This document shows, in pieces, positions 1 to 64,000 of a DNA stretch of 64,000 bases. The notes under the pieces are model-generated. The model was not told the origin of the DNA, searched no databases, and saw nothing but the letters and a program-made list of their open reading frames with translations. The stretch comes from Lacrimispora celerecrescens (lineage in GTDB: Bacteria > Bacillota > Clostridia > Lachnospirales > Lachnospiraceae). A program made the position numbers and the translations under genes. The stretch is taken from positions 62,001-126,000 of the forward strand of contig NZ_JPME01000014.1 in NCBI RefSeq assembly GCF_000732605.1. Reading direction: 5' to 3'. Positions within the stretch are counted from its first letter, which is position 1. Every line of letters starts with the position of its first letter.

Positions 1-834
1 CACTCTGTTTACAGCCTGAAACGCCGCTATGGTGCTGACTCCAAGAGGATTTATGACTCCCTGTATCAAAAGCTTTCCAATCGGCTGGCAGGATTGCTGC
101 AATGCCGTGACCGCCCCCTGCTTAACCGTTAGACTTAAGAGCTCCCGGTCTATTCGGACATCCTTTGGCTTAAGCTTAAGGAGGGGAACCTTCTTATATA
201 TGTAGGAAATACACAAAAGCGCGGAAACCGCCTCTGCAATGTCCGTAGCCAGGGCTGCTCCAAAAACCCCCATGTGAAATCCTGCCACAAATACCAAATC
301 TAATACTGCGTTTAAAACCGAAGCCATAGCCAGGAAGCGGACCGGAGTCTTTGAATCGCCCACACTCCGAAGAGCAGAAGCAACACCGTTATAAAAAAAG
401 GTAAATGGGGTTCCGATCAATATGACCCTTAAATAAATAGCCGCATCTTCTGAGATCTCTTTTGGAACACGGAGAAGCCTTATGATCTCACCGGAAAAAA
501 GCAGCCCCAGGCCCACAATGGCCAGGGAAAAATATAAGCCAAACAAAAGGGTGGTGGATATCTCCCGCTTTAACTTTTCATGGCTTCCTGCACCAAAAAA
601 TTCACTCATTAGCACCGAAGCCCCGATGCAGATTCCCGTAATCCCCAGGATCACAATATTCATGACCGGGCCTGCCGCACCAACTGCTGCCAGTGCCTCT
701 TCTCCAGCAAACCGTCCAACTACAATGGAATCCACCGCATTATAGGTGAGCTGGAATAAATTTCCTAAAACCAGCGGAATGGAAAACCGGATCAATTGAG
801 AAGAAATATTTCCTCTTGTCATATCTTTCATCAT
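1..834 (-). CDS. MATE family multidrug/Na+ efflux transporter, C-terminal part outside window
   Basis: The frame is open from an ATG at 834 to the window edge (278 codons, no stop), so about 60% of a normal MATE protein of roughly 450 residues is present. The start reads MMKDMTRGNISSQLIRFSIP, followed by the hydrophobic helices and the GRF-GEEALAAVGAAGP segment typical of MatE domains, then FNGVASALRSVGDSKTP, a classic MATE loop after helix 4. It is an inner-membrane antiporter predicted to export cationic toxins or drugs in exchange for Na+ or H+. The gene follows greA by 21 bp on the same strand and may be cotranscribed with it. Substrate cannot be inferred. Confidence 0.88.
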   Translation of the reverse strand, partial: MMKDMTRGNISSQLIRFSIPLVLGNLFQLTYNAVDSIVVGRFAGEEALAAVGAAGPVMNIVILGITGICIGASVLMSEFFGAGSHEKLKREISTTLLFGLYFSLAIVGLGLLFSGEIIRLLRVPKEISEDAAIYLRVILIGTPFTFFYNGVASALRSVGDSKTPVRFLAMASVLNAVLDLVFVAGFHMGVFGAALATDIAEAVSALLCISYIYKKVPLLKLKPKDVRIDRELLSLTVKQGAVTALQQSCQPIGKLLIQGVINPLGVSTIAAFQAVNRV

Positions 835-855
835 ATCGCCTGCCCCTTAGGCGGA

Positions 856-1359
856 TCAATAGCTTCTCAGCTTGTCACTGCCATCATCCTTTGTATTTTC
901 CAGGCGTTTCACCACTACGTAGTAGCCTGTATTGCCATCGACCTTTACATAAACCCGGTCGCCAACCTTATGTCCAATAATAGCCCTTCCCAATGGAGAC
1001 TCTGAGCTGATAAGGCCCTTCATGGAATTTCCGCGGACGGTTGTCACAAGCTTGTAGGTCTCCTCCTCTTCATCATCCTCAAAATATAAGTCAACCGTAT
1101 TATAGAGCCCGATCTCATCGTCTTTGGATTCATCGGATATGATCTGAGCTGTCTTTATCATCTTCTCCAGATAACGGATCCTGCTTTCATTCTGGTTCTT
1201 ATCCTTTTTTGCGGCATGATATTCAAAATTTTCACTTAAATCCCCATGAGCTCTTGCTTCTTTTACCGCTTCTAATGCTTCTTTTCGAACGACCAGCTTC
1301 CGATAGTCTATTTCTTCCTGCATTTTCTTAATATCATTGTCCGTTAATTTATCAAACAC
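856..1359 (-). CDS. greA: GreA/GreB-family transcript cleavage factor
   Basis: A 167-residue protein starting at a GTG (1359) with a GAAGG ribosome site six bases upstream. The N-terminal coiled-coil hairpin (about residues 1-75) carries the tip motif ARAHGDLSENFEYHAAKKDK, containing the Asp and Glu that coordinate Mg2+ in the RNA polymerase active site in Gre factors. The C-terminal FKBP-like domain follows (SPLGRAIIGHKVGD). Gre factors enter the polymerase secondary channel and stimulate cleavage of backtracked RNA. Length fits GreA (about 158). The acidic linker DEEEE near residue 97 is slightly longer than usual. Confidence 0.93.
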   Translation of the reverse strand: MFDKLTDNDIKKMQEEIDYRKLVVRKEALEAVKEARAHGDLSENFEYHAAKKDKNQNESRIRYLEKMIKTAQIISDESKDDEIGLYNTVDLYFEDDEEEETYKLVTTVRGNSMKGLISSESPLGRAIIGHKVGDRVYVKVDGNTGYYVVVKRLENTKDDGSDKLRSY

Positions 1360-1399
1360 GTTGTTCCTTCCCTCTTTCTACATTCTCCTATAGAGTCCA

Positions 1400-2383
1400 T
1401 CATTCCTTCTTCTGGGCAATTACTTCAATTCGCCCGGAAGCAGTCCCCACATGGCGATATGATCTTATGGAAAGTCCACATTTTTCCGCCAGAGCGTCTA
1501 TTCCCCTGTCCGTCATGCAGACCTCTGCCACTTCTCCCTTCCACATGGAAGCCCCCTTTTTTTCCAGATTTTTAATAGATTTATCAAGATCAGGGCCGTC
1601 AAACCAGAGAATCCCGTCCTCTGCTAAGTACTCCGCCGCCTGGGTCAGGATCAACTTCAAATCCTGAGTGCGGGAGATCCGGTCAATAAGGACAATCCGG
1701 TATGCCTTCTTATCACCTTCGATCTGTCCACCGGCTTCCTCCAGAGACATTGCCTGTGGATGATATCCGGCCTTTCTGGCCTCTTTATATAAAGGGCTTC
1801 TCTCTTCACCGATAAACAGCATGGTTCCTCCTGCTGCAAATTCACCTATGTCAGCTAAGAGCCGTTCACATCTTACTTTTGTGCGGTTTGTCCCCTTCTT
1901 TCTGTTTACAAGCCGGCTTTCTTCCCTTGCAAGGTAGTAATTTCCGCAATCCCTGCATTTCATAAAGACCCTGACGGGCTCAAGCACATATTGATCCGCA
2001 TCTTCATCTTCCATATATAATACAGCTCCATAATGGGTTTCACCTTTCCCGGAGCAAACGGGACACCGCTCTACTTCTGCTGTCATTAAGTTACGAAGTT
2101 CTTTTAACGCTGAAAAATACCAGCGGTACAGCCTGTTTTTAAATTCCTGGTCATAAACAAACAGCCGTGTCTTTATGACTTGTGCCATCCATTTCGTTTC
2201 ATGGATCACCGATTTATCTGCCATAAATCCCTTTAAACTCTCCTCCAAAGTAAGGAGCCCTGTGACAGTATCCTCTTTCAGCCGATCATTCTCCTTAAAG
2301 GCCATAAGGTGTTCGATTCCTTCCACAACACTGCTGCATAAATTGACCATTACCAACAGCTGATTCATTCTGCCTGTTGCCAT
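1400..2383 (-). CDS. Zinc-ribbon protein with methyltransferase-like C-terminal domain, unknown function
   Basis: A 327-residue soluble protein; the ATG at 2383 has GAAAGGA upstream. It has a helical N-terminal part (residues 1-105), then two Cys pairs, CPVCSGKG and CRDCGNYY, about 40 residues apart, which should bind one zinc. After about residue 175 the segments GTMLFIGEE, YRIVLIDR and EYLAEDGILWFDGPD resemble strands 1, 4 and 5 of a class I SAM-dependent methyltransferase fold. The usual GxGxG loop is not clearly present, so catalytic activity is doubtful. It sits 41 bp upstream of greA on the same strand. The family was not recognised. Confidence 0.6.
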   Translation of the reverse strand: MATGRMNQLLVMVNLCSSVVEGIEHLMAFKENDRLKEDTVTGLLTLEESLKGFMADKSVIHETKWMAQVIKTRLFVYDQEFKNRLYRWYFSALKELRNLMTAEVERCPVCSGKGETHYGAVLYMEDEDADQYVLEPVRVFMKCRDCGNYYLAREESRLVNRKKGTNRTKVRCERLLADIGEFAAGGTMLFIGEERSPLYKEARKAGYHPQAMSLEEAGGQIEGDKKAYRIVLIDRISRTQDLKLILTQAAEYLAEDGILWFDGPDLDKSIKNLEKKGASMWKGEVAEVCMTDRGIDALAEKCGLSIRSYRHVGTASGRIEVIAQKKE

Positions 2384-2480
2384 ACCATTTCCTTTCTTTC
2401 AGTTGCCTGTATTGTCCATGCATACTCCTTTATATTAGCATTTTTAAGGGGTGAAAAGCAAGATGCAAACAGGAAAACCG

Positions 2481-2529
2481 AAAATCAGTACATGGGAGCC
2501 GCCAGTAATGGTTCCCTTGTACTGATTTT
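2481..2529 (-). terminator. Strong hairpin terminator after the hydrogenase-like gene
   Basis: AAAATCAGTAC pairs with GTACTGATTTT, and inside it TGGGA pairs with TCCC around a short loop. It lies 36 bp downstream of the stop of the [FeFe]-hydrogenase-like gene. On the minus strand it is followed by a moderately T-rich stretch, so it should separate that gene from the zinc-ribbon gene. Confidence 0.7.
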
Positions 2530-2565
2530 ACTAAAAAGGTATAAAACATATGAAAACAATTCGCC

Positions 2566-3810
2566 TTACGTAATATTTCTGCTGAATAAATCGGTTTCTT
2601 CCAGCAAACTCTCGATGCTGTCCAGGTTCAGACGGTGCAGTAGTTCAATCACATATGGGTTCTCCGCAGGATGCATATAAGTCGCCTTTTCTCCATAATC
2701 ATTGACCAGTTCTGTTCCTTGCTCCACTCCCAGAATGGACCTTGGTCCGCCCACACAGCCACCCACGCAGCCCATGCCTTCGTAAAAGTTTGCTTCGATA
2801 TTCCCAGCCATAATATCCTGAATCATTTTCCGGCACGCAGGTACTCCATCCGCCTGTTTGGTGCGGATCTCTGTTTTTTTATTGGGATTAATGGCTCTTA
2901 CCGTACTTTCTACCGCTTCACTGACTCCGCCCTTTCTGGCGTAAATCCTTCCGGCCCTTGAGGAATGGTCCTTTTCACTTTCTTCCATGACAGCCGGATC
3001 GATTCCCAAGGCATCAAATATATTCTTTACCTCCTGGAATGTAAGAACATAGTCAACCGCACCGGCCAGATCCTTTTCCCTGGCTTCTGCCTTTTTGGCA
3101 AGACACGGTCCAATGAATACGGTCAAAGCATCGGGATGGAGTGCTTTTACGACTCTTGCACAGGCGACCATGGGTGATACCGAGCCAGGCACATGAGGAA
3201 CCAGCTGGTTATAGACTTTACGGATCATACCGATCCACATGGGGCAGCAGCAGCTTGTCAGCTGGAAATCGTTGATATCATTGATGTTTTTATCAAATTC
3301 AAGGGCTTCTTTTAATGTAAGGATGTCCGCAAATAAGGCAACCTCCAGCATTCCGTCAAACCCTACGGCTTTTAATGCCGACCTAAGCTTACCGGGAGTA
3401 ACCTCTTTTGAAAACTGGCCTAAAAATGCGGGAGCTATCATTGCATATACCAGTCCCTTGGAGCCTCTTATCGCTTTTAATGCCGGGATAATGTCCGTAC
3501 TGGCTGTCAACTTTTCCGGTGCGCAGCCTTCAATGCAATTTTCACAGCCCAGGCACAGCTCCGGATCAACAGTGACCCCATCCTTTCCGATCCCCAATGC
3601 ACCGAACGGACAGCGCTTTAAGCATTCCTCCCGTTCCTCTTTGGAACAGGTGCAGGTTCCCGTACGGATTACTACCGGGTGCTTCATCGGGTTCAAAAGG
3701 CAATCCAGATGGTGAGGATCATATGGGGTTTCCAAATTATTCTCCGGATCCGAATCATTATTTAATACGGACTTCACCATACTTTCATACAACTGCTTAA
3801 ATGTCTGCAT
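2566..3810 (-). CDS. [FeFe]-hydrogenase-like protein with N-terminal ferredoxin clusters
   Basis: The start chosen is the ATG at 3810 (MQTFKQLYES), which has GGGAGG seven bases upstream; longer readings have no ribosome site. The protein has 414 residues. The N-terminal part (about 50-105) holds Cys-rich ferredoxin segments, including CLGCENCIEGC, for [4Fe-4S] clusters. The rest is the hydrogenase large-subunit domain with the three H-cluster motifs: TSCCCPMW (L1), IGPCLAKKAEA (L2) and EGMGCVGGCVGGP (L3). The ligand cysteines and the L2 lysine are kept, but L1 carries an extra Cys compared with the canonical TSCCPxW. Short, single-gene forms like this may be true H2 enzymes or redox sensors. 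No HydE/F/G maturases lie in the window. Confidence 0.8.
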   Translation of the reverse strand: MQTFKQLYESMVKSVLNNDSDPENNLETPYDPHHLDCLLNPMKHPVVIRTGTCTCSKEEREECLKRCPFGALGIGKDGVTVDPELCLGCENCIEGCAPEKLTASTDIIPALKAIRGSKGLVYAMIAPAFLGQFSKEVTPGKLRSALKAVGFDGMLEVALFADILTLKEALEFDKNINDINDFQLTSCCCPMWIGMIRKVYNQLVPHVPGSVSPMVACARVVKALHPDALTVFIGPCLAKKAEAREKDLAGAVDYVLTFQEVKNIFDALGIDPAVMEESEKDHSSRAGRIYARKGGVSEAVESTVRAINPNKKTEIRTKQADGVPACRKMIQDIMAGNIEANFYEGMGCVGGCVGGPRSILGVEQGTELVNDYGEKATYMHPAENPYVIELLHRLNLDSIESLLEETDLFSRNIT

Positions 3811-3946
3811 AAGATACCTCCCGCAAGTATGTTTTTGTTTTCTTATAGTACTTATATTTTTATCAATTCCGGTAATTATATGATATTTATTATTATAATA
3901 CTTTTTCTTCTTCCTTACCATACCATACATGGGAATGTTCCTATTT

Positions 3947-4519
3947 TCACAAAAATTCCTTGTGTATATGCAAATGCTCGATTTTATCCAGAAATTTTTC
4001 GTCTTCAAAATCAAGCTCTATGATATACGGCATCCAATCCAGAATCCGAAGGAAAGAATCACAGTCATAGTCTGTATTATAATAATTTAAAATGCTGCTT
4101 AGTGCTGTTCCATGGGTTCCAATGACAATATTCCTGCCATCATTCTTTTGAAGTATATCCTTTAGTGCAGCCACATTCCTCTCCTGTACCATGGCGATTG
4201 ATTCTCCGCCCTCCTCATGAAAGTCATGATCTTCCCAACGCTTCCGAAACATTCCATGATGATTCCCGTTTCTCCCGCTTTCACGTTCACGGAGACGTTC
4301 ATCGGTGATGATTTCCGTTTCATAATGTGCTGCAGTTTCCCATATGGTATCCATACTCCGCTTATATGGGCTGCAGTAAAATGAATCAATATTTTTATCC
4401 TGCAAAAACTCCAATACCTTCCTGGAGTCTTCTCTGCCCTCCATCGTCAAAGGCCTGCTCCTGTCATCTTCCCAGGCATGGTCCGGCTGTGCGTGGCGTA
4501 CAAAATATACTCTTGTCAT
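3947..4519 (-). CDS. Histidine phosphatase family protein
   Basis: A 190-residue cytoplasmic protein with a GGAGG site before its ATG. The N-terminal catalytic motif FVRHAQPDH carries the RH pair whose His becomes phosphorylated in the phosphoglycerate-mutase-like superfamily. CSPYKRSMDT supplies the second Arg, RERESG the acid region, and GTHGTALSSIL the second catalytic His. The family includes cofactor-dependent phosphoglycerate mutases and many phosphatases of small phosphoesters. At this length and without the mutase-specific insertions, a phosphatase is more likely. The substrate is unknown. The gene stands alone between aspS and the hydrogenase-like gene. Confidence 0.87.
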   Translation of the reverse strand: MTRVYFVRHAQPDHAWEDDRSRPLTMEGREDSRKVLEFLQDKNIDSFYCSPYKRSMDTIWETAAHYETEIITDERLRERESGRNGNHHGMFRKRWEDHDFHEEGGESIAMVQERNVAALKDILQKNDGRNIVIGTHGTALSSILNYYNTDYDCDSFLRILDWMPYIIELDFEDEKFLDKIEHLHIHKEFL

Positions 4520-4593
4520 TATGTTTTATCCTCCCCCACTGTTTATTATTTATAACATTGTCTCTGAATAATCATGATGGCCGGTAATTGATT

Positions 4594-5919
4594 CTATGGA
4601 ATCAGCCGGTTTATATCTCTTGGAAACAAGGTGGATAACCGCACATTCTCCTGTTCAAGAAGCTTGCTTGTAAAACGTTCCAGACCAAGGCCCAGTCCTC
4701 CATGAGGCGGCATCCCATATTTATGCATCATGAGATAGCTTTCAAATAATTCAGTATTCATTCCTCTGCGTACCATTTTCTCAACCTGTTCCTTATACCC
4801 ATGAATTCTTTGGCCGCCTGTTGTTATCTCCAGTCCCCGGAATAAAAGGTCAAAGCTTAAGGTTTCCTCCTCATTCTCCACGCTATCCATGGCATAAAAG
4901 GGCCTCTTGGGGCTTGGATAATGAGTTACAAATACAAATTCACTTTCTGTTTTCTTCTTAATCAGCTCAAAAAGCAGTTTTTCTTCTTCCGGCTCAAAAT
5001 CATCAAAGTCTTTAATAGGCCTATGATATTCCACTGATATCAATTCTTTTGCTTCCTTAAATTTAATCGCCGGAATTTCTTTGATTACAGGCAGCTTCAC
5101 TTTTAACAGCCGTATTTCATCACCATACTGTTCATTTAAATATTCCATTACATGTTTTAGCATCATCGTTTCCATCTGCATAATGTCTTCAAAACTGCAA
5201 ATGTACCCCATTTCAAAATCCACGCTTGTATATTCATTCAAATGCCTGGAGGTATCATGTTTTTCCGCCCGGAAGACCGGAGCTATTTCATACACTCTTT
5301 CAAAAACGCCTACCATCATCTGCTTGTAAAATTGCGGGCTTTGAGCTAGATATGCCTCTCTGCCAAAATAGTCTAAACGGAAAATATTTGCTCCGCCTTC
5401 GGCACCTGCGTAAACGATCTTAGGCGTACGGATTTCCGTAAATTTTTCTTTTTTTAGGAACTCACGGATCCCATAGGTGATCCCTTCCTGAAGTTTAAAA
5501 ATTGCCCGTTCTTTTTCGTTACGAAGAGTAACCGGTCTGAAATTGAGCAGAGTTTCCATGGAAGTATCTACACATTTATTATTAATTACAACTGGGCTTG
5601 GCTCTACCGGCTTTGATAATACCTCTATCTCAATCATCTGAAGGTCATAGCCTGTTCTGGATCTTTCTTCCCCTTTGACACAGGCGGTCACGATAACGCT
5701 GCTTTCTTCCTTCATCTCATCGAGAGAAAACAAGGAAAATTCTTTTGAATAAATACACTGAACTACGTTCCTTTTCGTTCTCAACAGTACAAACGCAAAA
5801 TCACTCATTTTCCTGATTTTATAGATGCTTCCATGAATCTTTATTGTTTCACCGATATGGTTTATCAGCTCCTGCGCCTCAACGGTTATCTCTTTGATTT
5901 CTCCAATGATACTCTTCAT
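4594..5919 (-). CDS. aspS: Aspartyl-tRNA synthetase, short archaeal-type (probably aspartate--tRNA(Asn) ligase)
   Basis: A 441-residue class II synthetase. The ATG at 5919 has AGGAGG eight bases upstream. Residues 1-110 form the OB-fold anticodon-binding domain; the catalytic domain carries motif 2 (FRAEKHDTSRHLNEYTSVDF) and motif 3 (GGLGLGLERFTSKLL). The length of about 440, with no large GAD insertion, marks the archaeal/AspRS2 type, which in many bacteria is non-discriminating and also charges tRNA(Asn) for GatCAB amidation; that specificity is inferred. The gene is preceded by a promoter, an Asp-rich leader peptide and an attenuator (6034-6258), so expression is probably controlled by charged tRNA supply. 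Confidence 0.93.
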   Translation of the reverse strand: MKSIIGEIKEITVEAQELINHIGETIKIHGSIYKIRKMSDFAFVLLRTKRNVVQCIYSKEFSLFSLDEMKEESSVIVTACVKGEERSRTGYDLQMIEIEVLSKPVEPSPVVINNKCVDTSMETLLNFRPVTLRNEKERAIFKLQEGITYGIREFLKKEKFTEIRTPKIVYAGAEGGANIFRLDYFGREAYLAQSPQFYKQMMVGVFERVYEIAPVFRAEKHDTSRHLNEYTSVDFEMGYICSFEDIMQMETMMLKHVMEYLNEQYGDEIRLLKVKLPVIKEIPAIKFKEAKELISVEYHRPIKDFDDFEPEEEKLLFELIKKKTESEFVFVTHYPSPKRPFYAMDSVENEEETLSFDLLFRGLEITTGGQRIHGYKEQVEKMVRRGMNTELFESYLMMHKYGMPPHGGLGLGLERFTSKLLEQENVRLSTLFPRDINRLIP

Positions 5920-6033
5920 TGTTTATTCCTCCTGGATTATGATTATTTGATTTTTACTGCTATCTAATATATCCATAAGGACATCATCAATATGTCCCAT
6001 ACGATCACAACCTTTCCCTCACCCGTATGGGTA

Positions 6034-6078
6034 TAAAAATAGAACCACACAGGCAATTTAAATTTACCGATGTGGTCC
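6034..6078 (-). terminator. Intrinsic terminator of the aspS attenuator
   Basis: GGACCACA pairs with TGTGGTTC, and inside this GGTAAAT pairs with ATTGCC through one mismatch. The hairpin is followed on the minus strand by CTATTTTTA. It lies 115 bases upstream of the aspS start, so it can only act as a conditional leader terminator. Confidence 0.78.
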
Positions 6079-6151
6079 CTAAAATATTCTATCCACACAG
6101 GCGCAACGCTATAAGCGCTTGCACCTGCGTTTTGTCACAGATACAAGCGCT
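6034..6151 (-). promoter_or_regulatory. aspS leader: competing hairpins forming a ribosome-sensing attenuator
   Basis: Five mutually exclusive pairing segments follow the leader-peptide stop codon. Segment 1 (6144-6151, AGCGCTTG) pairs with the end of segment 2 (6114-6129, ending CAAGCGCT). Segment 2 also pairs along its length with segment 3 (6093-6110, containing GCGTTGCGCCTGTGTGG). The TGTGG of segment 3 can pair with the CCACA of segment 4 (6071-6078), which otherwise pairs with segment 5 (6045-6056) to form the terminator. Inferred logic: stalling at the first Asp codon leaves segment 1 free, so 1:2 forms, then 3:4, and transcription continues. A ribosome at the stop codon masks segment 1, so 2:3 forms, then the 4:5 terminator. 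Confidence 0.72.
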
Positions 6152-6152
6152 A

Positions 6153-6200
6153 TCAATCGTCGTCCCTATTCAACATTTCAAATAGTTGATGCTGATTCAT
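6153..6200 (-). CDS. aspS leader peptide, 15 residues, Asp/Asn-rich end
   Basis: The minus strand has a GGAGG site (6209-6213), an eight-base spacer, and ATG at 6200 opening the frame MNQHQLFEMLNRDDD followed by TGA. Three consecutive Asp codons (GAC GAC GAT) come directly before the stop, with an Asn codon two positions earlier, and the first attenuator segment begins two bases after the stop. A control peptide rich in the amino acid handled by the downstream enzyme is the hallmark of trp-type transcription attenuation. The peptide is not expected to have a function of its own. Confidence 0.78.
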   Translation of the reverse strand: MNQHQLFEMLNRDDD

Positions 6201-6229
6201 AATAGCTGCCTCCATTTATAGTTTGATAC

Positions 6230-6258
6230 AGGTTATCACAAAGAGCCTATATTGTCAA
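6230..6258 (-). promoter_or_regulatory. Promoter of the aspS leader transcript
   Basis: TTGACA at 6253-6258 and TAACCT at 6230-6235 are separated by 17 bases on the minus strand, with TG one base before the -10 (extended -10). Transcription should begin near 6223, ten bases before the leader-peptide Shine-Dalgarno. The -35 overlaps the stop of the preceding gene. Confidence 0.72.
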
Positions 6259-6887
6259 ATGAAATATTCAATGGTATCTGCCGGTTTCTTCTGTGTCACT
6301 CTGTTAAATATAATGACTGCCTCTCTTGTTTCCTTGGGACCGAGGGCATAAGCACCCTTTCCTGTGTCATTAAATATCTCCCATGGCACACATCGGTTCC
6401 TATGATAAGGCATATCTGTGATTAACTCCAATCCCTTTTGCTTAAAAGGTTTTTTTCTAAAATAAGGATCAAATAAATAAACATTTTCCTCATCGGCCCC
6501 AGTTACCAATACATAGTGCCAGCAGCCTAACATTACCCGCGCCACCACAACTCCGTCCTGCTGCAGACCATATATGATCTTGCTGTTTTCTCCTATATAC
6601 ACTTCGTCCCCAGTCAGATATTCGCTTTGAACAGGAAACTTCTTCATCTTTCCGAATTGATTAATCCAGTTGCTGAAAAACATCATAGCCATACGTGAGG
6701 TTCCATTTTTTCCGAACTCTCCCTTGGCATTATAGGAATCGAGACAAAAAAGCATAATATGTTTGATGATATCCGGCGGAATCTGATCCCGGGTGAAGAG
6801 ATAGCTCATTGCATTCAGTAATGTGGTCGGGCCGCAGTCGTATTCTGTGACCTGATAATTTAGGGGATTTTTCATATTGGGGTTCAC
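6255..6887 (-). CDS. C39-like papain-fold cysteine peptidase domain protein
   Basis: A 210-residue protein. VTEYDCGPTTLLNAMSYL near residues 13-30 carries the Gln/Cys signature of C39-type peptidases with the catalytic Cys, and CWHYVLVTGADEENVYLFDP (about 122-141) holds the His and the following Asp. There is no transporter domain and no signal peptide, so it is a stand-alone cytoplasmic member, not a bacteriocin-exporting ABC protein. The start is uncertain: GTG 6887 has AAGGA only two bases upstream, and ATG 6875 (MKNPLNYQ) is an alternative. The substrate is unknown and no bacteriocin precursor is adjacent. Confidence 0.7.
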   Translation of the reverse strand: MNPNMKNPLNYQVTEYDCGPTTLLNAMSYLFTRDQIPPDIIKHIMLFCLDSYNAKGEFGKNGTSRMAMMFFSNWINQFGKMKKFPVQSEYLTGDEVYIGENSKIIYGLQQDGVVVARVMLGCWHYVLVTGADEENVYLFDPYFRKKPFKQKGLELITDMPYHRNRCVPWEIFNDTGKGAYALGPKETREAVIIFNRVTQKKPADTIEYFI

Positions 6888-7028
6888 TTCCTTTAAGGAT
6901 TTTCATACACGGTTGCCTGTCATATGTTAAAAATACCGGGCTTACCTATAATAGCATCTTGCTATTACAGGAGCTATACAATATTCCTTAATAAATTCAC
7001 TTATCACATTTCTATCTTATAAGCATTA

Positions 7029-7057
7029 TTTGTATCATTTTAGCACAATATTGTCAA
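7029..7057 (-). promoter_or_regulatory. Candidate promoter for the C39-like gene
   Basis: TTGACA (7052-7057) and TACAAA (7029-7034) are 17 bases apart on the minus strand, about 140 bases upstream of the gene. The remainder of the 6888-7299 interval is AT-rich and shows only this promoter and the hairpin at 7211-7250. Confidence 0.45.
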
Positions 7058-7210
7058 TATATTTTCAGCTCGTATGGATACCTTTTATATTATGCAGTCA
7101 CAATGCAAAAGCTCTTAGGCTGATGATCCGGGTGGTTCACTATTACATTGTGCCACAAAACCTATCTGTTATTACATAAATTCAATTTATTCCGGTGAAA
7201 TACGGTACGT

Positions 7211-7250
7211 AAGAAAGACTACTTGAGAGAACCTCTCAGGAGTCTTTCTT
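7211..7250 (-). terminator. Long hairpin after the marR-cyclase operon
   Basis: AAGAAAGACT pairs perfectly with AGTCTTTCTT, and an inner stem CTTGAGAG/CTCTCAGG closes a three-base loop, giving an almost continuous 20-bp hairpin. It lies downstream of the cyclase gene and the small ORF. The T-rich 3' arm (minus strand) suggests a terminator, although a separate U-tract is weak. Confidence 0.6.
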
Positions 7251-7299
7251 ATCCTGCCATTTACAGGCAATTCTTGTCTTTGGAAATCAGATGTAAGGC

Positions 7300-7386
7300 T
7301 TAAAGCTGATTTTCCAGCTGTTCTATTAGTTTTTTCTTTAACTCTTCTAATTCTATTGTCGATGGCCTATTTTTGTCTTCATACAT
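7300..7386 (-). CDS. Candidate 28-residue microprotein overlapping the cyclase stop
   Basis: An ATG at 7386 overlaps the end of the cyclase frame (stop at 7379-7381) and opens a 28-codon frame starting MYEDKNRPSTIELEELKKKL and ending in TAA. The composition, charged with regular Leu/Ile spacing, predicts one amphipathic helix. The overlap would allow translational coupling, and the hairpin at 7211-7250 follows. There is no good Shine-Dalgarno, so this is a candidate only. Confidence 0.35.
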   Translation of the reverse strand: MYEDKNRPSTIELEELKKKLIEQLENQL

Positions 7387-7957
7387 AATTTCGGCCGTCC
7401 GCCACCACTTTGCATTGTAATCCGGTAGCAACAGGATCATCAAACCAAAGAGTATAGACTTTAAAAACATCAATATCTAACAATTGATTAAGACCACTTA
7501 AGTTCTCGATAACGTATATGCCATTCTTCTCCAACAACCTGTCCGCAGGTTCATGCTCTTTTCCACGGCGTATACCTGAGCAGTCAATTCCCAAAAAGCG
7601 AAGCGGTTGATTTGTGAGCCACTGGATCAACTCATTGGATAACTGCGGATGATCACGAAAATAATCAGCGGTACCGTACTTTTCTTTTTCACTTCGACCA
7701 GTGTATATGAAAAGAAAGGCATGTTCTGGTATAGGTAAATTCTCGATATCAGAGAGTGAGATTTCACGATCTTCTGAAATATCTGATACATCCCAAAGAA
7801 TACCCGGGCACGTAATATAATCCAGCGGGATAACACTTTTCTCATAGGTATCTAAATGTGTTCCCACATGTCCTGTGGCTATATGGCGGTTTTCCTGTGT
7901 GGAGAGCCATTGCTCCATTAAGCACTGGTCCACTTGTGTTGTCAAGTCATATTTCAT
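7379..7957 (-). CDS. Cyclase family protein (kynurenine formamidase-like fold)
   Basis: A 192-residue protein with the family metal-binding motif HVGTHLDT near residue 30 (HxGTHxD). FLGIDCSGIRRG and a His at HEPADRLLEKNGI correspond to the second conserved block, in which a His and a Glu/Asp complete the metal site. Members hydrolyse amides or lactone-like bonds, for example N-formylkynurenine or isatin. Its ATG overlaps the stop of the marR gene by four bases (ATGA), so the two are translationally coupled. This suggests a detoxification or catabolic enzyme controlled by the adjacent MarR. The substrate is not known. Confidence 0.82.
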   Translation of the reverse strand: MKYDLTTQVDQCLMEQWLSTQENRHIATGHVGTHLDTYEKSVIPLDYITCPGILWDVSDISEDREISLSDIENLPIPEHAFLFIYTGRSEKEKYGTADYFRDHPQLSNELIQWLTNQPLRFLGIDCSGIRRGKEHEPADRLLEKNGIYVIENLSGLNQLLDIDVFKVYTLWFDDPVATGLQCKVVADGRNYV

Positions 7958-8406
7958 AGTGATTCCTCCTCTATTTTATCTTTCAGATAGTTATTGAACT
8001 TTTGTAAAAAGTCAAGGATTACTTCTTGCTCCTTTATTGGAACAGAATATAAAAAGGCAATATCCCGTTCTTCCCATTTCGTATGAGCAACCTCATGTTC
8101 TTTATTTAAAACCTCTCCTTTAGCGGTCAGCCGATAGTAAATTTCTTTTTTATTATCCGGAAGAACATAACGCTCGATAAGGCCATCCTGCAGCAAACGC
8201 TTAGCCAGCCTAGTAACTGCACCTCGAGTCATAGAGAGAAGCGAAGCGAGCTGCACTCCATTTGGGTGCTCAAGCTTTCCGATCGCTTCAATACAATGCA
8301 ATTCTGAATTACTATATCGTGAATTTAAACCACTATTTATAAGATTGCTAAGTATGTCTTGATAGTTATAAAGCTGCGTAAATTGTTGAAGTATTTCCCG
8401 CTCCAT
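7954..8406 (-). CDS. MarR family transcriptional regulator
   Basis: A 150-residue winged-helix regulator. The HTH includes HPNGVQLASLLSMTRGAVTR and is followed by the wing LIERYVLPDNKKEIYYRLT, with helical dimerisation segments at both ends. MarR dimers usually repress their own operon and are released by small aromatic or phenolic ligands. It is the first gene of a two-gene unit with the cyclase. A palindrome overlapping the -35 of its promoter (8462-8479) is the likely autoregulatory operator. Confidence 0.9.
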   Translation of the reverse strand: MEREILQQFTQLYNYQDILSNLINSGLNSRYSNSELHCIEAIGKLEHPNGVQLASLLSMTRGAVTRLAKRLLQDGLIERYVLPDNKKEIYYRLTAKGEVLNKEHEVAHTKWEERDIAFLYSVPIKEQEVILDFLQKFNNYLKDKIEEESL

Positions 8407-8442
8407 TTTATATCTCCTTTTTGTTTCCTGGTAAGCAATCTT

Positions 8443-8479
8443 ATGATAACACGTTAAATTATTGTTGTCAAGTCAACAA
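8443..8479 (-). promoter_or_regulatory. marR promoter with overlapping palindromic operator
   Basis: TTGACA (8466-8471) and TATCAT (8443-8448) are separated by exactly 17 bases on the minus strand. An inverted repeat with arms TTGTTG and CAACAA occupies 8462-8479 and covers the -35, as expected for a repressor site. Assignment to the adjacent MarR is inferred. Confidence 0.72.
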
Positions 8480-8510
8480 AAAAACAAATGGAAAAAACCA
8501 TCCGCGAACG

Positions 8511-8546
8511 AAAAAAGGGAACAGGATAAAATACAATCCTGTTCCC
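8511..8546 (-). terminator. Terminator of the tdh-kbl operon
   Basis: GGGAACAGGAT pairs with ATCCTGTTCCC around a short loop and is followed on the minus strand by TTTTTT. It lies 47 bp after the kbl stop. Confidence 0.85.
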
Positions 8547-8592
8547 CGCTTTCATTCCTTTCATTTTACGGCAAAATCAACTCTACACGTTT

Positions 8593-9774
8593 TTAAATCC
8601 CCATCTCTTCCTTTACACGTTTAAAGCATTCTACTGCAAAATCCAAATCCTCCCTGGTATGGGCGGCGGATATCTGTGTACGGATTCTGGCCTTTTCCTT
8701 TGGAACCACCGGATAGCAGAATCCGATGACATATACGCCAAGTTCCAGCATCCTTGCTGCAAATTCCACAGCCGTCTTTGCATCATACAGCATAATCGCC
8801 ACAATCGGATGATCACTCTCTATAATATCAAATCCAACCTCTTTTATCTTCTCCCTGAAATAGCGGGTATTTTCATGAACACGGTCCCTGTACTCCGTGC
8901 TGCGCTCCAGAATTTCAAAGGTCTTTATGGCCCCGCCTGTGATTGCAGGAGCTACCGTATTGGAAAACAGATACGGTCTGCTCTTCTGGCGGAGCAAATC
9001 CACGATTTCCTGCCTGGCACTGGTATATCCGCCGCTGGCTCCACCTAGGGCCTTGCCCAGTGTACCGGTGATGATATCTACCCGGCCCATAACGCCGCAG
9101 TGCTCCGGTGTGCCTTTTCCAAGTTTTCCCATAAATCCTACTGCATGGCTGTCATCCACCATTACCAGCGCGTCGTATTTGTCAGCCAGATCACAGATTG
9201 CTTTTAAATCAGCCACAATGCCGTCCATAGAAAATACACCGTCTGTAGCAATCAGACGTATCCTGGCATCCTGGGAATCCTTTAAGCACTGTTCTAACTC
9301 CTCCATATTATTGTTGGCATAACGGAAGCGTTTAGCCCTGCATAAACGCACGCCGTCGATAATGCTGGCATGATTTAATGCATCGCTGATCACCGCATCT
9401 TCCTCTGTCAGCAGTGTCTCAAACAAACCTCCGTTAGCGTCGAAGCAGGAGGAGTATAAAATCGTATCATCCATGCCCAGGAAAGATGAAATTTTTGCTT
9501 CCAGTTCTTTATGTATCCCCTGAGTTCCGCAGATAAAACGTACGGAAGACAAGCCATATCCCCATGTATCATAAGTGGCTTTGGCCGCATCTATAATTTC
9601 CTGGTTGTTAGAAAGTCCAAGATAATTGTTCGCACACATATTGATGACATTTTCTGTCTTTGTCGTATTGATTCTGCTCCTCTGAGGAGTTGTGATAATG
9701 CGCTCCTCCTTGTAAGTTCCGTCTCCTTTGGACTGCTCCACCGCTTCTTTATAATAGTTTAATGCTTTCTTCAT
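8593..9774 (-). CDS. kbl: Glycine C-acetyltransferase (2-amino-3-ketobutyrate CoA ligase)
   Basis: A 393-residue PLP enzyme of the alpha-oxoamine synthase family. [15 protein letters not shown] is the substrate/CoA-binding start, [16 protein letters not shown] includes the Asp and His that hold the pyridine ring, and [15 protein letters not shown] contains the Schiff-base Lys. It cleaves 2-amino-3-ketobutyrate with CoA to glycine and acetyl-CoA in the cytosol. It lies 81 bp downstream of tdh, which makes that substrate from threonine, so the pair forms a complete threonine-to-glycine route. Length matches the family (about 395). Confidence 0.95.
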
Positions 9775-9855
9775 AATATCACTTCTCTCCTATCGTTCAT
9801 GTTCCATATCGGCTGAATAACCTTATCTATGTCAATTCGTTCTTCCCGTACTCTT

Positions 9856-10902
9856 TTAAATCTTCGTCCAGTCCAGAACTACCTTTCCGCACTGTCCGCT
9901 GTTCATTACGTCAAAGCCCTTCTGGAACTCCCGGAAATCAAATTTGTGGGTGATAATTTTCTCAATCTCAAGACCGCTGTTTAGCATAGCCATCATCTTG
10001 TACCAGGTTTCAAATATTTCCCTTCCATAAATCCCTTTTAACTGAAGGCAGTTAACCACGATCTTATTCCATGGCACCACGGTATCGCTTCCCTGAAGTC
10101 CCAGCACTGCAATCTTACCGCCGTTGTACATATGGTCAATCATGGAAGTAAACGCCTGGCCGTTACCGGACATCTCAAGTCCAACATCAAAGCCTTCCTC
10201 GATATGAAGCTCCCGCATCTTATCATCTAAGCTCTCTCTGGCTACATTGACAGTATGGGCACCGCAGATTTCCCGGGCCAGATTCAGCCGGTAATCATTG
10301 ACATCCGTGATCACCACATGTTTGGCTCCAATATGGCGGCAAATCGCTGCAGCCATAATACCGATAGGACCGGCACCTGTAATCAGCACATCTTCTCCCA
10401 CCATATCAAAGGACAAAGCAGTATGTACCGCATTGCCCAGAGGATCAAAGGATGAACATAATTCCTCGGGGATTCCCGGCTCACAAATAATTACATTGGT
10501 CTGCGGAATCACCAGATACTGTGCAAATGCACCGTCACGGTTTACCCCTACACCGATAGTATTTTTGCAGAGATGGCGTTTTCCTGCTTTACAGTTGCGG
10601 CAGTGACCACATACGATATGGCCCTCACCCGATACAATATCGCCGATTTTATACTCTTTCACAAGGCTGCCCACCTCTACGATTTCACCTACAAATTCAT
10701 GTCCGATGGTCATCGGCGGTTTTATCGTCTCCTGAGACCACTTATCCCAGTTATGGATATGTAAATCCGTACCGCAGATTGATGTGTAGTGAATCTTGAT
10801 CTTCACATCAGTTTCCCCTGTTTCGGGAATGGGGACCTCTCTAAGCGCCAGCCCACGCGCCGCCTGTTCTTTTACAATAGCATACATCATTCTTTCTTTC
10901 AT
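9856..10902 (-). CDS. tdh: L-threonine 3-dehydrogenase
   Basis: The start chosen is ATG 10902 ([10 protein letters not shown]), which has GGAGG six bases upstream; this gives 348 residues, close to the 341 of the E. coli enzyme. It is a zinc medium-chain dehydrogenase: [10 protein letters not shown] and [12 protein letters not shown] carry the catalytic-zinc ligands, [15 protein letters not shown] the four structural-zinc Cys, and [10 protein letters not shown] the NAD-binding Rossmann loop. It oxidises L-threonine to 2-amino-3-ketobutyrate with NAD+, the substrate of the adjacent Kbl. A sorbitol/butanediol dehydrogenase is an alternative by sequence alone, but the kbl neighbour settles it. 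Confidence 0.93.
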
Positions 10903-11111
10903 TGTAACCTCCACCTTTCTCATTGCTTTATATGTCTTTGTGAGACGAAAAATGTCTTTTATGCGCAGACACTTTTACATTCAATGTCTCCCCCTCAGGG
11001 ACATAATAACATGAATATCAGTAGATTGCAATCCCTTTTCTTATGATTTCTGTAAGGAAATTTAGCATGAAACGACATAGGTTTCGTACTATTTCGCAGA
11101 AGGTTATTACG

Positions 11112-11150
11112 AAAAAAGAGATGGCTTCCAAAGTGGATTCCATCTCTTTA
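11112..11150 (-). terminator. Terminator of the rplM-rpsI operon
   Basis: On the minus strand AAAGAGATGG pairs with CCATCTCTTT and is followed by a T-run. It begins about 20 bp after the rpsI stop. Confidence 0.85.
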
Positions 11151-11171
11151 TATATACTATATCTTTGTTTA

Positions 11172-11564
11172 TTATCGTTTGGAGAACTGTGGAGCACGAC
11201 GAGCTGCCTTTAAGCCGTACTTCTTTCTTTCTTTCATTCTTGGATCTCTTGTTAAGAAGCCTGCCTTCTTAAGAATCGGGCGATACTCAACATCTGCCTG
11301 AAGCAGAGCTCTTGAGATACCGTGTCTGATTGCACCGGCCTGTCCAGTGAATCCGCCGCCGTGAACGTTTACAAGAATGTCAAACTTATCAACTGTCTCT
11401 GTAGCAACTAACGGCTGACGTACAACAAGCTTTAATGTTTCAAGACCTAAATACTGGTCAATATCTCTCTTATTGATAGTGATCTTGCCTGTACCTGGTA
11501 CTAAATATACTCTAGCGATAGATTTTTTTCTTCTACCTGTTCCGTAAAATTTTGCATTAGCCAT
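11172..11564 (-). CDS. rpsI: 30S ribosomal protein S9 (uS9)
   Basis: A 130-residue protein, the usual length. It starts [19 protein letters not shown] and ends in the basic tail [12 protein letters not shown], whose terminal Lys-Arg reaches the P-site tRNA in the 30S subunit. It follows rplM by 28 bp in the common L13-S9 pair and ends at an intrinsic terminator. Confidence 0.98.
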
Positions 11565-11592
11565 GATAACTTCCTCCTTTCAGCACCTCTGA

Positions 11593-12027
11593 TTAAAATT
11601 TGAACTCTAAAACTTCTGGTTTCTGAGCAGCATGACCATGCTCTGCGCCTGCATATGCGTGAAGTTTTGTTATCATGCTTCTTCCTAAAGGTCCCTTGGG
11701 AAGCATTCCCTTAACTGCCAGTTCAATAACTTTTTCAGGCTTTTTAGCCATCATTTCTCTTAAAGTTGTTTCTCTCATACCACCAACATAGTCAGAGTGG
11801 TTGTAATAGATCTTCTGATCTAACTTCTTACCGGTTACGGCAATCTTATCTGCATTAACAACGATCACATAATCGCCGCAATCCATATGCGGTGTGTAGA
11901 TCGGTTTATTCTTACCTCTTAATACTTTAGCTACTTCTGAAGCCAAACGTCCTAATGTATATCCTGTAGCATCAACTACGTACCATTTTCTTTCAATTGT
12001 TGCTGGACTAGCCATAAAAGTCTTCAT
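11593..12027 (-). CDS. rplM: 50S ribosomal protein L13 (uL13)
   Basis: A 144-residue protein with the family signatures [16 protein letters not shown] and [20 protein letters not shown]13 is an early assembly protein of the 50S subunit. The gene has its own consensus promoter (12132-12160) and a foldable leader, so it can be expressed independently of the upstream truA. The start is ATG 12027 with an AGGAGG site. Confidence 0.98.
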
Positions 12028-12061
12028 TGGACAACCTCCTGTAAATTATGGTTTTTTTAAG

Positions 12062-12127
12062 CATAACTATATTGCAAAATGCTCACTCCGGGGCTTTGGC
12101 TGAACATTTTCGTCTAACGTCACAGTT
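12062..12127 (-). promoter_or_regulatory. Structured 5' leader of rplM, possible L13 autoregulatory element
   Basis: In the roughly 97-nt leader, ATAACT pairs with AGTTAT near the ends; inside, AAAATGtTCA pairs with TGAgCATTTT, and a small G+C-rich hairpin lies at the centre. L13 leaders upstream of rplM are known in Bacillota, but equivalence with that family is inferred from position and a two-stem shape only. Confidence 0.45.
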
Positions 12128-12131
12128 ATAC

Positions 12132-12160
12132 ATTATATTACATTCAGCCGGATGTGTCAA
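12132..12160 (-). promoter_or_regulatory. Consensus sigma-A promoter of rplM-rpsI
   Basis: TTGACA (12155-12160) and TATAAT (12132-12137), both perfect, are 17 bases apart on the minus strand, just downstream of the truA stop at 12193. Confidence 0.9.
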
Positions 12161-12192
12161 CCTCTTTTCCCATAAAATCAAGGCTTTTCGGC

Positions 12193-13218
12193 CTATTTTT
12201 GTGTCACGCTCCAACCCTGGCTCTCAGGATCAGCCTGGAAAATATAAAATCCGTAAGACTTTCCCAAAATGATCCTTCCATCCTTTTCCTCATCTCGCAC
12301 AAAAATAGTTTCTGCACCATTTTGCACCGCCTGATGTACCACACGAATCAAAAGTCTTTCAAAATCTTCTTCCCTGCACCGGTGAATATAAAGCCAGGCT
12401 TTTCTTTCCGAAACAATCTTATCCTGGGAAAGAGTATAGCTCCATTCCTTATTCTCCCCCCGGATCTGTTTTTTAAGTTCTGTTTCATAATCAAGGCTTA
12501 TCAGGGAAAGTCCTTTTGCCGCAGCCTTTGGCCCTGCCACCTTCCGGTCTCTGGCATCAAGAATCTCTTCCACATGAGCTGGCGGATATACCCCCATTCC
12601 AACCTTCATTAACGTTCCTGCAATGATCCGCACCATGTTATACAGGAAACCACTGCCTTTAATGCGGATTGTAATGAGATCCCCGCTCTTATCGATGTCC
12701 AGGCTATAAATGGTACGTACGGTTTCTTCCGCCTGTCCACGGGCAGTACAGAAGCTTTTAAAGTCATGTTCTCCTACCAGATAGGCCCCGCCTTCCCGCA
12801 TCCGCTCCACATCTAAGGGAAAATAACAGAAATAGCTGTAAAGCCTCATGGTAGGTACTTCGATTTTCCGGTTCATGATTTTATATTCATATGTTTTAAC
12901 ACAGTTTTGCTTTCTCGGATGATAATCCGGTGCTACCTCCTCAGACTGTAAGATCCGGATATCATCCGGCAGTCTCTGGTTTAAGGCAAAGCATATTTTA
13001 TCGGCAGGCATCCGGTTCTCCGTATTAAAGACCGCCACATTCCCCTCCGAGTGAACCCCGGAATCAGTTCTGCTGGCCCCGATTACGGTTATTGGCTCCT
13101 TTAAAAGTTTCGTCAGTTCCCTATTTAGAACCTCCTCAATGGTGATCCCGTTATTCTGGATCTGCCAGCCGCAGTAATTGGTGCCGTCATAGGCCACAAT
13201 CATTTTAACCCGTTTCAT
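12193..13218 (-). CDS. truA: tRNA pseudouridine(38-40) synthase TruA with C-terminal extension
   Basis: Residues 1 to about 248 are TruA: VAYDGTNYCGWQIQ at the N-terminus, the catalytic Asp in ASRTDSGVHSEGN, and GSGFLYNMVRIIAGTL. The enzyme isomerises U38-U40 of the tRNA anticodon arm. The protein runs to 341 residues, whereas TruA normally ends near 245-270; the extra stretch of about 90 residues (from KKQIRGENKEW to the end) is predicted alpha/beta and was not recognised. The gene follows ecfT by 24 bp in the conserved ecfA-ecfA-ecfT-truA order. Confidence 0.93.
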   Translation of the reverse strand: MKRVKMIVAYDGTNYCGWQIQNNGITIEEVLNRELTKLLKEPITVIGASRTDSGVHSEGNVAVFNTENRMPADKICFALNQRLPDDIRILQSEEVAPDYHPRKQNCVKTYEYKIMNRKIEVPTMRLYSYFCYFPLDVERMREGGAYLVGEHDFKSFCTARGQAEETVRTIYSLDIDKSGDLITIRIKGSGFLYNMVRIIAGTLMKVGMGVYPPAHVEEILDARDRKVAGPKAAAKGLSLISLDYETELKKQIRGENKEWSYTLSQDKIVSERKAWLYIHRCREEDFERLLIRVVHQAVQNGAETIFVRDEEKDGRIILGKSYGFYIFQADPESQGWSVTQK

Positions 13219-13242
13219 ACATCCTCCTATTATATGGGAACC

Positions 13243-14043
13243 TTATCCCATGATTCGAAGTCCTGCGATAGCGGCCAGATATACCAGACACACCAGATAG
13301 GCGATCCCGTCCTGTTTTCCATACCGAAGAGGCTTCATTTTAGTCCTTCCTTCCCCGCCCCGGTAGCATCTGGCCTCCATGGCCATTGCCAGGTCCGTGG
13401 CACGGCGGAATGCGGAAATAAATAAGGGTACTAAAAGAGGAATCATATTCTTTGCCTTCTGAATCAGATTCCCTGTTTCAAAATCAGCACCCCTGGCCAT
13501 CTGAGCCTTCATGATCTTATCGGTTTCCTCCACAAGGATAGGAATGAATCTTAAAGCAATGGACATCATCATGGATACCTCATGGACCGGAACTCCCACC
13601 TTCTTTAAAAACCCAAGGCTCTTTTCCAGGCCATCGGTTAATTGGTTCGGTGTGGTGGTAAGGGTCATGATGGAAGATCCAACCACCAGGTAAATGAGCC
13701 GGACTCCCATGAAGGACGCTATCTTCACACCTTCCCTTGTCAATTTCAAAAATCCCAGCCGGAAGATAGGTTCTCCCGGAGTCAGGAATAAGTTGAAGCT
13801 GACGCTGATGAGAAGAAGAAACACAATCGCCTTTAATCCACGTACCATAAACTTAAAAGGAACCTGACTTAAACGGATCGATGAGATTAGAAAAAAAGTG
13901 GCGATCAAATACGCCCATATGTCATTTGCAATAAAAAGGGATATAATAAAAACCATAGTCCCAAACAGCTTTGTCCGGGGATCCAGCCTATGCAGCTTTG
14001 AATCCACCGGATAATACTGCCCTAAAGTAATATCTTTCAGCAT
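13243..14043 (-). CDS. ecfT: Energy-coupling factor transporter transmembrane protein EcfT
   Basis: The start chosen is ATG 14043 (MLKDITLGQYY) with GGGAG upstream and just after the ecfA2 stop, giving 266 residues. The N-terminus GQYYPVDSKLHRLDPRTKL is typical of EcfT, followed by several membrane helices. The coupling helices carry the paired Ala-Arg-Gly type motifs seen here as AQMARGADF and AMEARCYRGG. EcfT links exchangeable S-components for vitamins or metals to the EcfA ATPases. No S-component is encoded nearby, consistent with a shared group II ECF module. Confidence 0.94.
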   Translation of the reverse strand: MLKDITLGQYYPVDSKLHRLDPRTKLFGTMVFIISLFIANDIWAYLIATFFLISSIRLSQVPFKFMVRGLKAIVFLLLISVSFNLFLTPGEPIFRLGFLKLTREGVKIASFMGVRLIYLVVGSSIMTLTTTPNQLTDGLEKSLGFLKKVGVPVHEVSMMMSIALRFIPILVEETDKIMKAQMARGADFETGNLIQKAKNMIPLLVPLFISAFRRATDLAMAMEARCYRGGEGRTKMKPLRYGKQDGIAYLVCLVYLAAIAGLRIMG

Positions 14044-14056
14044 AATATCTCCCGAC

Positions 14057-14905
14057 TTATTTTTCAAGAAGCCTTAAAATTTCGTCTCTGGCCTCTTCTA
14101 CGGTTGTAATGTTATCATCAACAGGAACTCCGTGATCCCGCAGCGAATGAACCACATAAGTGATTTTAGGCGCCGCAAGGCCGATCGCTTCCAGCTCCTT
14201 GTAATGTTTAAACACTTCCTTCGGGGTATCATCAAACACTTTTTCCCCATGATTCATAACCAGAATCCTGTCCACATACCTGGCGATATCCTCCATGCTG
14301 TGAGAAACCAGAATGATGGTCATATTCCGTTCCTTATGAAGCTGGGCAATTTGGTCCAGGATCTCGTCCCTTCCCCTTGGATCCAGGCCTGCAGTAGGTT
14401 CATCCAGTATGAGAACCTCCGGTTTCATGGCCAGAACTCCTGCAATGGCCACCCGTCTTTTCTGCCCGCCGGAAAGTTCAAAGGGCGAACGGGCATAAAA
14501 GCTTTCATCAAGCCCCACCATAGTAAGTGCTTCCCTTGCCCTTTTCTCGGCATCCTGCCTTGAAAGCCCCTGATTCTTTGGCCCAAAGCAAACGTCTGTA
14601 AACACATTGATCTCAAAAAGCTGATGCTCCGGATACTGGAATACAAGCCCAACTTTGCTTCTTAAGGCCCGTAAATTGTATCCTGCATCGTAAATGTTTC
14701 TTCCATTATAATAGATGGCACCATCAGTGGCTTTCATTAATCCGTTTAAATGCTGGATCAGGGTGGATTTCCCGGAACCTGTATGACCGATAAGGCCAAC
14801 AAATTCCCCATCGTTTATTTCCAGATTCACATCCTTTAGGGCACACTGCTCAAAGGCTGTTCCGAGCCCGTAAACATAATTCAAATGTTCTGCTTTAATT
14901 GCCAT
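14057..14905 (-). CDS. ecfA2: Energy-coupling factor transporter ATPase EcfA2
   Basis: A 282-residue ABC ATPase with Walker [11 protein letters not shown]-loop FQYPEHQLF, signature [13 protein letters not shown], Walker [14 protein letters not shown] and H-loop VSHSMED. It pairs with EcfA1 to energise EcfT-based vitamin uptake. Its start overlaps the ecfA1 end by 11 bases and its stop is 13 bp from the chosen ecfT start, so the three genes are translationally linked. Confidence 0.95.
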
Positions 14906-15800
14906 CCTTTACTCCATTCCCCAGAGTCACCTTTCCTGGAAAACGCTCTGCGAACTTTGGCAGAAGATTTTCCATCAGTTCTTCCAGTGTAAGTATCCCG
15001 TCCGGTATGTCCACGCCATTCTTTTGTAGTTCATACGCCAGCTCCGTTACCTGGGGAACATCCAGGCGATAGGATTTAAGTTCCTCTACCTTAGAAAAAA
15101 TTTCCTTTGGAGTTCCGTCCATAACCACCTTCCCATTGTCCATGACAATGACACGGTCTGCGTCTATAACCTCTTCCATATAATGTGTGATCAGCAGGAC
15201 CGTGATTCCTTCCTTCCTGTTTAATTCCCTTACCGTTTTCACTACTTCCTTCCGGCCGTTAGGATCCAACATAGCCGTGGGCTCATCCAATACAATGCAC
15301 TGAGGCCGCATTGCCATAACACCGGCAATAGCAACTCTTTGCTTCTGGCCTCCGGAAAGCCGATTAGGGGATTTTAGGCGAAATGCAGCCATTCCGACGC
15401 TCTCCAGGCTTTCATTCACACGCTTCCATATCTCTTCCGTAGGAACACCCAGATTTTCAGGACCAAACCCTACATCTTCTTCCACAATATTTCCGATGAT
15501 CTGATTATCCGGGTTCTGGAATACCATTCCGGTCTTTTTCCGAACTTCCCATAAATTCTCTTCTACGGAAGTGTCCATTCCCTGAATCCACACGGTTCCT
15601 TCCGTAGGAAGCAGGATTGCATCTAACTGCTTTGCAAAGGTTGACTTGCCGGAACCGTTGTGTCCAAGAATGGCTACAAACTGCCCAGCCTTAATATCCA
15701 AACTGACGCCGTCAATGGCACGTTTAATCTCTTCAATGTTTTCTTCTTCGTCTCTTCTGATATAATCAAATATCAGCTTCGAAGTTTTTATTATTCCCAT
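14895..15800 (-). CDS. ecfA1: Energy-coupling factor transporter ATPase EcfA1
   Basis: The start chosen is ATG 15800 ([11 protein letters not shown]), which has AGAAAGG upstream; the longer reading from 15830 lacks a ribosome site. The 301-residue ATPase has Walker [10 protein letters not shown], signature [13 protein letters not shown], Walker [14 protein letters not shown] and H-loop ITHYMEE. In many Bacillota this gene directly follows rplQ; here it is separated from it by a mobile-element remnant and two wall-binding protein genes, and it has its own promoter at 15845-15873. Confidence 0.95.
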
Positions 15801-15844
15801 AGCAGACCTTTCTCTGATAAACTCAAACATATATATGCCACATA

Positions 15845-15873
15845 ATTTTAGATGAATATTTCATAACAGTCAA
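15845..15873 (-). promoter_or_regulatory. Promoter of the ecfA1-ecfA2-ecfT-truA operon
   Basis: TTGACT (15868-15873) and TAAAAT (15845-15850) are 17 bases apart on the minus strand, about 45 bases before the ecfA1 start. The -35 lies at the end of a transposase-like fragment, so the promoter may have been created or brought in with the insertion. Confidence 0.7.
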
Positions 15874-15944
15874 GCATAGACGCGAATCTTTTGTAAATTC
15901 ATAGCGATTGCCGCTGTTAAAAGTAAGATTTTGGAGAATACCAG
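15870..15944 (-). pseudogene. Possible C-terminal remnant of a transposase
   Basis: Between two in-frame stops, the minus strand encodes a 24-residue tail that includes SKILLLTAAIAMNLQKIRVY. The pattern of Leu/Ala-rich helix followed by AMNLQKI resembles the C-terminal ends of DDE transposases. No ribosome site or start exists. Only the short tail remains, so the assignment is weak. Confidence 0.3.
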
Positions 15945-16089
15945 ATTCTATCATATAAATAAATATAGATCATAATGCAAAGGAATACGAAATTAATTGC
16001 ATTAAAATAAAAAATGACACAGATGCATTCTGATATGATCCTCCATAAGTAGACATGGTAACCAAAATCTACTTATGGGGGATTATTTT

Positions 16090-16640
16090 ATGGCAAAATC
16101 ACCACACACTCCTGAATTCCGTGCAAAGGTTTCACAGGAGTATCTTGATGGAGTTGGTTCCTACGATTTTATATCTGCTAAATATAGCATTGGAAGTAAA
16201 ACCTTAAGACAATGGATAAGCTGGTATTTAAAACATTTGATAAAGCAATCTCTTCAAATCCTCATGCAGAACCTGTTTTTCATAGTGATAGAGGCTTTCA
16301 ATATACAAGCAAAGTATTCCAAAAGAAACTAGAAATTCAGGAAATGGAACAATCAATGTCCAGAGTTGGTCGCTGTATTGATAATGGTCCTACAGAAGGC
16401 TTTTGGGGTATCATTAAAACAGAGATGTACCAAATGTATGAAATCATGGATGAAGCATCATTGAGATATGCAATAAAGGATTATATAAGGTTTTATAGGG
16501 AAGAGCGTCCACAAGATAGATATCATTGTAAAACACCGCTGGAAGTAAGAACCGAAGCGCTATCTTCCGAAAGGCCAAAGGAATATCCGATTCTTGAGAA
16601 TAAACGAATTGAGAAATATAAAGAGAAATGGTGTGCATAG
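16090..16640 (+). pseudogene. IS3-family transposase, internally deleted and frame-disrupted
   Basis: Residues from ATG 16090 (MAKSPHTPEFRAKVSQEYL) to TLRQWISWYL are the helix-turn-helix of OrfA. Around 16205 the sequence jumps to the C-terminal part of OrfB, which is in another frame: FHSDRGFQYTS holds the second catalytic Asp and TEGFWGIIKTEMY the Glu, followed by YIRFYREERPQDRYHCKTPL. The OrfA end, the -1 frameshift region and the first catalytic Asp are missing, so the element cannot move by itself. Confidence 0.85.
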
Positions 16641-16674
16641 AAAAACGACCACACAAATATGTGTGACCGTTTTT
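16641..16674 (+). terminator. Hairpin at the end of the IS remnant
   Basis: AAAAACG pairs with CGTTTTT, with inner ACACA/TGTGT. It follows the transposase stop directly. Its A-rich and T-rich arms could terminate transcription in both directions, shielding ecfA1 from the wall-binding operon. Confidence 0.6.
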
Positions 16675-16745
16675 CAGCACTTCATTTTAGATATTTATCC
16701 TGTCTACTTGACAGGGGGCATATCATTCATCTGTGCCATTTTTTA

Positions 16746-17768
16746 TTACGGGACCCAAAGTCCAGAAGCGTCAATCTGGTAGATACCGTCAACCTTCGTA
16801 TTCACCGCCAGACTTCCATCACTATAGAGATAATACCACTTTCCAGGCTGCGGCTGGATCCAGCCGGTCGCCATATCACCGTCAGTGTTTAAATAATACC
16901 ATCTACCGTTTATTTGCTGCCAGCTGGTCATCATCTGGGCGTTAGCTCCCATATAATACCACTTTTCGCCTATATACTGCCAGCCAACAACCGCGTAACC
17001 ATCCTTATTGAAATAATACCATTTTCCGCTGATCATCTTCCATTGGTCGACAACGTAATTTCCGTCCTCTCCCCGGTATTTTTTTCCGTTCTGATACTCT
17101 GCCCAGGTTCCTGAAGTATCACCTAACTCCTGTATCACGGAATCATCAGAGATGGTCACTTCTCCTTCTTTTAAATAATCTTCTTCAGAAGAATCCTTTA
17201 GGATCGCCTTTACGGTATAATAATATTTATAACCGCCATCCATATACTGCAAAAGATCAACCGAAGTAGATGAGGTGGTCAGGCTCTTGATCCAAATACC
17301 GCCTTCCCTGTACAGGACCACCTGATACCTGGATGCGAAAGGAACTTTCTTCCAGGAAGCTTTCGTCTTTGTGTTATCACTCCAACCAGCTCTTTCCGGG
17401 CATTCAAGCATTGCCACGGGAACATAGGAAACCTTTATTTCTGTTTCCCCATCCTCTGCCTTTACAGAAACCACGCTTCCACCATAAATAGTGCAATCAG
17501 ATCTGGTAAACGTCCCGTTCACTCTTATAGTACCGGTGATTTTCTTACCAGGAACCCAATCTTCCTCATCCTTGCTCCATTTTGGTTTTTCCTCGGAATA
17601 ATTGACCGTAACATTCGGAATCTGAATTCCTTCTGTCCAACTGCTTTTACTACCATTATCCAGGCGGATCTTCAAGCTTCCGGAAGCCGGGACTGTCATT
17701 CCAGTTCCCAGAACCATGAAAGCGCATAAAAGAACCAGCCACTTCCCTTTCCCTTGCATCCACTTCAT
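16746..17768 (-). CDS. Secreted cell-wall-binding-repeat protein
   Basis: A 340-residue protein with a signal peptide (basic MKWMQGKGK, hydrophobic WLVLLCAFMVLGTGM, cleavage near VPASGS). Residues about 30-215 form one or two beta-rich modules, the second Fn3-like (ASWKKVPFASRYQVVLYREG). From about residue 225 there are four to five choline-binding-type repeats of about 20 residues with the WYYFNKDGYAVVGW pattern (GKWYYFN, EKWYYMG, GRWYYLN, GKWYYLY). These repeats hold proteins on teichoic acids or polysaccharide of the envelope. It is the second gene of a two-gene unit with a paralogue 23 bp upstream. No catalytic domain is visible; a surface adhesin or scaffold is possible. Confidence 0.82.
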   Translation of the reverse strand: MKWMQGKGKWLVLLCAFMVLGTGMTVPASGSLKIRLDNGSKSSWTEGIQIPNVTVNYSEEKPKWSKDEEDWVPGKKITGTIRVNGTFTRSDCTIYGGSVVSVKAEDGETEIKVSYVPVAMLECPERAGWSDNTKTKASWKKVPFASRYQVVLYREGGIWIKSLTTSSTSVDLLQYMDGGYKYYYTVKAILKDSSEEDYLKEGEVTISDDSVIQELGDTSGTWAEYQNGKKYRGEDGNYVVDQWKMISGKWYYFNKDGYAVVGWQYIGEKWYYMGANAQMMTSWQQINGRWYYLNTDGDMATGWIQPQPGKWYYLYSDGSLAVNTKVDGIYQIDASGLWVP

Positions 17769-17791
17769 CGTATCTTCTTCCTTTCCTTAAG

Positions 17792-19018
17792 TTACTTACG
17801 CCAAATACCGTTACCATCTACCGGAAAACCACTGATGGTAGTATTGACAGCCTTTGAGCCTTCACCTGGATAGAAGTAGTACCAATTTCCGTCTACCTGC
17901 CTCCAGCCTTCCTGCATGGCTCCGGTGGAATCCGTATAATACCATTTATTATTGTAGTTGATCCAGCCAGTGATCATGCCTCCCTCTACACCGCTTGTTG
18001 TAGATGGATTTAAATAATACCACTTGTTATTAGAAACAATCCAGCCCGTTGTCATTGCACCATCGCTGTTTAAGAAATACCATATATTATTCCTCTGCTG
18101 CCAGCCGGTAACCATACCTCCGTTTGAATCAAATAAATACCATTTATTATTGATTTTAGCCCAGTTGTTCTTTTGATAAGTTCCGTCAGGATATCTATAG
18201 TACCAGATGTTTCCGGTCTTAATCCAGCCAACCTGGCCGTTTGATACAGCGCTGTCATCCTGGCCGCTTCCGTCAGATACCTTTTCCTGAGGTACATATA
18301 CTTCGCCAGATTCCGTCCATTCACTGTTCTTACCATATTTCTGCTCGCTCTCCGTATAAGGTACGGTACGAACCTTAAAGCTATAGGTGCCTGCTTTTGT
18401 CATATAAGGATAGAAGTTATAACTGGTAGCTTTAAGCTTCTCCACCTTTTTTATAATACTGCTTCCCCGGTACAGATAAACATCATAGGCGCCTGAACTA
18501 TTATCTACAGAGCTCCACTTGGCATTGCCGTATCCGGAATCTCTCCAATCAGCATCCTGCGGTGATTCATAAGTTCCCTTTACAGGCTTAAAGGTAAATG
18601 TGACATACAGAGTATCCGACCCTGAGCGGCTGGAAGAAACATAGGTTCCTCCTTTAATGGATACATTACTGGACTGATAGCCACCTTTAAAAGCATAATC
18701 ATCGGAGTTTGTCGCCCTTAAAGTCACCTTCATCTTTGGCTCGGACCCAACCTTCATTTCCTTGGTATCAGATGTGATCCAGTTTAAATCCGATACTTCG
18801 TATTTGTCGTTATTGGAATAAACGTAATTTCCTGTTCCTCCGTCAGTCTTAAAGCTGCTCTCTGATGGCAGTGTATCTCCGGAGGCAAGCTCCTCTAATC
18901 CTGCGTAAATGGTCACTGATGATATGGTCTTTACAGCAGCCAGAGATTCAAATGGGATGCTGAGTCCCAGCAGGCTCACCATAGAAGCCATTGCAGCTAA
19001 CCGTTTAAAAAGTCTCAT
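17792..19018 (-). CDS. Secreted cell-wall-binding-repeat protein
   Basis: A 408-residue paralogue of the next gene. The signal peptide is MRLFKRLAAMASMVSLLGLS with cleavage after SLAA. The N-terminal half is beta-rich (VTIYAGLEELASGD, YAFKGGYQSSNVSI) and includes an Fn3-like stretch (AKWSSVDNSSGAYDVYLYRG) like its neighbour. From about residue 262 there are six wall-binding repeats (IWYYRYPDG, KWYLFDSNG, IWYFLNSDG, KWYYLNPST, KWYYTDSTG, NWYYFYPGE). Together the two genes form a surface-protein cassette inserted between rplQ and ecfA1. Function beyond wall attachment is unknown. Confidence 0.82.
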   Translation of the reverse strand: MRLFKRLAAMASMVSLLGLSIPFESLAAVKTISSVTIYAGLEELASGDTLPSESSFKTDGGTGNYVYSNNDKYEVSDLNWITSDTKEMKVGSEPKMKVTLRATNSDDYAFKGGYQSSNVSIKGGTYVSSSRSGSDTLYVTFTFKPVKGTYESPQDADWRDSGYGNAKWSSVDNSSGAYDVYLYRGSSIIKKVEKLKATSYNFYPYMTKAGTYSFKVRTVPYTESEQKYGKNSEWTESGEVYVPQEKVSDGSGQDDSAVSNGQVGWIKTGNIWYYRYPDGTYQKNNWAKINNKWYLFDSNGGMVTGWQQRNNIWYFLNSDGAMTTGWIVSNNKWYYLNPSTTSGVEGGMITGWINYNNKWYYTDSTGAMQEGWRQVDGNWYYFYPGEGSKAVNTTISGFPVDGNGIWRK

Positions 19019-19160
19019 AAAAAAAACCTCCCACTATAAATTAACGTAATTTGACAAAACAGTCATCTACTTCTACTAATGACATTATATCCCTAAAAGC
19101 AATTATCCGTCAACTTACGATATTCTTTCTTTATTCTTGCATTTCTGTATGGATTAGCGG

Positions 19161-19204
19161 AAAAACAAAAAAATCCCGATATTGGGGGTGTTCCAATACT
19201 GGGA
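19161..19204 (-). terminator. Terminator of the alpha (rpmJ...rplQ) operon
   Basis: On the minus strand TCCCAGTATTGG pairs with CCAATATCGGGA (one mismatch) and is followed by TTTTTTTGTTTTT. It lies downstream of rplQ and of the structured element at 19231-19373, which is therefore transcribed in the rplQ 3' untranslated region. Confidence 0.85.
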
Positions 19205-19230
19205 AGGGGGGTAGTACAAGCTGGCGGGTC

Positions 19231-19373
19231 GTGAGTCCGCAGTGCAAGCTGGCAAATCCGTTGGATATGCCAGCTCCCGGGCATTCGCCCTATGAAGAAA
19301 GGTTCGATAAGGTTTTCTTATGTGCAAGCACAACGAAAACTTTATCGAACCTCTCTTCAGCACTGCTCATTGC
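19231..19373 (-). repeat. Structured four-helix repeat element, copy A
   Basis: Read on the minus strand: closing stem GCAGTGC/GCACTGC (19360-19366 with 19239-19245); helix P2 of 65 nt (19294-19358), with 24-nt arms and the apical module TTGTGCTTGCACATAAG; helix P3 GGGCGAATGCCC (19279-19290); helix P4 of 29 nt (19247-19275), AGCTGGCA...TGCCAGCT with inner ATCC/GGAT. P2, P3 and P4 are separated by 3-nt linkers. Copy B at 41771-41912 has the same helix lengths and linkers, identical loops, but different paired sequences. It starts 12 bases after the rplQ stop. It could be a structured RNA or a hairpin-recognised DNA element; no protein gene is implied. Confidence 0.7.
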
Positions 19374-19384
19374 TTACGTGCAGT

Positions 19385-19921
19385 TTATACTAATTCAAGA
19401 ACGACTGCCATAGCTCCGTCACCTTTACGCTGGCCGATCTTAACGATACGTGTGTAACCACCGTTGCGGGATACGTACTTTGGTGCCACTTCATCAAACA
19501 GTTTCTTTGGCAGATCAACAGATTTTGTATTCTTCTTTCTTCCTGCAGCCTGTGCGGGAACTTCTGTTACATCATAAAGAACTTTTAACATCTGTCTTCT
19601 AGCGTGAAGTCTGGAAGGAAGGTCTTTCTTGATTTCTTTCTCTACTTCATCGTATACGGTAACTTTCTTGCCGTTAACAACTTCTTTTACTCTCTTGCCG
19701 TCTTTATCTTTACGTGCAACCTTTGCGGTAACCTTAACGGTTTCAAAGTTGTCTTTCTCTTTTACCGCTAAAGCGATGAGGCCTTCAGCCACCTTGCGGA
19801 TTTCTTTTGCTCTTGCCTCTGTTGTCACGATTTTGCCATTATATAATAATGCAGTTACCTGGCTTCTGATTAATGCTTTTCTCTGGCTGGAAGTTTTTCC
19901 CAGCTTTCTATATCCTGCCAT
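19385..19921 (-). CDS. rplQ: 50S ribosomal protein L17 (bL17), long form
   Basis: It starts MAGYRKLGKTSSQRKALIRS and ends GGYTRIVKIGQRKGDGAMAVVLELV, both diagnostic of bL17, which lies near the peptide exit tunnel. At 178 residues it is about 55 longer than the usual 120-127. The excess lies in the middle (about residues 60-130, rich in Lys, Asp and Val, including KEVVNGKKVTVYDEVEKEIKK). The frame is open and the region fully coding. It is the last gene of the alpha operon. Confidence 0.96.
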   Translation of the reverse strand: MAGYRKLGKTSSQRKALIRSQVTALLYNGKIVTTEARAKEIRKVAEGLIALAVKEKDNFETVKVTAKVARKDKDGKRVKEVVNGKKVTVYDEVEKEIKKDLPSRLHARRQMLKVLYDVTEVPAQAAGRKKNTKSVDLPKKLFDEVAPKYVSRNGGYTRIVKIGQRKGDGAMAVVLELV

Positions 19922-20018
19922 TTAATATTCCTCCATTTGTGGAACACAGGTACACGCTTCTTCGGACTTACTGTACCGGCGCTTAATCTCCATAAATCAA
20001 CTTCTACAAGCGTTCCGG

Positions 20019-20987
20019 TTATACACCGGCATCATCGCTTGGGTTAAGCTGCAAGCCTAACTCTTTTAATTTAGCCAGCACTTCTTCTAAAGACTTGCGG
20101 CCCAGGTTACGAACCTTCATCATGTCTTCAGAGGTGCGGTTGCACAGTTCTTCTACTGTATTGATACCAGCTCTCTTCAGACAGTTATATGAACGGACGG
20201 ATAACTCCAGTTCATCAATGTTCATCTCCAGAACCTTTTCCTTTTCATTATCCTCTTTCTCCACCATAACTTCTGCAGTCTTGGCGTTCTCAGATAAATC
20301 AATGAACAGGTTTAAGTGCTCGCTGAGTACCTTCGCGGCAAGGCTTACTGCCTCATCCGGTGCGGAAGTACCATTTGTAAATACATCTAATGTCAGCTTA
20401 TCATAATCGGTAACCTGACCTACTCGGGTGTTCTCTACCGTCATGTTGACGCGCTCGACTGGTGTATAGATAGAATCAACGGCAATCACGCCAATCGGTA
20501 AATCTTCACTCTTATTCTTGTCTGCGCTTACATAGCCACGACCCTTGGTGATAGTAAGTTCCATATAGAACTTGCTGTCAGTGCCGCCGCTTAGAGTTGC
20601 AATGATCTGTTCCGGATTCATGATCTCAATATCCGGATCCGCCTGAATGTCCGCAGCCGTTATAACGCCTTCGCCTTCAAACTCAATGTAAGCAACCTTA
20701 GCTTCGTTGGTATCGCTATTATTTTTAATAGATAAGCTCTTGATGTTCATGATGATTTCAGTCACATCTTCCTTAACTCCTGGAATAGAACTGAATTCAT
20801 GCAAAACGCCGTCGATTTTTACCTGACTGACTGCAGCGCCCGGTAAGGAAGAAAGCATGATTCTTCTCAAGGAATTTCCTAAAGTCGTGCCATAACCTCT
20901 TTCAAGCGGTTCAACTACAAATTTGCCATATTTCTTGTCTTCTGAGATTTCAGCAATCTCAATGTTTGGTTTTTCAAAATCGAACAC
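20019..20987 (-). CDS. rpoA: DNA-directed RNA polymerase subunit alpha
   Basis: The start chosen is GTG 20987 (reads [15 protein letters not shown]), with GGAGGGG eight bases upstream; this gives 322 residues. An upstream extension in the same frame has no family similarity. The N-terminal domain (to about 230), with [20 protein letters not shown], forms the dimer that nucleates polymerase assembly. The C-terminal domain ([35 protein letters not shown]) binds UP elements and activators. Confidence 0.97.
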
Positions 20988-21092
20988 TAATAGCCCCTCC
21001 TTTTGGGTATTTTGTATCGAGGGTCTTATACTCAAACCTTGCCCAGGGGTTACCCCCTGGGCGAAAGCCGGCTTCAATCAACAGACTTTCAA

Positions 21093-21686
21093 TTATTTGG
21101 AGTACAACTCGACGATAAGCATTTCATTCACCGGAACATCAATCTCATCTCTTGTTGGTAACTCTTTAACAGTACCACGTAAATTCTCATGGTCAACATC
21201 AAGCCATGCCGGAACCATACGTCCTGCGGTTGATTCCTGAACACTTTTGAATCTTGCATTGGCTTTGCATTTCTCTTTTACTTCGATTACATCTCCAGCC
21301 TTAATTAAATAAGAAGGAATGTTTACGCATTTGCCGTTTACAAGAATGCTCTTGTGGTCAACCATCTGTCTGGTCTCTCTTCTTGTTCTTCCGAATCCCA
21401 TACGGAATACTACATTGTCAAGTCTTCTCTCCAGAAGGATCATCAGGTTTTCACCTACAAGACCATTCATTCTGGAAGCCTTTGCATAGTAGTTACGGAA
21501 AGGTTTCTCAAGAACTCCGTAGACGAATTTGGCTTTCTGCTTTTCTCTAAGCTGAATGCCGTACTCACTCATCTTTCTGTTAGCTCTTTTTAATTCTCTG
21601 TTTGATTTTTTATCTATTCCTAAATAGATTGGATCAAGACCAAGGGATCTACATCTTTTAAGAACAGGAACTCTATCAACTGCCAC
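21093..21686 (-). CDS. rpsD: 30S ribosomal protein S4 (uS4)
   Basis: A 197-residue protein from GTG 21686 with AGGAGG upstream. The S4 domain RLDNVVFRMGFGRTRRETRQ is clear. Unlike Bacillus S4, the N-terminal part (MAVDRVPVLKRCRSLGLDP) lacks the zinc Cys cluster, a form common in Clostridia. S4 nucleates 30S assembly and is the autoregulator of alpha operons in some bacteria. A perfect G+C hairpin (21041-21062) lies between rpsD and rpoA. Confidence 0.97.
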   Translation of the reverse strand: MAVDRVPVLKRCRSLGLDPIYLGIDKKSNRELKRANRKMSEYGIQLREKQKAKFVYGVLEKPFRNYYAKASRMNGLVGENLMILLERRLDNVVFRMGFGRTRRETRQMVDHKSILVNGKCVNIPSYLIKAGDVIEVKEKCKANARFKSVQESTAGRMVPAWLDVDHENLRGTVKELPTRDEIDVPVNEMLIVELYSK

Positions 21687-21702
21687 TGTAATTACCTCCT
21701 AA

Positions 21703-22104
21703 TTAGACTCTTCTACGTTTTGGTGGACGACAACCGTTATGTGGAACTGGGGTTACATCCTTGATACTGGTTACTTCTAATCCGCATGCCTGAAGTGCGC
21801 GAATAGCTGCTTCACGGCCTGAACCAGGACCCTTAACCATAACGTCTACTGACTTTAAACCATGTATAAGAGCTGCCTTAGTAGCAGTTTCTGCCGCCAT
21901 CTGAGCTGCATATGGAGTAGATTTCCTTGAACCTCTGAAGCCAAGACCACCAGCACTTGCCCAGGATAATGCATTACCCTGTGTATCTGTTAATGTCACG
22001 ATTGTGTTATTAAAAGATGACTGGATATGTGCTTGTCCGCGTTCAACGTTTTTCTTTACGCGCTTTTTTGTCACTTTTTTAGTAGTGGACACTTTTTTAG
22101 CCAT
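21703..22104 (-). CDS. rpsK: 30S ribosomal protein S11 (uS11)
   Basis: A 133-residue protein. [20 protein letters not shown] and the C-terminal signature [17 protein letters not shown] identify uS11 of the 30S platform. The basic N-terminal tail ([16 protein letters not shown]) is normal. It is 16 bp upstream of rpsD. Confidence 0.98.
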
Positions 22105-22212
22105 TTTAAACTAACCTACTTTCTTTTTACTTGCATCTGAATCCTGTTATTCCTGTTTTTAAAACATGTAACGTGATTCGCTGTTATTGGGTGAGGATAT
22201 ACTTATCCTTAC

Positions 22213-22581
22213 TTATTTCTTCTTGTTTGCTACAGTCTTTCTCGGACCCTTACGAGTTCTTGCGTTGGTCTTTGTTTTCTGACCACGAACAGGCAGGCTC
22301 TTTCTATGACGGATTCCACGGTAGCAACCGATCTCCTGAAGTCTCTTGATGTTCATAGCGATTTCTCTACGTAAATCACCTTCAACGATCTGAGAATCAG
22401 TAATTACTGCTGAAATTCTCTTTACTTCGTCATCTGTTAAGTCCTTAACACGAGTATCAGGACTAACGCCAGCCTCTGTCAGGATGCGGTTTGAACTTGT
22501 TCTGCCGATACCGTAGATATAGGTCAAGCCGATCTCAACACGTTTTTCTCTTGGTAAATCAACACCTGAAATACGAGCCAT
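22213..22581 (-). CDS. rpsM: 30S ribosomal protein S13 (uS13)
   Basis: A 122-residue protein starting [20 protein letters not shown], with the signature [20 protein letters not shown] and a basic tail contacting tRNA in the 30S head. A 108-bp spacer to rpsK holds no obvious signal. Confidence 0.98.
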
Positions 22582-22607
22582 TTGTGTATTACACCTCCAT
22601 TAATTTT

Positions 22608-22721
22608 TTAACCTTGTCTCTGCTTATGCTTAGGATTTTCACAGATTACTCTGATACTGCCTTTTCTCTTGATGATTTTGCACTTTTCGCAAATCGGTTT
22701 GACTGATGATCTAACCTTCAC
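22608..22721 (-). CDS. rpmJ: 50S ribosomal protein L36 (bL36)
   Basis: A 37-residue frame from GTG 22721 reads [20 protein letters not shown], then includes [17 protein letters not shown]. It keeps the zinc ligands (Cys-x2-Cys, Cys, His) of the classical C+ form. GGAGAA lies seven bases upstream. It is the first gene after the alpha-operon promoter and leader. Confidence 0.97.
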
Positions 22722-22948
22722 AGCAATTCTCCTTTCCGTTATGCGCCCTTTCGCATGAAGCACATAGCGTCTGATTTAGACGTTTCCGTGCGAAAGCGCT
22801 CCCCGGCACCTGGCCTGCTCTTTCACGAGCCTGGTGACGATGAAGCTCTTTTTGCAAAGAGCCTTCTGAGTATACCCGCAGTGTGTTTTTATCGTAAAAC
22901 CAGTGCTGCCCATAAGGGCATAATACACCCAGTATTTCAACAAAGTCG
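22722..22948 (-). promoter_or_regulatory. Long structured 5' leader of the rpmJ-rpsM-rpsK-rpsD-rpoA-rplQ operon
   Basis: About 227 nt separate the predicted transcription start from the rpmJ start. On the minus strand several hairpins are visible: TGCCC/GGGCA; GCTCTTT/AAAGAGC; and next to the start a large stem in which GCGCTTTCGCA pairs with TGCGAAAGGGCGC around an inner CGTCT/AGACG hairpin. This arrangement suits ribosomal-protein feedback control, S4 being the usual regulator, but the ligand is not shown by the sequence. Confidence 0.5.
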
Positions 22949-22955
22949 CTATAGC

Positions 22956-22984
22956 ATTATAACACTGTTTATTTTAAAATGCAA
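22956..22984 (-). promoter_or_regulatory. Internal promoter of the alpha operon
   Basis: TTGCAT (22979-22984) and TATAAT (22956-22961) are 17 bases apart on the minus strand, downstream of infA. It makes rpmJ to rplQ a separately startable unit inside the super-operon. Confidence 0.82.
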
Positions 22985-23066
22985 GCACTTTTTCCTATAT
23001 AATTATTAACCCTTTACCCTGGCGTGTCGCACCCCAGAAAGAGGCAGCGCTATATAAAACAGCGCC

Positions 23067-23285
23067 TTATTTGTCTCTCCAGATAATCCTGCCCTTGCTT
23101 AAATCATAGGGGGACATCTCAATGGTTACTTTATCTCCTGGTAAAATACGAATGTAGTTCATGCGAAGTTTACCGCTAATATGAGCAAGTACCTGATGAC
23201 CATTCTCCAGTTCTACCTGAAACATGGCATTGGGAAGCTTCTCCACAACGGTTCCTTCAATTTCAATAACATCTGCTTTTGACAT
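23067..23285 (-). CDS. infA: Translation initiation factor IF-1
   Basis: A 72-residue OB-fold protein of exact family length: [20 protein letters not shown], then [20 protein letters not shown] and [15 protein letters not shown]. It binds the 30S A site during initiation. It follows the KOW-domain gene by five bases and precedes the alpha-operon promoter. Confidence 0.98.
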
Positions 23286-23290
23286 AAAGC

Positions 23291-23572
23291 TTACCTCCTA
23301 ACAACCTGTTCTTCTCTTTTGAAACATCTGATGAAATGTTTGATTTCTTCATCGGTGACTGATTTATTTTCCCGGATCTTCACTCCAGGAGAATGTTTCT
23401 CCCATAAAAGGGGTTCCACATGCTTTTTCTTTTTCTTCTTCGGGCAGTTTAAACGTCTGCTTTTTCCGTCCACCAGATATATATATTCGCCTTCCTCCCG
23501 CAATATGAAGAAACAACCGCCTTTATCGTGTCCTAACCTTGACTTTACGAATGCTCCGGTAGTTAATCCCAT
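23291..23572 (-). CDS. KOW domain-containing RNA-binding protein (L14e-like)
   Basis: The start chosen is ATG 23572 ([19 protein letters not shown]), which has GAGG eight bases upstream; a longer reading overlaps map and lacks a site. The 93-residue protein has a KOW-like beta module ([33 protein letters not shown]) and a run of Lys (PKKKKKKH). Similar small proteins occur between map and infA in many Clostridia and are related to the archaeal/eukaryotic L14e fold. A ribosome-associated role is inferred from fold and position. Confidence 0.85.
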
Positions 23573-23582
23573 GGGCATTTCC

Positions 23583-24347
23583 TCAGCGGTCATGGGAAAC
23601 CAGACTAAGAATCTCCGGTTCGCCTTCCGTAATCAATACGGTATTTTCATAATGGGCGGAAAGGCTTCCATCCTCTGTCACTACGGTCCAGTCATCATCA
23701 AGCCATACGACCTCCGGCGTTCCCCCATTGATCATGGGTTCAATGGCCAAAGTCATTCCAGGCTTCAATTTGATTCCCCGTCTTTTCCGTGCAAAGTTCG
23801 GTACCTCCGGATCCTCATGGAGATGAGAACCGATTCCATGGCCTACCAGATCCCGGACAACTCCAAATCCAAATTTCTCTGCATGGATCTGGATTGCAGC
23901 AGATATATCATTCAGATGATTGCCAGATTTTGCAAATTTAATCCCTTCAAAGAAACATTGTCTTGTCACTTCTATAAGCTGCCCTGCGAATGGAGTAATC
24001 TCTCCGATCCCGTAAGTTCTTGCCGCATCGGAATGATATCCTTTGTAGATAACCCCGGCATCCAGGCTTACGATATCGCCCTCCATTAATACCCGCTTCT
24101 TACTTGGAATCCCATGAACCACCTCATCGTTTACAGAAACGCAGATGGATGCAGGATATCCGTTATAGTTCAGGAAAGAGGGCTTGCAGCCGTAGCTTCT
24201 TATGATTTCTTCTCCCAGATGGTCAATATCCCAGGTTGTCATACCCGGCTTCAAGGCTTTTGAAAGTTCTTCGTGAGTCTTGCAAAGAATCTTTCCCGCC
24301 TCTCTCATAAGTTCTATCTCTCTTGCAGATTTAATCGTAACTGACAT
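23583..24347 (-). CDS. map: Type I methionine aminopeptidase
   Basis: A 254-residue metalloprotease of family M24. SVNDEVVHGIPS carries the substrate-positioning His, VSLDAGVIYKGYHSDAARTY the two metal-binding Asp, GHGIGSHLHEDPEVPN the metal His, and AIEPMINGG and EDGSLSAHYENTVL the two Glu. It removes the initiator Met from nascent proteins. It sits between adk and the KOW protein in the secY block. Confidence 0.97.
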   Translation of the reverse strand: MSVTIKSAREIELMREAGKILCKTHEELSKALKPGMTTWDIDHLGEEIIRSYGCKPSFLNYNGYPASICVSVNDEVVHGIPSKKRVLMEGDIVSLDAGVIYKGYHSDAARTYGIGEITPFAGQLIEVTRQCFFEGIKFAKSGNHLNDISAAIQIHAEKFGFGVVRDLVGHGIGSHLHEDPEVPNFARKRRGIKLKPGMTLAIEPMINGGTPEVVWLDDDWTVVTEDGSLSAHYENTVLITEGEPEILSLVSHDR

Positions 24348-24350
24348 AAA

Positions 24351-24996
24351 CTATGCTCCTAATAGGACAGCGATGTCCGAGAACACCTTGTTTAATTCCT
24401 GTGTTCCATCAATATTCACAAGCACACCAGCTTCCTTATAATATTCGATCAGAGGCTTTGTCTGATCATGGTAGACCGACAAACGTTTTTTTACGGTTTC
24501 CGGCTTATCATCATCCCGCAGAACAAGCCCTGCTCCGCACACGTCGCATACATCGGGAACCCTGCTTGGATTATACACAATATGATATGTAGCTCCGCAG
24601 GCAATGCAAGCACGACGGCCTGCCATTCTGTCTATAATTATCTCATCCGGTACATCCACATTAATCGCAAAGTCAATCTTCTGTCCCATCTCAGAAAGCG
24701 CCTTTTTAAGGCTTTCCGCCTGGGGAATGGTTCTTGGAAAACCATCCAGCACGTATCCGTTTTCACAGTCATCATTCTGAATACGGTCCATCAGCATGCC
24801 AATGGTCAGTTCATCTGGCACAAGAGCGCCCTGATCCATGTATTCCTTTGCCTTCCTGCCTAACTCTGTTCCTTCTTTAATATTGGAGCGGAAAATATCT
24901 CCAGTAGAAATATGGGGAATCTGATACTTTTCAGCAATTTTTTTTTGCCTGGGTACCTTTGCCGGCACCAGGAGCACCTAACATGATAACTCTCAC
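24351..24996 (-). CDS. adk: Adenylate kinase, frameshifted in an A9 run
   Basis: The natural start is GTG 24996 with GGAGGG upstream, reading VRVIMLGAPGAGKGTQAK, the P-loop of Adk. At 24938-24946 a run of nine A (minus strand) shifts the frame: eight A would continue as KKIAEKYQIPHISTGDIFRS. As written, translation from the true start ends within four codons of the run, and the remaining frame (to 24351) holds the AMP-binding region, the zinc LID (CIACG and CDVCG) and a normal C-terminus. Restored length is 214 residues. The gene makes ADP from ATP and AMP and is normally essential, so a sequencing error or slippage is more likely than loss. Confidence 0.88.
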
Positions 24997-25040
24997 AAAC
25001 AGTCCCTCCCTTGCTTCCTTAAGGTTAAATAACACAAATT

Positions 25041-25073
25041 CCAAGAAAAACACGCCGCGCGTGTTTCTCTTGG
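25041..25073 (-). terminator. Strong hairpin between secY and adk
   Basis: CCAAGA pairs with TCTTGG and inner AAACACGC with GCGTGTTT, extended outside by ACAAA/TTTGT. It lies nine bases after the secY stop with no clear U-tract, so it may attenuate or mark a processing site instead of ending the operon. Confidence 0.5.
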
Positions 25074-25081
25074 TTTGTCCT

Positions 25082-26404
25082 CTAATCGTTTAAAAATCCT
25101 TTATAATAGCGCACAAGCATCTGAGATTCAATCGCCTTCAACGTCTCTAAGACTACACTGACGATGATGATTAAAGATGTACCTCCAAAGGATAAACGGC
25201 TTACATTAAATAAACCGGAAACCATGATCGGAATAATACAAATGATCGTCAAGCCGCATGCGCCTATAAATACGATATAGTTCAAAATGGAATTAAGATA
25301 ATCACTGGTTGGTTTACCTGGACGGATGCCCGGGATAAAGCCGCCGGACTTTTTCATGTTATTCGCAACCTCAAGTGGGTTAAATGTAATTGATGTATAA
25401 AAATAAGCGAATACAATGATAAGAGCCACGTAGACGAGCAGACCGATGGTATATAACGGTCTTTCCGGTTTAAACCAGCTTGAAGAATTCAGTGCACCTA
25501 AAATGTGGCCTCCAATGCTGCTGTAGTTGATTTTAGCCCCAAAGAACTGGGAAATCACTACCGGGAACGACATAATGGAGGAAGCGAAGATAACCGGAAT
25601 AACGCCGGCTGTATTCACCTTTAACGGAATGTTGGTAGCTTGGCCGCCGACCATCTTCCGTCCCTGCATCTTTTTGGAATACTGTACAGGAATTCTTCTC
25701 TCACCATTCTGAAGGATAACAACAAATATTACGATCGCCGCGATAACAGCAACGATAATAATGGCTGCAACTGCAGCTACGGCAACCGACTTTCCAGACA
25801 TGAATCTGGTATATAAGGTTGACGCATCCGACGGAAAGCTGGAAATGATGTTAAAAGTCAATACAATGGAAATACCATTGCCCACACCTTTTTCCGTAAT
25901 ACGCTCACCGATCCACATGAGAAGAGCACTTCCTGCGGTCATAGTTGCAACTGCAATAATAATACTTAATACATTAAATTCTCTCAACAGTCCCTGGCCG
26001 CCGAATCCGATCGCCATAGCGACGGACTCGATTAAAGCCAGACCAACTGTTACGTAACGGGTGTATTCTGCAATCTTTTTTCTGCCATCTTCCCCATCCC
26101 GCTGCATTTCCTCAAGCTTTGGAATCGCTATGGTCAAAAGCTGCATGATGATGGAAGATGTAATGTAAGGGGTAATGCTCAGAGCGAATACGGACATGTT
26201 GGTAAAAGAACTACCTGTCATTGCGTTGAAAAATCCGAACGCATCGTTATTCTGCCGAGCAAAAAAATCTTTAAAAAAGCTTGTTTCAACTCCTGGAATC
26301 GGTAATTGGGAACCAATTCTAGTAACCACCAGCATCATGAACGTAAAGATAAGTTTCTTTCTTACATCCTTGATCTTGAATGCATTACGGAGTGTTTTCA
26401 ACAT
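25082..26404 (-). CDS. secY: Preprotein translocase subunit SecY
   Basis: A 440-residue polytopic protein with ten predicted helices; it starts MLKTLRNAFKIKDVRKKLIF. Family signatures include IPIPGV-like LPIPGVETSFF near residue 35, ALSITPYITSSIIMQLL, and IRPGKPTSDYLN in the cytosolic loop that contacts SecA and the ribosome. It is the channel of the general secretion pathway. It lies between rplO and adk, the standard spc arrangement. Confidence 0.97.
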   Translation of the reverse strand: MLKTLRNAFKIKDVRKKLIFTFMMLVVTRIGSQLPIPGVETSFFKDFFARQNNDAFGFFNAMTGSSFTNMSVFALSITPYITSSIIMQLLTIAIPKLEEMQRDGEDGRKKIAEYTRYVTVGLALIESVAMAIGFGGQGLLREFNVLSIIIAVATMTAGSALLMWIGERITEKGVGNGISIVLTFNIISSFPSDASTLYTRFMSGKSVAVAAVAAIIIVAVIAAIVIFVVILQNGERRIPVQYSKKMQGRKMVGGQATNIPLKVNTAGVIPVIFASSIMSFPVVISQFFGAKINYSSIGGHILGALNSSSWFKPERPLYTIGLLVYVALIIVFAYFYTSITFNPLEVANNMKKSGGFIPGIRPGKPTSDYLNSILNYIVFIGACGLTIICIIPIMVSGLFNVSRLSFGGTSLIIIVSVVLETLKAIESQMLVRYYKGFLND

Positions 26405-26405
26405 A

Positions 26406-26846
26406 TTAGATCACCTCGCAGGTTCCACCTAAAGCCTCGATTTTGGTTTTTGCGCCTTCGCTGAAAGCATCTACCTTTACTGTAAGCTTTTTGGTTAATT
26501 CTCCATTTCCAAGGATCTTAACACCGTCACGCGGATTCTTAACGATTCCGCTTTCTAACAAAGTTTCAACAGTAACAACCGTACCATTGTCAAAGCACTC
26601 TAAAGCGCTGACATTGATACCGATAATGATTTTGGTATTTCTATTGGTAAAGCCTCTCTTAGGAATACGTCTGTATAAAGGCATCTGACCACCTTCGAAA
26701 CCTGGTCTAGTTGCACCGGAACGTGCTTTCTGTCCTTTATGACCCTTACCTGCTGTTTTGCCGTTTCCTGAACCATGTCCGCGGCCTCTTCTGAAGTTGT
26801 CGCTGTGTTTGGAACCTAACGCAGGCTGTAAATTTGATAAATCCAT
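26406..26846 (-). CDS. rplO: 50S ribosomal protein L15 (uL15)
   Basis: The start chosen is ATG 26846 ([14 protein letters not shown]) with GGAGG eight bases upstream, giving 146 residues. The Gly/Lys/Arg-rich N-terminus ([20 protein letters not shown]) and [17 protein letters not shown] are typical. It stops one base before the secY start codon. Confidence 0.97.
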
Positions 26847-26872
26847 CGCTTGCACCTCCTTACTGTATTCTC

Positions 26873-27055
26873 TTAAATCTCTTCAACTTTTACTAAATGA
26901 CGCACGTTTGCGATCATACCTCTAACCGCGTTGTTATCCGGCATCTCAACTGTTTTGTGAAGCTTCTTTAAGCCTAATGCTTCAACGGTTGCTTTATGCT
27001 TCGGAACTGCGCCGATCGGGGATTTCACCAATGTGATCTTTAATTTATCTGCCAT
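26873..27055 (-). CDS. rpmD: 50S ribosomal protein L30 (uL30)
   Basis: The start chosen is ATG 27055 ([15 protein letters not shown]), giving the usual 60 residues with a GGAGG site at good spacing; the ATG six bases upstream is too close to that site. The core [20 protein letters not shown] is diagnostic. Confidence 0.96.
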
Positions 27056-27068
27056 TTTCATATCCTCC

Positions 27069-27578
27069 TTAGCCTAAAATCTCTTCTACAGATTTACCGC
27101 GAAGCTTTGCAACTTCCTCAGGAGTTTTTAACCGAGTTAATCCCTCGATTGTAGCTAAAACTACATTGGTCTTATTATTAGAACCTAAGGATTTTGAATG
27201 GATATTCTTAATACCTGCAAGCTCTAAAACCGCACGTGCAGGACCTCCTGCAATAACTCCTGTACCTTCGTTAGCTCTCTTAAGAAGTACAGATGCACTT
27301 CCGAATTTTCCTGTCAGGTCATGAGGAATACTGTTGTTCTCATCGATTGGAATAGCAACCATATTCTTAACAGCAGCCTCTTTTCCTTTACGGATTGCTT
27401 CTGGAACTTCTCCGGCTTTGCCAAGACCCGCACCTACGTGGCCATTGCCATCACCTACGACTACTAAAGCAGAGAATCTCATGGTACGTCCACCCTTAAC
27501 GGTTTTAGATACGCGCTTGATAGCAACTACTCTGTCGTTTAACTCTAACTGATTTGCATCAAAAATTGTACGTTTCAC
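27069..27578 (-). CDS. rpsE: 30S ribosomal protein S5 (uS5)
   Basis: A 169-residue protein. The signature [20 protein letters not shown] and the following [20 protein letters not shown] identify uS5, which shapes the mRNA entry channel and decoding fidelity. A short spacer separates it from rplR. Confidence 0.98.
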
Positions 27579-27598
27579 CTTTATCTTCTCCTCTCTAC

Positions 27599-27967
27599 TT
27601 AGAATTCCAGACCAGCTTCTCTGGCTGCGTCTGCTAATGCCTGAATCTTACCATGATATATAAAACCGCCTCTGTCAAAGACAACTTCTTTAATTCCTTT
27701 TTCAAGGGCTCTCTTTGCTACTACGGTACCTACATATGCTGCAGCATCAACGTCGTTAGTTTTCTCTAATTCTGCCTTTACTTCTTTTTCTACTGTAGAA
27801 GCAGCGACTAAAGTCTTACCAACTGTATCGTCAATAATTTGAGCATACACATGATTATTGCTTCTAAACACAGCTAAACGTGGTCTTTCTGCAGTGCCTG
27901 CAAAACGGTTACGTATTCTGTTGTGCTTTTTAACGCGAACTTCGCTTCTTGACTGTTTGCTAACCAT
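27599..27967 (-). CDS. rplR: 50S ribosomal protein L18 (uL18)
   Basis: A 122-residue protein that binds 5S r[43 protein letters not shown] and the C-terminal [12 protein letters not shown] are characteristic. Confidence 0.98.
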
Positions 27968-27984
27968 CTTTACACTCTCCTTAA

Positions 27985-28527
27985 TTATTTCTTACCAGTC
28001 TTACCAACTTTACGTCTGATAACTTCGTCAGCATACTTGATACCCTTGCCCTTATACGGTTCAGGTCTTCTCTTATCTCTGATTTCAGCAGCGTACTGGC
28101 CAACTTTTTCTTTATCGATACCTTTAATAATGATGACGTTCTGTCCTTCCATGGTAGCTTCGATACCTTCCGGATCTTCCATCTCTACCGGGTGGGAATA
28201 ACCAAGAGAAAGAACCAGCTTCTTGCCCTGCTTCTGTGCTCTGTAACCTACACCATTGATTTCCAGTTTCTTCTCATAACCGTTCGTAACACCAACGACC
28301 ATGTTGTTTACTAATGTTCTTGTCAGACCGTGTAAGGATTTCATTTTCTTTAAATCGTTAGGTCTTGTAACAACGATATGACCATCTTCTTCTTTGATTG
28401 TCATCTCAGATGGTAACACTCTTTCAAGAGTTCCCTTAGGACCTGTTACAGTCACTTTATTATTTTCTGCGATTGCAACAGTTACGCCTGCCGGAATCGC
28501 GATAGGCATTCTTCCTATACGTGACAT
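27985..28527 (-). CDS. rplF: 50S ribosomal protein L6 (uL6)
   Basis: A 180-residue protein starting [15 protein letters not shown], with the C-terminal signature [17 protein letters not shown]6 lies near the sarcin-ricin loop on the factor-binding side of the 50S subunit. Confidence 0.98.
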
Positions 28528-28594
28528 GCCGTTTACCTCCTTAAATTTTCGGAAGAAGCTCTGCGCTTCTTCTGTTTTCAGATGCTTCTCTTAA

Positions 28595-28996
28595 TTACCA
28601 AACAAATGCCAGTACTTCTCCGCCGATGCCGTTGGTGCGTGCTTCCTTATCAGTAATAACGCCCTGGTTGGTGGAGATGATAGCAGTTCCTAAACCGCCA
28701 AGTACTCTCGGTAACTCTTCCTTGTTTGCGTATACACGTAAACCTGGTTTAGAGATTCTCTTAATACCTGTAATGATTTTTTCGTTTTTATCTTTACCGT
28801 ATTTTAAGGTGATCCGGATTGTCTGGAATGCACCGTCTTCTACGAGATCGTATTTCTTAATGTAGCCCTCTTTTACAAGGATATCAGCAATAGCTAATTT
28901 CATCTTAGATGAAGGTACATCTACTGTATCATGTTTTGCAGTATTTGCATTACGGATTCTTGTAAGCATATCTGCGATTGGATCGCTCATAGTCAT
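28595..28996 (-). CDS. rpsH: 30S ribosomal protein S8 (uS8)
   Basis: A 133-residue protein: [19 protein letters not shown] at the start and [20 protein letters not shown] at the end. S8 binds 16S helix 21 and in E. coli represses the spc operon through L5 mRNA. The first ATG (28996) is used, with GGAGG ten bases upstream. Confidence 0.98.
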
Positions 28997-29020
28997 TTTG
29001 AAATTGCCTCCTTCCTTATT

Positions 29021-29206
29021 TTACCAGCTTGCTTTTTTAACGCCTGGGATCTGGCCCTTATATGCTAATTCACGGAAGCAGATTCTGCAAATTCCGTATT
29101 TTCTCAAATAAGCATGTGGACGACCACAGATTCTGCAACGATTGTATTCTCTTGAGGAGAACTTTGCAGGTCTCTGCTGTTTGATCTTCATTGAAGTCTT
29201 AGCCAT
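29021..29206 (-). CDS. rpsZ: 30S ribosomal protein S14 type Z (uS14)
   Basis: A 61-residue, zinc-binding form of S14 with two Cys pairs, [20 protein letters not shown], ending [11 protein letters not shown]. The short zinc type is the standard one in spc operons of Bacillota. Confidence 0.98.
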
Positions 29207-29221
29207 GGATTATTCCTCCTA

Positions 29222-29761
29222 CTATTTTGCAAATGGCATATTGAATAATGTCAAAAGTTCACGGGCTTCCTCGTCTGTCTTAGCGGTAGTGACGAAAATA
29301 ATGTCCATACCTCTTACCTTGTCAACTTTATCGTACTCAATTTCAGGGAAAATAAGCTGTTCTTTGATACCAAGAGCATAGTTTCCTCTGCCATCAAATG
29401 CATTAGGATTTACTCCTCTGAAGTCACGTACACGAGGAAGTGCAAGGTTGATCAGGCGGTCAGCAAATTCATACATTCTCTCACCGCGTAAAGTTACTTT
29501 ACATCCGATCGGCATACCTTCTCTGATCTTGAAGTTAGCAACTGATTTTTTAGCCTTTGTTAAAACTGCCTTCTGACCGGAGATGATTTCTAAATCTCTT
29601 ACTGCAGAGTCTAAAATCTTGGCATTTTCCTTTGCTTCACCAATACCCATATTGATGACAATCTTATTTAACTTCGGCACTTCCATGATGTTCTTATATC
29701 CAAATTTCTTGATCATACCTTCTACGATCTCTGTTTGGTAGGTTTCTTTTAATCTAGCCAA
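29222..29761 (-). CDS. rplE: 50S ribosomal protein L5 (uL5)
   Basis: A 179-residue protein: [40 protein letters not shown] and [20 protein letters not shown] mark uL5, which binds 5S rRNA and contacts P-site tRNA. Confidence 0.98.
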
Positions 29762-29782
29762 TTTTTATTCCTCCTCTCCGAA

Positions 29783-30088
29783 TTAGTCAATTACTTTACC
29801 GGTTGCTTTCGCAACGCGGACTTTCTTGCCGTCTTTTACTTCAAAACCAACTCTGGTTGCTTTTCCGTCAACAACAAGCATTACGTTGGAGATATCGAAT
29901 GCAGCTTCTTTCTGTACGATACCACCCTGTGGGTTGCCTGCGCCTGGCTTCACATGCTTTGTAATCATGTTAACACCTTCCACTACCACTTTGCTGTTCT
30001 TCGTATCAATATGAAGAACTTTACCCTGTTTGTCTTTATCTTTTCCTGCGATAACCTTTACCAGGTCGTCTCTTTTAATTTTATGCAC
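29783..30088 (-). CDS. rplX: 50S ribosomal protein L24 (uL24)
   Basis: A 101-residue KOW protein: DLVKVIAGKDKDKQGKVLHI, then GVNMITKHVKPGAGNPQGGI. L24 is an assembly initiator of the 50S subunit near the exit tunnel. Confidence 0.98.
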   Translation of the reverse strand: MHKIKRDDLVKVIAGKDKDKQGKVLHIDTKNSKVVVEGVNMITKHVKPGAGNPQGGIVQKEAAFDISNVMLVVDGKATRVGFEVKDGKKVRVAKATGKVID

Positions 30089-30102
30089 AGTCCGATACCT
30101 CC

Positions 30103-30471
30103 TTATAATACTTCCGGAGCTAAGGAAACAATTTTCATGAACTGTTTCTCTCTTAACTCTCTGGCAACCGGTCCAAAGATACGAGTTCCTTTTGGAGTTC
30201 TGTCATCTTTGATAATTACGGCAGCATTCTCATCGAACTTGATATAGGAACCGTCTTTGCGGCGTGCGCCCTTAACGGAACGTACGACAACGGCCTTTAC
30301 AACGTCGCCTTTCTTCACAACACCGCCAGGTGTTGCATCTTTTACGCTGGCAACGATAACATCACCAATATTAGCATATCTTCTTGTAGATCCGCCCATT
30401 ACACGGATGCACAGTAATTCTTTTGCACCAGTATTGTCGGCAACCTTTAATCTGGTTTCCTGCTGAATCAT
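30103..30471 (-). CDS. rplN: 50S ribosomal protein L14 (uL14)
   Basis: A 122-residue protein: [20 protein letters not shown], then [20 protein letters not shown] and [20 protein letters not shown]. It forms part of intersubunit bridges and the RsfS-binding site. Confidence 0.98.
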
Positions 30472-30497
30472 GCCTGTTACTCCTTCCTGGAAATTAA

Positions 30498-30752
30498 TTA
30501 TTTCGCTCTTTCGAGAACCTCAACAAGTCTCCATCTCTTGTCTTTAGACAGCGGTCTTGTTTCCATTACTTTTACTGTATCGCCCATGTTGCAGTCGTTG
30601 TTCTCGTCATGAGCTTTTAATTTATACGTTCTTTTTACGATCTTGCCGTATAAAGGATGTTCTACATGGTCTTCAATAGCCACAACGATGGTCTTATCCA
30701 TCTTGTTGCTTACAACCTTACCAGTACGGGTTTTTCTTAAATTTCTTTCCAC
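30498..30752 (-). CDS. rpsQ: 30S ribosomal protein S17 (uS17)
   Basis: An 84-residue OB-fold protein from GTG 30752 with AAGGAG upstream: [20 protein letters not shown], then [21 protein letters not shown] 94-bp spacer to rpmC contains a G+C hairpin (GGCCGCCAGGGCC) and a T-rich stretch. Confidence 0.98.
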
Positions 30753-30846
30753 GTTCGGTATTCTCCTTTCGAGTTTTGGCCCTGGCGGCCCAATCTATAA
30801 GTTTACACGCAGTCGTGTGTGTCGTGCTTTTTAAAAAAACTGCAAC

Positions 30847-31059
30847 TTAAGCTAATTTAGCCTTCTCAGTGATAACAGTCTGAATTCTGGCAATGTTCTT
30901 ACGAACCTCTTTGATCCTGCTTGTGTTATCAAGCTGGTTGGTCGCATTCTGGAATCTTAAGTTGAAAAGTTCTTTCTTAGCAGCTACTAATTCTTCATTC
31001 AGTTCTGCAGCTGTTTTTCCTTTTAATTCTTCAACATACTTATTAATTTTCACTGTCAT
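30847..31059 (-). CDS. rpmC: 50S ribosomal protein L29 (uL29)
   Basis: A 70-residue helical-hairpin protein with the signature [20 protein letters not shown]. It overlaps rplP by four bases (ATGA), so translation is coupled. L29 sits at the tunnel exit and helps dock trigger factor. Confidence 0.97.
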
Positions 31060-31481
31060 TCACCGCCTTCTAAATCTGCTTTAGCAGCAATCTTACACTT
31101 GCACGGTAACTTATGCATAGCAAGACGTAAAGCTTCACGTGCTGTTTCTTCAGGTACTCCAGCGATTTCAAATAATACACGGCCTGGTTTTACTACTGCT
31201 ACCCAGTATTCCAGAGCGCCCTTACCGGAACCCATACGGGTTTCTGCTGGCTTTGCTGTTACAGGCTTATCCGGGAAAATCTTGATCCAGACTTTACCAC
31301 CACGCTTGATATAACGGGTCATGGCAACACGGGCTGCCTCGATCTGGTTGGATTTAATCCAGCATGGTTCCGTGGAAACTAAACCAAACTCGCCGTTGCT
31401 GATAGTATTGCCTCTTAACGCTTTACCAGCCATGGATCCACGGAACTGTTTACGACGTTTAACTCTTTTAGGCATTAACAT
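31056..31481 (-). CDS. rplP: 50S ribosomal protein L16 (uL16)
   Basis: A 141-residue protein: [40 protein letters not shown] and [16 protein letters not shown]16 is a late assembly protein near the A-site tRNA elbow. Its ATG overlaps the rpsC stop (TAATG). Confidence 0.98.
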
Positions 31482-32137
31482 TATTTTCCGCTCCCTTCCT
31501 TGTTTCCTTTAGTTGGAAGTATTTCGCCATTGTAGATCCATACCTTAACACCGATCTTTCCGAAGGTTGTATCTGCTTCAGCGAAACCATAGTCAATATC
31601 TGCTCTGAGTGTCTGTAACGGAATGGTTCCTTCGCTGTAGAACTCGGTACGAGCCATATCAGCACCGCCAAGACGTCCTGCAACTGCAGTCTTGATGCCC
31701 TTTACTCCAGCCTTCATGGAACGACCCATGGTGGACTTCATAGCCCGGCGGAAGGATATACGGTTCTCTAACTGCTGTGCGATGGATTCAGCTACTAACT
31801 GAGCATCTCTATCAGGTCTTTTGATTTCCTTGATGTCAACAAATAACTTTTTATCTGTAAGCTTCTGAGCTTCAGCTTTTAATTTCTCAATCTCAGATCC
31901 GCCCTTACCGATAACAACACCTGGTTTCGCTGTGTGAATCGTAATTTTCACGCGGTCAGATGCTCTCTCAATTTCTATATCAGAAATGCCGGCGCTGTAT
32001 AATCTTTTCTTAAGGAACTTTCTGATCGCATAATCTTCTACCAGGTTATCTGCGAAATCAGCTTCAGCATACCATTTTGAGTTCCAGTCTTTAATAACAC
32101 CGACTCTTAAGCCGTGTGGATTAACTTTCTGTCCCAT
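31481..32137 (-). CDS. rpsC: 30S ribosomal protein S3 (uS3)
   Basis: A 218-residue protein. [20 protein letters not shown], the KH motif [20 protein letters not shown] and the C-terminal [15 protein letters not shown] identify uS3, which forms the mRNA entry site together with S4 and S5. Confidence 0.98.
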
Positions 32138-32148
32138 TATTTGCCTCC

Positions 32149-32535
32149 TTATCTTTCATTAAGCACAACGGTGATGTGGCTCATTCTCTTTTCGATTCTG
32201 TAAGCGCGGCCCTGTGCTCTCGGTTTTACTCTTTTCATTGTCGGTCCCTTGTTTGCAAAACATTCCTCTACATAAAGTTTTGCAGGGTCCATACCGTTGT
32301 TATTCTCAGCGTTAGCAATTGCTGATTTTAATAACTTCTCTATTAAAGAAGAAGCATATCTGGGATTGTAAGTCACAATACCAAGTGCTGTCATAACATC
32401 CTTGCCTCTGATGGCATCTAATACGAAGCATGCTTTCTGAACAGAAACCCTAGCATAGGATAACTTTGCTGATGGTCTGGTGTCCTTCACGGCATTTCTT
32501 TCTCTTTTAATCTGGCTTCTATGTCCCTTAGCCAT
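32149..32535 (-). CDS. rplV: 50S ribosomal protein L22 (uL22)
   Basis: A 128-residue protein: [20 protein letters not shown], then [20 protein letters not shown]. Its beta-hairpin lines the nascent-peptide tunnel. It is slightly longer than usual because of the basic N-terminal [14 protein letters not shown]. Confidence 0.98.
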
Positions 32536-32605
32536 TGGTGAATCCTCCTTTCAACTTTAACGCCCCTGGGAATCCTGATGAATACCCAAAGGAGTCTGTT
32601 TCTAT

Positions 32606-32887
32606 CTACTTACGGCCTGATTTTTTCTCGTCCTTACCATGTCCTCTGTAGGTTCTTGTGGCAACGAATTCACCCAGCTTATGTCCAACCATATCTTCTG
32701 TAACATATACCGGAACGTGCTTTCTGCCATCGTGAACTGCAATTGTATGTCCAACCATCTGCGGGAAGATTGTAGAACGGCGAGACCAGGTCTTAATTAC
32801 CTGTTTCTGTCCTGCTGCGTTCATAACATCTACTTTTTTCAGTAAATGAGCATCTGCAAATGGTCCTTTTTTAAGTGAGCGAGCCAT
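32606..32887 (-). CDS. rpsS: 30S ribosomal protein S19 (uS19)
   Basis: A 93-residue protein: [40 protein letters not shown] and [20 protein letters not shown]. It forms part of the 30S head with S13. Confidence 0.98.
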
Positions 32888-32906
32888 AGATTCTAACCTC
32901 CTTTAA

Positions 32907-33755
32907 TTATTTAACGGTCTTTCCATCTCTACTTCTAACGATCAGTCTGTTAGACTGTTTGTTTTTCTTTCTGGTCTTTAAGCCAAGTGCCGGTTTGCCC
33001 CATGGTGTACTTGGACCTGGGCGTCCGATACCGGTCTTGCCTTCACCACCACCGTGAGGATGGTCATTCGGGTTCATAACAGAACCACGTACAGTGGGTC
33101 TGAAGCCCATGTGACGTTTTCTACCAGCTTTACCGATATTGATTAAGTTGTGATCTCCATTGCCTACAACGCCGATGGTTGCTCTGCAGTTGATCGGAAC
33201 CATTCTCATCTCACCGGAAGGTAAACGAAGAGTTGCATATTTGCCTTCTTTTGCCATTAACTGAGCAGAATTTCCTGCGGAACGAACTAACTGTCCGCCT
33301 TTTCCTGGATAAAGCTCAATGTTATGAACCTGAGTACCAACCGGAATCTGGCTTAATGGTAAACAGTTGCCGACTTTAGCTTCTGCCATCGCTCCGCTCA
33401 TAACCTTCATGCCATCTGTTAAACCAGCCGGAGCAAGGATATAAGCCTTTGTACCGTCTTCGTAGCAGATCAGCGCGATGTTGGAAGTTCTGTTTGGATC
33501 GTACTCGATACCGATAACAGTTGCTGCAATGCCGTCTTTGCTGTTTCTCTTAAAATCAATGATTCTATATTTTCTCTTAACGCCGCCTCCGCGATGTCTT
33601 ACAGTGATCTTACCCTGGTTATTACGGCCGGCTGTTTTATTGATTGTTTTGCTGATTAAGGACTTCTCAGGAGTTGACTTTGTGACTTCGCTGAAATCAG
33701 AACCGGTCATGTGTCTTCTGGAAGGGGTATATGGGTTATACTTTTTAATTCCCAT
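32907..33755 (-). CDS. rplB: 50S ribosomal protein L2 (uL2)
   Basis: The start chosen is ATG 33755 ([18 protein letters not shown]) with AGGAGA upstream, giving 282 residues. [20 protein letters not shown] carries the conserved His region close to the peptidyl-transferase centre. A 168-bp spacer before it contains an inverted repeat (ACGCCAGGCGGCGT). Confidence 0.98.
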
Positions 33756-33923
33756 GATATTTCTCCTTTCTTCTTTATTGCCCAAACTCATCGGGCATAA
33801 AGGTATGCCAGTGCTTCAACGCCGCCTGGCGTATCTTATTTATCGTGATATAATGTTCATCACATAGGAAACTGAAAACCGTTTACGCCGGGCTTGAATA
33901 GATTCTCACCAAGCGTCCCGATC

Positions 33924-34223
33924 TTACAGTCCTTCGAAGATTTCGATGTCTTTGCTGTCAGCTGTCAGTTGAACAATAGCCTTTTTTGTCTTAGAGGTCT
34001 TTCCATAAGTCATTCCTCTTCTTTTGGTCTTTCCATCTAAGTTCATGGTGTTCACGCTGGCAACCTTTGCACCTGGGAACATCTTCTCAACAGCTTCTTT
34101 GATCATAGCCTTGTTAGCATCTGTGTGCACAATAAATGTGTACTTCTTGGACGCCATAGCGTTCATGCTCTTCTCAGTTACTACAGGCTTCTGGATTACG
34201 TCGTAATACTTAATATCTGCCAT
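33924..34223 (-). CDS. rplW: 50S ribosomal protein L23 (uL23)
   Basis: A 99-residue protein: [20 protein letters not shown], then [17 protein letters not shown]. It is the docking site for trigger factor and SRP at the tunnel exit. Its ATG overlaps the rplD stop. Confidence 0.97.
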
Positions 34224-34843
34224 TATGCGTACACCTCCTCGATTGCTGCAACAGCAGTCTTGGTAGCAACAACTGTGTTGTACTTTAAGATATCGTATAC
34301 GTTGATGGTGTTAGCAGAAGCAGTCTTAACAGCAGCGATGTTTCTTGCGCTCATTACTGCGTTTGCACTGTCGTCGCCAACAACTACAAGAGCTTTGGAT
34401 ACCTTTAAGTTATTTAATACAGTCTGGAATTTCTTTGTCTTGATCTCATCAAACTTTAATTCGTCAACAACGATAAACTTATTCTCATTCACTCTGCTGG
34501 TCAGAGCGGACTTAAGAGCAAGTCTTCTTTCCTTCTTGTTAAGTTTGATTGTATAGTCTCTAGGTGTAGGAGCAAATACAACTCCACCGCCTGTCCACTG
34601 AGGAGATCTTGTTGAACCCTGTCTTGCATGACCGGTTCCTTTCTGCTTCCACGGTTTTCTTCCGCCGCCAGATACTTCTGCACGTGTCTTTGCTTTCTGT
34701 GTGCCCTGGCGCTTATTTGCAAGCTGGCTTACGACTGCCATGTGTACGAGATGCTCATTTACATCTACACCGAACACTGCATCGTTTAACTCTACTGTGC
34801 CAACTTCTTTACCTTCCATATTGTAAACAGATACGTTTGCCAT
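34223..34843 (-). CDS. rplD: 50S ribosomal protein L4 (uL4)
   Basis: The start chosen is ATG 34843 ([15 protein letters not shown]) with GGAGG eight bases upstream, giving 206 residues. The tunnel loop [20 protein letters not shown] is diagnostic. In E. coli L4 represses the S10 operon; no such site could be identified here. Confidence 0.98.
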
Positions 34844-34872
34844 CTGTGTGATCCTCCTTTCTGATAAAAGCA

Positions 34873-35508
34873 TTAGTTAGATGCTTTTACTGTTTCCTTG
34901 ATTGTTACTAAAGACTTCTTAGGTCCTGGTATCGCACCCTTAACTAAAATCAGGTTGTTTTCTGCATCAACCCTAACGATTTCAAGATTCTGGATTGTTA
35001 CCTTCTTGTTACCCATCTGGCCAGGCATTTTCTTGCCCTTGAATACCTTACTTGGATCAGAAGCTGCACCGTTGGAACCTGCATGACGGTGGAACTTGGA
35101 ACCATGAGCCATAGGTCCTCTGGACTGTCCGTGTCTCTTAATAGCACCCTGGAAACCTTTACCTTTGGAGATTGCGGTTGCATCGATCTTATCGCCTGCT
35201 GCGAAGATCTCAGCCTTGATTTCATCTTTTACAGAATACTGATCAGCATTCTCAAGCTTAAACTCTCTTACGTATCTCTTGTAAGATACACCGGCCTTAT
35301 CAAAATGGCCTTTAATTGGCTTGCTGACAAGCTTTTCTCTCTTATCAACGTAACCAACCTGTACTGCACTGTAACCATCGTTCTCTACAGTCTTAACCTG
35401 TGTTACCACACAAGGACCAGCCTGAAGAACTGTTACCGGAGTTAAGACTCCGTTTTCATTGAAGATCTGTGTCATTCCGACCTTGGTAGCTAAAATACCC
35501 TTCTTCAT
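34873..35508 (-). CDS. rplC: 50S ribosomal protein L3 (uL3)
   Basis: A 211-residue protein: [40 protein letters not shown] and [21 protein letters not shown]3 starts 50S assembly and reaches towards the peptidyl-transferase centre. A 190-bp spacer upstream (35509-35698) carries two short inverted repeats (CTCCGCCAGGCGGAG and GGATTGCGAAAGCAATCC). Confidence 0.98.
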
Positions 35509-35698
35509 GTTTTTACCTCCTGTTTGTTAATTCTACAGCGGATTGCTTTCGCAATCATCCTAGAACAGTCCAATATACGTGGAACACTATGACTCCGCCT
35601 GGCGGAGATGTTGATTCCTTACAGGAAAAAGTGTTGCTTCTATATTAAAACCCTTCAGGACATGCATGGAATACTTTCCACAATGTTTTGGATGAAGA

Positions 35699-36016
35699 TT
35701 ATTTGTTCTTCATCTTGATATCGATGTACACACCTGCCGGCATTTCCAGTCTGGATAATGCATCAACAGTCTTCTGGCTTGGTGTAATGATATCAATGAG
35801 TCTCTTATGCGTTCTCTGCTCGAACTGCTCTCTTGAATCTTTGTACTTGTGAACCGCTCTTAAGATGGTTACCACTTCCTTCTTGGTTGGTAACGGCACC
35901 GGTCCGCTCACTTTTGATCCTGTCTTTTTTACAGTGTCGATGATTTTGCCCGCAGACTGATCAACCAACTGATGATCATACGCTTTTAATGTGATTCTCA
36001 TTACTTGACTTGCCAT
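35699..36016 (-). CDS. rpsJ: 30S ribosomal protein S10 (uS10)
   Basis: The start chosen is ATG 36016 ([20 protein letters not shown]) with GGAGG ten bases upstream, giving 105 residues; the longer frame has no family similarity. [20 protein letters not shown] and [14 protein letters not shown] complete the signature. It opens the S10 operon. Confidence 0.97.
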
Positions 36017-36114
36017 AAAAAAAGTCGCCTCCTTTTCGCACTTAGTAGAAGTACGACAAGCGGTGACTGTACACGTTCCCGTGTGTGTCATCAAAGACCC
36101 CACACTGACTTCCT

Positions 36115-36144
36115 ATTATAATAAACAGGATTTTAAATTGTACA
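36115..36144 (-). promoter_or_regulatory. Candidate promoter of the S10 super-operon
   Basis: TGTACA (36139-36144) and TATAAT (36115-36120) are 18 bases apart on the minus strand, leaving a leader of about 90 nt to rpsJ. The rest of the 36017-36344 interval shows only this promoter and the terminator at 36287-36328. Confidence 0.6.
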
Positions 36145-36286
36145 GTGACTTGTCGCCAGTTTCCTAACTTGACATTCGCTCCACGGAAAACCTGCTTTTA
36201 TAAGCAGCAACCTCACGTTTCACAGCTATCATGCCACAGCCTTTGTATATTAACATATTTTTTTTTTACATTGCAAGCACTTTTTT

Positions 36287-36328
36287 TCAAAAAAATGGCG
36301 CAAAATCTGATTTTCCAGGTTTTGCGCC
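36287..36328 (-). terminator. Terminator of the wall-binding gene upstream of the S10 operon
   Basis: On the minus strand GGCGCAAAA pairs with TTTTGCGCC and is followed by a run of seven T. It ends 17 bp after the stop at 36345. Confidence 0.85.
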
Positions 36329-36344
36329 TTTGCTCGTTCTTTTT

Positions 36345-37697
36345 CTAATTCCAGATCGGTTCTGTAGGGGTTCTGCCTTCTCCGCTTGGATTTTCGTCAT
36401 CCACTTTTAATAAATTTCCATTGCTTCCGGTCTTATATTTTACACCATCAGAGTTCTTTACCGTTGTATTTTTGGATACCTTACCGGAAGTGTTTACCAC
36501 ATAGGTGGTAGTGGTGCTTCCTGTAGGAATGGCAATGGCCTCATATTTCGTTCCTTCATCCGCACATTGAAGCTTGCCCATATAATAAAGGTAACTATCT
36601 TTAACACCGGTATAACCGCGGCCGCTGTCGCTGAAATAATAGGTAGCTTCGCTGCCGTCACCTTCAATTACCTTTACCCTGCCCTTCTGCATGGTGCTGG
36701 TCTTCTTATCTCCAAAATAGAATGCCGTATATTCTGATGTATTTCCAATCATCACCTTCTGCAGTCCATAGACAGGATTACCAAGGTTATTAAACAGATA
36801 GGTCTTGTCATTAATTTTATTTATATTCTGTGTGCTGGCGTTTCCTTCTTTCGGACCGGTCTTTGGAATTCCTGAACTTGAGAAATAAAACCATTCTACA
36901 CTCTCTTCATAACCAGAAAGATCCTGAGGCGGTTCCACGGAATACCAACCCACTCTCAGCTTACCGTTGCTGTCATAATACTTATAATTTTGGATCTCAT
37001 ACTCCGCATTTTCAACTCCAACGTTCTTCCAACCAGTCTGAAGCGCTCCATCTGAGTCAAAGCAGTAAGCGACACCGTCAATCTTATAGGTAGCATAATC
37101 CCCTGACGTATCCTTTGGAACATACTTTTTACCGCTGTCATTAAAATAATACCATGACTTTCCGTCGTCATTATCCCCTGGAGTGACACGGTCCTCATAA
37201 TCATTACCGCTCGGTGAAAAAAGCTTCTGCCAGCCGGTACGCATAGCTCCGTCTGTTCCGCAATAATACATGTCATCAAGGACCCAGCCGGTCTGCATCT
37301 CACCGTTCGGATCAAAATAATACCATTTGTTATTGATCTTAGACCAGTTATCCATAATAGCTTTTCCGCTGCTGCCGAAATAATACCACTTATACTGGGA
37401 ACTGCCTGAATCCTGAAACTTCATCCATTTATCCGTAACCAGAATTCCGTTAGAGTCCATATAGTAGGTATTTTCCACCCATGTATTTACGGACATCTCG
37501 CCATAAGTATTTAAATAACGCCAAAGGTTGTCCGCTCCCTTTTTCCAGGTGTTCGTCACCTTATTCCCGCTTGTATCATAATAAACCCAAGTGCTTCCAG
37601 ACTGAGCCCAACCTTCCGCTGCATAAGACTCCACAGATGCGGCACCAACTGTCAACATGGCGGTAACTGCCAGCATGATGAGACCTTTTCTTTTCAT
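36345..37697 (-). CDS. Secreted protein built of cell-wall-binding repeats
   Basis: A 450-residue protein with a signal peptide (MKRKGLIMLAVTAMLTVGAA, cleavage after SYA). Nearly all the mature chain consists of choline-binding-type repeats: STWVYYDTSGN, LWRYLNTYGE, KWYYFGSSGK, KWYYFDPNGE, DDMYYCGTDGA, SWYYFNDSGK and weaker later copies (EWFYFSSSG, YYFSDSG). No enzymatic module is present. It is one of three such proteins in the window, and the only one without an Fn3-like part. Likely a surface protein held by envelope polymer; the function is unknown. Confidence 0.83.
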   Translation of the reverse strand: MKRKGLIMLAVTAMLTVGAASVESYAAEGWAQSGSTWVYYDTSGNKVTNTWKKGADNLWRYLNTYGEMSVNTWVENTYYMDSNGILVTDKWMKFQDSGSSQYKWYYFGSSGKAIMDNWSKINNKWYYFDPNGEMQTGWVLDDMYYCGTDGAMRTGWQKLFSPSGNDYEDRVTPGDNDDGKSWYYFNDSGKKYVPKDTSGDYATYKIDGVAYCFDSDGALQTGWKNVGVENAEYEIQNYKYYDSNGKLRVGWYSVEPPQDLSGYEESVEWFYFSSSGIPKTGPKEGNASTQNINKINDKTYLFNNLGNPVYGLQKVMIGNTSEYTAFYFGDKKTSTMQKGRVKVIEGDGSEATYYFSDSGRGYTGVKDSYLYYMGKLQCADEGTKYEAIAIPTGSTTTTYVVNTSGKVSKNTTVKNSDGVKYKTGSNGNLLKVDDENPSGEGRTPTEPIWN

Positions 37698-37738
37698 ATC
37701 TTCACTCCTTACAGGGATTTCCTTTTTTGCTATAATTT

Positions 37739-37767
37739 ATTTTAACAATTAATCTCAGATTATTCAA
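37739..37767 (-). promoter_or_regulatory. Promoter of the 36345-37697 wall-binding gene
   Basis: TTGAAT (37762-37767) and TAAAAT (37739-37744) are 17 bases apart on the minus strand, about 40 bases before the start codon. Confidence 0.65.
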
Positions 37768-37863
37768 CTGTTTTAATCTTTCAATTCTATTACGAAATTA
37801 TTTCCCTTGTCTTTTCTGTATTTTTAACTATTATTAACTCGATTAAAAACAGGCAAACGAACA

Positions 37864-37895
37864 GGACTGAATCCTGTTAAAACAGAATTCAGTCC
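37864..37895 (-). terminator. Hairpin after the Cys/Trp/Asn-rich gene
   Basis: GGACTGAAT pairs with ATTCAGTCC, with inner CTG/CAG around TTAAAA. It lies about 40 bp after the small gene's stop. T-rich DNA follows on the minus strand but without a clean run. Confidence 0.6.
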
Positions 37896-37933
37896 CTTTA
37901 AGTTGCTTAAGTTAAAAGACTCAGCCATTCTTA

Positions 37934-38146
37934 TTAAAACCAATTGCAGCCATTGTTCCAGCCCCAGTTACCGCAGCAGCGATTGCAGCGGTTGCAGCAG
38001 CCCCGATTGCAGCAACCTCTATTACATCCATCATTCCAGCCCCAGTTGCAGCCATTGTTCCAGCCCCAATTACATCGGTTGCAGCATCTATTATTCCAGC
38101 CGCAACCACAGTTACTAGCAGAAAAGCCTATATTAAAACAGCACAT
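37934..38146 (-). CDS. Small Cys/Trp/Asn-rich repeat protein, unknown function
   Basis: The start chosen is ATG 38146, which has GAGGTG seven bases upstream; an ATG 15 bases earlier lies within that site. The 70-residue product has 17 Cys, 8 Trp and 18 Asn, mostly in units such as NWGWNNGCN and NRGCCNRGCC, and only a short ordinary N-terminus (MCCFNIGFSASN). The underlying DNA is also repetitive. There is no typical signal peptide. Another minus-strand frame here (Ala/Gly-rich) lacks a ribosome site. A metal-binding, spore-coat-like or modified-peptide role is conceivable, but nothing adjacent supports one. Confidence 0.55.
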   Translation of the reverse strand: MCCFNIGFSASNCGCGWNNRCCNRCNWGWNNGCNWGWNDGCNRGCCNRGCCNRCNRCCGNWGWNNGCNWF

Positions 38147-38238
38147 AAATTTACACCTCATTATCTTAAATTATACTATATTATATAGGACAAAAGACAA
38201 GGTGTGAATATTGGCATTTTCCCATCAATTCTCCGTAC

Positions 38239-38267
38239 TTGACGCTCCTGCCTCTATCCAGTATAAT
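38239..38267 (+). promoter_or_regulatory. Promoter of the class I methyltransferase gene
   Basis: TTGACG (38239-38244) and TATAAT (38262-38267) are 17 bases apart on the plus strand, 88 bases before the chosen start codon. Confidence 0.75.
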
Positions 38268-38355
38268 CAAGGAAGTTCAAATTTGCCTTTGGCTCATTGA
38301 ACGGATTATTTGAGAAAACTACTATTAACTATTTATGGAAAGGGCGGCACCAATT

Positions 38356-39222
38356 ATGTGGATTGCAGACGGCTGGAAAGATTATGAAGTGATAGACTGT
38401 TCAGAAGGAGAAAAGCTTGAACGCTGGGGAAATTATCTCCTTGTACGTCCTGACCCACAGGTTATCTGGTCCACTCCCAAAACGGAAAAAGGCTGGAAAA
38501 GAATGAACGGCCACTACCATCGCAGCGCCAAGGGCGGCGGCGAGTGGGAATTCTTTGACCTTCCGGAACAGTGGACAATCAGTTACAGGGATTTAACCTT
38601 TCAATTAAAACCCTTCAGCTTTAAGCATACAGGACTTTTTCCAGAACAGGCAGCAAACTGGGACTGGTTCAGTGAAAAAATAAAGAAGGCCGGACGGCCT
38701 GTAAAAGTGCTTAACTTATTCGCCTACACCGGAGGTGCTACTCTGGCAGCAGCAAAAGCCGGAGCTTCTGTCACTCATGTAGATGCATCTAAGGGTATGG
38801 TCGGCTGGGCCAAGGAAAATGCCCGTTCCTCCAATTTAGATTCCGCTTCCATCCGCTGGATCGTGGATGACTGCGTAAAATTCGTTGAAAGAGAGATCAG
38901 AAGGGGAAACCATTACGATGCGATCATTATGGATCCTCCTTCTTATGGAAGAGGGCCAAAGGGCGAAATCTGGAAAATAGAAGACGCCATTCATCCTCTT
39001 GTTCAGCTTTGCGCCCAGCTTTTATCCGATAAACCATTGTTTTTCCTAATCAATTCCTACACCACAGGATTAGCCCCTTCTGTATTAACCTACATGATTT
39101 CCATCGAGGTAAAACAAAAATACGGCGGCTTCGTTCAGTCCGGTGAAATAGGACTTCCGGTCACAAACAGCGGGCTCCTTCTGCCCTGCGGTGCATCAGG
39201 AAGATGGTCGGCAGACGCTTAG
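38356..39222 (+). CDS. Class I SAM-dependent methyltransferase (RlmI/RlmK-like)
   Basis: The start is placed at ATG 38356 (MWIADGWKDYEVIDCS), the natural family beginning; an in-frame ATG at 38335 is possible and neither has a strong ribosome site. The 288-residue protein has motif I VLNLFAYTGGATLAAAKAGA, the acidic motif THVDASKG, and the catalytic NPPY-like motif DPPSYGRGPKGE, as in 23S rRNA cytosine/guanine methyltransferases. There is no PUA domain, unlike RlmI. It converges on the acyltransferase gene with only eight bases between the stops. Confidence 0.85.
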   Translation: MWIADGWKDYEVIDCSEGEKLERWGNYLLVRPDPQVIWSTPKTEKGWKRMNGHYHRSAKGGGEWEFFDLPEQWTISYRDLTFQLKPFSFKHTGLFPEQAANWDWFSEKIKKAGRPVKVLNLFAYTGGATLAAAKAGASVTHVDASKGMVGWAKENARSSNLDSASIRWIVDDCVKFVEREIRRGNHYDAIIMDPPSYGRGPKGEIWKIEDAIHPLVQLCAQLLSDKPLFFLINSYTTGLAPSVLTYMISIEVKQKYGGFVQSGEIGLPVTNSGLLLPCGASGRWSADA

Positions 39223-39230
39223 AAGCCTTA

Positions 39231-40268
39231 TCAGCGCCCTCCGTTTAACAGACACCACAGGCTCGGAAGAAAACGTCTGAAAAACCGGCTGATCTGATAA
39301 CTGAAGAAAACACAAAAAAGAGGCATAAGCAGAAAAAGCCCAAATGGCACTGCTGAAACAGTCGGGAGCAGCAATGCTCCCGTTTTGTTAATAAGCCTCA
39401 CTATAGCAAAGTGTGTGGCGTACAGAAAAAAATTCTGCTTCATCCATTCTTTTGCCTCGATCAGATATCTCTCCGGTACCAAAAGCCACAATCCCACTGG
39501 TATAAGAAGCCGGAAACATACGTCAGAAGCCGCCATCTCACCTTTGATATCTCCCGGAAAATCAACCCAATGAAGAAAAAAGGCTGCCATAATAACTGCG
39601 GCACCTGCTTCAAGATATTTTATATTCCAGGACCCTTCTACAATCTTTTTCCCATGAATTGCGGCAAAAGCCCCGAACGAATAATAAAATAAAGCATCCA
39701 GGTTTAAAAAAGGAAGCATGCCTCCCATATAGATTGCAGCCAGAATTCCTGCAAGAAAAAGGCAGCCTATTTCCTTCCGCTTCACAATGATATAAATAAG
39801 GGGAGCCAGAAGGATTAACTGGATCAGCTGGTTTAAATACCAGAATACATAGTTATAGGTATAATTAAGGACTGATTCGGCCGCCATGGTAAATGTAAAA
39901 GGCACTACTCCCTTTCCAATGACATCTGAAAACACCGGGATCCGGCTCCCAATGACATATCCAAGATAATAAAGAAAATTCCATACGATATAGGGAACCA
40001 TGACACTCCGTATTCTGGAATTCCACTTTACCATGAGGCGATCCAGTGTAAAGCCGCGAAAGAACAGATAGGAGGAAATCAGGAAGAACCCCGGTACGGC
40101 AATCTGTGCCACCGTGCCTCCTAAAAACCGTTCCATCCAGTCTGTCTTATAAGCCAGTTTTGTGCTGCCAAGGAACAGCACCGCATTGTAAGAGTGAACC
40201 CATATGACCAGAAAACTATATAGAAATGTAAACCATGTAATCTTATTTCGAAAATATTTTTCTTCCAT
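39231..40268 (-). CDS. Acyltransferase 3 family membrane protein
   Basis: The start chosen is ATG 40268 (MEEKYFRNKITW) with GGAGGG upstream, giving 345 residues. There are about ten membrane helices; helix 1 with FLYSFLVIWVHSYNA carries the conserved His of the family, and VPGFFLISSYLFFRGF the second block. Family members O-acylate surface sugars, peptidoglycan or antibiotics at the membrane using acyl-CoA. The substrate is unknown; nearby surface-protein and wall-recycling genes make an envelope target plausible. Confidence 0.83.
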   Translation of the reverse strand: MEEKYFRNKITWFTFLYSFLVIWVHSYNAVLFLGSTKLAYKTDWMERFLGGTVAQIAVPGFFLISSYLFFRGFTLDRLMVKWNSRIRSVMVPYIVWNFLYYLGYVIGSRIPVFSDVIGKGVVPFTFTMAAESVLNYTYNYVFWYLNQLIQLILLAPLIYIIVKRKEIGCLFLAGILAAIYMGGMLPFLNLDALFYYSFGAFAAIHGKKIVEGSWNIKYLEAGAAVIMAAFFLHWVDFPGDIKGEMAASDVCFRLLIPVGLWLLVPERYLIEAKEWMKQNFFLYATHFAIVRLINKTGALLLPTVSAVPFGLFLLMPLFCVFFSYQISRFFRRFLPSLWCLLNGGR

Positions 40269-40478
40269 GTGAGCCCTCCCTCCTCTCTGCATTTTTATAT
40301 TTTATCACAGGACAAGAAGCTTTATCAAACTATTTTCATCAAAATAATTTTGACTAGTCAATCCGAATGATGTAATATTTTTACATTTTTTGCATTTTTT
40401 TTCAAACATACTGCGTAGAGTATATGATATAATAGGAGCACTTTCAATGATTGCTTTATATATAAGGAGATAGAAACC

Positions 40479-41771
40479 ATGAAAAAAACAACTCGCGCTG
40501 CCTGTCTGATCCTAGTCCTACTTCTTGCAGGCTTGCCCCTCTTTGGCGGCCCGGCTGCTGGAAAAGGCACTGAATCGACCAGAACCAGCGCACTTTTAGC
40601 ACATTCTTCAGACAGCGGACAAGCACTGCATACTCTGGCCCTTGGTCCCGGCCTTATAAACTTATCCCCCGCGGATGAATTTTCCACTTACCAGTGGGGA
40701 CTAAAAAATGACGGGGAATTTCGTCTTATAGAGCTAAAATCCAAATTTAAATCCATTGATAATATTTATGATGGACGGAATTCAAAAGACGGTACCATGA
40801 AGCCCGGTCCCGGAGACTATGAATCTACAGTGATCGGTGCTGTCACTGGAATCGATATTAACATACAGCCTGCATGGAAGCTTTATGATCAGGCTGAGAG
40901 CAAGCGCTCTGTCATTGTCGCCATCATCGATACCGGCATTGATATCAACCACCTGGAGCTTAAAGATGCCATCTGGACCAATCCCGGCGAGATTGATGGG
41001 GATGGAATTGATAATGACGGCGACGGGTATGTAGATGATATTCATGGCTGGAATTTTTATTCCGGAAACAACCAGGTCTTCACAGGCAGCGAGGACAGCC
41101 ATGGAACCCATGCAGCAGGAACCATCAGCGCCGCCAGGGGAGCCTACGGCATTGCCGGGATCACGGATAATAACTACATAAAGATCATGCCTTTAAAGGC
41201 CCTGGGAGGCGAAGACGGACTGGGATCCCCGGAAGCGGTGATCCAGGCGATCCATTATGCCGAGGCACACGGCGCTTCCATCTGCAACTTAAGCATGGGA
41301 ACCAATGCCTACAGCGAAGAACTGGCCCAGACCATGAAAAATTCCAGCATGCTGTTTGTGGTATCCTGCGGTAACGGCGGGGTCTCCGGACTTGGATATG
41401 ATACAGATATCTACCCTGTTTATCCGGCTTCCCTTCCCTATGACAACATAATCTCCGTAGCAAACCTCATGTTTGACGGGACCTTAAGCAGTGATTCCAA
41501 CTATGGCGCAACCAGCGTTGATATAGCCGCCCCAGGCAGCTACATTTTAAGCACTGTTCCAGGTAATGCCTACGGTTTTATGAGCGGCACTTCCATGGCA
41601 GCCCCCATGGTAACTGGTGTAGCCGCCATGCTCTATTCTTACAGGCAGGACATCTCCCTGTCTGATGTTAAAACGATTCTTTTAAATTCCAGCCGGAAGC
41701 TGGATACCCTAACCGGAAAGATGGTGAGCGGAGGACTCCTAGACGCATACGGAGCCCTAACTTCACGATAG
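40479..41771 (+). CDS. Secreted S8 family (subtilisin-like) serine protease
   Basis: A 430-residue protein with a signal peptide (MKKTTRAACLILVLLLAG) and a propeptide-like region to about residue 120. The catalytic triad is visible: Asp in VAIIDTGIDINHLE, His in DSHGTHAAGTISA, Ser in FMSGTSMAAPMVTG, with the oxyanion Asn in VVSCGNGG. The acidic stretch DGDGIDNDGDGYVDD resembles a calcium-binding insert. AAGGAGAT lies upstream of the ATG. The stop codon abuts structured element B. Confidence 0.92.
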   Translation: MKKTTRAACLILVLLLAGLPLFGGPAAGKGTESTRTSALLAHSSDSGQALHTLALGPGLINLSPADEFSTYQWGLKNDGEFRLIELKSKFKSIDNIYDGRNSKDGTMKPGPGDYESTVIGAVTGIDINIQPAWKLYDQAESKRSVIVAIIDTGIDINHLELKDAIWTNPGEIDGDGIDNDGDGYVDDIHGWNFYSGNNQVFTGSEDSHGTHAAGTISAARGAYGIAGITDNNYIKIMPLKALGGEDGLGSPEAVIQAIHYAEAHGASICNLSMGTNAYSEELAQTMKNSSMLFVVSCGNGGVSGLGYDTDIYPVYPASLPYDNIISVANLMFDGTLSSDSNYGATSVDIAAPGSYILSTVPGNAYGFMSGTSMAAPMVTGVAAMLYSYRQDISLSDVKTILLNSSRKLDTLTGKMVSGGLLDAYGALTSR

Positions 41772-41912
41772 CAACGAGCAATGCGAAATAAGACAGAAGA
41801 AGATTTTTATTGTGCTTGCACATAAGAAAATCTTCTTCTGTCTTATTTCATAGGGCGAATGCCCGTGAGCCAGCGGATCTGCAAGATTCGCTGGCTGCAC
41901 TGCGGACTTCAC
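41771..41912 (+). repeat. Structured four-helix repeat element, copy B
   Basis: Plus strand: closing stem GCAATGC/GCACTGC (41778-41784 with 41897-41903, one mismatch); P2 of 65 nt (41785-41849) with a perfect 23-bp stem and apical module TTGTGCTTGCACATAAG; P3 GGGCGAATGCCC (41853-41864); P4 of 29 nt (41868-41896), AGCCAGCG...CGCTGGCT with inner ATCT/AGAT. Helix lengths and 3-nt linkers equal those of copy A, and the flanking GCAAcGAGCA and GCGGACTTCAC are also shared. It exactly fills the gap between the stops of the subtilase gene and the convergent mupG. Confidence 0.72.
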
Positions 41913-42965
41913 CTACAATATTAATTTCACTCCAAGCCCCTTCTGAACATAGGGCAAATATTTTATATGAGAGTCATGAACCTGTCCAATGATATTTACT
42001 CTATCCTCTCCAGGCAGATCAACTCTGGCGATTTCAAGTTCTCCCATATACCTTAAATAATTTTCATTAGAAATGCAGATACTTCCCTGCTTCCTTACTT
42101 GTGACTGATTCTCATGATCCGGTTTAATGTTCCGATCGTACTGTCTTGATTCCTGGGAACGGATAACATATTCGCTGGAATCCGGTCTGTCATGATGAAT
42201 GATGTCTCTTACAAATTCATAGGTAGAAAGTATGTCTGCCTTAAGTTCCACATAATCATGGCTTAAGCATTGAATATCCTTCCAGTCCTTTTCCTCCACA
42301 TCCACATCACCAATCAGCACCACATCACAGAACCCGTCATAGAAGAGCTCCAGCATGTTCAAAAGCACCTGGTCTTTCCTCTCCCGGTGTTCTTCCACCG
42401 TGGGAAGACCTTCAAACAAGGGGCCTCTCAGCTCCAGATTCCCAGGCACAAATGCCATGGTAGTAAAACCAAGATATTGAAGCCTCTGATTCATTTCCTT
42501 TGTCCGTTTCAGAGACAAGGCGGTGAACTGCTTTGGATAAAAGTTATGGCATGCTGCAAATCTGGTAAAATCTGCCCCATACTTTTTCCACTCTAAAAGT
42601 TCCTCCTCCATAATGGTGGAGGCATTAAATACCACATAAAAATCCTTTGAAATCTCTACCGTCTCTTTTGCATCAAAGCCATAATCAAGGCGGACATGGG
42701 TGATTCCAAGCTCCTTTAACTCTGCAATGCTATCTGTTTCAAACTTTTCCAGGGTTTCCGGGCCCACATCTACAATGAGATTTAAGCCACCTTCCCTGCA
42801 CATGCTCAGAAGCTTAAGTACATCCGAACGGTAATCGATTCCTGTTTCTTCTGGAATGTGGAGTGAAGTAAATGCATACTTCACTCCGCTCTTTATCGCT
42901 TTCTTTATTAAGCGTTCATTCTTTTCCATTCCACTTGAAAAATAGATTGAAATTCCTGTATTCAT
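41913..42965 (-). CDS. mupG: 6-phospho-N-acetylmuramidase MupG (DUF871 family)
   Basis: A 350-residue protein with an N-terminal TIM-barrel (MNTGISIYFSSGMEKNERLI, FTSLHIPEE, LNLIVDVGPETL, ITHVRLDYGF) and a C-terminal beta-rich domain from about 240. This architecture is that of the DUF871/MupG family, which in Staphylococcus cleaves MurNAc-6P-GlcNAc inside the cell. The gene directly follows murP and shares the operon with murQ and murR, so the product should hydrolyse the phosphorylated disaccharide imported by MurP, releasing MurNAc-6P for MurQ. Confidence 0.9.
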   Translation of the reverse strand: MNTGISIYFSSGMEKNERLIKKAIKSGVKYAFTSLHIPEETGIDYRSDVLKLLSMCREGGLNLIVDVGPETLEKFETDSIAELKELGITHVRLDYGFDAKETVEISKDFYVVFNASTIMEEELLEWKKYGADFTRFAACHNFYPKQFTALSLKRTKEMNQRLQYLGFTTMAFVPGNLELRGPLFEGLPTVEEHRERKDQVLLNMLELFYDGFCDVVLIGDVDVEEKDWKDIQCLSHDYVELKADILSTYEFVRDIIHHDRPDSSEYVIRSQESRQYDRNIKPDHENQSQVRKQGSICISNENYLRYMGELEIARVDLPGEDRVNIIGQVHDSHIKYLPYVQKGLGVKLIL

Positions 42966-44396
42966 TTATTCTCCATATACTTCGTTGATTCTGTCCTCAT
43001 CCACTCCGAAGAAGTAGGTTACCAGGAAGCCGCCTGCATAAGCAATGAGCATTGAGATTATGAAACCAATCTGCTGTCCAGGCTGAACAATCAACAAACC
43101 AAACAAACCGGATACACCCTGAGAAACAGTACCAATGTGCATGAGAGCTGCAACAGCTCCACCGAATCCAGCACCAATGCAGGCAGTGATAAAGGATCTG
43201 CCAAGAGGCAGGGTTACTGCATACATCATAGGCTCTCCGATTCCAAGAATACCTACTGGTATGGAATCACGGATATATCTTTTTAATTTTGCGTTCTTTG
43301 TCTTTACATACAGTGCAATACCGGCACCTACCTGACCGCCGCCTGCCATCATAAGGATAGGAAGGAGATAGTTAATTCCTTTTGTTGCACCCTCCGGGTC
43401 ATTTAACAGAGCATGAATTGGGGTCAATGCCTGGTGTAAACCTACAGCTACCAGAGGAAGGAAACCTGCTGATAAAATATATCCTCCTACAACGCCCATC
43501 TTTTCATATACAAAGCTTAAGAGGGCAAAGATTACTTTTGTTAAGCCTGCGCCTAAAGGCTGAATTACCAACAGGGCAACAATACCGCCAATAATAAGTA
43601 CTAAGAGAGGGCTTACGAATGTATCAATTAAATCAGGCATACGCTTTCTGATATTCTTTTCAAGAAAAGCAAAGAATGCGCCTGCGATCAGTGCCGCTAA
43701 AAGACCGCCGGAAGCCGGATTAAAAGCTGTATTAGTAATAGGAAGAAGAATCTGAGCATCATTTACTGTTGCAAGCAGAGGCATACCCGGATTGGCAATG
43801 GACATGGCACCTGCAATCGCTCCAAGTACACCGGAACCGCCAAATTCCTTTGCTGCATTGAATCCAACTAAGATGGGCAGGTAAGCAAACAGTGCCCAGC
43901 CCATGGTCCGGATACATTGATACCACCATACTCCTAAAAGTGATCCGCCGGTAGAAACATTAATAACATTACAGATACCATTGATTAAACCTGCTGCAAT
44001 GATTCCGGGAAGCAGTGCTACGAAAATATTAGAAATCTTCTTTAAAAATCTCTGTACCGGTTTATCATATTTTGCCTTTTGAAGGGCTTTATTTTCCTTT
44101 GCAACTTCATTAATATCCTGATCTGATCCGTTCTCAGCCTGGCCTTTAGGAAGACCTGTCAGCTTATAAAATTCGTCCAATACCTTATTTACTTTTCCCG
44201 GTCCAAATACAATCTGGAGCGTGTCACTTTCAACAACTCCAAGAACTCCCTCTACCTTTTTTACGCCTTCAACATCAGCCTTAGATGTATCTCTTAAACC
44301 GACACGAAGCCTTGTCATGCAGGCAGCGTTGGAAGTTATGTTCGCTTTTCCCCCAAGCAATGTTAATAATTGTTCACTGATTTGCTTATAATTCAC
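42966..44396 (-). CDS. murP: PTS EIIBC component for MurNAc or MurNAc-GlcNAc
   Basis: A 476-residue protein from GTG 44396 with AGGAGG upstream. Residues 1-85 are EIIB; the phosphorylated Cys lies in NAACMTRLRVGL. From about 115 come ten or so membrane helices of EIIC, with GIGEPMMYAVTLPLG, the sugar-binding signature of the Glc family. No EIIA domain is fused, so a separate EIIA(Glc)-like protein must donate phosphate. It imports and 6-phosphorylates muropeptide-derived sugar. Position between murQ and mupG fixes the substrate class; the exact sugar is inferred. Confidence 0.92.
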   Translation of the reverse strand: MNYKQISEQLLTLLGGKANITSNAACMTRLRVGLRDTSKADVEGVKKVEGVLGVVESDTLQIVFGPGKVNKVLDEFYKLTGLPKGQAENGSDQDINEVAKENKALQKAKYDKPVQRFLKKISNIFVALLPGIIAAGLINGICNVINVSTGGSLLGVWWYQCIRTMGWALFAYLPILVGFNAAKEFGGSGVLGAIAGAMSIANPGMPLLATVNDAQILLPITNTAFNPASGGLLAALIAGAFFAFLEKNIRKRMPDLIDTFVSPLLVLIIGGIVALLVIQPLGAGLTKVIFALLSFVYEKMGVVGGYILSAGFLPLVAVGLHQALTPIHALLNDPEGATKGINYLLPILMMAGGGQVGAGIALYVKTKNAKLKRYIRDSIPVGILGIGEPMMYAVTLPLGRSFITACIGAGFGGAVAALMHIGTVSQGVSGLFGLLIVQPGQQIGFIISMLIAYAGGFLVTYFFGVDEDRINEVYGE

Positions 44397-44453
44397 GATA
44401 ATCCTCCTTTGAATATATATTAGTTACTTAAAATATCTTATAACTCCTTTCTT

Positions 44454-45347
44454 TTATTTCAAAGCCTTTCGGATCTTCCCTCCGGCTTGTGATAACTTTT
44501 GTCTTGCATCCTCTGGATCACAGTCCAGCAAAATCATTGTAATAGCAGTTTTAACATGTCCTTCTGCCAGTTTTAATACCTTTTCGGCCTCTTCCCTGGT
44601 ACAGCCAGTTGCTGTCATCACAATGTTCTGTGATCTTACAACAAGCTTTTCATTGCTCTGCTTTACATCCACCATAAGATTTTCATAGGCTTTACCGATT
44701 CCAACCATGCTTCCTGTTGAAATCATATTAAGGATCATCTTTTGTGCTGTTCCTGCCTTTAATCTGGTTGATCCGGTCAATACCTCAGGTCCGGTCACCG
44801 GTTCTATGGCAAGATTTGCTTTTTTACCTACATCAGATCCTTTATTACATGCAATGGCTACGGTATGACACCCTGTTTTATTTGCATAATCGAGGCCATA
44901 GATTACATAAGGAGTTCGGCCGGATGCTGCCAGACCGATCACTATATCCTTAGAAGTAAGACCAATCTCCTTTAAATCTGCCTCACATAAGGTTTCACTG
45001 TCCTCGGCTCCTTCTACCGCCGCTACAAAGGCTTTGTCTCCTCCAGCAATCAGGCCTACCACCATTTCCCTGGAAACACCAAAGGTGGGCGGACATTCTA
45101 CCGCATCCAGTACTCCCAGACGACCGGAGGTTCCTGCTCCAATGTATATGATACGGCCTCCTGCATTCAGGCTGTCTGTTGCCCATTCAATCGCTGTGGC
45201 AATCTCTGAAATCACTTCCTCCACGGCTTTAACGGCCTTTGCATCTTCCTGGTTCATGATGGCCGCAATTTGAAGCGGTGTCATTTCATCCAGGTTTATG
45301 GTATCCGGATTGCGGGACTCTGTTGTCAGCACTGACAAATCAATCAT
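44454..45347 (-). CDS. murQ: N-acetylmuramic acid 6-phosphate etherase
   Basis: A 297-residue SIS-fold enzyme: ESRNPDTINLDEMTPLQIAA at the start, IYIGAGTSGRLGVLDAVECP binding the sugar phosphate, and the Glu-bearing GAEDSETLCEADL region. It removes lactate from MurNAc-6P to give GlcNAc-6P in the cytosol. It overlaps murR by eight bases, so the regulator and enzyme are translationally linked. Confidence 0.96.
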   Translation of the reverse strand: MIDLSVLTTESRNPDTINLDEMTPLQIAAIMNQEDAKAVKAVEEVISEIATAIEWATDSLNAGGRIIYIGAGTSGRLGVLDAVECPPTFGVSREMVVGLIAGGDKAFVAAVEGAEDSETLCEADLKEIGLTSKDIVIGLAASGRTPYVIYGLDYANKTGCHTVAIACNKGSDVGKKANLAIEPVTGPEVLTGSTRLKAGTAQKMILNMISTGSMVGIGKAYENLMVDVKQSNEKLVVRSQNIVMTATGCTREEAEKVLKLAEGHVKTAITMILLDCDPEDARQKLSQAGGKIRKALK

Positions 45348-46197
45348 GCTCTGTACTTCCTTTCTTCTGTATATAATTTTTAGTAAATTTACTCATACAC
45401 ACATCATAATTTCGATTGACATAAGCAGTAAAAAAAATGTCTATTACATTTAATTGTGAAATTCGGGAAGACATGGCGCCGCTTCGGTGAATCAGCTCTG
45501 TTGCCGCAACAGGAAGAACGAAATCAGCCTCTAAAGCCAGTTCCGATTCCACTGCCCTTGTTATGGCGATTACCTTTGCCCCGTTTCCTTTTGCTTCCTT
45601 CACGCATTGAAGGACTTCTTCCGTAAGTCCTGAATAGCTGATGGCAATAGCCAGGTCACCTTTTCTTAGATTTCTGGCACCCAGTAACTGTGTATGCCAG
45701 TCATCGCAGACATTGCATATCACATCAGCCCTAAGGAGCTTCAAGTACAAATCTCTTGCTGCCAAAAGGGATGTTCCCAGTCCAAATAATGTAACAGTCC
45801 TGCTGTTTTCCAGCAGCTTCACACATTCTATTACAATCTTAGGTTCTATAAGCTTTTGAGTGGTTTCCAGGGATTCGATATTTTTCTTTGTGACCTTATA
45901 AATAACGTCCTCTATGGAATCTTCCCGCGTGATCTTCTGAAATGCAATGTCCCTGCTCTCCTGGAATAATGCCACCTCATAAGCAAGGGTATTCTGAAAA
46001 TCCTTATATCCTTTACAGCCTAGTTTCTTGCAAAGCCTTACAACCGTTGCAGGAGAGGTATAAGTTTCTCTGGCAATCTCCTTAATACTCTTTCGGAGGA
46101 CTGATTCAGGATTTTTGTTCAGTCTTTTTATCAGCTCTTTTTCCGCTTCTCCAGCATCCTGAAGATAGCTTTCAATCCTTACAAGTAGACCCTTCAT
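45340..46197 (-). CDS. murR: MurR/RpiR family transcriptional regulator
   Basis: A 285-residue protein: an N-terminal HTH_6 domain (ETYTSPATVVRLCKKLGCKG, about 45-65) and a C-terminal SIS domain (VTLFGLGTSLLAARDLYLKL, AIAISYSGLTEEVLQCV) that binds a sugar phosphate, probably MurNAc-6P. It heads the murR-murQ-murP-mupG operon. A palindrome 15 bases upstream of the promoter -35 is its likely site. Confidence 0.93.
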   Translation of the reverse strand: MKGLLVRIESYLQDAGEAEKELIKRLNKNPESVLRKSIKEIARETYTSPATVVRLCKKLGCKGYKDFQNTLAYEVALFQESRDIAFQKITREDSIEDVIYKVTKKNIESLETTQKLIEPKIVIECVKLLENSRTVTLFGLGTSLLAARDLYLKLLRADVICNVCDDWHTQLLGARNLRKGDLAIAISYSGLTEEVLQCVKEAKGNGAKVIAITRAVESELALEADFVLPVAATELIHRSGAMSSRISQLNVIDIFFTAYVNRNYDVCMSKFTKNYIQKKGSTEHD

Positions 46198-46256
46198 GCA
46201 TTTCTTCTCCTTTCTTTAAAGCCAGAAGAAATTTTACATTTTATTTACCTAATATC

Positions 46257-46318
46257 ATTCTAGCCTTGTTGTATCATTTTTTCAATATATCCAATGATTT
46301 ATGAAACTTTTTTTCATA
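46257..46318 (-). promoter_or_regulatory. mur operon promoter with upstream palindrome
   Basis: TTGAAA (46280-46285) and TAGAAT (46257-46262) are 17 bases apart on the minus strand. The inverted repeat TATGAAA/TTTCATA occupies 46300-46318, upstream of the -35. RpiR-family proteins bind such TGAAA/TTTCA repeats; the upstream position suits activation more than steric repression. Binding by the local MurR is inferred. Confidence 0.65.
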
Positions 46319-46360
46319 CTATGATGCTTTAACTAGAACCCATTCTATTTCTGGGACGCA

Positions 46361-46395
46361 GAAACCGCCTTTAAAATAATTTTAAAGGCGGTTTC
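46361..46395. terminator. Bidirectional hairpin after the DUF5722 gene
   Basis: A perfect palindromic hairpin, GAAACCGCCTTTAAAA and its complement around three bases. It lies 43 bp after the stop of the DUF5722-type gene and in front of the mur promoter. AT-rich inner arms and flanking T-rich DNA allow termination from both sides. Confidence 0.75.
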
Positions 46396-46437
46396 TATTC
46401 TTAAATAGCTAAATATTCGTTGCACAATTGTCTATGC

Positions 46438-48111
46438 TTATTTCTCCAATGACCTCCAACGGAAGTTTGGAATGACATCAGACCATTTCTCGATTCCTAT
46501 GATGGATTTGGCGAACTCCGTTGATTCCAGCGTGTATTTCTTTTTATCAATATCCCTGAATACCTGCCAGATTTTACGGCGTCTTGTGGCTACAATATCA
46601 TCTCCCCGGTCCATTGAACATTCCCATAGTCCAAAGGATAAGCCGCTCCGCACTTCCAAAGGAGCATCCACCTGGCGGCTAAGAATATAAGCATCAATAT
46701 AAGGATTGCTGTCAACCATGTAATAAGAATAAGCATAGGCGGCAGCCTGAATCTGAGCTACATTGCCTCTTGACTGGCTTGTTGCCGTAAATCCCTGTTC
46801 TGTCAAAATAATGTGGCGCACATGACCGGCGGGAGCTTTTAAAGCATCCTGAGTAAAGTAATCCGTCAGAGTGGTAAGGTTCTTAAAGTTAATAACCGGA
46901 GAGTTAAAATCATTGGTAATTAATCCGGTCTGGTCATCATCCCAGAATTCCGGCTCCGTCATCGGACATGGATAAGGATGATAGGATAGCCCCCAGTCCA
47001 TCTGCCCCTGTTCATTGGCAATGGAATTAAAGGTATCTACAATCGCCCTTCCGCCGTATTTCAGCTTATTATCAATCTCATTGTTCCAGTTATAATCCAG
47101 GGAGTAATATACACGGTCATTGGCACTGGTACTCTTAATGGCTGTGTAGAAAATCCGGAAAGCATCCTGGTAAGCCTGTACGTAACTGTTAATATCCCTG
47201 GCCCCCATATAATTCCACTGCTGGTTATTGATCTCATTGCCGATGATCCAGTTGGATATCTTCCCGTGGTTTGGATTGGAACCATTGTAACGCTCCGCTA
47301 AAAAGGAGGCAATGGCTCTCGTCTGGTCCAGTCCCTCCGGGGTTGCCGGATTGAACATGTAATAAAAGGCATTGGCATTTTTCGTTGTTCCAGGATAGAT
47401 CAAATTCGGTTCAGCATCATTCCAGCCATTTAAAATAATAGCGGTTACTGTCATGCCTTTCCCGGATAAAGCACTGATCGTCTCATCATAACTTGTGATG
47501 GCATTCTTATCAAAATGATAGGTCTTTCCATCGTACTGGTAATCAATTCCCTGGCCCAGGATCTGGTGAAACGAGATATTGGTGGCAACGTGCTTCACAC
47601 CTAATTCAAAGGCATCACCCAGCATGTTAAGCTGAATGTTAAGGCCCTTCTTGGTAAGTGGATCATTGAATGGCTGGGTATTTTCCGCAACCATTTCAGG
47701 GTTTGTAATATAATGAGGTTTGCTGATTTCAATATATTTTGTTCCATCCCAGACAGCAATGACGAATTTACTGTAAAGTCTGTCCTGGGCCGTATTACGG
47801 TTTAATGGAAATGTAAAGGTAACCCTGTTTCCCGGCGCTGCGGAAGCCGCATAATCGATTCTGCCGTCGAGATTGTTCTGGTAAGGCTGAAGCTCCACCA
47901 GATAAAGGACACCATCCGTTCCCCCCATATCAGCATTGATATCTGCCTGAATTGTTACACTGTTCTTATCAGAATTGACCAGGCAAGACTGGATCGTCGC
48001 CTGCACTCCGGCGGCACCTACATCCGCCAGCGAAACAAAAGCAGTGGCACAGCATAAAAATGCAGCGGTTAAAAATCCGGTCACTGCCCTGCTTATATTT
48101 TTTTCCTTCAT
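46438..48111 (-). CDS. Secreted DUF5722-type glycoside hydrolase-like protein
   Basis: The start chosen is ATG 48111 (MKEKNISRAVTGFLTAAFLC) with GGAGG upstream, giving 557 residues with a signal peptide cleaved after SLA. Residues about 30-150 form a beta domain; the rest is a (beta/alpha)8 barrel of the GH-A type: ATNISFHQIL, VTAIILNGWND, the putative acid/base in NWIIGNEINNQQ, HPYPCPM, and the putative nucleophile in HIILTEQGFTA. The family is recognised as DUF5722; the substrate has not been determined from the sequence. Secretion and neighbours suggest polysaccharide processing at or outside the wall. Confidence 0.75.
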   Translation of the reverse strand: MKEKNISRAVTGFLTAAFLCCATAFVSLADVGAAGVQATIQSCLVNSDKNSVTIQADINADMGGTDGVLYLVELQPYQNNLDGRIDYAASAAPGNRVTFTFPLNRNTAQDRLYSKFVIAVWDGTKYIEISKPHYITNPEMVAENTQPFNDPLTKKGLNIQLNMLGDAFELGVKHVATNISFHQILGQGIDYQYDGKTYHFDKNAITSYDETISALSGKGMTVTAIILNGWNDAEPNLIYPGTTKNANAFYYMFNPATPEGLDQTRAIASFLAERYNGSNPNHGKISNWIIGNEINNQQWNYMGARDINSYVQAYQDAFRIFYTAIKSTSANDRVYYSLDYNWNNEIDNKLKYGGRAIVDTFNSIANEQGQMDWGLSYHPYPCPMTEPEFWDDDQTGLITNDFNSPVINFKNLTTLTDYFTQDALKAPAGHVRHIILTEQGFTATSQSRGNVAQIQAAAYAYSYYMVDSNPYIDAYILSRQVDAPLEVRSGLSFGLWECSMDRGDDIVATRRRKIWQVFRDIDKKKYTLESTEFAKSIIGIEKWSDVIPNFRWRSLEK

Positions 48112-48250
48112 CTTCGCATCCCTCCATGTTGTCTTAATCAGGTTCTTTACAATGATAACCAATTTTCCTGCTTTTTACAATAACGTTTTTATTACGTATT
48201 TGTAAAAAAAACTTAAGACCAAGGGCATTTCAACGTTTTCTTATCCTATT

Positions 48251-48298
48251 AAAAGGCGGCTGCCAGCATTATCTGCCGCTGCCGCCTTTTTTATTTAA
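48251..48298 (-). terminator. Terminator after the LTA-synthase-like gene
   Basis: AAAAGGCGGC pairs with GCCGCCTTTT, enclosing a small inner CAG/CTG stem, with T-runs on both strands, so it may act in either direction. It lies 27 bp after the stop at 48325. Confidence 0.82.
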
Positions 48299-48324
48299 TC
48301 GTTCAGACGGTATCAAGCCTTAAC

Positions 48325-50193
48325 CTACTTTCCGGTTTCTAAGGAAAACATCTCCTTAAGCTTTTTCCCATCAAAAATGTGGTTATATACCAGATATTCA
48401 TAGTTCTTAATCAGGTCACTGTATGGATTTTCCGGATTATTTAAGGCTTCCCAGGAATAGTAGGTCCCCTCTTGATCGAAGCATCCAATAGGGTGTACGA
48501 CTGGAAATGTCTCTTCCATCTTAAGAAGAAACTGCTGATAAGGCGTCATCGTGACCCCGGCTCTCTTTAACACTTCGGAAGAAAGATAAATGGCTCCCAT
48601 TTTTCCTTTTTCCTCTGCCTGCGTCTTATAATTGGTCCAGATCATAAACGGAGTCTGGTACCACATCAGCCGGTCCTGATTCTTTACAAGGCTGCTGGGT
48701 ATTCCTGAAATTTCATCAAAGAATTCATCTTCCACGCTGGGCTGATGATCCCCAAAAAGAACGATCATGGTAGGCTCGGAGCTTTGCTCAAAATAAGAAA
48801 TCAAATATTCCAGCGCTTCATCTGACCGCTTCATAAGAGATAGATACTGGTCAGCCTTTGGATACTTTCCTTTTAGATCTCCGGTCAGCCATACCTCCTG
48901 ATCGAAATCATCAAACAGAGTGTCATAGCCTCCATGGTTCTGCATGGTTACATTAAAAAGAAACAGTTTATCCTCCGGATTCTCCTTGGATTCCACTCTT
49001 TCTATCAGCTTTTCGTAATCTGCACGGTCACTGATATAGTTTCTAAGCAGCTCACTGCCTTCATAATCTTCTATATCCAGAAATTCATCAATTCCCATGT
49101 TCCGGTAGCATTCCTGACGGTTCCAGTTCTCTTTTGGATACGGGTGCATGGCAACCGTATCATATCCCTGGGATTTTAATGTACTTACAAGGCTGTATGT
49201 ATTGGGTTTGACATTAAACTGGTAAGCAATGCTATTCGCCGGAAGCTGGGAGATCGAATCTCCTGTCAGAAATTCAAACTCAGAATTACTGGTCAAAGAT
49301 CCAAATATAGGAACACTGAGGCTTCCCTTCACCGTATTTTCCTTTAAACTGTTTAAGAAAGGAAAGTACTCCTGATTCGTTTCAAAATTTCCTGCTACTT
49401 TTAAGTCGGAATAGCTTTCATTCATAATACAGATGATATTGACCGGAGTTGTCTTATCTTCTCGATCCACATCAACATCTCCGGCCGAGGCCAGAAGGAC
49501 CTGATTGTCCTCTTTCACAGAATCGTAAATCTGCTTTACCTTTGCAAAGCTGTAACCCTTTGGTTTTTTCTTCACCGCATAATTAAAGGAAACAGCCGTT
49601 GAAAGCACATATCCATATTCCTGATAGGATTCACTGACCTCCCACATATTAATTTCCAGACCTTTATACGGGATTAAGCATGTGTAAAACCATAAAATAA
49701 AGCTTAGGACAACACCGGTACTTCCTCCGGCAAAGACCAGGCGTTTGTTCCTGCCCCTTACTCTTATAGGAACTATCAGGCCAAAGAGACAGATTGCCTG
49801 GACTCCAAGACAGGCAAGGTACATTTCCTTTGTGAAGACAAATTCATAATTTCCTGCCACACTCATAGCCGTCCGCAGAGCCAAAACATCCCAGATCATA
49901 ATGGGCCTTCCCCGAAAGCCTGTAACCAGATATTCTGCTACAGAAACAATATACAGAAAAACCGCAGTAAACGGGATCCCTATCCTGGTGCTGCCGCTGA
50001 CAGCAAACACAGTAAGATATAATAAGTAGATCCAGCCTATATTTAAAACAGCCATGGATAGGGGAATGGTCGGCAAATTGCCAGTCACATATTCAAACAG
50101 AATATAAGATGCGCAGGGAATCAAAAGCAAGATGACAGTGGTTATAAACATCCCTGCGATTTTACACCACTTTTGTATCCGTTCTCTTATCAC
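48325..50193 (-). CDS. LTA synthase family sulfatase-fold protein
   Basis: A 622-residue protein from GTG 50193 with GAGG upstream. Five N-terminal membrane helices (about 12-175) precede an extracytoplasmic alkaline-phosphatase-like domain. NIICIMNESYSDL carries the metal-binding Glu, SNSEFEFLTG the region of the nucleophilic residue, AMHPYPKENWNR a conserved loop, and VLFGDHQPS the metal-binding Asp-His. Family members transfer glycerol-phosphate from phosphatidylglycerol to lipoteichoic acid or modify glycans with it. The polymer made here is not known; it could be a ligand for the wall-binding proteins of this window. Confidence 0.88.
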   Translation of the reverse strand: MIRERIQKWCKIAGMFITTVILLLIPCASYILFEYVTGNLPTIPLSMAVLNIGWIYLLYLTVFAVSGSTRIGIPFTAVFLYIVSVAEYLVTGFRGRPIMIWDVLALRTAMSVAGNYEFVFTKEMYLACLGVQAICLFGLIVPIRVRGRNKRLVFAGGSTGVVLSFILWFYTCLIPYKGLEINMWEVSESYQEYGYVLSTAVSFNYAVKKKPKGYSFAKVKQIYDSVKEDNQVLLASAGDVDVDREDKTTPVNIICIMNESYSDLKVAGNFETNQEYFPFLNSLKENTVKGSLSVPIFGSLTSNSEFEFLTGDSISQLPANSIAYQFNVKPNTYSLVSTLKSQGYDTVAMHPYPKENWNRQECYRNMGIDEFLDIEDYEGSELLRNYISDRADYEKLIERVESKENPEDKLFLFNVTMQNHGGYDTLFDDFDQEVWLTGDLKGKYPKADQYLSLMKRSDEALEYLISYFEQSSEPTMIVLFGDHQPSVEDEFFDEISGIPSSLVKNQDRLMWYQTPFMIWTNYKTQAEEKGKMGAIYLSSEVLKRAGVTMTPYQQFLLKMEETFPVVHPIGCFDQEGTYYSWEALNNPENPYSDLIKNYEYLVYNHIFDGKKLKEMFSLETGK

Positions 50194-50356
50194 TTAAAAC
50201 ATCCTCTTTTTCCATTTTTAGAATGATTTAATGGTACCACAAAGAAGCTTTGACAGCAATATACAATTTATGACAATCGTTCATTCCTGTACCGACTTTC
50301 CTGATGAACGCACTTTCTAACATCTCAATAACAGGCCATAGGCAAGTGAAAAAACA

Positions 50357-50761
50357 TTATAGAATTTTTAATAAACGAAACATGTCATCGAGGGGATTTT
50401 CTCTTTCTTTCAGATCAGGCCACGCATGAATACCATCGTCGTTTTTTCTTGGAATTATATGAAAATGAAGATGCGGCACTGACTGCTCTGCATCCGTTCC
50501 GCTGGCATTTAGCAAGTTCACTCCGGTATAGCCGCAATGGTCAACATAGTGATTTGAAATTCGTTTAACAGCACTCATGACATGTCCAAGAGTTTCATCG
50601 CCGCAGTCAAGAATATTAACCATATGGGTTTTAGGAATGACGATTGTATGTCCGTCAACCTCCTTTCCGATATCCAGAAACGCCAGTGTATGGTCATTCT
50701 CAAATATTTTATAACATGGCAGTTCCCCGTTAATTATTTTACAAAAGATGCATTCTTTCAC
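50357..50761 (-). CDS. HIT family hydrolase
   Basis: The start chosen is GTG 50761 (reads MKECIFCKIINGELPCYKIF) with AGGTG six bases upstream; GTG 50770 is an alternative. It has about 134 residues. The histidine triad is PHLHFHIIPRKND (HxHxH), with Cys pairs near the N-terminus (CIFC) as in zinc-binding HINT proteins. Members hydrolyse AMP-conjugates such as adenosine phosphoramidate or Ap4A. It lies downstream of the cdd terminator. Confidence 0.9.
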   Translation of the reverse strand: MKECIFCKIINGELPCYKIFENDHTLAFLDIGKEVDGHTIVIPKTHMVNILDCGDETLGHVMSAVKRISNHYVDHCGYTGVNLLNASGTDAEQSVPHLHFHIIPRKNDDGIHAWPDLKERENPLDDMFRLLKIL

Positions 50762-50856
50762 GATATTCACCTAACCTTTTTATTACATAATTTTATCAAA
50801 TATGATACCAGTAATCAATTGATTTGTTTTATAAAATATTGCTGACAAAAGCAGAA

Positions 50857-50891
50857 AGAGCCAAGCCCCTATCGATAGAGGGCTTAGCTCT
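50857..50891 (-). terminator. Terminator after cdd
   Basis: On the minus strand AGAGCTAAGCCC pairs with GGGCTTGGCTCT around ATCGAT, followed by a T-rich tail. It closes the yjjI-to-cdd gene cluster. Confidence 0.8.
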
Positions 50892-50909
50892 CACTTGTAA
50901 AGTGTTTTA

Positions 50910-51335
50910 TTATAGATTTTTCGGTCCAAACCCCATGGGCAGAAGTTCCTTTAAAGAAAATATCTGATACTCATCTCTGCTTGCCGCTAATATAATCTGA
51001 AATGTTTCCGGGTCGCAGAACTCCATCATTACCTGACGGCAGACTCCGCAAGGGGCTGTAAGCCCTGTAGGGATCCCCTCTTTTCCTCCAACGATACAGA
51101 TTGCTTTAAATTCCTTATCTCCCTGGCTGACCGCCTTAAAAAATGCCGTGCGTTCCGCGCAGTTGCTTGGGGTATAGGCTGCATTTTCGATGTTGCAGCC
51201 CTGATACAAAGTGCCGTCAGCTGATAAAAGCGCCGCTCCCACCTTAAATCCTGAATATGGAGTATACGCTTTGCCCATAGCCTCAAATGCCTGATCAATC
51301 ATTTCCTTTACCGGAAGTATCATTTCTTCTTTCAT
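50910..51335 (-). CDS. cdd: Cytidine deaminase
   Basis: The start chosen is ATG 51335 (MKEEMILPVKEMIDQAFEAM) with AGGAGG upstream, giving 141 residues, close to the tetrameric type of about 130-136. NCAERTAFFKAVSQG holds a zinc Cys and the catalytic Glu; APCGVCRQVMMEFC holds the other two zinc Cys. It converts cytidine and deoxycytidine to uridine forms, which the nearby uridine phosphorylase then cleaves. Confidence 0.96.
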   Translation of the reverse strand: MKEEMILPVKEMIDQAFEAMGKAYTPYSGFKVGAALLSADGTLYQGCNIENAAYTPSNCAERTAFFKAVSQGDKEFKAICIVGGKEGIPTGLTAPCGVCRQVMMEFCDPETFQIILAASRDEYQIFSLKELLPMGFGPKNL

Positions 51336-51385
51336 TTCCAACCTCCTGGTCACAACCCTCTCCCAAAATCATATTTTTCTATAAT

Positions 51386-52093
51386 CTACAATTCCAGGGC
51401 GATTTCTATCATTTTTCCAAATCCAAGCTGCCTCTCCTCTGCGCTCAGTTTTTCCTCTCCAAAAACAAGATCGGATATCGTCAGCATGCAGAGAGCTTTT
51501 TTACCGGCTGCAGCCGCATTCATATACAAAGCCGCAGTTTCCATCTCAACAGCCAAAACTCCCATGTTGCGCCACTTGTCATTAACTCCGCCATCAGCAT
51601 TATAAAAGATATCGCTGGACAGTACATTGCCCACAACAGCTTTCGTTCCCTGCTTTCCGGCCGCTTCTGCCGCTCTGGCAAGAAGCTCATAATCAGCAAT
51701 CGGTGCAAAGGTACCCGGAAGTCCATACTGGTAAGCATAATTGGAATCCGTGCACGCTCCCATGGCGATCACTACATCCATAAGCTCTACCTTATCCTGA
51801 AGGGAACCAGCGGAGCCAATGCGGATGATCTGGTCTACATCATAAAAATGGTACAGCTCATAGGAATAAATTCCCATGGACGGCATTCCCATTCCGCCTC
51901 CCATAACGGTAATTTCCTTCCCCTTATAGGTTCCCGTAAACCCGAGCATGTTCCGTACCGACGTTACCTGAACCGGATTTTCCAGATACGTTTCCGCAAT
52001 ATACTTTGCACGTAATGGATCCCCTGGCATTAAAACTGTTTTTGCTATTTCACCTGTTTCTGCCCCATTATGGGGAGTTGGTGTCATCTCCAT
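51386..52093 (-). CDS. deoD: Purine nucleoside phosphorylase, DeoD type
   Basis: A 235-residue hexameric-type enzyme: TVLMPGDPLRAKYIAETYLE binds phosphate, GMGMPSMGIYSYELYH and IRIGSAGSLQDKVELMDVVI form the core, and AVEMETAALYMNA the sugar-binding Glu-Met-Glu. It cleaves purine (deoxy)ribonucleosides with phosphate. It follows uridine phosphorylase by 17 bp. Confidence 0.96.
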   Translation of the reverse strand: MEMTPTPHNGAETGEIAKTVLMPGDPLRAKYIAETYLENPVQVTSVRNMLGFTGTYKGKEITVMGGGMGMPSMGIYSYELYHFYDVDQIIRIGSAGSLQDKVELMDVVIAMGACTDSNYAYQYGLPGTFAPIADYELLARAAEAAGKQGTKAVVGNVLSSDIFYNADGGVNDKWRNMGVLAVEMETAALYMNAAAAGKKALCMLTISDLVFGEEKLSAEERQLGFGKMIEIALEL

Positions 52094-52110
52094 TTGATTT
52101 CCTCCTCTTT

Positions 52111-52887
52111 TTATGATTCTTCCTGCCGTATCATCAGACGGATGGCTTCTACTGCCGTTCGGATGGCCCCATCCGTATCATGCACGATTGGATTTTCAAG
52201 ACCAAGTCTGGCTCGTTCCTGGTTCGCTAATACAAGGAATATGGAACCAACCCTTACCTTAAGCGCACTGGCCGCAACAAACAGAGCCGCAGACTCCATC
52301 TCCGAAGCCTTGCACCCCAGCCTCATCCAGGCCTCCCATTTGTTTAACAGTTCATAAGATACTGGCTTTGTTTCCGGAGAATGCTGTCCATAAAATGAGT
52401 CCTTACACTGGACAACTCCTACATGATAGGGCTTATCCAGAGCTTTTGCCGCAGCCGCCAGGGCACCTGTCACATTAAAATCCGGGACTGCCGGAAACTC
52501 AATGGGGGCGTATTCCCTGCTGGTTCCTTCCATGCGGATGGCTCCATTTGCAATAACTAAATCCCCGCTTTTTACCTCCACATCCATTCCGCCGCAGGTA
52601 CCGACTCGGATGAAGGTGTCTGCACCGGACATTACCAGTTCCTCTAAGGCAATAGCTGCCGAAGGACCGCCAATCCCTGTCGATGTGACGCTGACTAACT
52701 TACCGTCTAACGTACCGGTATAGGTCACGTACTCCCTGCTGTCTGCGATCAGTTTGGGATTGTCAAAATACTTTGCGATAAGGGCACAACGTTTGGGGTC
52801 TCCGGGCAGAATGACATATCTGCCCACATCCCCTTTCCCAACCTGGAGGTGATACTGTTTTCCTTCTGTTTCTGAATAATTTGTCAT
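52111..52887 (-). CDS. udp: Uridine phosphorylase-type nucleoside phosphorylase
   Basis: A 258-residue member of the PNP/UDP family: [60 protein letters not shown] and [14 protein letters not shown]. The [13 protein letters not shown] loop before the nucleoside-binding region is typical of uridine phosphorylases and contains pyrimidine-contacting residues. It gives uracil and (deoxy)ribose-1-phosphate. The neighbours cdd and deoD complete nucleoside breakdown. Confidence 0.92.
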
Positions 52888-52904
52888 ACTTAATCCACCC
52901 TTCT

Positions 52905-53624
52905 TTATATCTCATTTTCATCAATTTTTTCTGCAACCACCGCCTTAATCCGCCGGTACTGCTCTTCATCGATAATAATGGTCCTTCCTTCCCGGGAAAT
53001 ATACCCTTTCTCCTCCATCTGGCTGACGCACCGGTTCACGGTCTTTATGCAAAGACCTGTACTGTTTGATAGATCTTTTCTTGCCAGCTGTATGCGGCAG
53101 GTCCCCCGGTGGGATGATTTCCGGTAAATCTCCATAAAGAGCAGGAACAGCCTGTCACTTCCCTGTAAAAATAAAAACAGACGTTCCTTCCTGACCTGCT
53201 CTAACAGGTAAACACCCATGGCCTTTACCTGTTCTAAAACCGCATGAATATCTGAAAGCATCCAGCGGCTGAACTGATCCTTGGATACACAGAGGAACCG
53301 GCAGTCCGTTTCTGTCACCAGGGTCGTCCGGTACAGCTCAAAGCCCATGAGAAATTCCATGGCTCCAAACACCTCCACCGGATAGAATCTGGTATAGTCG
53401 TAGGCGATTTCCTGAACCCTGTAATCCGTAGCCTTTACAACACCTTCCACCAGAATATAAATGGTATCCACGGTTTCATTTTCGTGAATGAAGGTGGTGC
53501 CCTTTTTTAAGTTTACTATCTTAAAGGCTTCCAGGAGCCATTTAGGCGCATTGGCCAGATAATTATTTAAGTATTCCCGCGGCTCACTGTGAAGTTCATT
53601 GATTAAAGACATAGCATCGTTCAC
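52905..53624 (-). CDS. Crp/Fnr family transcriptional regulator
   Basis: A 239-residue protein from GTG 53624 with AGGAG upstream. Residues about 30-140 are the cyclic-nucleotide-binding-like beta-roll ([33 protein letters not shown]), followed by a long dimer helix and a winged HTH ([20 protein letters not shown]). There are no N-terminal Cys for an Fe-S cluster, so it is not a classical oxygen-sensing Fnr. Its place in the middle of the nucleoside cluster makes it the likely regulator of that cluster, with an unknown effector. Confidence 0.88.
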
Positions 53625-53710
53625 GATCTTGCTCCTTTTCGTTTCTTTCTCTTTGATTTCATCATACCATATTTATGATCCGCCGGGAATCATTACTTGT
53701 CACTAACCTA

Positions 53711-54628
53711 TTACCTTGCATCCTTTTCGTATGGCTGCCCGCTGGCTTTCGGTGCTGAGGATTTCCCTACAAACAGGATCAGGATCATGATTGTAATGAG
53801 ATACGGAAGCATTGCCAGAATGGACGAAGGAACTGCAAATCTTCCTCCTCCTAAAGTAACGGTAAGGGCCTGGGCCGCTCCAAATAACAGACAGGCAGCA
53901 TAAGCCCCATGAGGAGTCCATTTACCAAAAATCACTGCCGCCAGTGCTATAAATCCCTGACCGCTAATGGCGGTGGGTGTAAACTGAGGGATGATGGCCA
54001 GGGTCATGGATGCACCGCCCAGTCCGGCTAAAATACCGGAAACCAGCACGCAGATATATCTGATTTTATAAACGTTAAGTCCCATGGTATCCGCAGCTGC
54101 CGGATGCTCTCCGACTGCCCTGATATGAAGCCCCCACTTTGTTTTATAAAGAAAGAACCAGATAAAAACAGCCAGCACAAACGCAATGACAACCGTAACA
54201 TCCACATTTAAATTCTGAAACGCCTTTGAGTTTAAGCTTCCAAACACCTTTGGGATTTTATGAGGCACCGGAAGCGACATGGTGGCACCGTCAAAAAGCA
54301 GGCGGCATACAAAAAGAGCAACACCGGGGCCGATCAAATTGATGGCAATACCGGAAATTGTCTGGTCTGCCTTACAAGTAATTGACGCAAAGGCATGGAG
54401 AAGGGCAATTACGCCTCCTGCCAGACCGGCTGCAAAAAATCCAACCCAGGCACTTCCTGAATAATAACCCACAGTAGCCCCTGTAACAGCTCCGATGGTC
54501 ATCATTCCTTCTATACCAATATTGGTGACGCCGGACCGCTCCGACACCACTCCTCCTAATGCTGCAAATACCAAAGGAGTGGAATACATAAGTGTAATGC
54601 CTACAAATAGCATCAGACTGTTAAGCAT
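53711..54628 (-). CDS. Nucleoside ABC transporter permease (second)
   Basis: A 305-residue polytopic permease of the BPD_transp_2 family: YSTPLVFAALGGVVSERSGV and NIGIEGMMTIGAV at the start, and AVGEHPAAADTMGLNVYKIR, the cytoplasmic coupling segment of the simple-sugar/nucleoside type. Its start overlaps the preceding permease by eight bases. Together with the other permease it forms the membrane channel of a BmpA-NupO type nucleoside importer. Confidence 0.92.
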   Translation of the reverse strand: MLNSLMLFVGITLMYSTPLVFAALGGVVSERSGVTNIGIEGMMTIGAVTGATVGYYSGSAWVGFFAAGLAGGVIALLHAFASITCKADQTISGIAINLIGPGVALFVCRLLFDGATMSLPVPHKIPKVFGSLNSKAFQNLNVDVTVVIAFVLAVFIWFFLYKTKWGLHIRAVGEHPAAADTMGLNVYKIRYICVLVSGILAGLGGASMTLAIIPQFTPTAISGQGFIALAAVIFGKWTPHGAYAACLLFGAAQALTVTLGGGRFAVPSSILAMLPYLITIMILILFVGKSSAPKASGQPYEKDAR

Positions 54629-55745
54629 GTTTCTTACCTCCCTTCGAAAACCGGTCCACCAGCGGCGGAATGATACGGGTCAGTGCCACGAAAAATACAA
54701 TGACGCCGATAACGATGTTGATGATCTCTGATGGAGCCCCCACCTCGTACTGCAAAGACTGGCCGCCGTAAATCAGACCGCCAAACAGCAGTCCTGCAAA
54801 GATACAGCCAATTGGTGAACTTGCAGCAATCAGACAAACGGATAATCCGTTAAAGCCCGTATTTTCAAAGGCTGCCAATGTGGCAATCCCATGAGGAGAA
54901 TTTCCGGTTATATAAAGAGAGGCAGCCAGTCCACAGATAGCCCCGGAAATAAGCATGGAATGTAAGATATTTTTATTTACATAAATCCCAGAAAATTCCG
55001 CTGCGCTCTTATTAAAGCCTACCGCTCTCAGTTCAAATCCTTTAGCCGTTTTATATAGAAGGAACCAGATAAACACAGCCAGAATGACTGCAATAATAAT
55101 TCCTACGTTCACATCTGTTTTCAGTACGGTGCTGCGTAGAAATTCATTCTGAGCAAGTGCCGCTTTTCCCGCTTCTGTCGTCTTGTAATTTCCAAGGATC
55201 ATCGTATATCCGGAACGGTTGATTGGGTATGTTCCAATGGTATCCGGCTTGTGAAATCGGTTTAAAGTGCATATATAATTGGAGAAATAAAGCGCAATCC
55301 AGTTGAGCATAATACTTGTAAGAACCTCATGGATGCCAAACTTCGCCTTTAAGAAACCTGCAATCCCACCATACAATGCCCCGGCAGCCACACCTGCAAG
55401 GACTACGAGAGGAATCTGAATCACCGGAGGGAAATCAAATAGAATTCCAACTACAGTAGAGGCCACACACCCCATAATAAACTGGCCTTCGGCTCCGATG
55501 TTAAAAAGTCCGGTCTTAAACGCAAATGCAACGCCGATTCCTGTGAGAATGATAGGCGTACTCTTAATGATTACATTGGAAATGTGTTTCGGACTGGAAA
55601 AGACTCCGTCAAACAGGACGGATAGTGAATGAACCGGCGGATATCCCGCCGCCGCGAGTATGATCCCCGCTACGATAAATCCAAAGAAAACAGCGATCAA
55701 AGTCATTGTTAATGGTTTTTTTAAAATCTTTATCGCTTTATCCAT
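54621..55745 (-). CDS. Nucleoside ABC transporter permease (first)
   Basis: A 374-residue permease with about nine helices. FAFKTGLFNIGAEGQFIMGC and ELRAVGFNKSAAEFSGIYVN are the family motifs. The periplasmic-side loop with FHKPDTIGTYPINRSGY is typical of the longer partner. It overlaps the ATPase gene by eight bases. Confidence 0.92.
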   Translation of the reverse strand: MDKAIKILKKPLTMTLIAVFFGFIVAGIILAAAGYPPVHSLSVLFDGVFSSPKHISNVIIKSTPIILTGIGVAFAFKTGLFNIGAEGQFIMGCVASTVVGILFDFPPVIQIPLVVLAGVAAGALYGGIAGFLKAKFGIHEVLTSIMLNWIALYFSNYICTLNRFHKPDTIGTYPINRSGYTMILGNYKTTEAGKAALAQNEFLRSTVLKTDVNVGIIIAVILAVFIWFLLYKTAKGFELRAVGFNKSAAEFSGIYVNKNILHSMLISGAICGLAASLYITGNSPHGIATLAAFENTGFNGLSVCLIAASSPIGCIFAGLLFGGLIYGGQSLQYEVGAPSEIINIVIGVIVFFVALTRIIPPLVDRFSKGGKKHA

Positions 55746-57273
55746 GATTCTTTCCTCCTGCCATTAACAGACCAATCGTATTTTCATCTACGGTTCCCTG
55801 CCTAAACGTATCTTGAATCTTTCCGTCGTAAATAACCGCTATGGTATCAGAAACGTTCATAACCTCGTCCAATTCAAATGAGATCAAAAGCACCGCTTTT
55901 CCTTTGTCCCTTTCACGAATCAGAGTTTTATGCACTGTTTCAATGGCTCCTACGTCAAGTCCTCTGGTCGGCTGTACCGCAATCAGTATATCCGGATTCA
56001 TGGCAACTTCACGTCCGATAATGACCTTCTGCTGATTTCCGCCGGAAAGTTCCCCCACACGTCTGGATCCGCAGTCATCCGGCCGGACATCATACGCCTC
56101 GATAAGGGTTTGGGTAAACTCTTCCATTTTCTTTCTGTTTAAAATCCCTTTTCTGGAAAATGGCTCTTTGCGGCAACGCTCCAATACTGCGTTCTCATTA
56201 ACAGTGAAGTCAAGGACAAGTCCCCTTTTCTGCCGGTCCTCAGGTATGATGCTGACGCCGCTGTCTATGACTGTCCTTGGGTTTGTGTTGTTAATCAGTT
56301 TTCCGCAGACCGTAATACTTCCTTTCTCTGCTGGAACCAGGCTGCTGATCGCTTCCACCAGCTCCTTCTGCCCGTTTCCGTCGATACCGGCGATCCCCAC
56401 GATTTCTCCCTTACGGACCGTTAAATTCAGACCCTTTACTGCTTCAAGCTTTCTCTCGTTCCTTACAACAAGGTCTTTGATCTCTAATACCGTTTCTCCC
56501 GGCTTTGCCGGAGTTTTATCCACCACCAGTTTTACTTCATGGCCCACCATCAGCGCAGCCAGCTCTTGTCCGGAAACTTTCTCTACCGGAACCGTGTCAA
56601 TGTATTCGCCCCGGCGAATAATCGTACAGGTATCGGAAGATGCCTTGATTTCCTTCAATTTATGAGTGATGATGATAATGGCTTTTCCGTCATCTATCAG
56701 ATTGTGCATGATAGACAGAAGATCTTCAATTTCCTGAGGGGTTAAAACGGCGGTAGGCTCATCAAGGATTAATAATTCCGCTCCCCGGTACAACGCTTTC
56801 AGTATTTCCACTCTCTGCTGCATACCAACAGAAATATCGCAGATTTTCGCATCCGGGTCTACTGCCAGCCCGTATTTTTCAACGATATCTAAAATCTGTT
56901 TCCTGGCCTTCTTCATATCTACTATACCTGCGCGGGAGGTGGTTTCATTACCTAAAATAATATTCTGTGTGACCGTAAAATCCTCCACCAGCATAAAATG
57001 CTGATGAACCATGCCAATGCCGTTTGCTATGGCCACATTAGGATTTTTTATGTCCACTTTTTTCCCATTGATAAAGATTTCTCCCTCATCGGCCTGATAC
57101 AAACCGTACAGTACATTCATTAACGTCGATTTCCCCGCACCGTTTTCACCCAGAAGAGAATGAATGCTGCCCTTCTTAACATCCAGACTCATATCCTTCA
57201 AAGCGTAAAATGCCCCGAACCTTTTTGTGATTCCGTGCATCTGGACCGCATAATCGCTGTTTCCCGTGACCAT
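55738..57273 (-). CDS. Nucleoside ABC transporter ATP-binding protein with two ATPase domains
   Basis: A 511-residue protein with two fused ABC domains. Domain 1 has Walker A GENGAGKST, signature ISVGMQQRVEIL and Walker [14 protein letters not shown]. Domain 2 has the degenerate P-loop GIDGNGQKEL, signature LSGGNQQKVIIG and AVQPTRGLDVGA in place of the usual Walker B. This asymmetric pair is the norm in ribose/nucleoside-type importers. It powers the two permeases encoded next to it. Confidence 0.93.
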   Translation of the reverse strand: MVTGNSDYAVQMHGITKRFGAFYALKDMSLDVKKGSIHSLLGENGAGKSTLMNVLYGLYQADEGEIFINGKKVDIKNPNVAIANGIGMVHQHFMLVEDFTVTQNIILGNETTSRAGIVDMKKARKQILDIVEKYGLAVDPDAKICDISVGMQQRVEILKALYRGAELLILDEPTAVLTPQEIEDLLSIMHNLIDDGKAIIIITHKLKEIKASSDTCTIIRRGEYIDTVPVEKVSGQELAALMVGHEVKLVVDKTPAKPGETVLEIKDLVVRNERKLEAVKGLNLTVRKGEIVGIAGIDGNGQKELVEAISSLVPAEKGSITVCGKLINNTNPRTVIDSGVSIIPEDRQKRGLVLDFTVNENAVLERCRKEPFSRKGILNRKKMEEFTQTLIEAYDVRPDDCGSRRVGELSGGNQQKVIIGREVAMNPDILIAVQPTRGLDVGAIETVHKTLIRERDKGKAVLLISFELDEVMNVSDTIAVIYDGKIQDTFRQGTVDENTIGLLMAGGKNHG

Positions 57274-57342
57274 GTCAATCTTTCTCCTTTCGGTTTTACA
57301 CCGCAGGCTCTTTCGATTCCTGCGGTGTAAATTATTTCTCTT

Positions 57343-58398
57343 CTATTTAGCGATAAATGCTTCATATTCCTCTTTTGTGGTCGGTGGTGTCAGTTCTCCG
57401 TTTTTAATCTTATCCTTCACCTTTAAGGTATCTTCATAAACACCTTCTGCCATGTTGCCATGCTCCTCAGGAATTCCCACACAGTCTTCCTGTAAACCGA
57501 AGGTCAGGGTCTGACCGCCGATCTCCTTGCCGTTCATTGCTTCTTCCGATACTTCCTGAACTGCTTTACCAACTAATTTGAGAGCAGATGTCAGCACGTT
57601 TTCCGGTGCAAGATATGCCTGATCCCGATCTACACCGATTACCCACTTGTCCGCCTCTTTGGCAGCCTCGATTACACCGGTTCCTGTACCGCCGGCCGCA
57701 TGATAGATCACATCACAGCCATCAGAATACATTCTTGCAGCAATTGCCTTTCCCTTAGCAGCATCACTAAAGCTCTCTGCATACTGTACAGAAATATCAA
57801 TATCTTTTCCAAGCTCTTTTGCCGCATACTTTACGCCAGCTTCAAAGCCGTACTGGAATTGGTCGATTAAGCCTGAGGAAATTCCGCCTACAAAACCTAC
57901 TTTTCCAGTCTGTGTGGTACGTCCTGCCACATATCCAACCAGGAAGGATGGTTCCTGGGCACGGAACATTACTCCGGTCACATTGGAAGGTGTATTCTCA
58001 TAAGCGTTGTCAATGATCGCATACTGGATATCAGGATTGCTTCCGGCTGCCTCCAGCACTGCATCGGCACAGGCATAACCTACGCCCCATAACAGATTGG
58101 CACCGCTGTCTCCCAGCCTCTCTAAATTCGTTACGAAATCCGATGCCTGCTTTGACTCGATGTAGTTAACTTCTGCACCGGTTTTGTTCTTTAACTCAGT
58201 AAGGCCTTCCCATGCTGACTGGTTAAAGGACTGGTCATTGATTCCGCCTGTATCCGTAATCATTGCAACGGAAAAGCTGCTCTTCCCTCCGGAAGTTTCC
58301 TCCTGGGCTTTTGTGGTCTCCGTTTTTCCGCCTCCGCAAGCCGTAAGTGACAGCACCATAGCCGCTGTTAAACCCAATACAATACCTTTTCTCATCAT
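57343..58398 (-). CDS. BMP family nucleoside-binding lipoprotein
   Basis: A 351-residue protein with a lipoprotein signal (MMRKGIVLGLTAAMVLSLTA, lipobox LTAC followed by GGG). The Bmp domain follows: VAMITDTGGINDQSFNQSAW, VGYACADAVLEAA and VIGVDRDQAYLAPENVLTSA. Homologues (Med, PnrA, BmpA) bind purine or pyrimidine nucleosides. It is 24 bp after the yjjW stop, without room for a terminator and promoter, so it is probably cotranscribed with yjjI-yjjW. Confidence 0.93.
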   Translation of the reverse strand: MMRKGIVLGLTAAMVLSLTACGGGKTETTKAQEETSGGKSSFSVAMITDTGGINDQSFNQSAWEGLTELKNKTGAEVNYIESKQASDFVTNLERLGDSGANLLWGVGYACADAVLEAAGSNPDIQYAIIDNAYENTPSNVTGVMFRAQEPSFLVGYVAGRTTQTGKVGFVGGISSGLIDQFQYGFEAGVKYAAKELGKDIDISVQYAESFSDAAKGKAIAARMYSDGCDVIYHAAGGTGTGVIEAAKEADKWVIGVDRDQAYLAPENVLTSALKLVGKAVQEVSEEAMNGKEIGGQTLTFGLQEDCVGIPEEHGNMAEGVYEDTLKVKDKIKNGELTPPTTKEEYEAFIAK

Positions 58399-58422
58399 AA
58401 CCTGATTCCTCCATTTTTCATT

Positions 58423-59286
58423 CTATACAATCTGTATTTCTTTAAACCCACATTGAACCGCCAACTCCTTTAATTTCTCCATTTGGTTCTGCGTAGGGCT
58501 TTTTCTATTTTCCATTTTGCCTCTTACCCCATAATTGCGGAATGTAATAAGCTTTAACTTAAAATCCTCCAGATAAGGATTTACTTCGGCGGCCACTCCT
58601 CTGATGACATCCTCCATATCCACTTCTTTGTCTTCTGATGGACCGGAAGAAGATTCCCCATCCAGGCATACCAGCCTTACTTCATATAATTTACCTACCT
58701 TGGCCAGATAATTTAGATTTTTTTTAACAACACTGTTATCTTTACCAGTCAACCGGTGAAACACCTGGGAATCCCACGCTTTTACATCCAGCATAACTTT
58801 ATCCGTCACAGCCATGAGTTTCGGGTGCTTTGTAAAATCCACACAGCCGTTGCTGTCCAGAAAACAGGATAACCCGGCGTTCCCTGCAAGCGTGAATAAT
58901 TCTGTGATAAATTCCGGGTATAGGCCGCATTCGCCGCCGGATACCGTGATCCCCTGGATAAACGGTATATTTTTTGAAATCTGCTCCCAGACGTCCACAG
59001 CTTCCATCCAACGTACCTTTGGAGAAGCATAATTGGGACAGACCCGGATGCAATGATCACACTGGGTACAGACCGCTTCATCCCATATCACATTTTTTCC
59101 CGAAAGGGACAATGCACCTGCAGGACACTGGCTGACGCAAATGCCGCAGCCGTTGCACAGCCTCTGTGTCTCCGGGTTGTGGCAGTAAGCACAGGCGATA
59201 TTACAGCCCTGGACAAATACTGCGGTCCGGCAGCCCGGCCCGTCCACTACGCTTAAGGGGATCATTTTGTTGATCGCGGCTTTCAC
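58423..59286 (-). CDS. yjjW: YjjW-type glycine radical enzyme activase (radical SAM)
   Basis: A 287-residue radical SAM protein. The start PLSVVDGPGCRTAVFVQGCN and the cluster motif CNIACAYCHN (CxxxCxxC) are those of pyruvate-formate-lyase-activating enzymes. Two ferredoxin-type Cys groups follow (CNGCGICVSQCP and CTQCDHCIRVCP), as in activases of the YjjW and glycerol-dehydratase type. VSGGECGLYPEF binds SAM. It should install the glycyl radical on YjjI, whose stop it overlaps by four bases. Confidence 0.93.
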   Translation of the reverse strand: MKAAINKMIPLSVVDGPGCRTAVFVQGCNIACAYCHNPETQRLCNGCGICVSQCPAGALSLSGKNVIWDEAVCTQCDHCIRVCPNYASPKVRWMEAVDVWEQISKNIPFIQGITVSGGECGLYPEFITELFTLAGNAGLSCFLDSNGCVDFTKHPKLMAVTDKVMLDVKAWDSQVFHRLTGKDNSVVKKNLNYLAKVGKLYEVRLVCLDGESSSGPSEDKEVDMEDVIRGVAAEVNPYLEDFKLKLITFRNYGVRGKMENRKSPTQNQMEKLKELAVQCGFKEIQIV

Positions 59287-60779
59287 TGCAGCCCCCTTAC
59301 CTTCCGGTTCTCAAGATGAGCGTTGCGGTAATTATCACCGCCCAGATGTACTGTATTCTGCAATACGGCTTCACCTTCATAATATTTTTCCATCTCGCTC
59401 CGTTTGACCAGATATCCTGTTATCCGGACCAGATCACTGTCCGAGGCATAAAAACTTATATATTTGTCTCCCAGAGAAAAGGCTCCCTTTACAATATCCA
59501 GCATAGCGGCCGGATTGTTTCTTCCCGTGGGATCAAACGAGAAAATATCCGCACAGCCTGTTGGGAAAAACTTGTGGAACCTGGCGCTGTGACGAAGGTG
59601 GTCATACATGAGTTCCGGTTCCATCCCTACCGGAATCCGTACACCTGAGGTAATGCCATGGTCTGAATCAATGCCGACCTGTGCGTGAAGTGCAAAATGA
59701 TTATCAAAAACCTCTGAATAGACAGCTTTTACCGAACCCGCATAATCCGCAATCACCTGCATGATCTGCTCTGCCAAGTCATCCGCTTCTTCATTGTGAC
59801 CATATGTTTTTTGTGGATCTCCCATCAACATGTTGGTGCATTCCGCCAGCCCTACAACTCCGAACATAGCAAGGAACTTATCTCTGGAGATAAGACCCTC
59901 CGTAGAGAGGAATGAGGTCTCAAAGAAATTGGATTCTTCTACAAGGAAACGAATTCTTTCATTCATGTAGTCTCCCATGCAGGAAAGACAATCAGGTAAT
60001 AACTCTGTTAAAAACTGTTCTCTGCCCTTTGCTTCCGCTGCTAACCTGGGAAGGACGATTCTCGCCAATGTGTAGGAACCTCCACCAATGGGAAGGATAT
60101 TATAGCAGCTTGATATCCCGTAATCCCCGTAGGTGTCTTTGTGCATCTTGTGGTTACAGATAGCCGGGTTTGCACAGTACAGGGAAGTATAAAGGGCAAG
60201 CTCTGCATAAGAATCCGGGGTAATGTCCTTATCATATTTCAGAGTCAAATTGGGAACTGCATTCTGAAGTTCCTTTTCAAGCTTTAAAATCAGGCGGCCC
60301 GCTCTCGTTTCTTCCGGCCCCAGATTAGCATGGCAGAAACCATCGGTTATGGTCCGGTCCAAATAAATAAGGAACAGCTTCAGCTTTTTTTCCGCTTCCT
60401 CATCCGTCACCCCATTAAGAAACGGTTCAATCAGTTTATCAATGTTACCAAGATAAACCGGATAACTAGTGATAGAAGGGACGTGACGATACAGTATGGT
60501 TAAATACTGCAATACTTCATCCAGGTCCTTAGGCGCCTCCATCTGCAAAAATTCACAGCCGTTTTTAACTGCTTTTTCATAGTCCGGCATTATGTATCTG
60601 GGGCGGTAAGGAGCATGCCCTTCATCCAGATCGCAAATCGCACCAGTGTCCATATAATGGTGGGTTCTTTCGGGTATGGAAAGCACCTCCAGACTATTTT
60701 CCGCCGCATGGGCCAGGGCTACAACTTTCTGCTCATAAGTCAGGTTCTTTGATGTTACAATGTCTAAAATTTTATTCAT
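59283..60779 (-). CDS. yjjI: YjjI family glycine radical enzyme, function unknown
   Basis: The start chosen is ATG 60779 (MNKILDIVTSKNLTYEQKVV) with AGGTAGG upstream, giving 498 residues, short for a glycyl-radical enzyme but normal for YjjI. The C-terminal DLVRITGYLVKRSEMEKYYE holds the RxxGY motif whose Gly carries the radical; GVVGLAECTNMLMGDPQ contains the likely thiyl Cys. It is oxygen-labile by chemistry. Its reaction is not known. It leads the nucleoside gene cluster, behind a promoter with a palindromic site, suggesting a role in the breakdown of a nucleoside- or deoxyribose-derived compound. Confidence 0.92.
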   Translation of the reverse strand: MNKILDIVTSKNLTYEQKVVALAHAAENSLEVLSIPERTHHYMDTGAICDLDEGHAPYRPRYIMPDYEKAVKNGCEFLQMEAPKDLDEVLQYLTILYRHVPSITSYPVYLGNIDKLIEPFLNGVTDEEAEKKLKLFLIYLDRTITDGFCHANLGPEETRAGRLILKLEKELQNAVPNLTLKYDKDITPDSYAELALYTSLYCANPAICNHKMHKDTYGDYGISSCYNILPIGGGSYTLARIVLPRLAAEAKGREQFLTELLPDCLSCMGDYMNERIRFLVEESNFFETSFLSTEGLISRDKFLAMFGVVGLAECTNMLMGDPQKTYGHNEEADDLAEQIMQVIADYAGSVKAVYSEVFDNHFALHAQVGIDSDHGITSGVRIPVGMEPELMYDHLRHSARFHKFFPTGCADIFSFDPTGRNNPAAMLDIVKGAFSLGDKYISFYASDSDLVRITGYLVKRSEMEKYYEGEAVLQNTVHLGGDNYRNAHLENRKVRGLQ

Positions 60780-60854
60780 GCATCCTACCTCTTTCATTTC
60801 AAGTCTTATCCATCATAAAAGGACTTATATCTCTGATACCCCTGAAATATTCAC

Positions 60855-60898
60855 ATTATAGCAATTACTTTTCACTATCTAAAGGACTTATGTCCTTT
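60855..60898 (-). promoter_or_regulatory. yjjI promoter with overlapping palindrome
   Basis: On the minus strand TATAAT (60855-60860) is preceded at 17 bases by a poor -35, TTTAGA (60878-60883). A perfect palindrome AAAGGACATAAGTCCTTT (60881-60898) overlaps the -35, and its half ATAAGTCCTTTT recurs at 60817-60828 in the untranslated leader. A weak -35 with a bound palindrome indicates activator control; the encoded Crp/Fnr protein is the obvious candidate. The rest of 60780-61053 is AT-rich without other recognisable features. Confidence 0.6.
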
Positions 60899-61053
60899 TT
60901 TAAGCAAAAATAATACGATTTGTACATAAGTAACATTTTTGTATGTACTATTTTAGTAAAAATCACAATGGATCCAATGATATTTGTGCACTATAAACTA
61001 AAATATTATGAAAGCTTAGAATAATCATCGGAAAATAATACCATTTTAACAAT

Positions 61054-61096
61054 AAAAAAAGAGCCGAAGCTCCTTATTAACTAAGGGCTTGGCTCT
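61054..61096 (-). terminator. Terminator of tuf
   Basis: On the minus strand GAGAGCC pairs with GGCTCTT, with CCTTA/TAAGG inside, followed by TTTTTTT. It starts ten bases after the tuf stop. Confidence 0.85.
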
Positions 61097-61105
61097 CAAT
61101 TTTAA

Positions 61106-62299
61106 TTATTCAACGATAGTAGCAACTCTACCTGAACCTACTGTACGGCCGCCTTCACGGATAGCGAAACGAAGACCCTGCTCCATAGCTACCGGATGAA
61201 TCAGCTCTACAGACATTTCTACGTTATCACCAGGCATACACATCTCTGTGCCAGCTGGTAAATCGCAAACGCCAGTAACGTCAGTTGTTCTGAAATAGAA
61301 CTGAGGTCTGTAGTTGTTGAAGAAAGGAGTATGACGTCCACCTTCATCTTTTGTTAAAACGTAAACCTGAGCGGTAAACTTCTTATGGCACTTTACAGAA
61401 CCTGGTTTAACCAGACACTGACCTCTTTCGATATCAGTTCTCTGAACACCACGAAGTAATGCACCGATGTTATCACCAGCCTGAGCTTCGTCAAGCAGCT
61501 TACGGAACATCTCGATACCGGTTACAACAACCTTACGAGTCTCTTCATGGATACCAACGATTTCAACTTCATCAGATACATGTAAAGTACCACGCTCTAC
61601 TCTACCGGTAGCAACGGTACCACGGCCTGTGATGGAGAAAACGTCCTCAACTGGCATTAAGAATGGCTTATCTGTCTCACGTACAGGATCTGGAACCCAC
61701 TCATCTACTGCCTTCATTAATTCAAGAACCTTGTCGCCCCAAGAGCTTGTAGGATCTTCAAGAGCCTTTAAAGCAGAACCCTGGATGATTGGTGTATCAT
61801 CGCCTGGGAATTCATACTCGTTTAACAGCTCACGGATTTCCATGTCTACTAATTCAAGTAATTCTGCATCGTCAACCATATCGCACTTGTTCATGAATAC
61901 AACGATGTAAGGAACGCCTACCTGACGGGAAAGCAGGATGTGCTCTCTGGTCTGAGCCATAACACCATCGGTAGCAGCTACAACTAAGATAGCGCCGTCC
62001 ATCTGAGCAGCACCAGTGATCATGTTCTTAACGTAGTCAGCATGTCCTGGGCAGTCAACGTGTGCATAGTGTCTCTTCTCTGTCTCATACTCAACGTGAG
62101 AAGTAGAAATTGTGATACCACGCTCTCTCTCTTCTGGAGCCTTATCGATATTCTCGAAAGCTACTGCCTGTCCAGTACCTAATCTTTCATGAAGAGTCTT
62201 TGTGATTGCAGCTGTTAAAGTAGTTTTGCCGTGGTCAACGTGACCAATAGTACCGATGTTACAATGGGTTTTGTTTCTTTCAAACTTAGCTTTAGCCAT
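61106..62299 (-). CDS. tuf: Elongation factor Tu
   Basis: A 397-residue GTPase: G1 GHVDHGKTT, switch [15 protein letters not shown]4 NKCDMVD, then beta-barrel domains 2 and 3 ([27 protein letters not shown]). It delivers aminoacyl-tRNA to the ribosome. It has its own promoter after fusA and is followed by a terminator, so it is not continuous with the S10 operon 25 kb away. Confidence 0.98.
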
Positions 62300-62363
62300 T
62301 TTATAACGTCCTCCTTAATTTATGCTCTATTTGAGCTTTAATTTTTATGTTAGGCTGTTTTTT

Positions 62364-62392
62364 ATTATATGCTATTTGTGCACTATTTTCAA
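62364..62392 (-). promoter_or_regulatory. Promoter of tuf
   Basis: TTGAAA (62387-62392) and TATAAT (62364-62369) are 17 bases apart on the minus strand, in the fusA-tuf spacer, which also holds a CAGGCAG/CTGCCTG hairpin (about 62410-62430) just after fusA. Confidence 0.8.
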
Positions 62393-62453
62393 GCCTATTT
62401 GACGGATTCCAGGCAGTCAAAGCTGCCTGAAACCCAGTGGAACCTGTTAGGAA

Positions 62454-64000
62454 TTATTTGCCCTTTTTCTCTGCAAGAACTTTTTCCTGTACACTCTTCG
62501 GTACCTGCTCATATTTCTCGAAGAACATGGAGTAGTTACCGCGTCCCTGTGTTTTGGAACGTAAATCTGTAGAATAACCGAACATCTCTGCTAACGGAAC
62601 ATATGCTTTAACCATCTTTCCGCCGCCGATGTCTTCCATACCTTCGATACGGCCACGACGGGAGTTAATATCACCGATAACATCGCCCATATAATCTTCT
62701 GGCATGGTTACTTCTACCTTCATGATCGGCTCAAGAAGAATGGCTCCACCCTTGTTCATAGCATCCTTAAATGCCATGGAACCGGCGATGTGGAATGCCA
62801 TTTCACTGGAGTCTACCTCATGGTAGGAACCGTCGTATACGTTTGCCTTAACACCTAGTACCGGGAATCCGCCCAGAATACCGGACTTAGTAGCTTCCTC
62901 GATACCTTGGCCGACTGCCGGAATGTATTCCTTCGGAATCGCACCACCGACAACGGAAGACTCAAACTTAAAGGTCTCTTCGCCGTTAGGATCCATCGGC
63001 TCAAAACGAACCTTACAGTGTCCGTACTGTCCACGTCCACCAGACTGTTTCGCATACTTGCTGTCAACTTCAATAGACTTTGTAAATGTCTCCTTATAAG
63101 CAACCTGAGGAGCACCTACATTGGCTTCTACGTTGAACTCACGAAGCAGACGGTCTACGATGATCTCCAGATGAAGTTCACCCATACCGGAAATGATAAC
63201 CTGGCCAGTTTCCTGGTTGGTCTTTGCACGGAAGGTAGGATCTTCTTCTGCAAGTTTTGCTAAAGCTTCGCCCATCTTGCCCTGACCAGCTTTGGTCTTT
63301 GGCTCGATAGCGATATCGATAACCGGCTCTGGGAATTCCATGGATTCCAGAATTACCGGATGCTGTTCGTCACAGATCGTGTCACCAGTTGTTGTAATCT
63401 TAAAACCAACAGCAGCAGCGATATCACCGGAATATACTTTGTCCAGCTCAGATCTCTTGTTGGCATGCATCTGAAGGATACGTCCAACACGCTCTTTTTT
63501 GCCCTTGGTTGCATTCAGCACATAGGAACCGGAATTCATAATACCGGAATATACGCGGAAGAATGCCAGCTTTCCAACGAACGGGTCTGTCATGATCTTA
63601 AATGCAAGAGCAGAAAATGGCTCTTCATCAGAAGAATGACGCTCGATTTCATTGCCGTCCATATCAACACCCTTAATAGAAGGAATGTCAGTAGGAGCAG
63701 GCATAAACTCAAGAACTGCATCAAGGAGCTTCTGAACACCCTTGTTTCTGTATGCGCTACCGCAGCATACAGGAATAGCTGTACAATTACAGGTTGCAGT
63801 TCTTAATACTTTCTTTAATTCATCTACGGAAGGCTCTTCACCTTCCAGGTATACCATCATTAAGTCATCATCTAACTCGCAGATTTTTTCAACTAATTCG
63901 GCACGGTAAAGCTCTGCATCATCCTGCAGATCTTCTGGGATATCAACGACAGAAACATCATCGCCCTTATCACCGTTAAAGATATAAGCCTTCATTTCGA
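62454..64000 (-). CDS. fusA: Elongation factor G, N-terminal part outside window
   Basis: The frame is open to the window edge; the 515 visible codons cover the end of the G' insert ([20 protein letters not shown]) and domains II-V of [21 protein letters not shown] marks domain [22 protein letters not shown] domain III, and [20 protein letters not shown] domains IV/V. The GTPase motifs lie beyond 64000. EF-G drives ribosomal translocation. It precedes tuf as in the str operon. Confidence 0.98.

Follow-up and report, generated by a model that had tools for sequence, protein, structure and literature searches.

The window, by which the whole analysed stretch of 64,000 nucleotides of Lacrimispora celerecrescens DNA is meant, carries two copies of one element, copy A lying 3' of rplQ on the minus strand and copy B being fused to the 3' end of a subtilase gene on the plus strand. 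The sequence of copy A (CACG...CTCACG) extends over positions 19230-19380. Its fold comprises the P1 5' strand GCAGTGC (19360-19366), a hairpin P2 of 65 nt (19294-19358) with a conserved apical sequence at 19317-19333, the 12-nt hairpin P3 GGGCGAATGCCC (19279-19290), a hairpin P4 of 29 nt (19247-19275), and the P1 3' strand GCACTGC (19239-19245), all on the minus strand. Just 5' of copy A a -10-like hexamer TATAAA (19384-19389, minus strand) is formed by the final codons of rplQ (GTA TAA). A terminator-like hairpin followed by a run of T was read by eye at 19175-19203 on the same strand, and with such a terminator copy A might be released as a short RNA of its own. The sequence of copy B extends over positions 41764-41912, with hairpin P2, again of 65 nt, at 41785-41849 (apical sequence at 41810-41826), hairpin P3 at 41853-41864, the 29-nt hairpin P4 at 41868-41896, and the P1 3' strand at 41897-41903 facing its partner at 41778-41784.

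An earlier note on this DNA had described two stretches with one fold plan, and its coordinates, the lengths of P2, P3 and P4, the 3-nt linkers and the identity of the apical sequence between the two copies all hold. Its limits for the element were too narrow, as the real ends lie further out on both sides, from CACG to about GGACTYACG, and the P2 arms which it had called unrelated proved to be diverged forms of one consensus. Its description of the loops as fixed is right for the apical sequence of copies A and B; the apical stem covaries in some copies, pair 53-66 being UA in 15 and CG in 2. Likewise copy B does lie where it had been placed, at the subtilase stop, yet does not merely abut it, since the stop codon TAG (41769-41771, plus strand) sits inside the element. 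As judged from the sequence and from relatives without copy B, in which the subtilase gene closes on its own codons and stop, this codon is supplied by the element. There are at least two places where the last codons and the stop of an upstream gene come from the element, namely the end of cobQ (locus L143, about 1480-1525) and positions 41764-41771 of the window.

Compared with shuffled sequences the fold energy has a z of -9.81 for copy A and -10.84 for copy B. A covariance model, R1, matches copy A at 19225-19382 with 153.4 bits and copy B at 41762-41917 with 165.2 bits, and a search of the window up to an E value of 10 added no further match except an antisense reading of the hairpin of copy B. 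Rfam gave no match at gathering scores to the element copies in the window. The only Rfam match of the window at gathering score is an S10-Clostridia ribosomal protein leader (RF03136) at 36150-36231 on the minus strand, with 94.9 bits.

Fold and distribution of the element

Model R1 and the underlying alignment A1 were built from 17 copies of the element in its own genome. The search of this genome that the earlier note had proposed was successful, as R1 yielded 35 matches which, sorted by hand, represent 20 full-length copies, 12 antisense readings and three fragments. Eighteen of the full-length copies score above 130 bits, and two divergent ones reach 91 and 70 bits. The apical 17-mer, with at most one mismatch, occurs at 14 places in the genome, its reversed control at none. 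In alignment A1, the rows of which are 17 paralogues of one genome, 96.5% of the cells pair, as compared to 33-52% when the partners are slid. Thirty of its 52 pairs have changed on both sides, amounting to 118 doubly changed cells, and none of 500 shuffles attained any of five covariation measures. What the earlier note would have taken as evidence against its reading, the finding of just two copies or of no covariation, was not what emerged, and its claim of a conserved structure with covarying stems is borne out.

Seven species of the genus were also compared at their rplQ copies, that of genome G002, which lost P4, being excluded. Here 13 pairs swap one Watson-Crick pair for another on both sides, alongside four G.U cells and 13 mismatched cells, five of which are the same A.C position and four of which lie in P4 of genome G006. 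The predicted four-helix fold is supported by covariation, then, also between species at the fixed rplQ site. In the consensus hardly any change is seen in P3, in the linkers or in the apical bulge.

Paired changes of this kind could also arise at the level of DNA, if mismatches in a palindrome were copy-corrected by template switching during replication, with no selection on an RNA. G.U pairs are scarce in A1 (11 of about 849 standard cells; in 27 tRNAs used for comparison they make up 49 of 585 pairs), which fits such a correction, and in P2 the G.T mismatches come near to balancing the A.C mismatches (51 vs 32, p 0.048). Against it, conserved G.A mismatches persist, and almost all of them are in the sense strand: G.A or A.G was counted 131 times and T.C or C.T three times in 127 hairpins above a score threshold, many of which are mutually related so that the counts are not independent. 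This one-sidedness by strand fits recognition of the folded sense strand. A correction mechanism also leaves P3, the apical bulge and the linkers staying as they are to be accounted for, and it is tenable as a minority reading.

All 25 genomes of the genus, the own one among them, gave matches to the element. Seven of these contain 29-45 matches, antisense readings counted, and the other 18 contain 1-5. Of 299 genomes sampled from the family, which is taken to be Lachnospiraceae, 121 had matches, and among other families of the order one of 16 genomes did. Claveliimonas bilis c-25 and Roseburia inulinivorans, both cultivated commensals, are among the named records with a match. No exact pattern match was found in the viral_contigs set, and viral carriage was dropped as a candidate on this result. 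Several of the low-copy genomes have the same copies in common, either before ftsE or beside a lipoprotein gene, and the divergent copy after phoU is shared by the own genome and genome G022; the names of neighbouring genes come from reading translations by eye. The copies of the own genome have the ends CACGWAAGC..GGACTTACG. With a length of less than about 200 bp, no coding capacity, a dispersed occurrence and empty sites in relatives the element has these characteristics of a MITE, and the dispersed copies together with the empty sites support the mobile-element reading that the earlier note had listed among its possibilities.

Some copies are rearranged. At locus L141 the right end before the lipoprotein gene (1640-1740, in element orientation) consists of a 20-bp unit in about six head-to-tail repeats, the unit being made up of the P4 3' arm and a P1 strand, and similar right-end repeats occur at L149, L176 and L416. 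A collapsed copy at about position 1501 of L402 reads GAGCA joined to GCACTGCGG, with all three inner hairpins gone between the P1 repeats.

Empty sites and insertion next to -10 hexamers

At the 3' end of rplQ the element is present in eight of 22 genomes of the genus, shortened in G002, and absent in 14. Where it is absent the site passes from rplQ into a terminator-like hairpin, and all 14 empty sites contain TATAAT or TATAAA, GTATAAT encoding valine and the stop. Empty sites were read for rplQ and 14 further loci of the own genome, and an ancestral -10 was defined as a word with at least five of six matches to TATAAT directly 5' of the insertion point in the relatives. Such a hexamer was found at 10 of the 15 sites, a count which leaves out L140, L149, L158, L159 and the remaining own copies. 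Besides rplQ this included trpS (TTGACA..TACAAT in 8/8 empty sites), cobQ (4/7, within coding sequence), L141 (TTGAAA-17-TATAAT in 4/4), L144 (5/5), L148 (6/6), L150 (7/7), L153 (3/3), L155 (5/5), and L156 (7/7). The chance of such a word at three neighbouring positions is 0.026 per site, as determined from 136,708 positions, and the binomial chance of at least 10 in 15 is 3.8e-13. The five sites without a good ancestral -10 are L146 and L151, where it is weak, and L145, L152 and copy B, where there is none. At L145 the promoter is on the element's right side. From the empty sites read here the promoter rule does not extend to copy B.

The same arrangement was seen in a larger set of 108 copies, made up of 90 of 109 matches, after cut-off, tandem, antisense, second and some other matches had been removed by hand, plus 18 own copies. 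From these, 103 copies of the own genome and of named records of the family could be anchored, and 91 of the 103 have a word with at least five of six matches to TATAAT just before the element, the best word standing exactly at -21 from the GAGC anchor in 80. In the 91 copies the bases of the hexamer have frequencies of 95-99%, which are conditional on having chosen copies with a TATAAT word; the TG of an extended -10 (77% and 85%) and a -35 TTG at a 17-nt spacer were not selected for. Flanking words were analysed in 98 parsed elements, or 95 once shared upstream regions had been removed. TATAAT stands on the left in 81 of the 95, and a -10 of the opposite strand to the right of the element was at background, with at most three of 95 at any offset. 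In 85 of 90 cases the element and the gene downstream of it point the same way, with a median gap of 60 nt between them, and in 35 of 93 an upstream gene of like direction has its end no more than 60 nt from the element. Proximity to a stop codon, which the earlier note had considered as the basis of a processing or stability element, is on these counts not the rule.

A duplication of the target is less plain in the flanks. A general comparison of left with right flanks was not significant in 102 of the 108 copies, six having been dropped for too little flank (z 0.98, p 0.17). TATAAT-like words after the right end number 22 at offsets 3-15, as compared to 3, 6 and 9 in the next windows of equal size, and when L153 and trpS were set by eye against their empty sites an apparent second copy of the -10 region was seen on the right. 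A duplication of about 9-11 bp is likely from these flanks.

Insertion in one polarity on the 3' side of a short fixed motif, the hairpins with conserved bulges and the weak terminal inverted repeats would all suit a single-stranded DNA element that is moved by a Y1/HUH enzyme, in the manner of IS200/IS605 or of RAYT/REP elements, into the melted strand of open promoters. The Y1 transposase (PF01797) does not track copy number, however, and two of the seven high-copy genomes, G008 and G014, have none, on which ground it was rejected as the mobiliser and the REP-like identity proposed in the earlier note is left unsupported, although an old burst of insertion could have outlived its enzyme. Furthermore, some loci look target-duplicated, and HUH insertion is not known to make target duplications. 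All in all this mode of movement seems unlikely.

The sense orientation, the 5' leader position and the conserved loops with covarying stems would also be expected of a vertically inherited cis-regulatory RNA, such as a riboswitch or a protein-binding leader, which does not move, and the copies before ftsE and beside the lipoprotein gene in several low-copy genomes could be domesticated ones. The downstream genes are unrelated, however, the neighbours of the 20 own copies, named from translations read by eye, vary widely, and clean empty sites exist at the same loci, so that an inherited leader is very improbable. That the promoter belongs to the element, which would then be a mobile promoter with its own -35 and -10, is scarcely credible and was disfavoured as a candidate. 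For all the exact spacing of -10 and -35 in most copies, the -10 is already there in the empty sites at 10 of 15 loci and is stop-codon sequence at rplQ. Moreover, in 55 pairs of copies whose bodies agree to at least 85% and which do not look orthologous (four of 59 similar pairs having been set aside because they did), the promoter spacers have a median identity of 0.29, the background value of all pairs. Spacers at least 50% alike occur in 7 of these 55 pairs, as compared to 5% of all pairs, and for this reason some upstream DNA may travel with the element or be related.

Similar described elements and the search for a mobilising enzyme

In listings of the literature no description of the element turned up. 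Nearest to it among described families is the Rfam family Clostridiales-1 RNA (RF01699), whose cut-off it misses. At the gathering score of 48 bits RF01699 matches none of 18 element loci, and at E values up to 0.05 it matches four of 20 others with a best score of 41.2 bits, so an Rfam match, which the earlier note had named as speaking against a new family, exists in a weak form below the gathering score. In reverse, R1 gives weak matches in four of 26 RF01699 loci. The two have a closing stem, a long P2 with a GCUUGC tip, P3 and P4 in equal order, and both are multi-copy and dispersed.

They differ in their ends and targets. In RF01699 the ends are inverted, TGATRCCAGGGTCAAAAG, and flanked by AT-rich duplications of 6-7 bp, as read in the 12 of 30 loci that were parsed, and this combination, defined in the present analysis from those 12 loci, was not found at the copies of the element with their own type of ends. 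In the RF01699 flanks the longest shared word is 7.08 as compared to 4.73 under permutation, with none of 20,000 permutations as high, and no -10 at a fixed distance was found, at most five of 33 left flanks having one at any one offset. Owing to its inverted ends and target duplications RF01699, classed as an sRNA of unknown function, looks like a mobile element itself. In the table of Weinberg et al. 2010 (PMC2864571) the entry for Clostridiales-1 is "probably" for RNA and "n" for cis-regulatory. Of the 299 genomes sampled from the family, 148 contain Clostridiales-1 at E values up to 1e-5, 129 of these above the cut-off. The loci examined were L250-L279 and L343-L361, and derivatives of about 69-77 bp which consist of P2 alone exist (L356, L357). 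The kinship depends on weak covariance-model scores in both directions, and the element, which differs in its ends and its target, probably represents a sister family of RF01699 and not a member of it.

By type the element stands close to the structured MITE-like repeats, including bcr1-bcr18, ERIC, NEMIS and YPAL. The repeats bcr1-bcr18 of the Bacillus cereus group are, in the accounts drawn on here, likewise non-coding and 100-400 bp long; bcr1-bcr3 are MITE-like and often found in UTRs, bcr10 and bcr18 have a conserved secondary structure, and mobility is linked to TTTAT repeats, not to promoters (PMC3446304, PMC6542083), the comparison with the element being one of descriptions. Correia/NEMIS, ERIC, RUP and YPAL are short and non-autonomous, and their folding transcripts have been proposed to affect adjacent mRNAs (Delihas, PMC2229807). 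The parts of that review used here report variable duplications of 3-26 bp for YPAL and do not describe insertion between a -10 and a start site for any of the four (PMC2229807).

A transposase gene bounded by the ends of the element was looked for with the left-end pattern in a limited search of eight genomes, and none was found. The pattern gave 18 matches in seven of the eight genomes. Thirteen matches were re-found by pattern, 10 of them with P3 and the others being the collapsed derivative at L402, a copy without P2 at L412 and one with a diverged P3 at L404. An autonomous parent of the family was not among the left-end matches in these genomes. The inverted ends of RF01699 were matched in four of five genomes searched for an autonomous parent of that family. 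Among the matches listed the paired ends lie about 69-93, 184 and 237 nt apart, with one pair at 811 nt which proved to be two separate short elements around a frame of 149 codons, and no autonomous RF01699 parent was found among the matches listed for the five genomes.

Proposed mechanism and meaning

Taken together, we consider it probable that the element, about 150 bp long, is mobile, non-autonomous and MITE-like, that its sense strand has a conserved four-helix fold, and that it inserts in a polar manner 3' of a sigma-A-type -10. As the comparison of filled with empty sites shows, it enters with fixed polarity between the -10 and the expected start of transcription, either at promoters belonging to unrelated genes or at sequences that resemble a -10, and the original promoter core then stands 5' of the element and the next gene 3' of it. 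Transcription would then start at the first bases of the element, CACG, and due to this the mRNA would begin with the fold, and new copies would be transcribed without carrying a promoter of their own. A trans-acting enzyme would recognise the folded single strand, and its target may be either the polymerase or the DNA that is melted around the -10. In this way many unrelated messages probably come to begin with the folded RNA.

A more specific and rather doubtful version is a SINE-like retroelement, or a transposon guided by RNA polymerase, in which the folded transcript would be recognised by a trans-acting enzyme and written back with fixed polarity into the transcription bubbles of other promoters. 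The 5' end of the transcript would be the promoter's own start site, and each new copy would by this route obtain a working promoter. The Ty3 retrotransposon of yeast integrates at transcription start sites. Ty3 is an autonomous retroelement of a eukaryote which depends on Pol III, so that the likeness lies in integration at the start site and the difference in the non-autonomous and bacterial nature of the present element. Were the SINE-like version true, the element would be a bacterial counterpart of retrotransposons that target start sites, with Clostridiales-1 as a sister lineage directed to a different target.

Whichever way it moves, the element as read here would be a concrete case of a bacterial mobile element that aims between the -10 and the start site of sigma-A-type promoters. 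It thereby probably rewrites many mRNA 5' ends in abundant gut bacteria. If RF01699 is a mobile element as suggested above, this changes the reading of such annotated "RNA genes".
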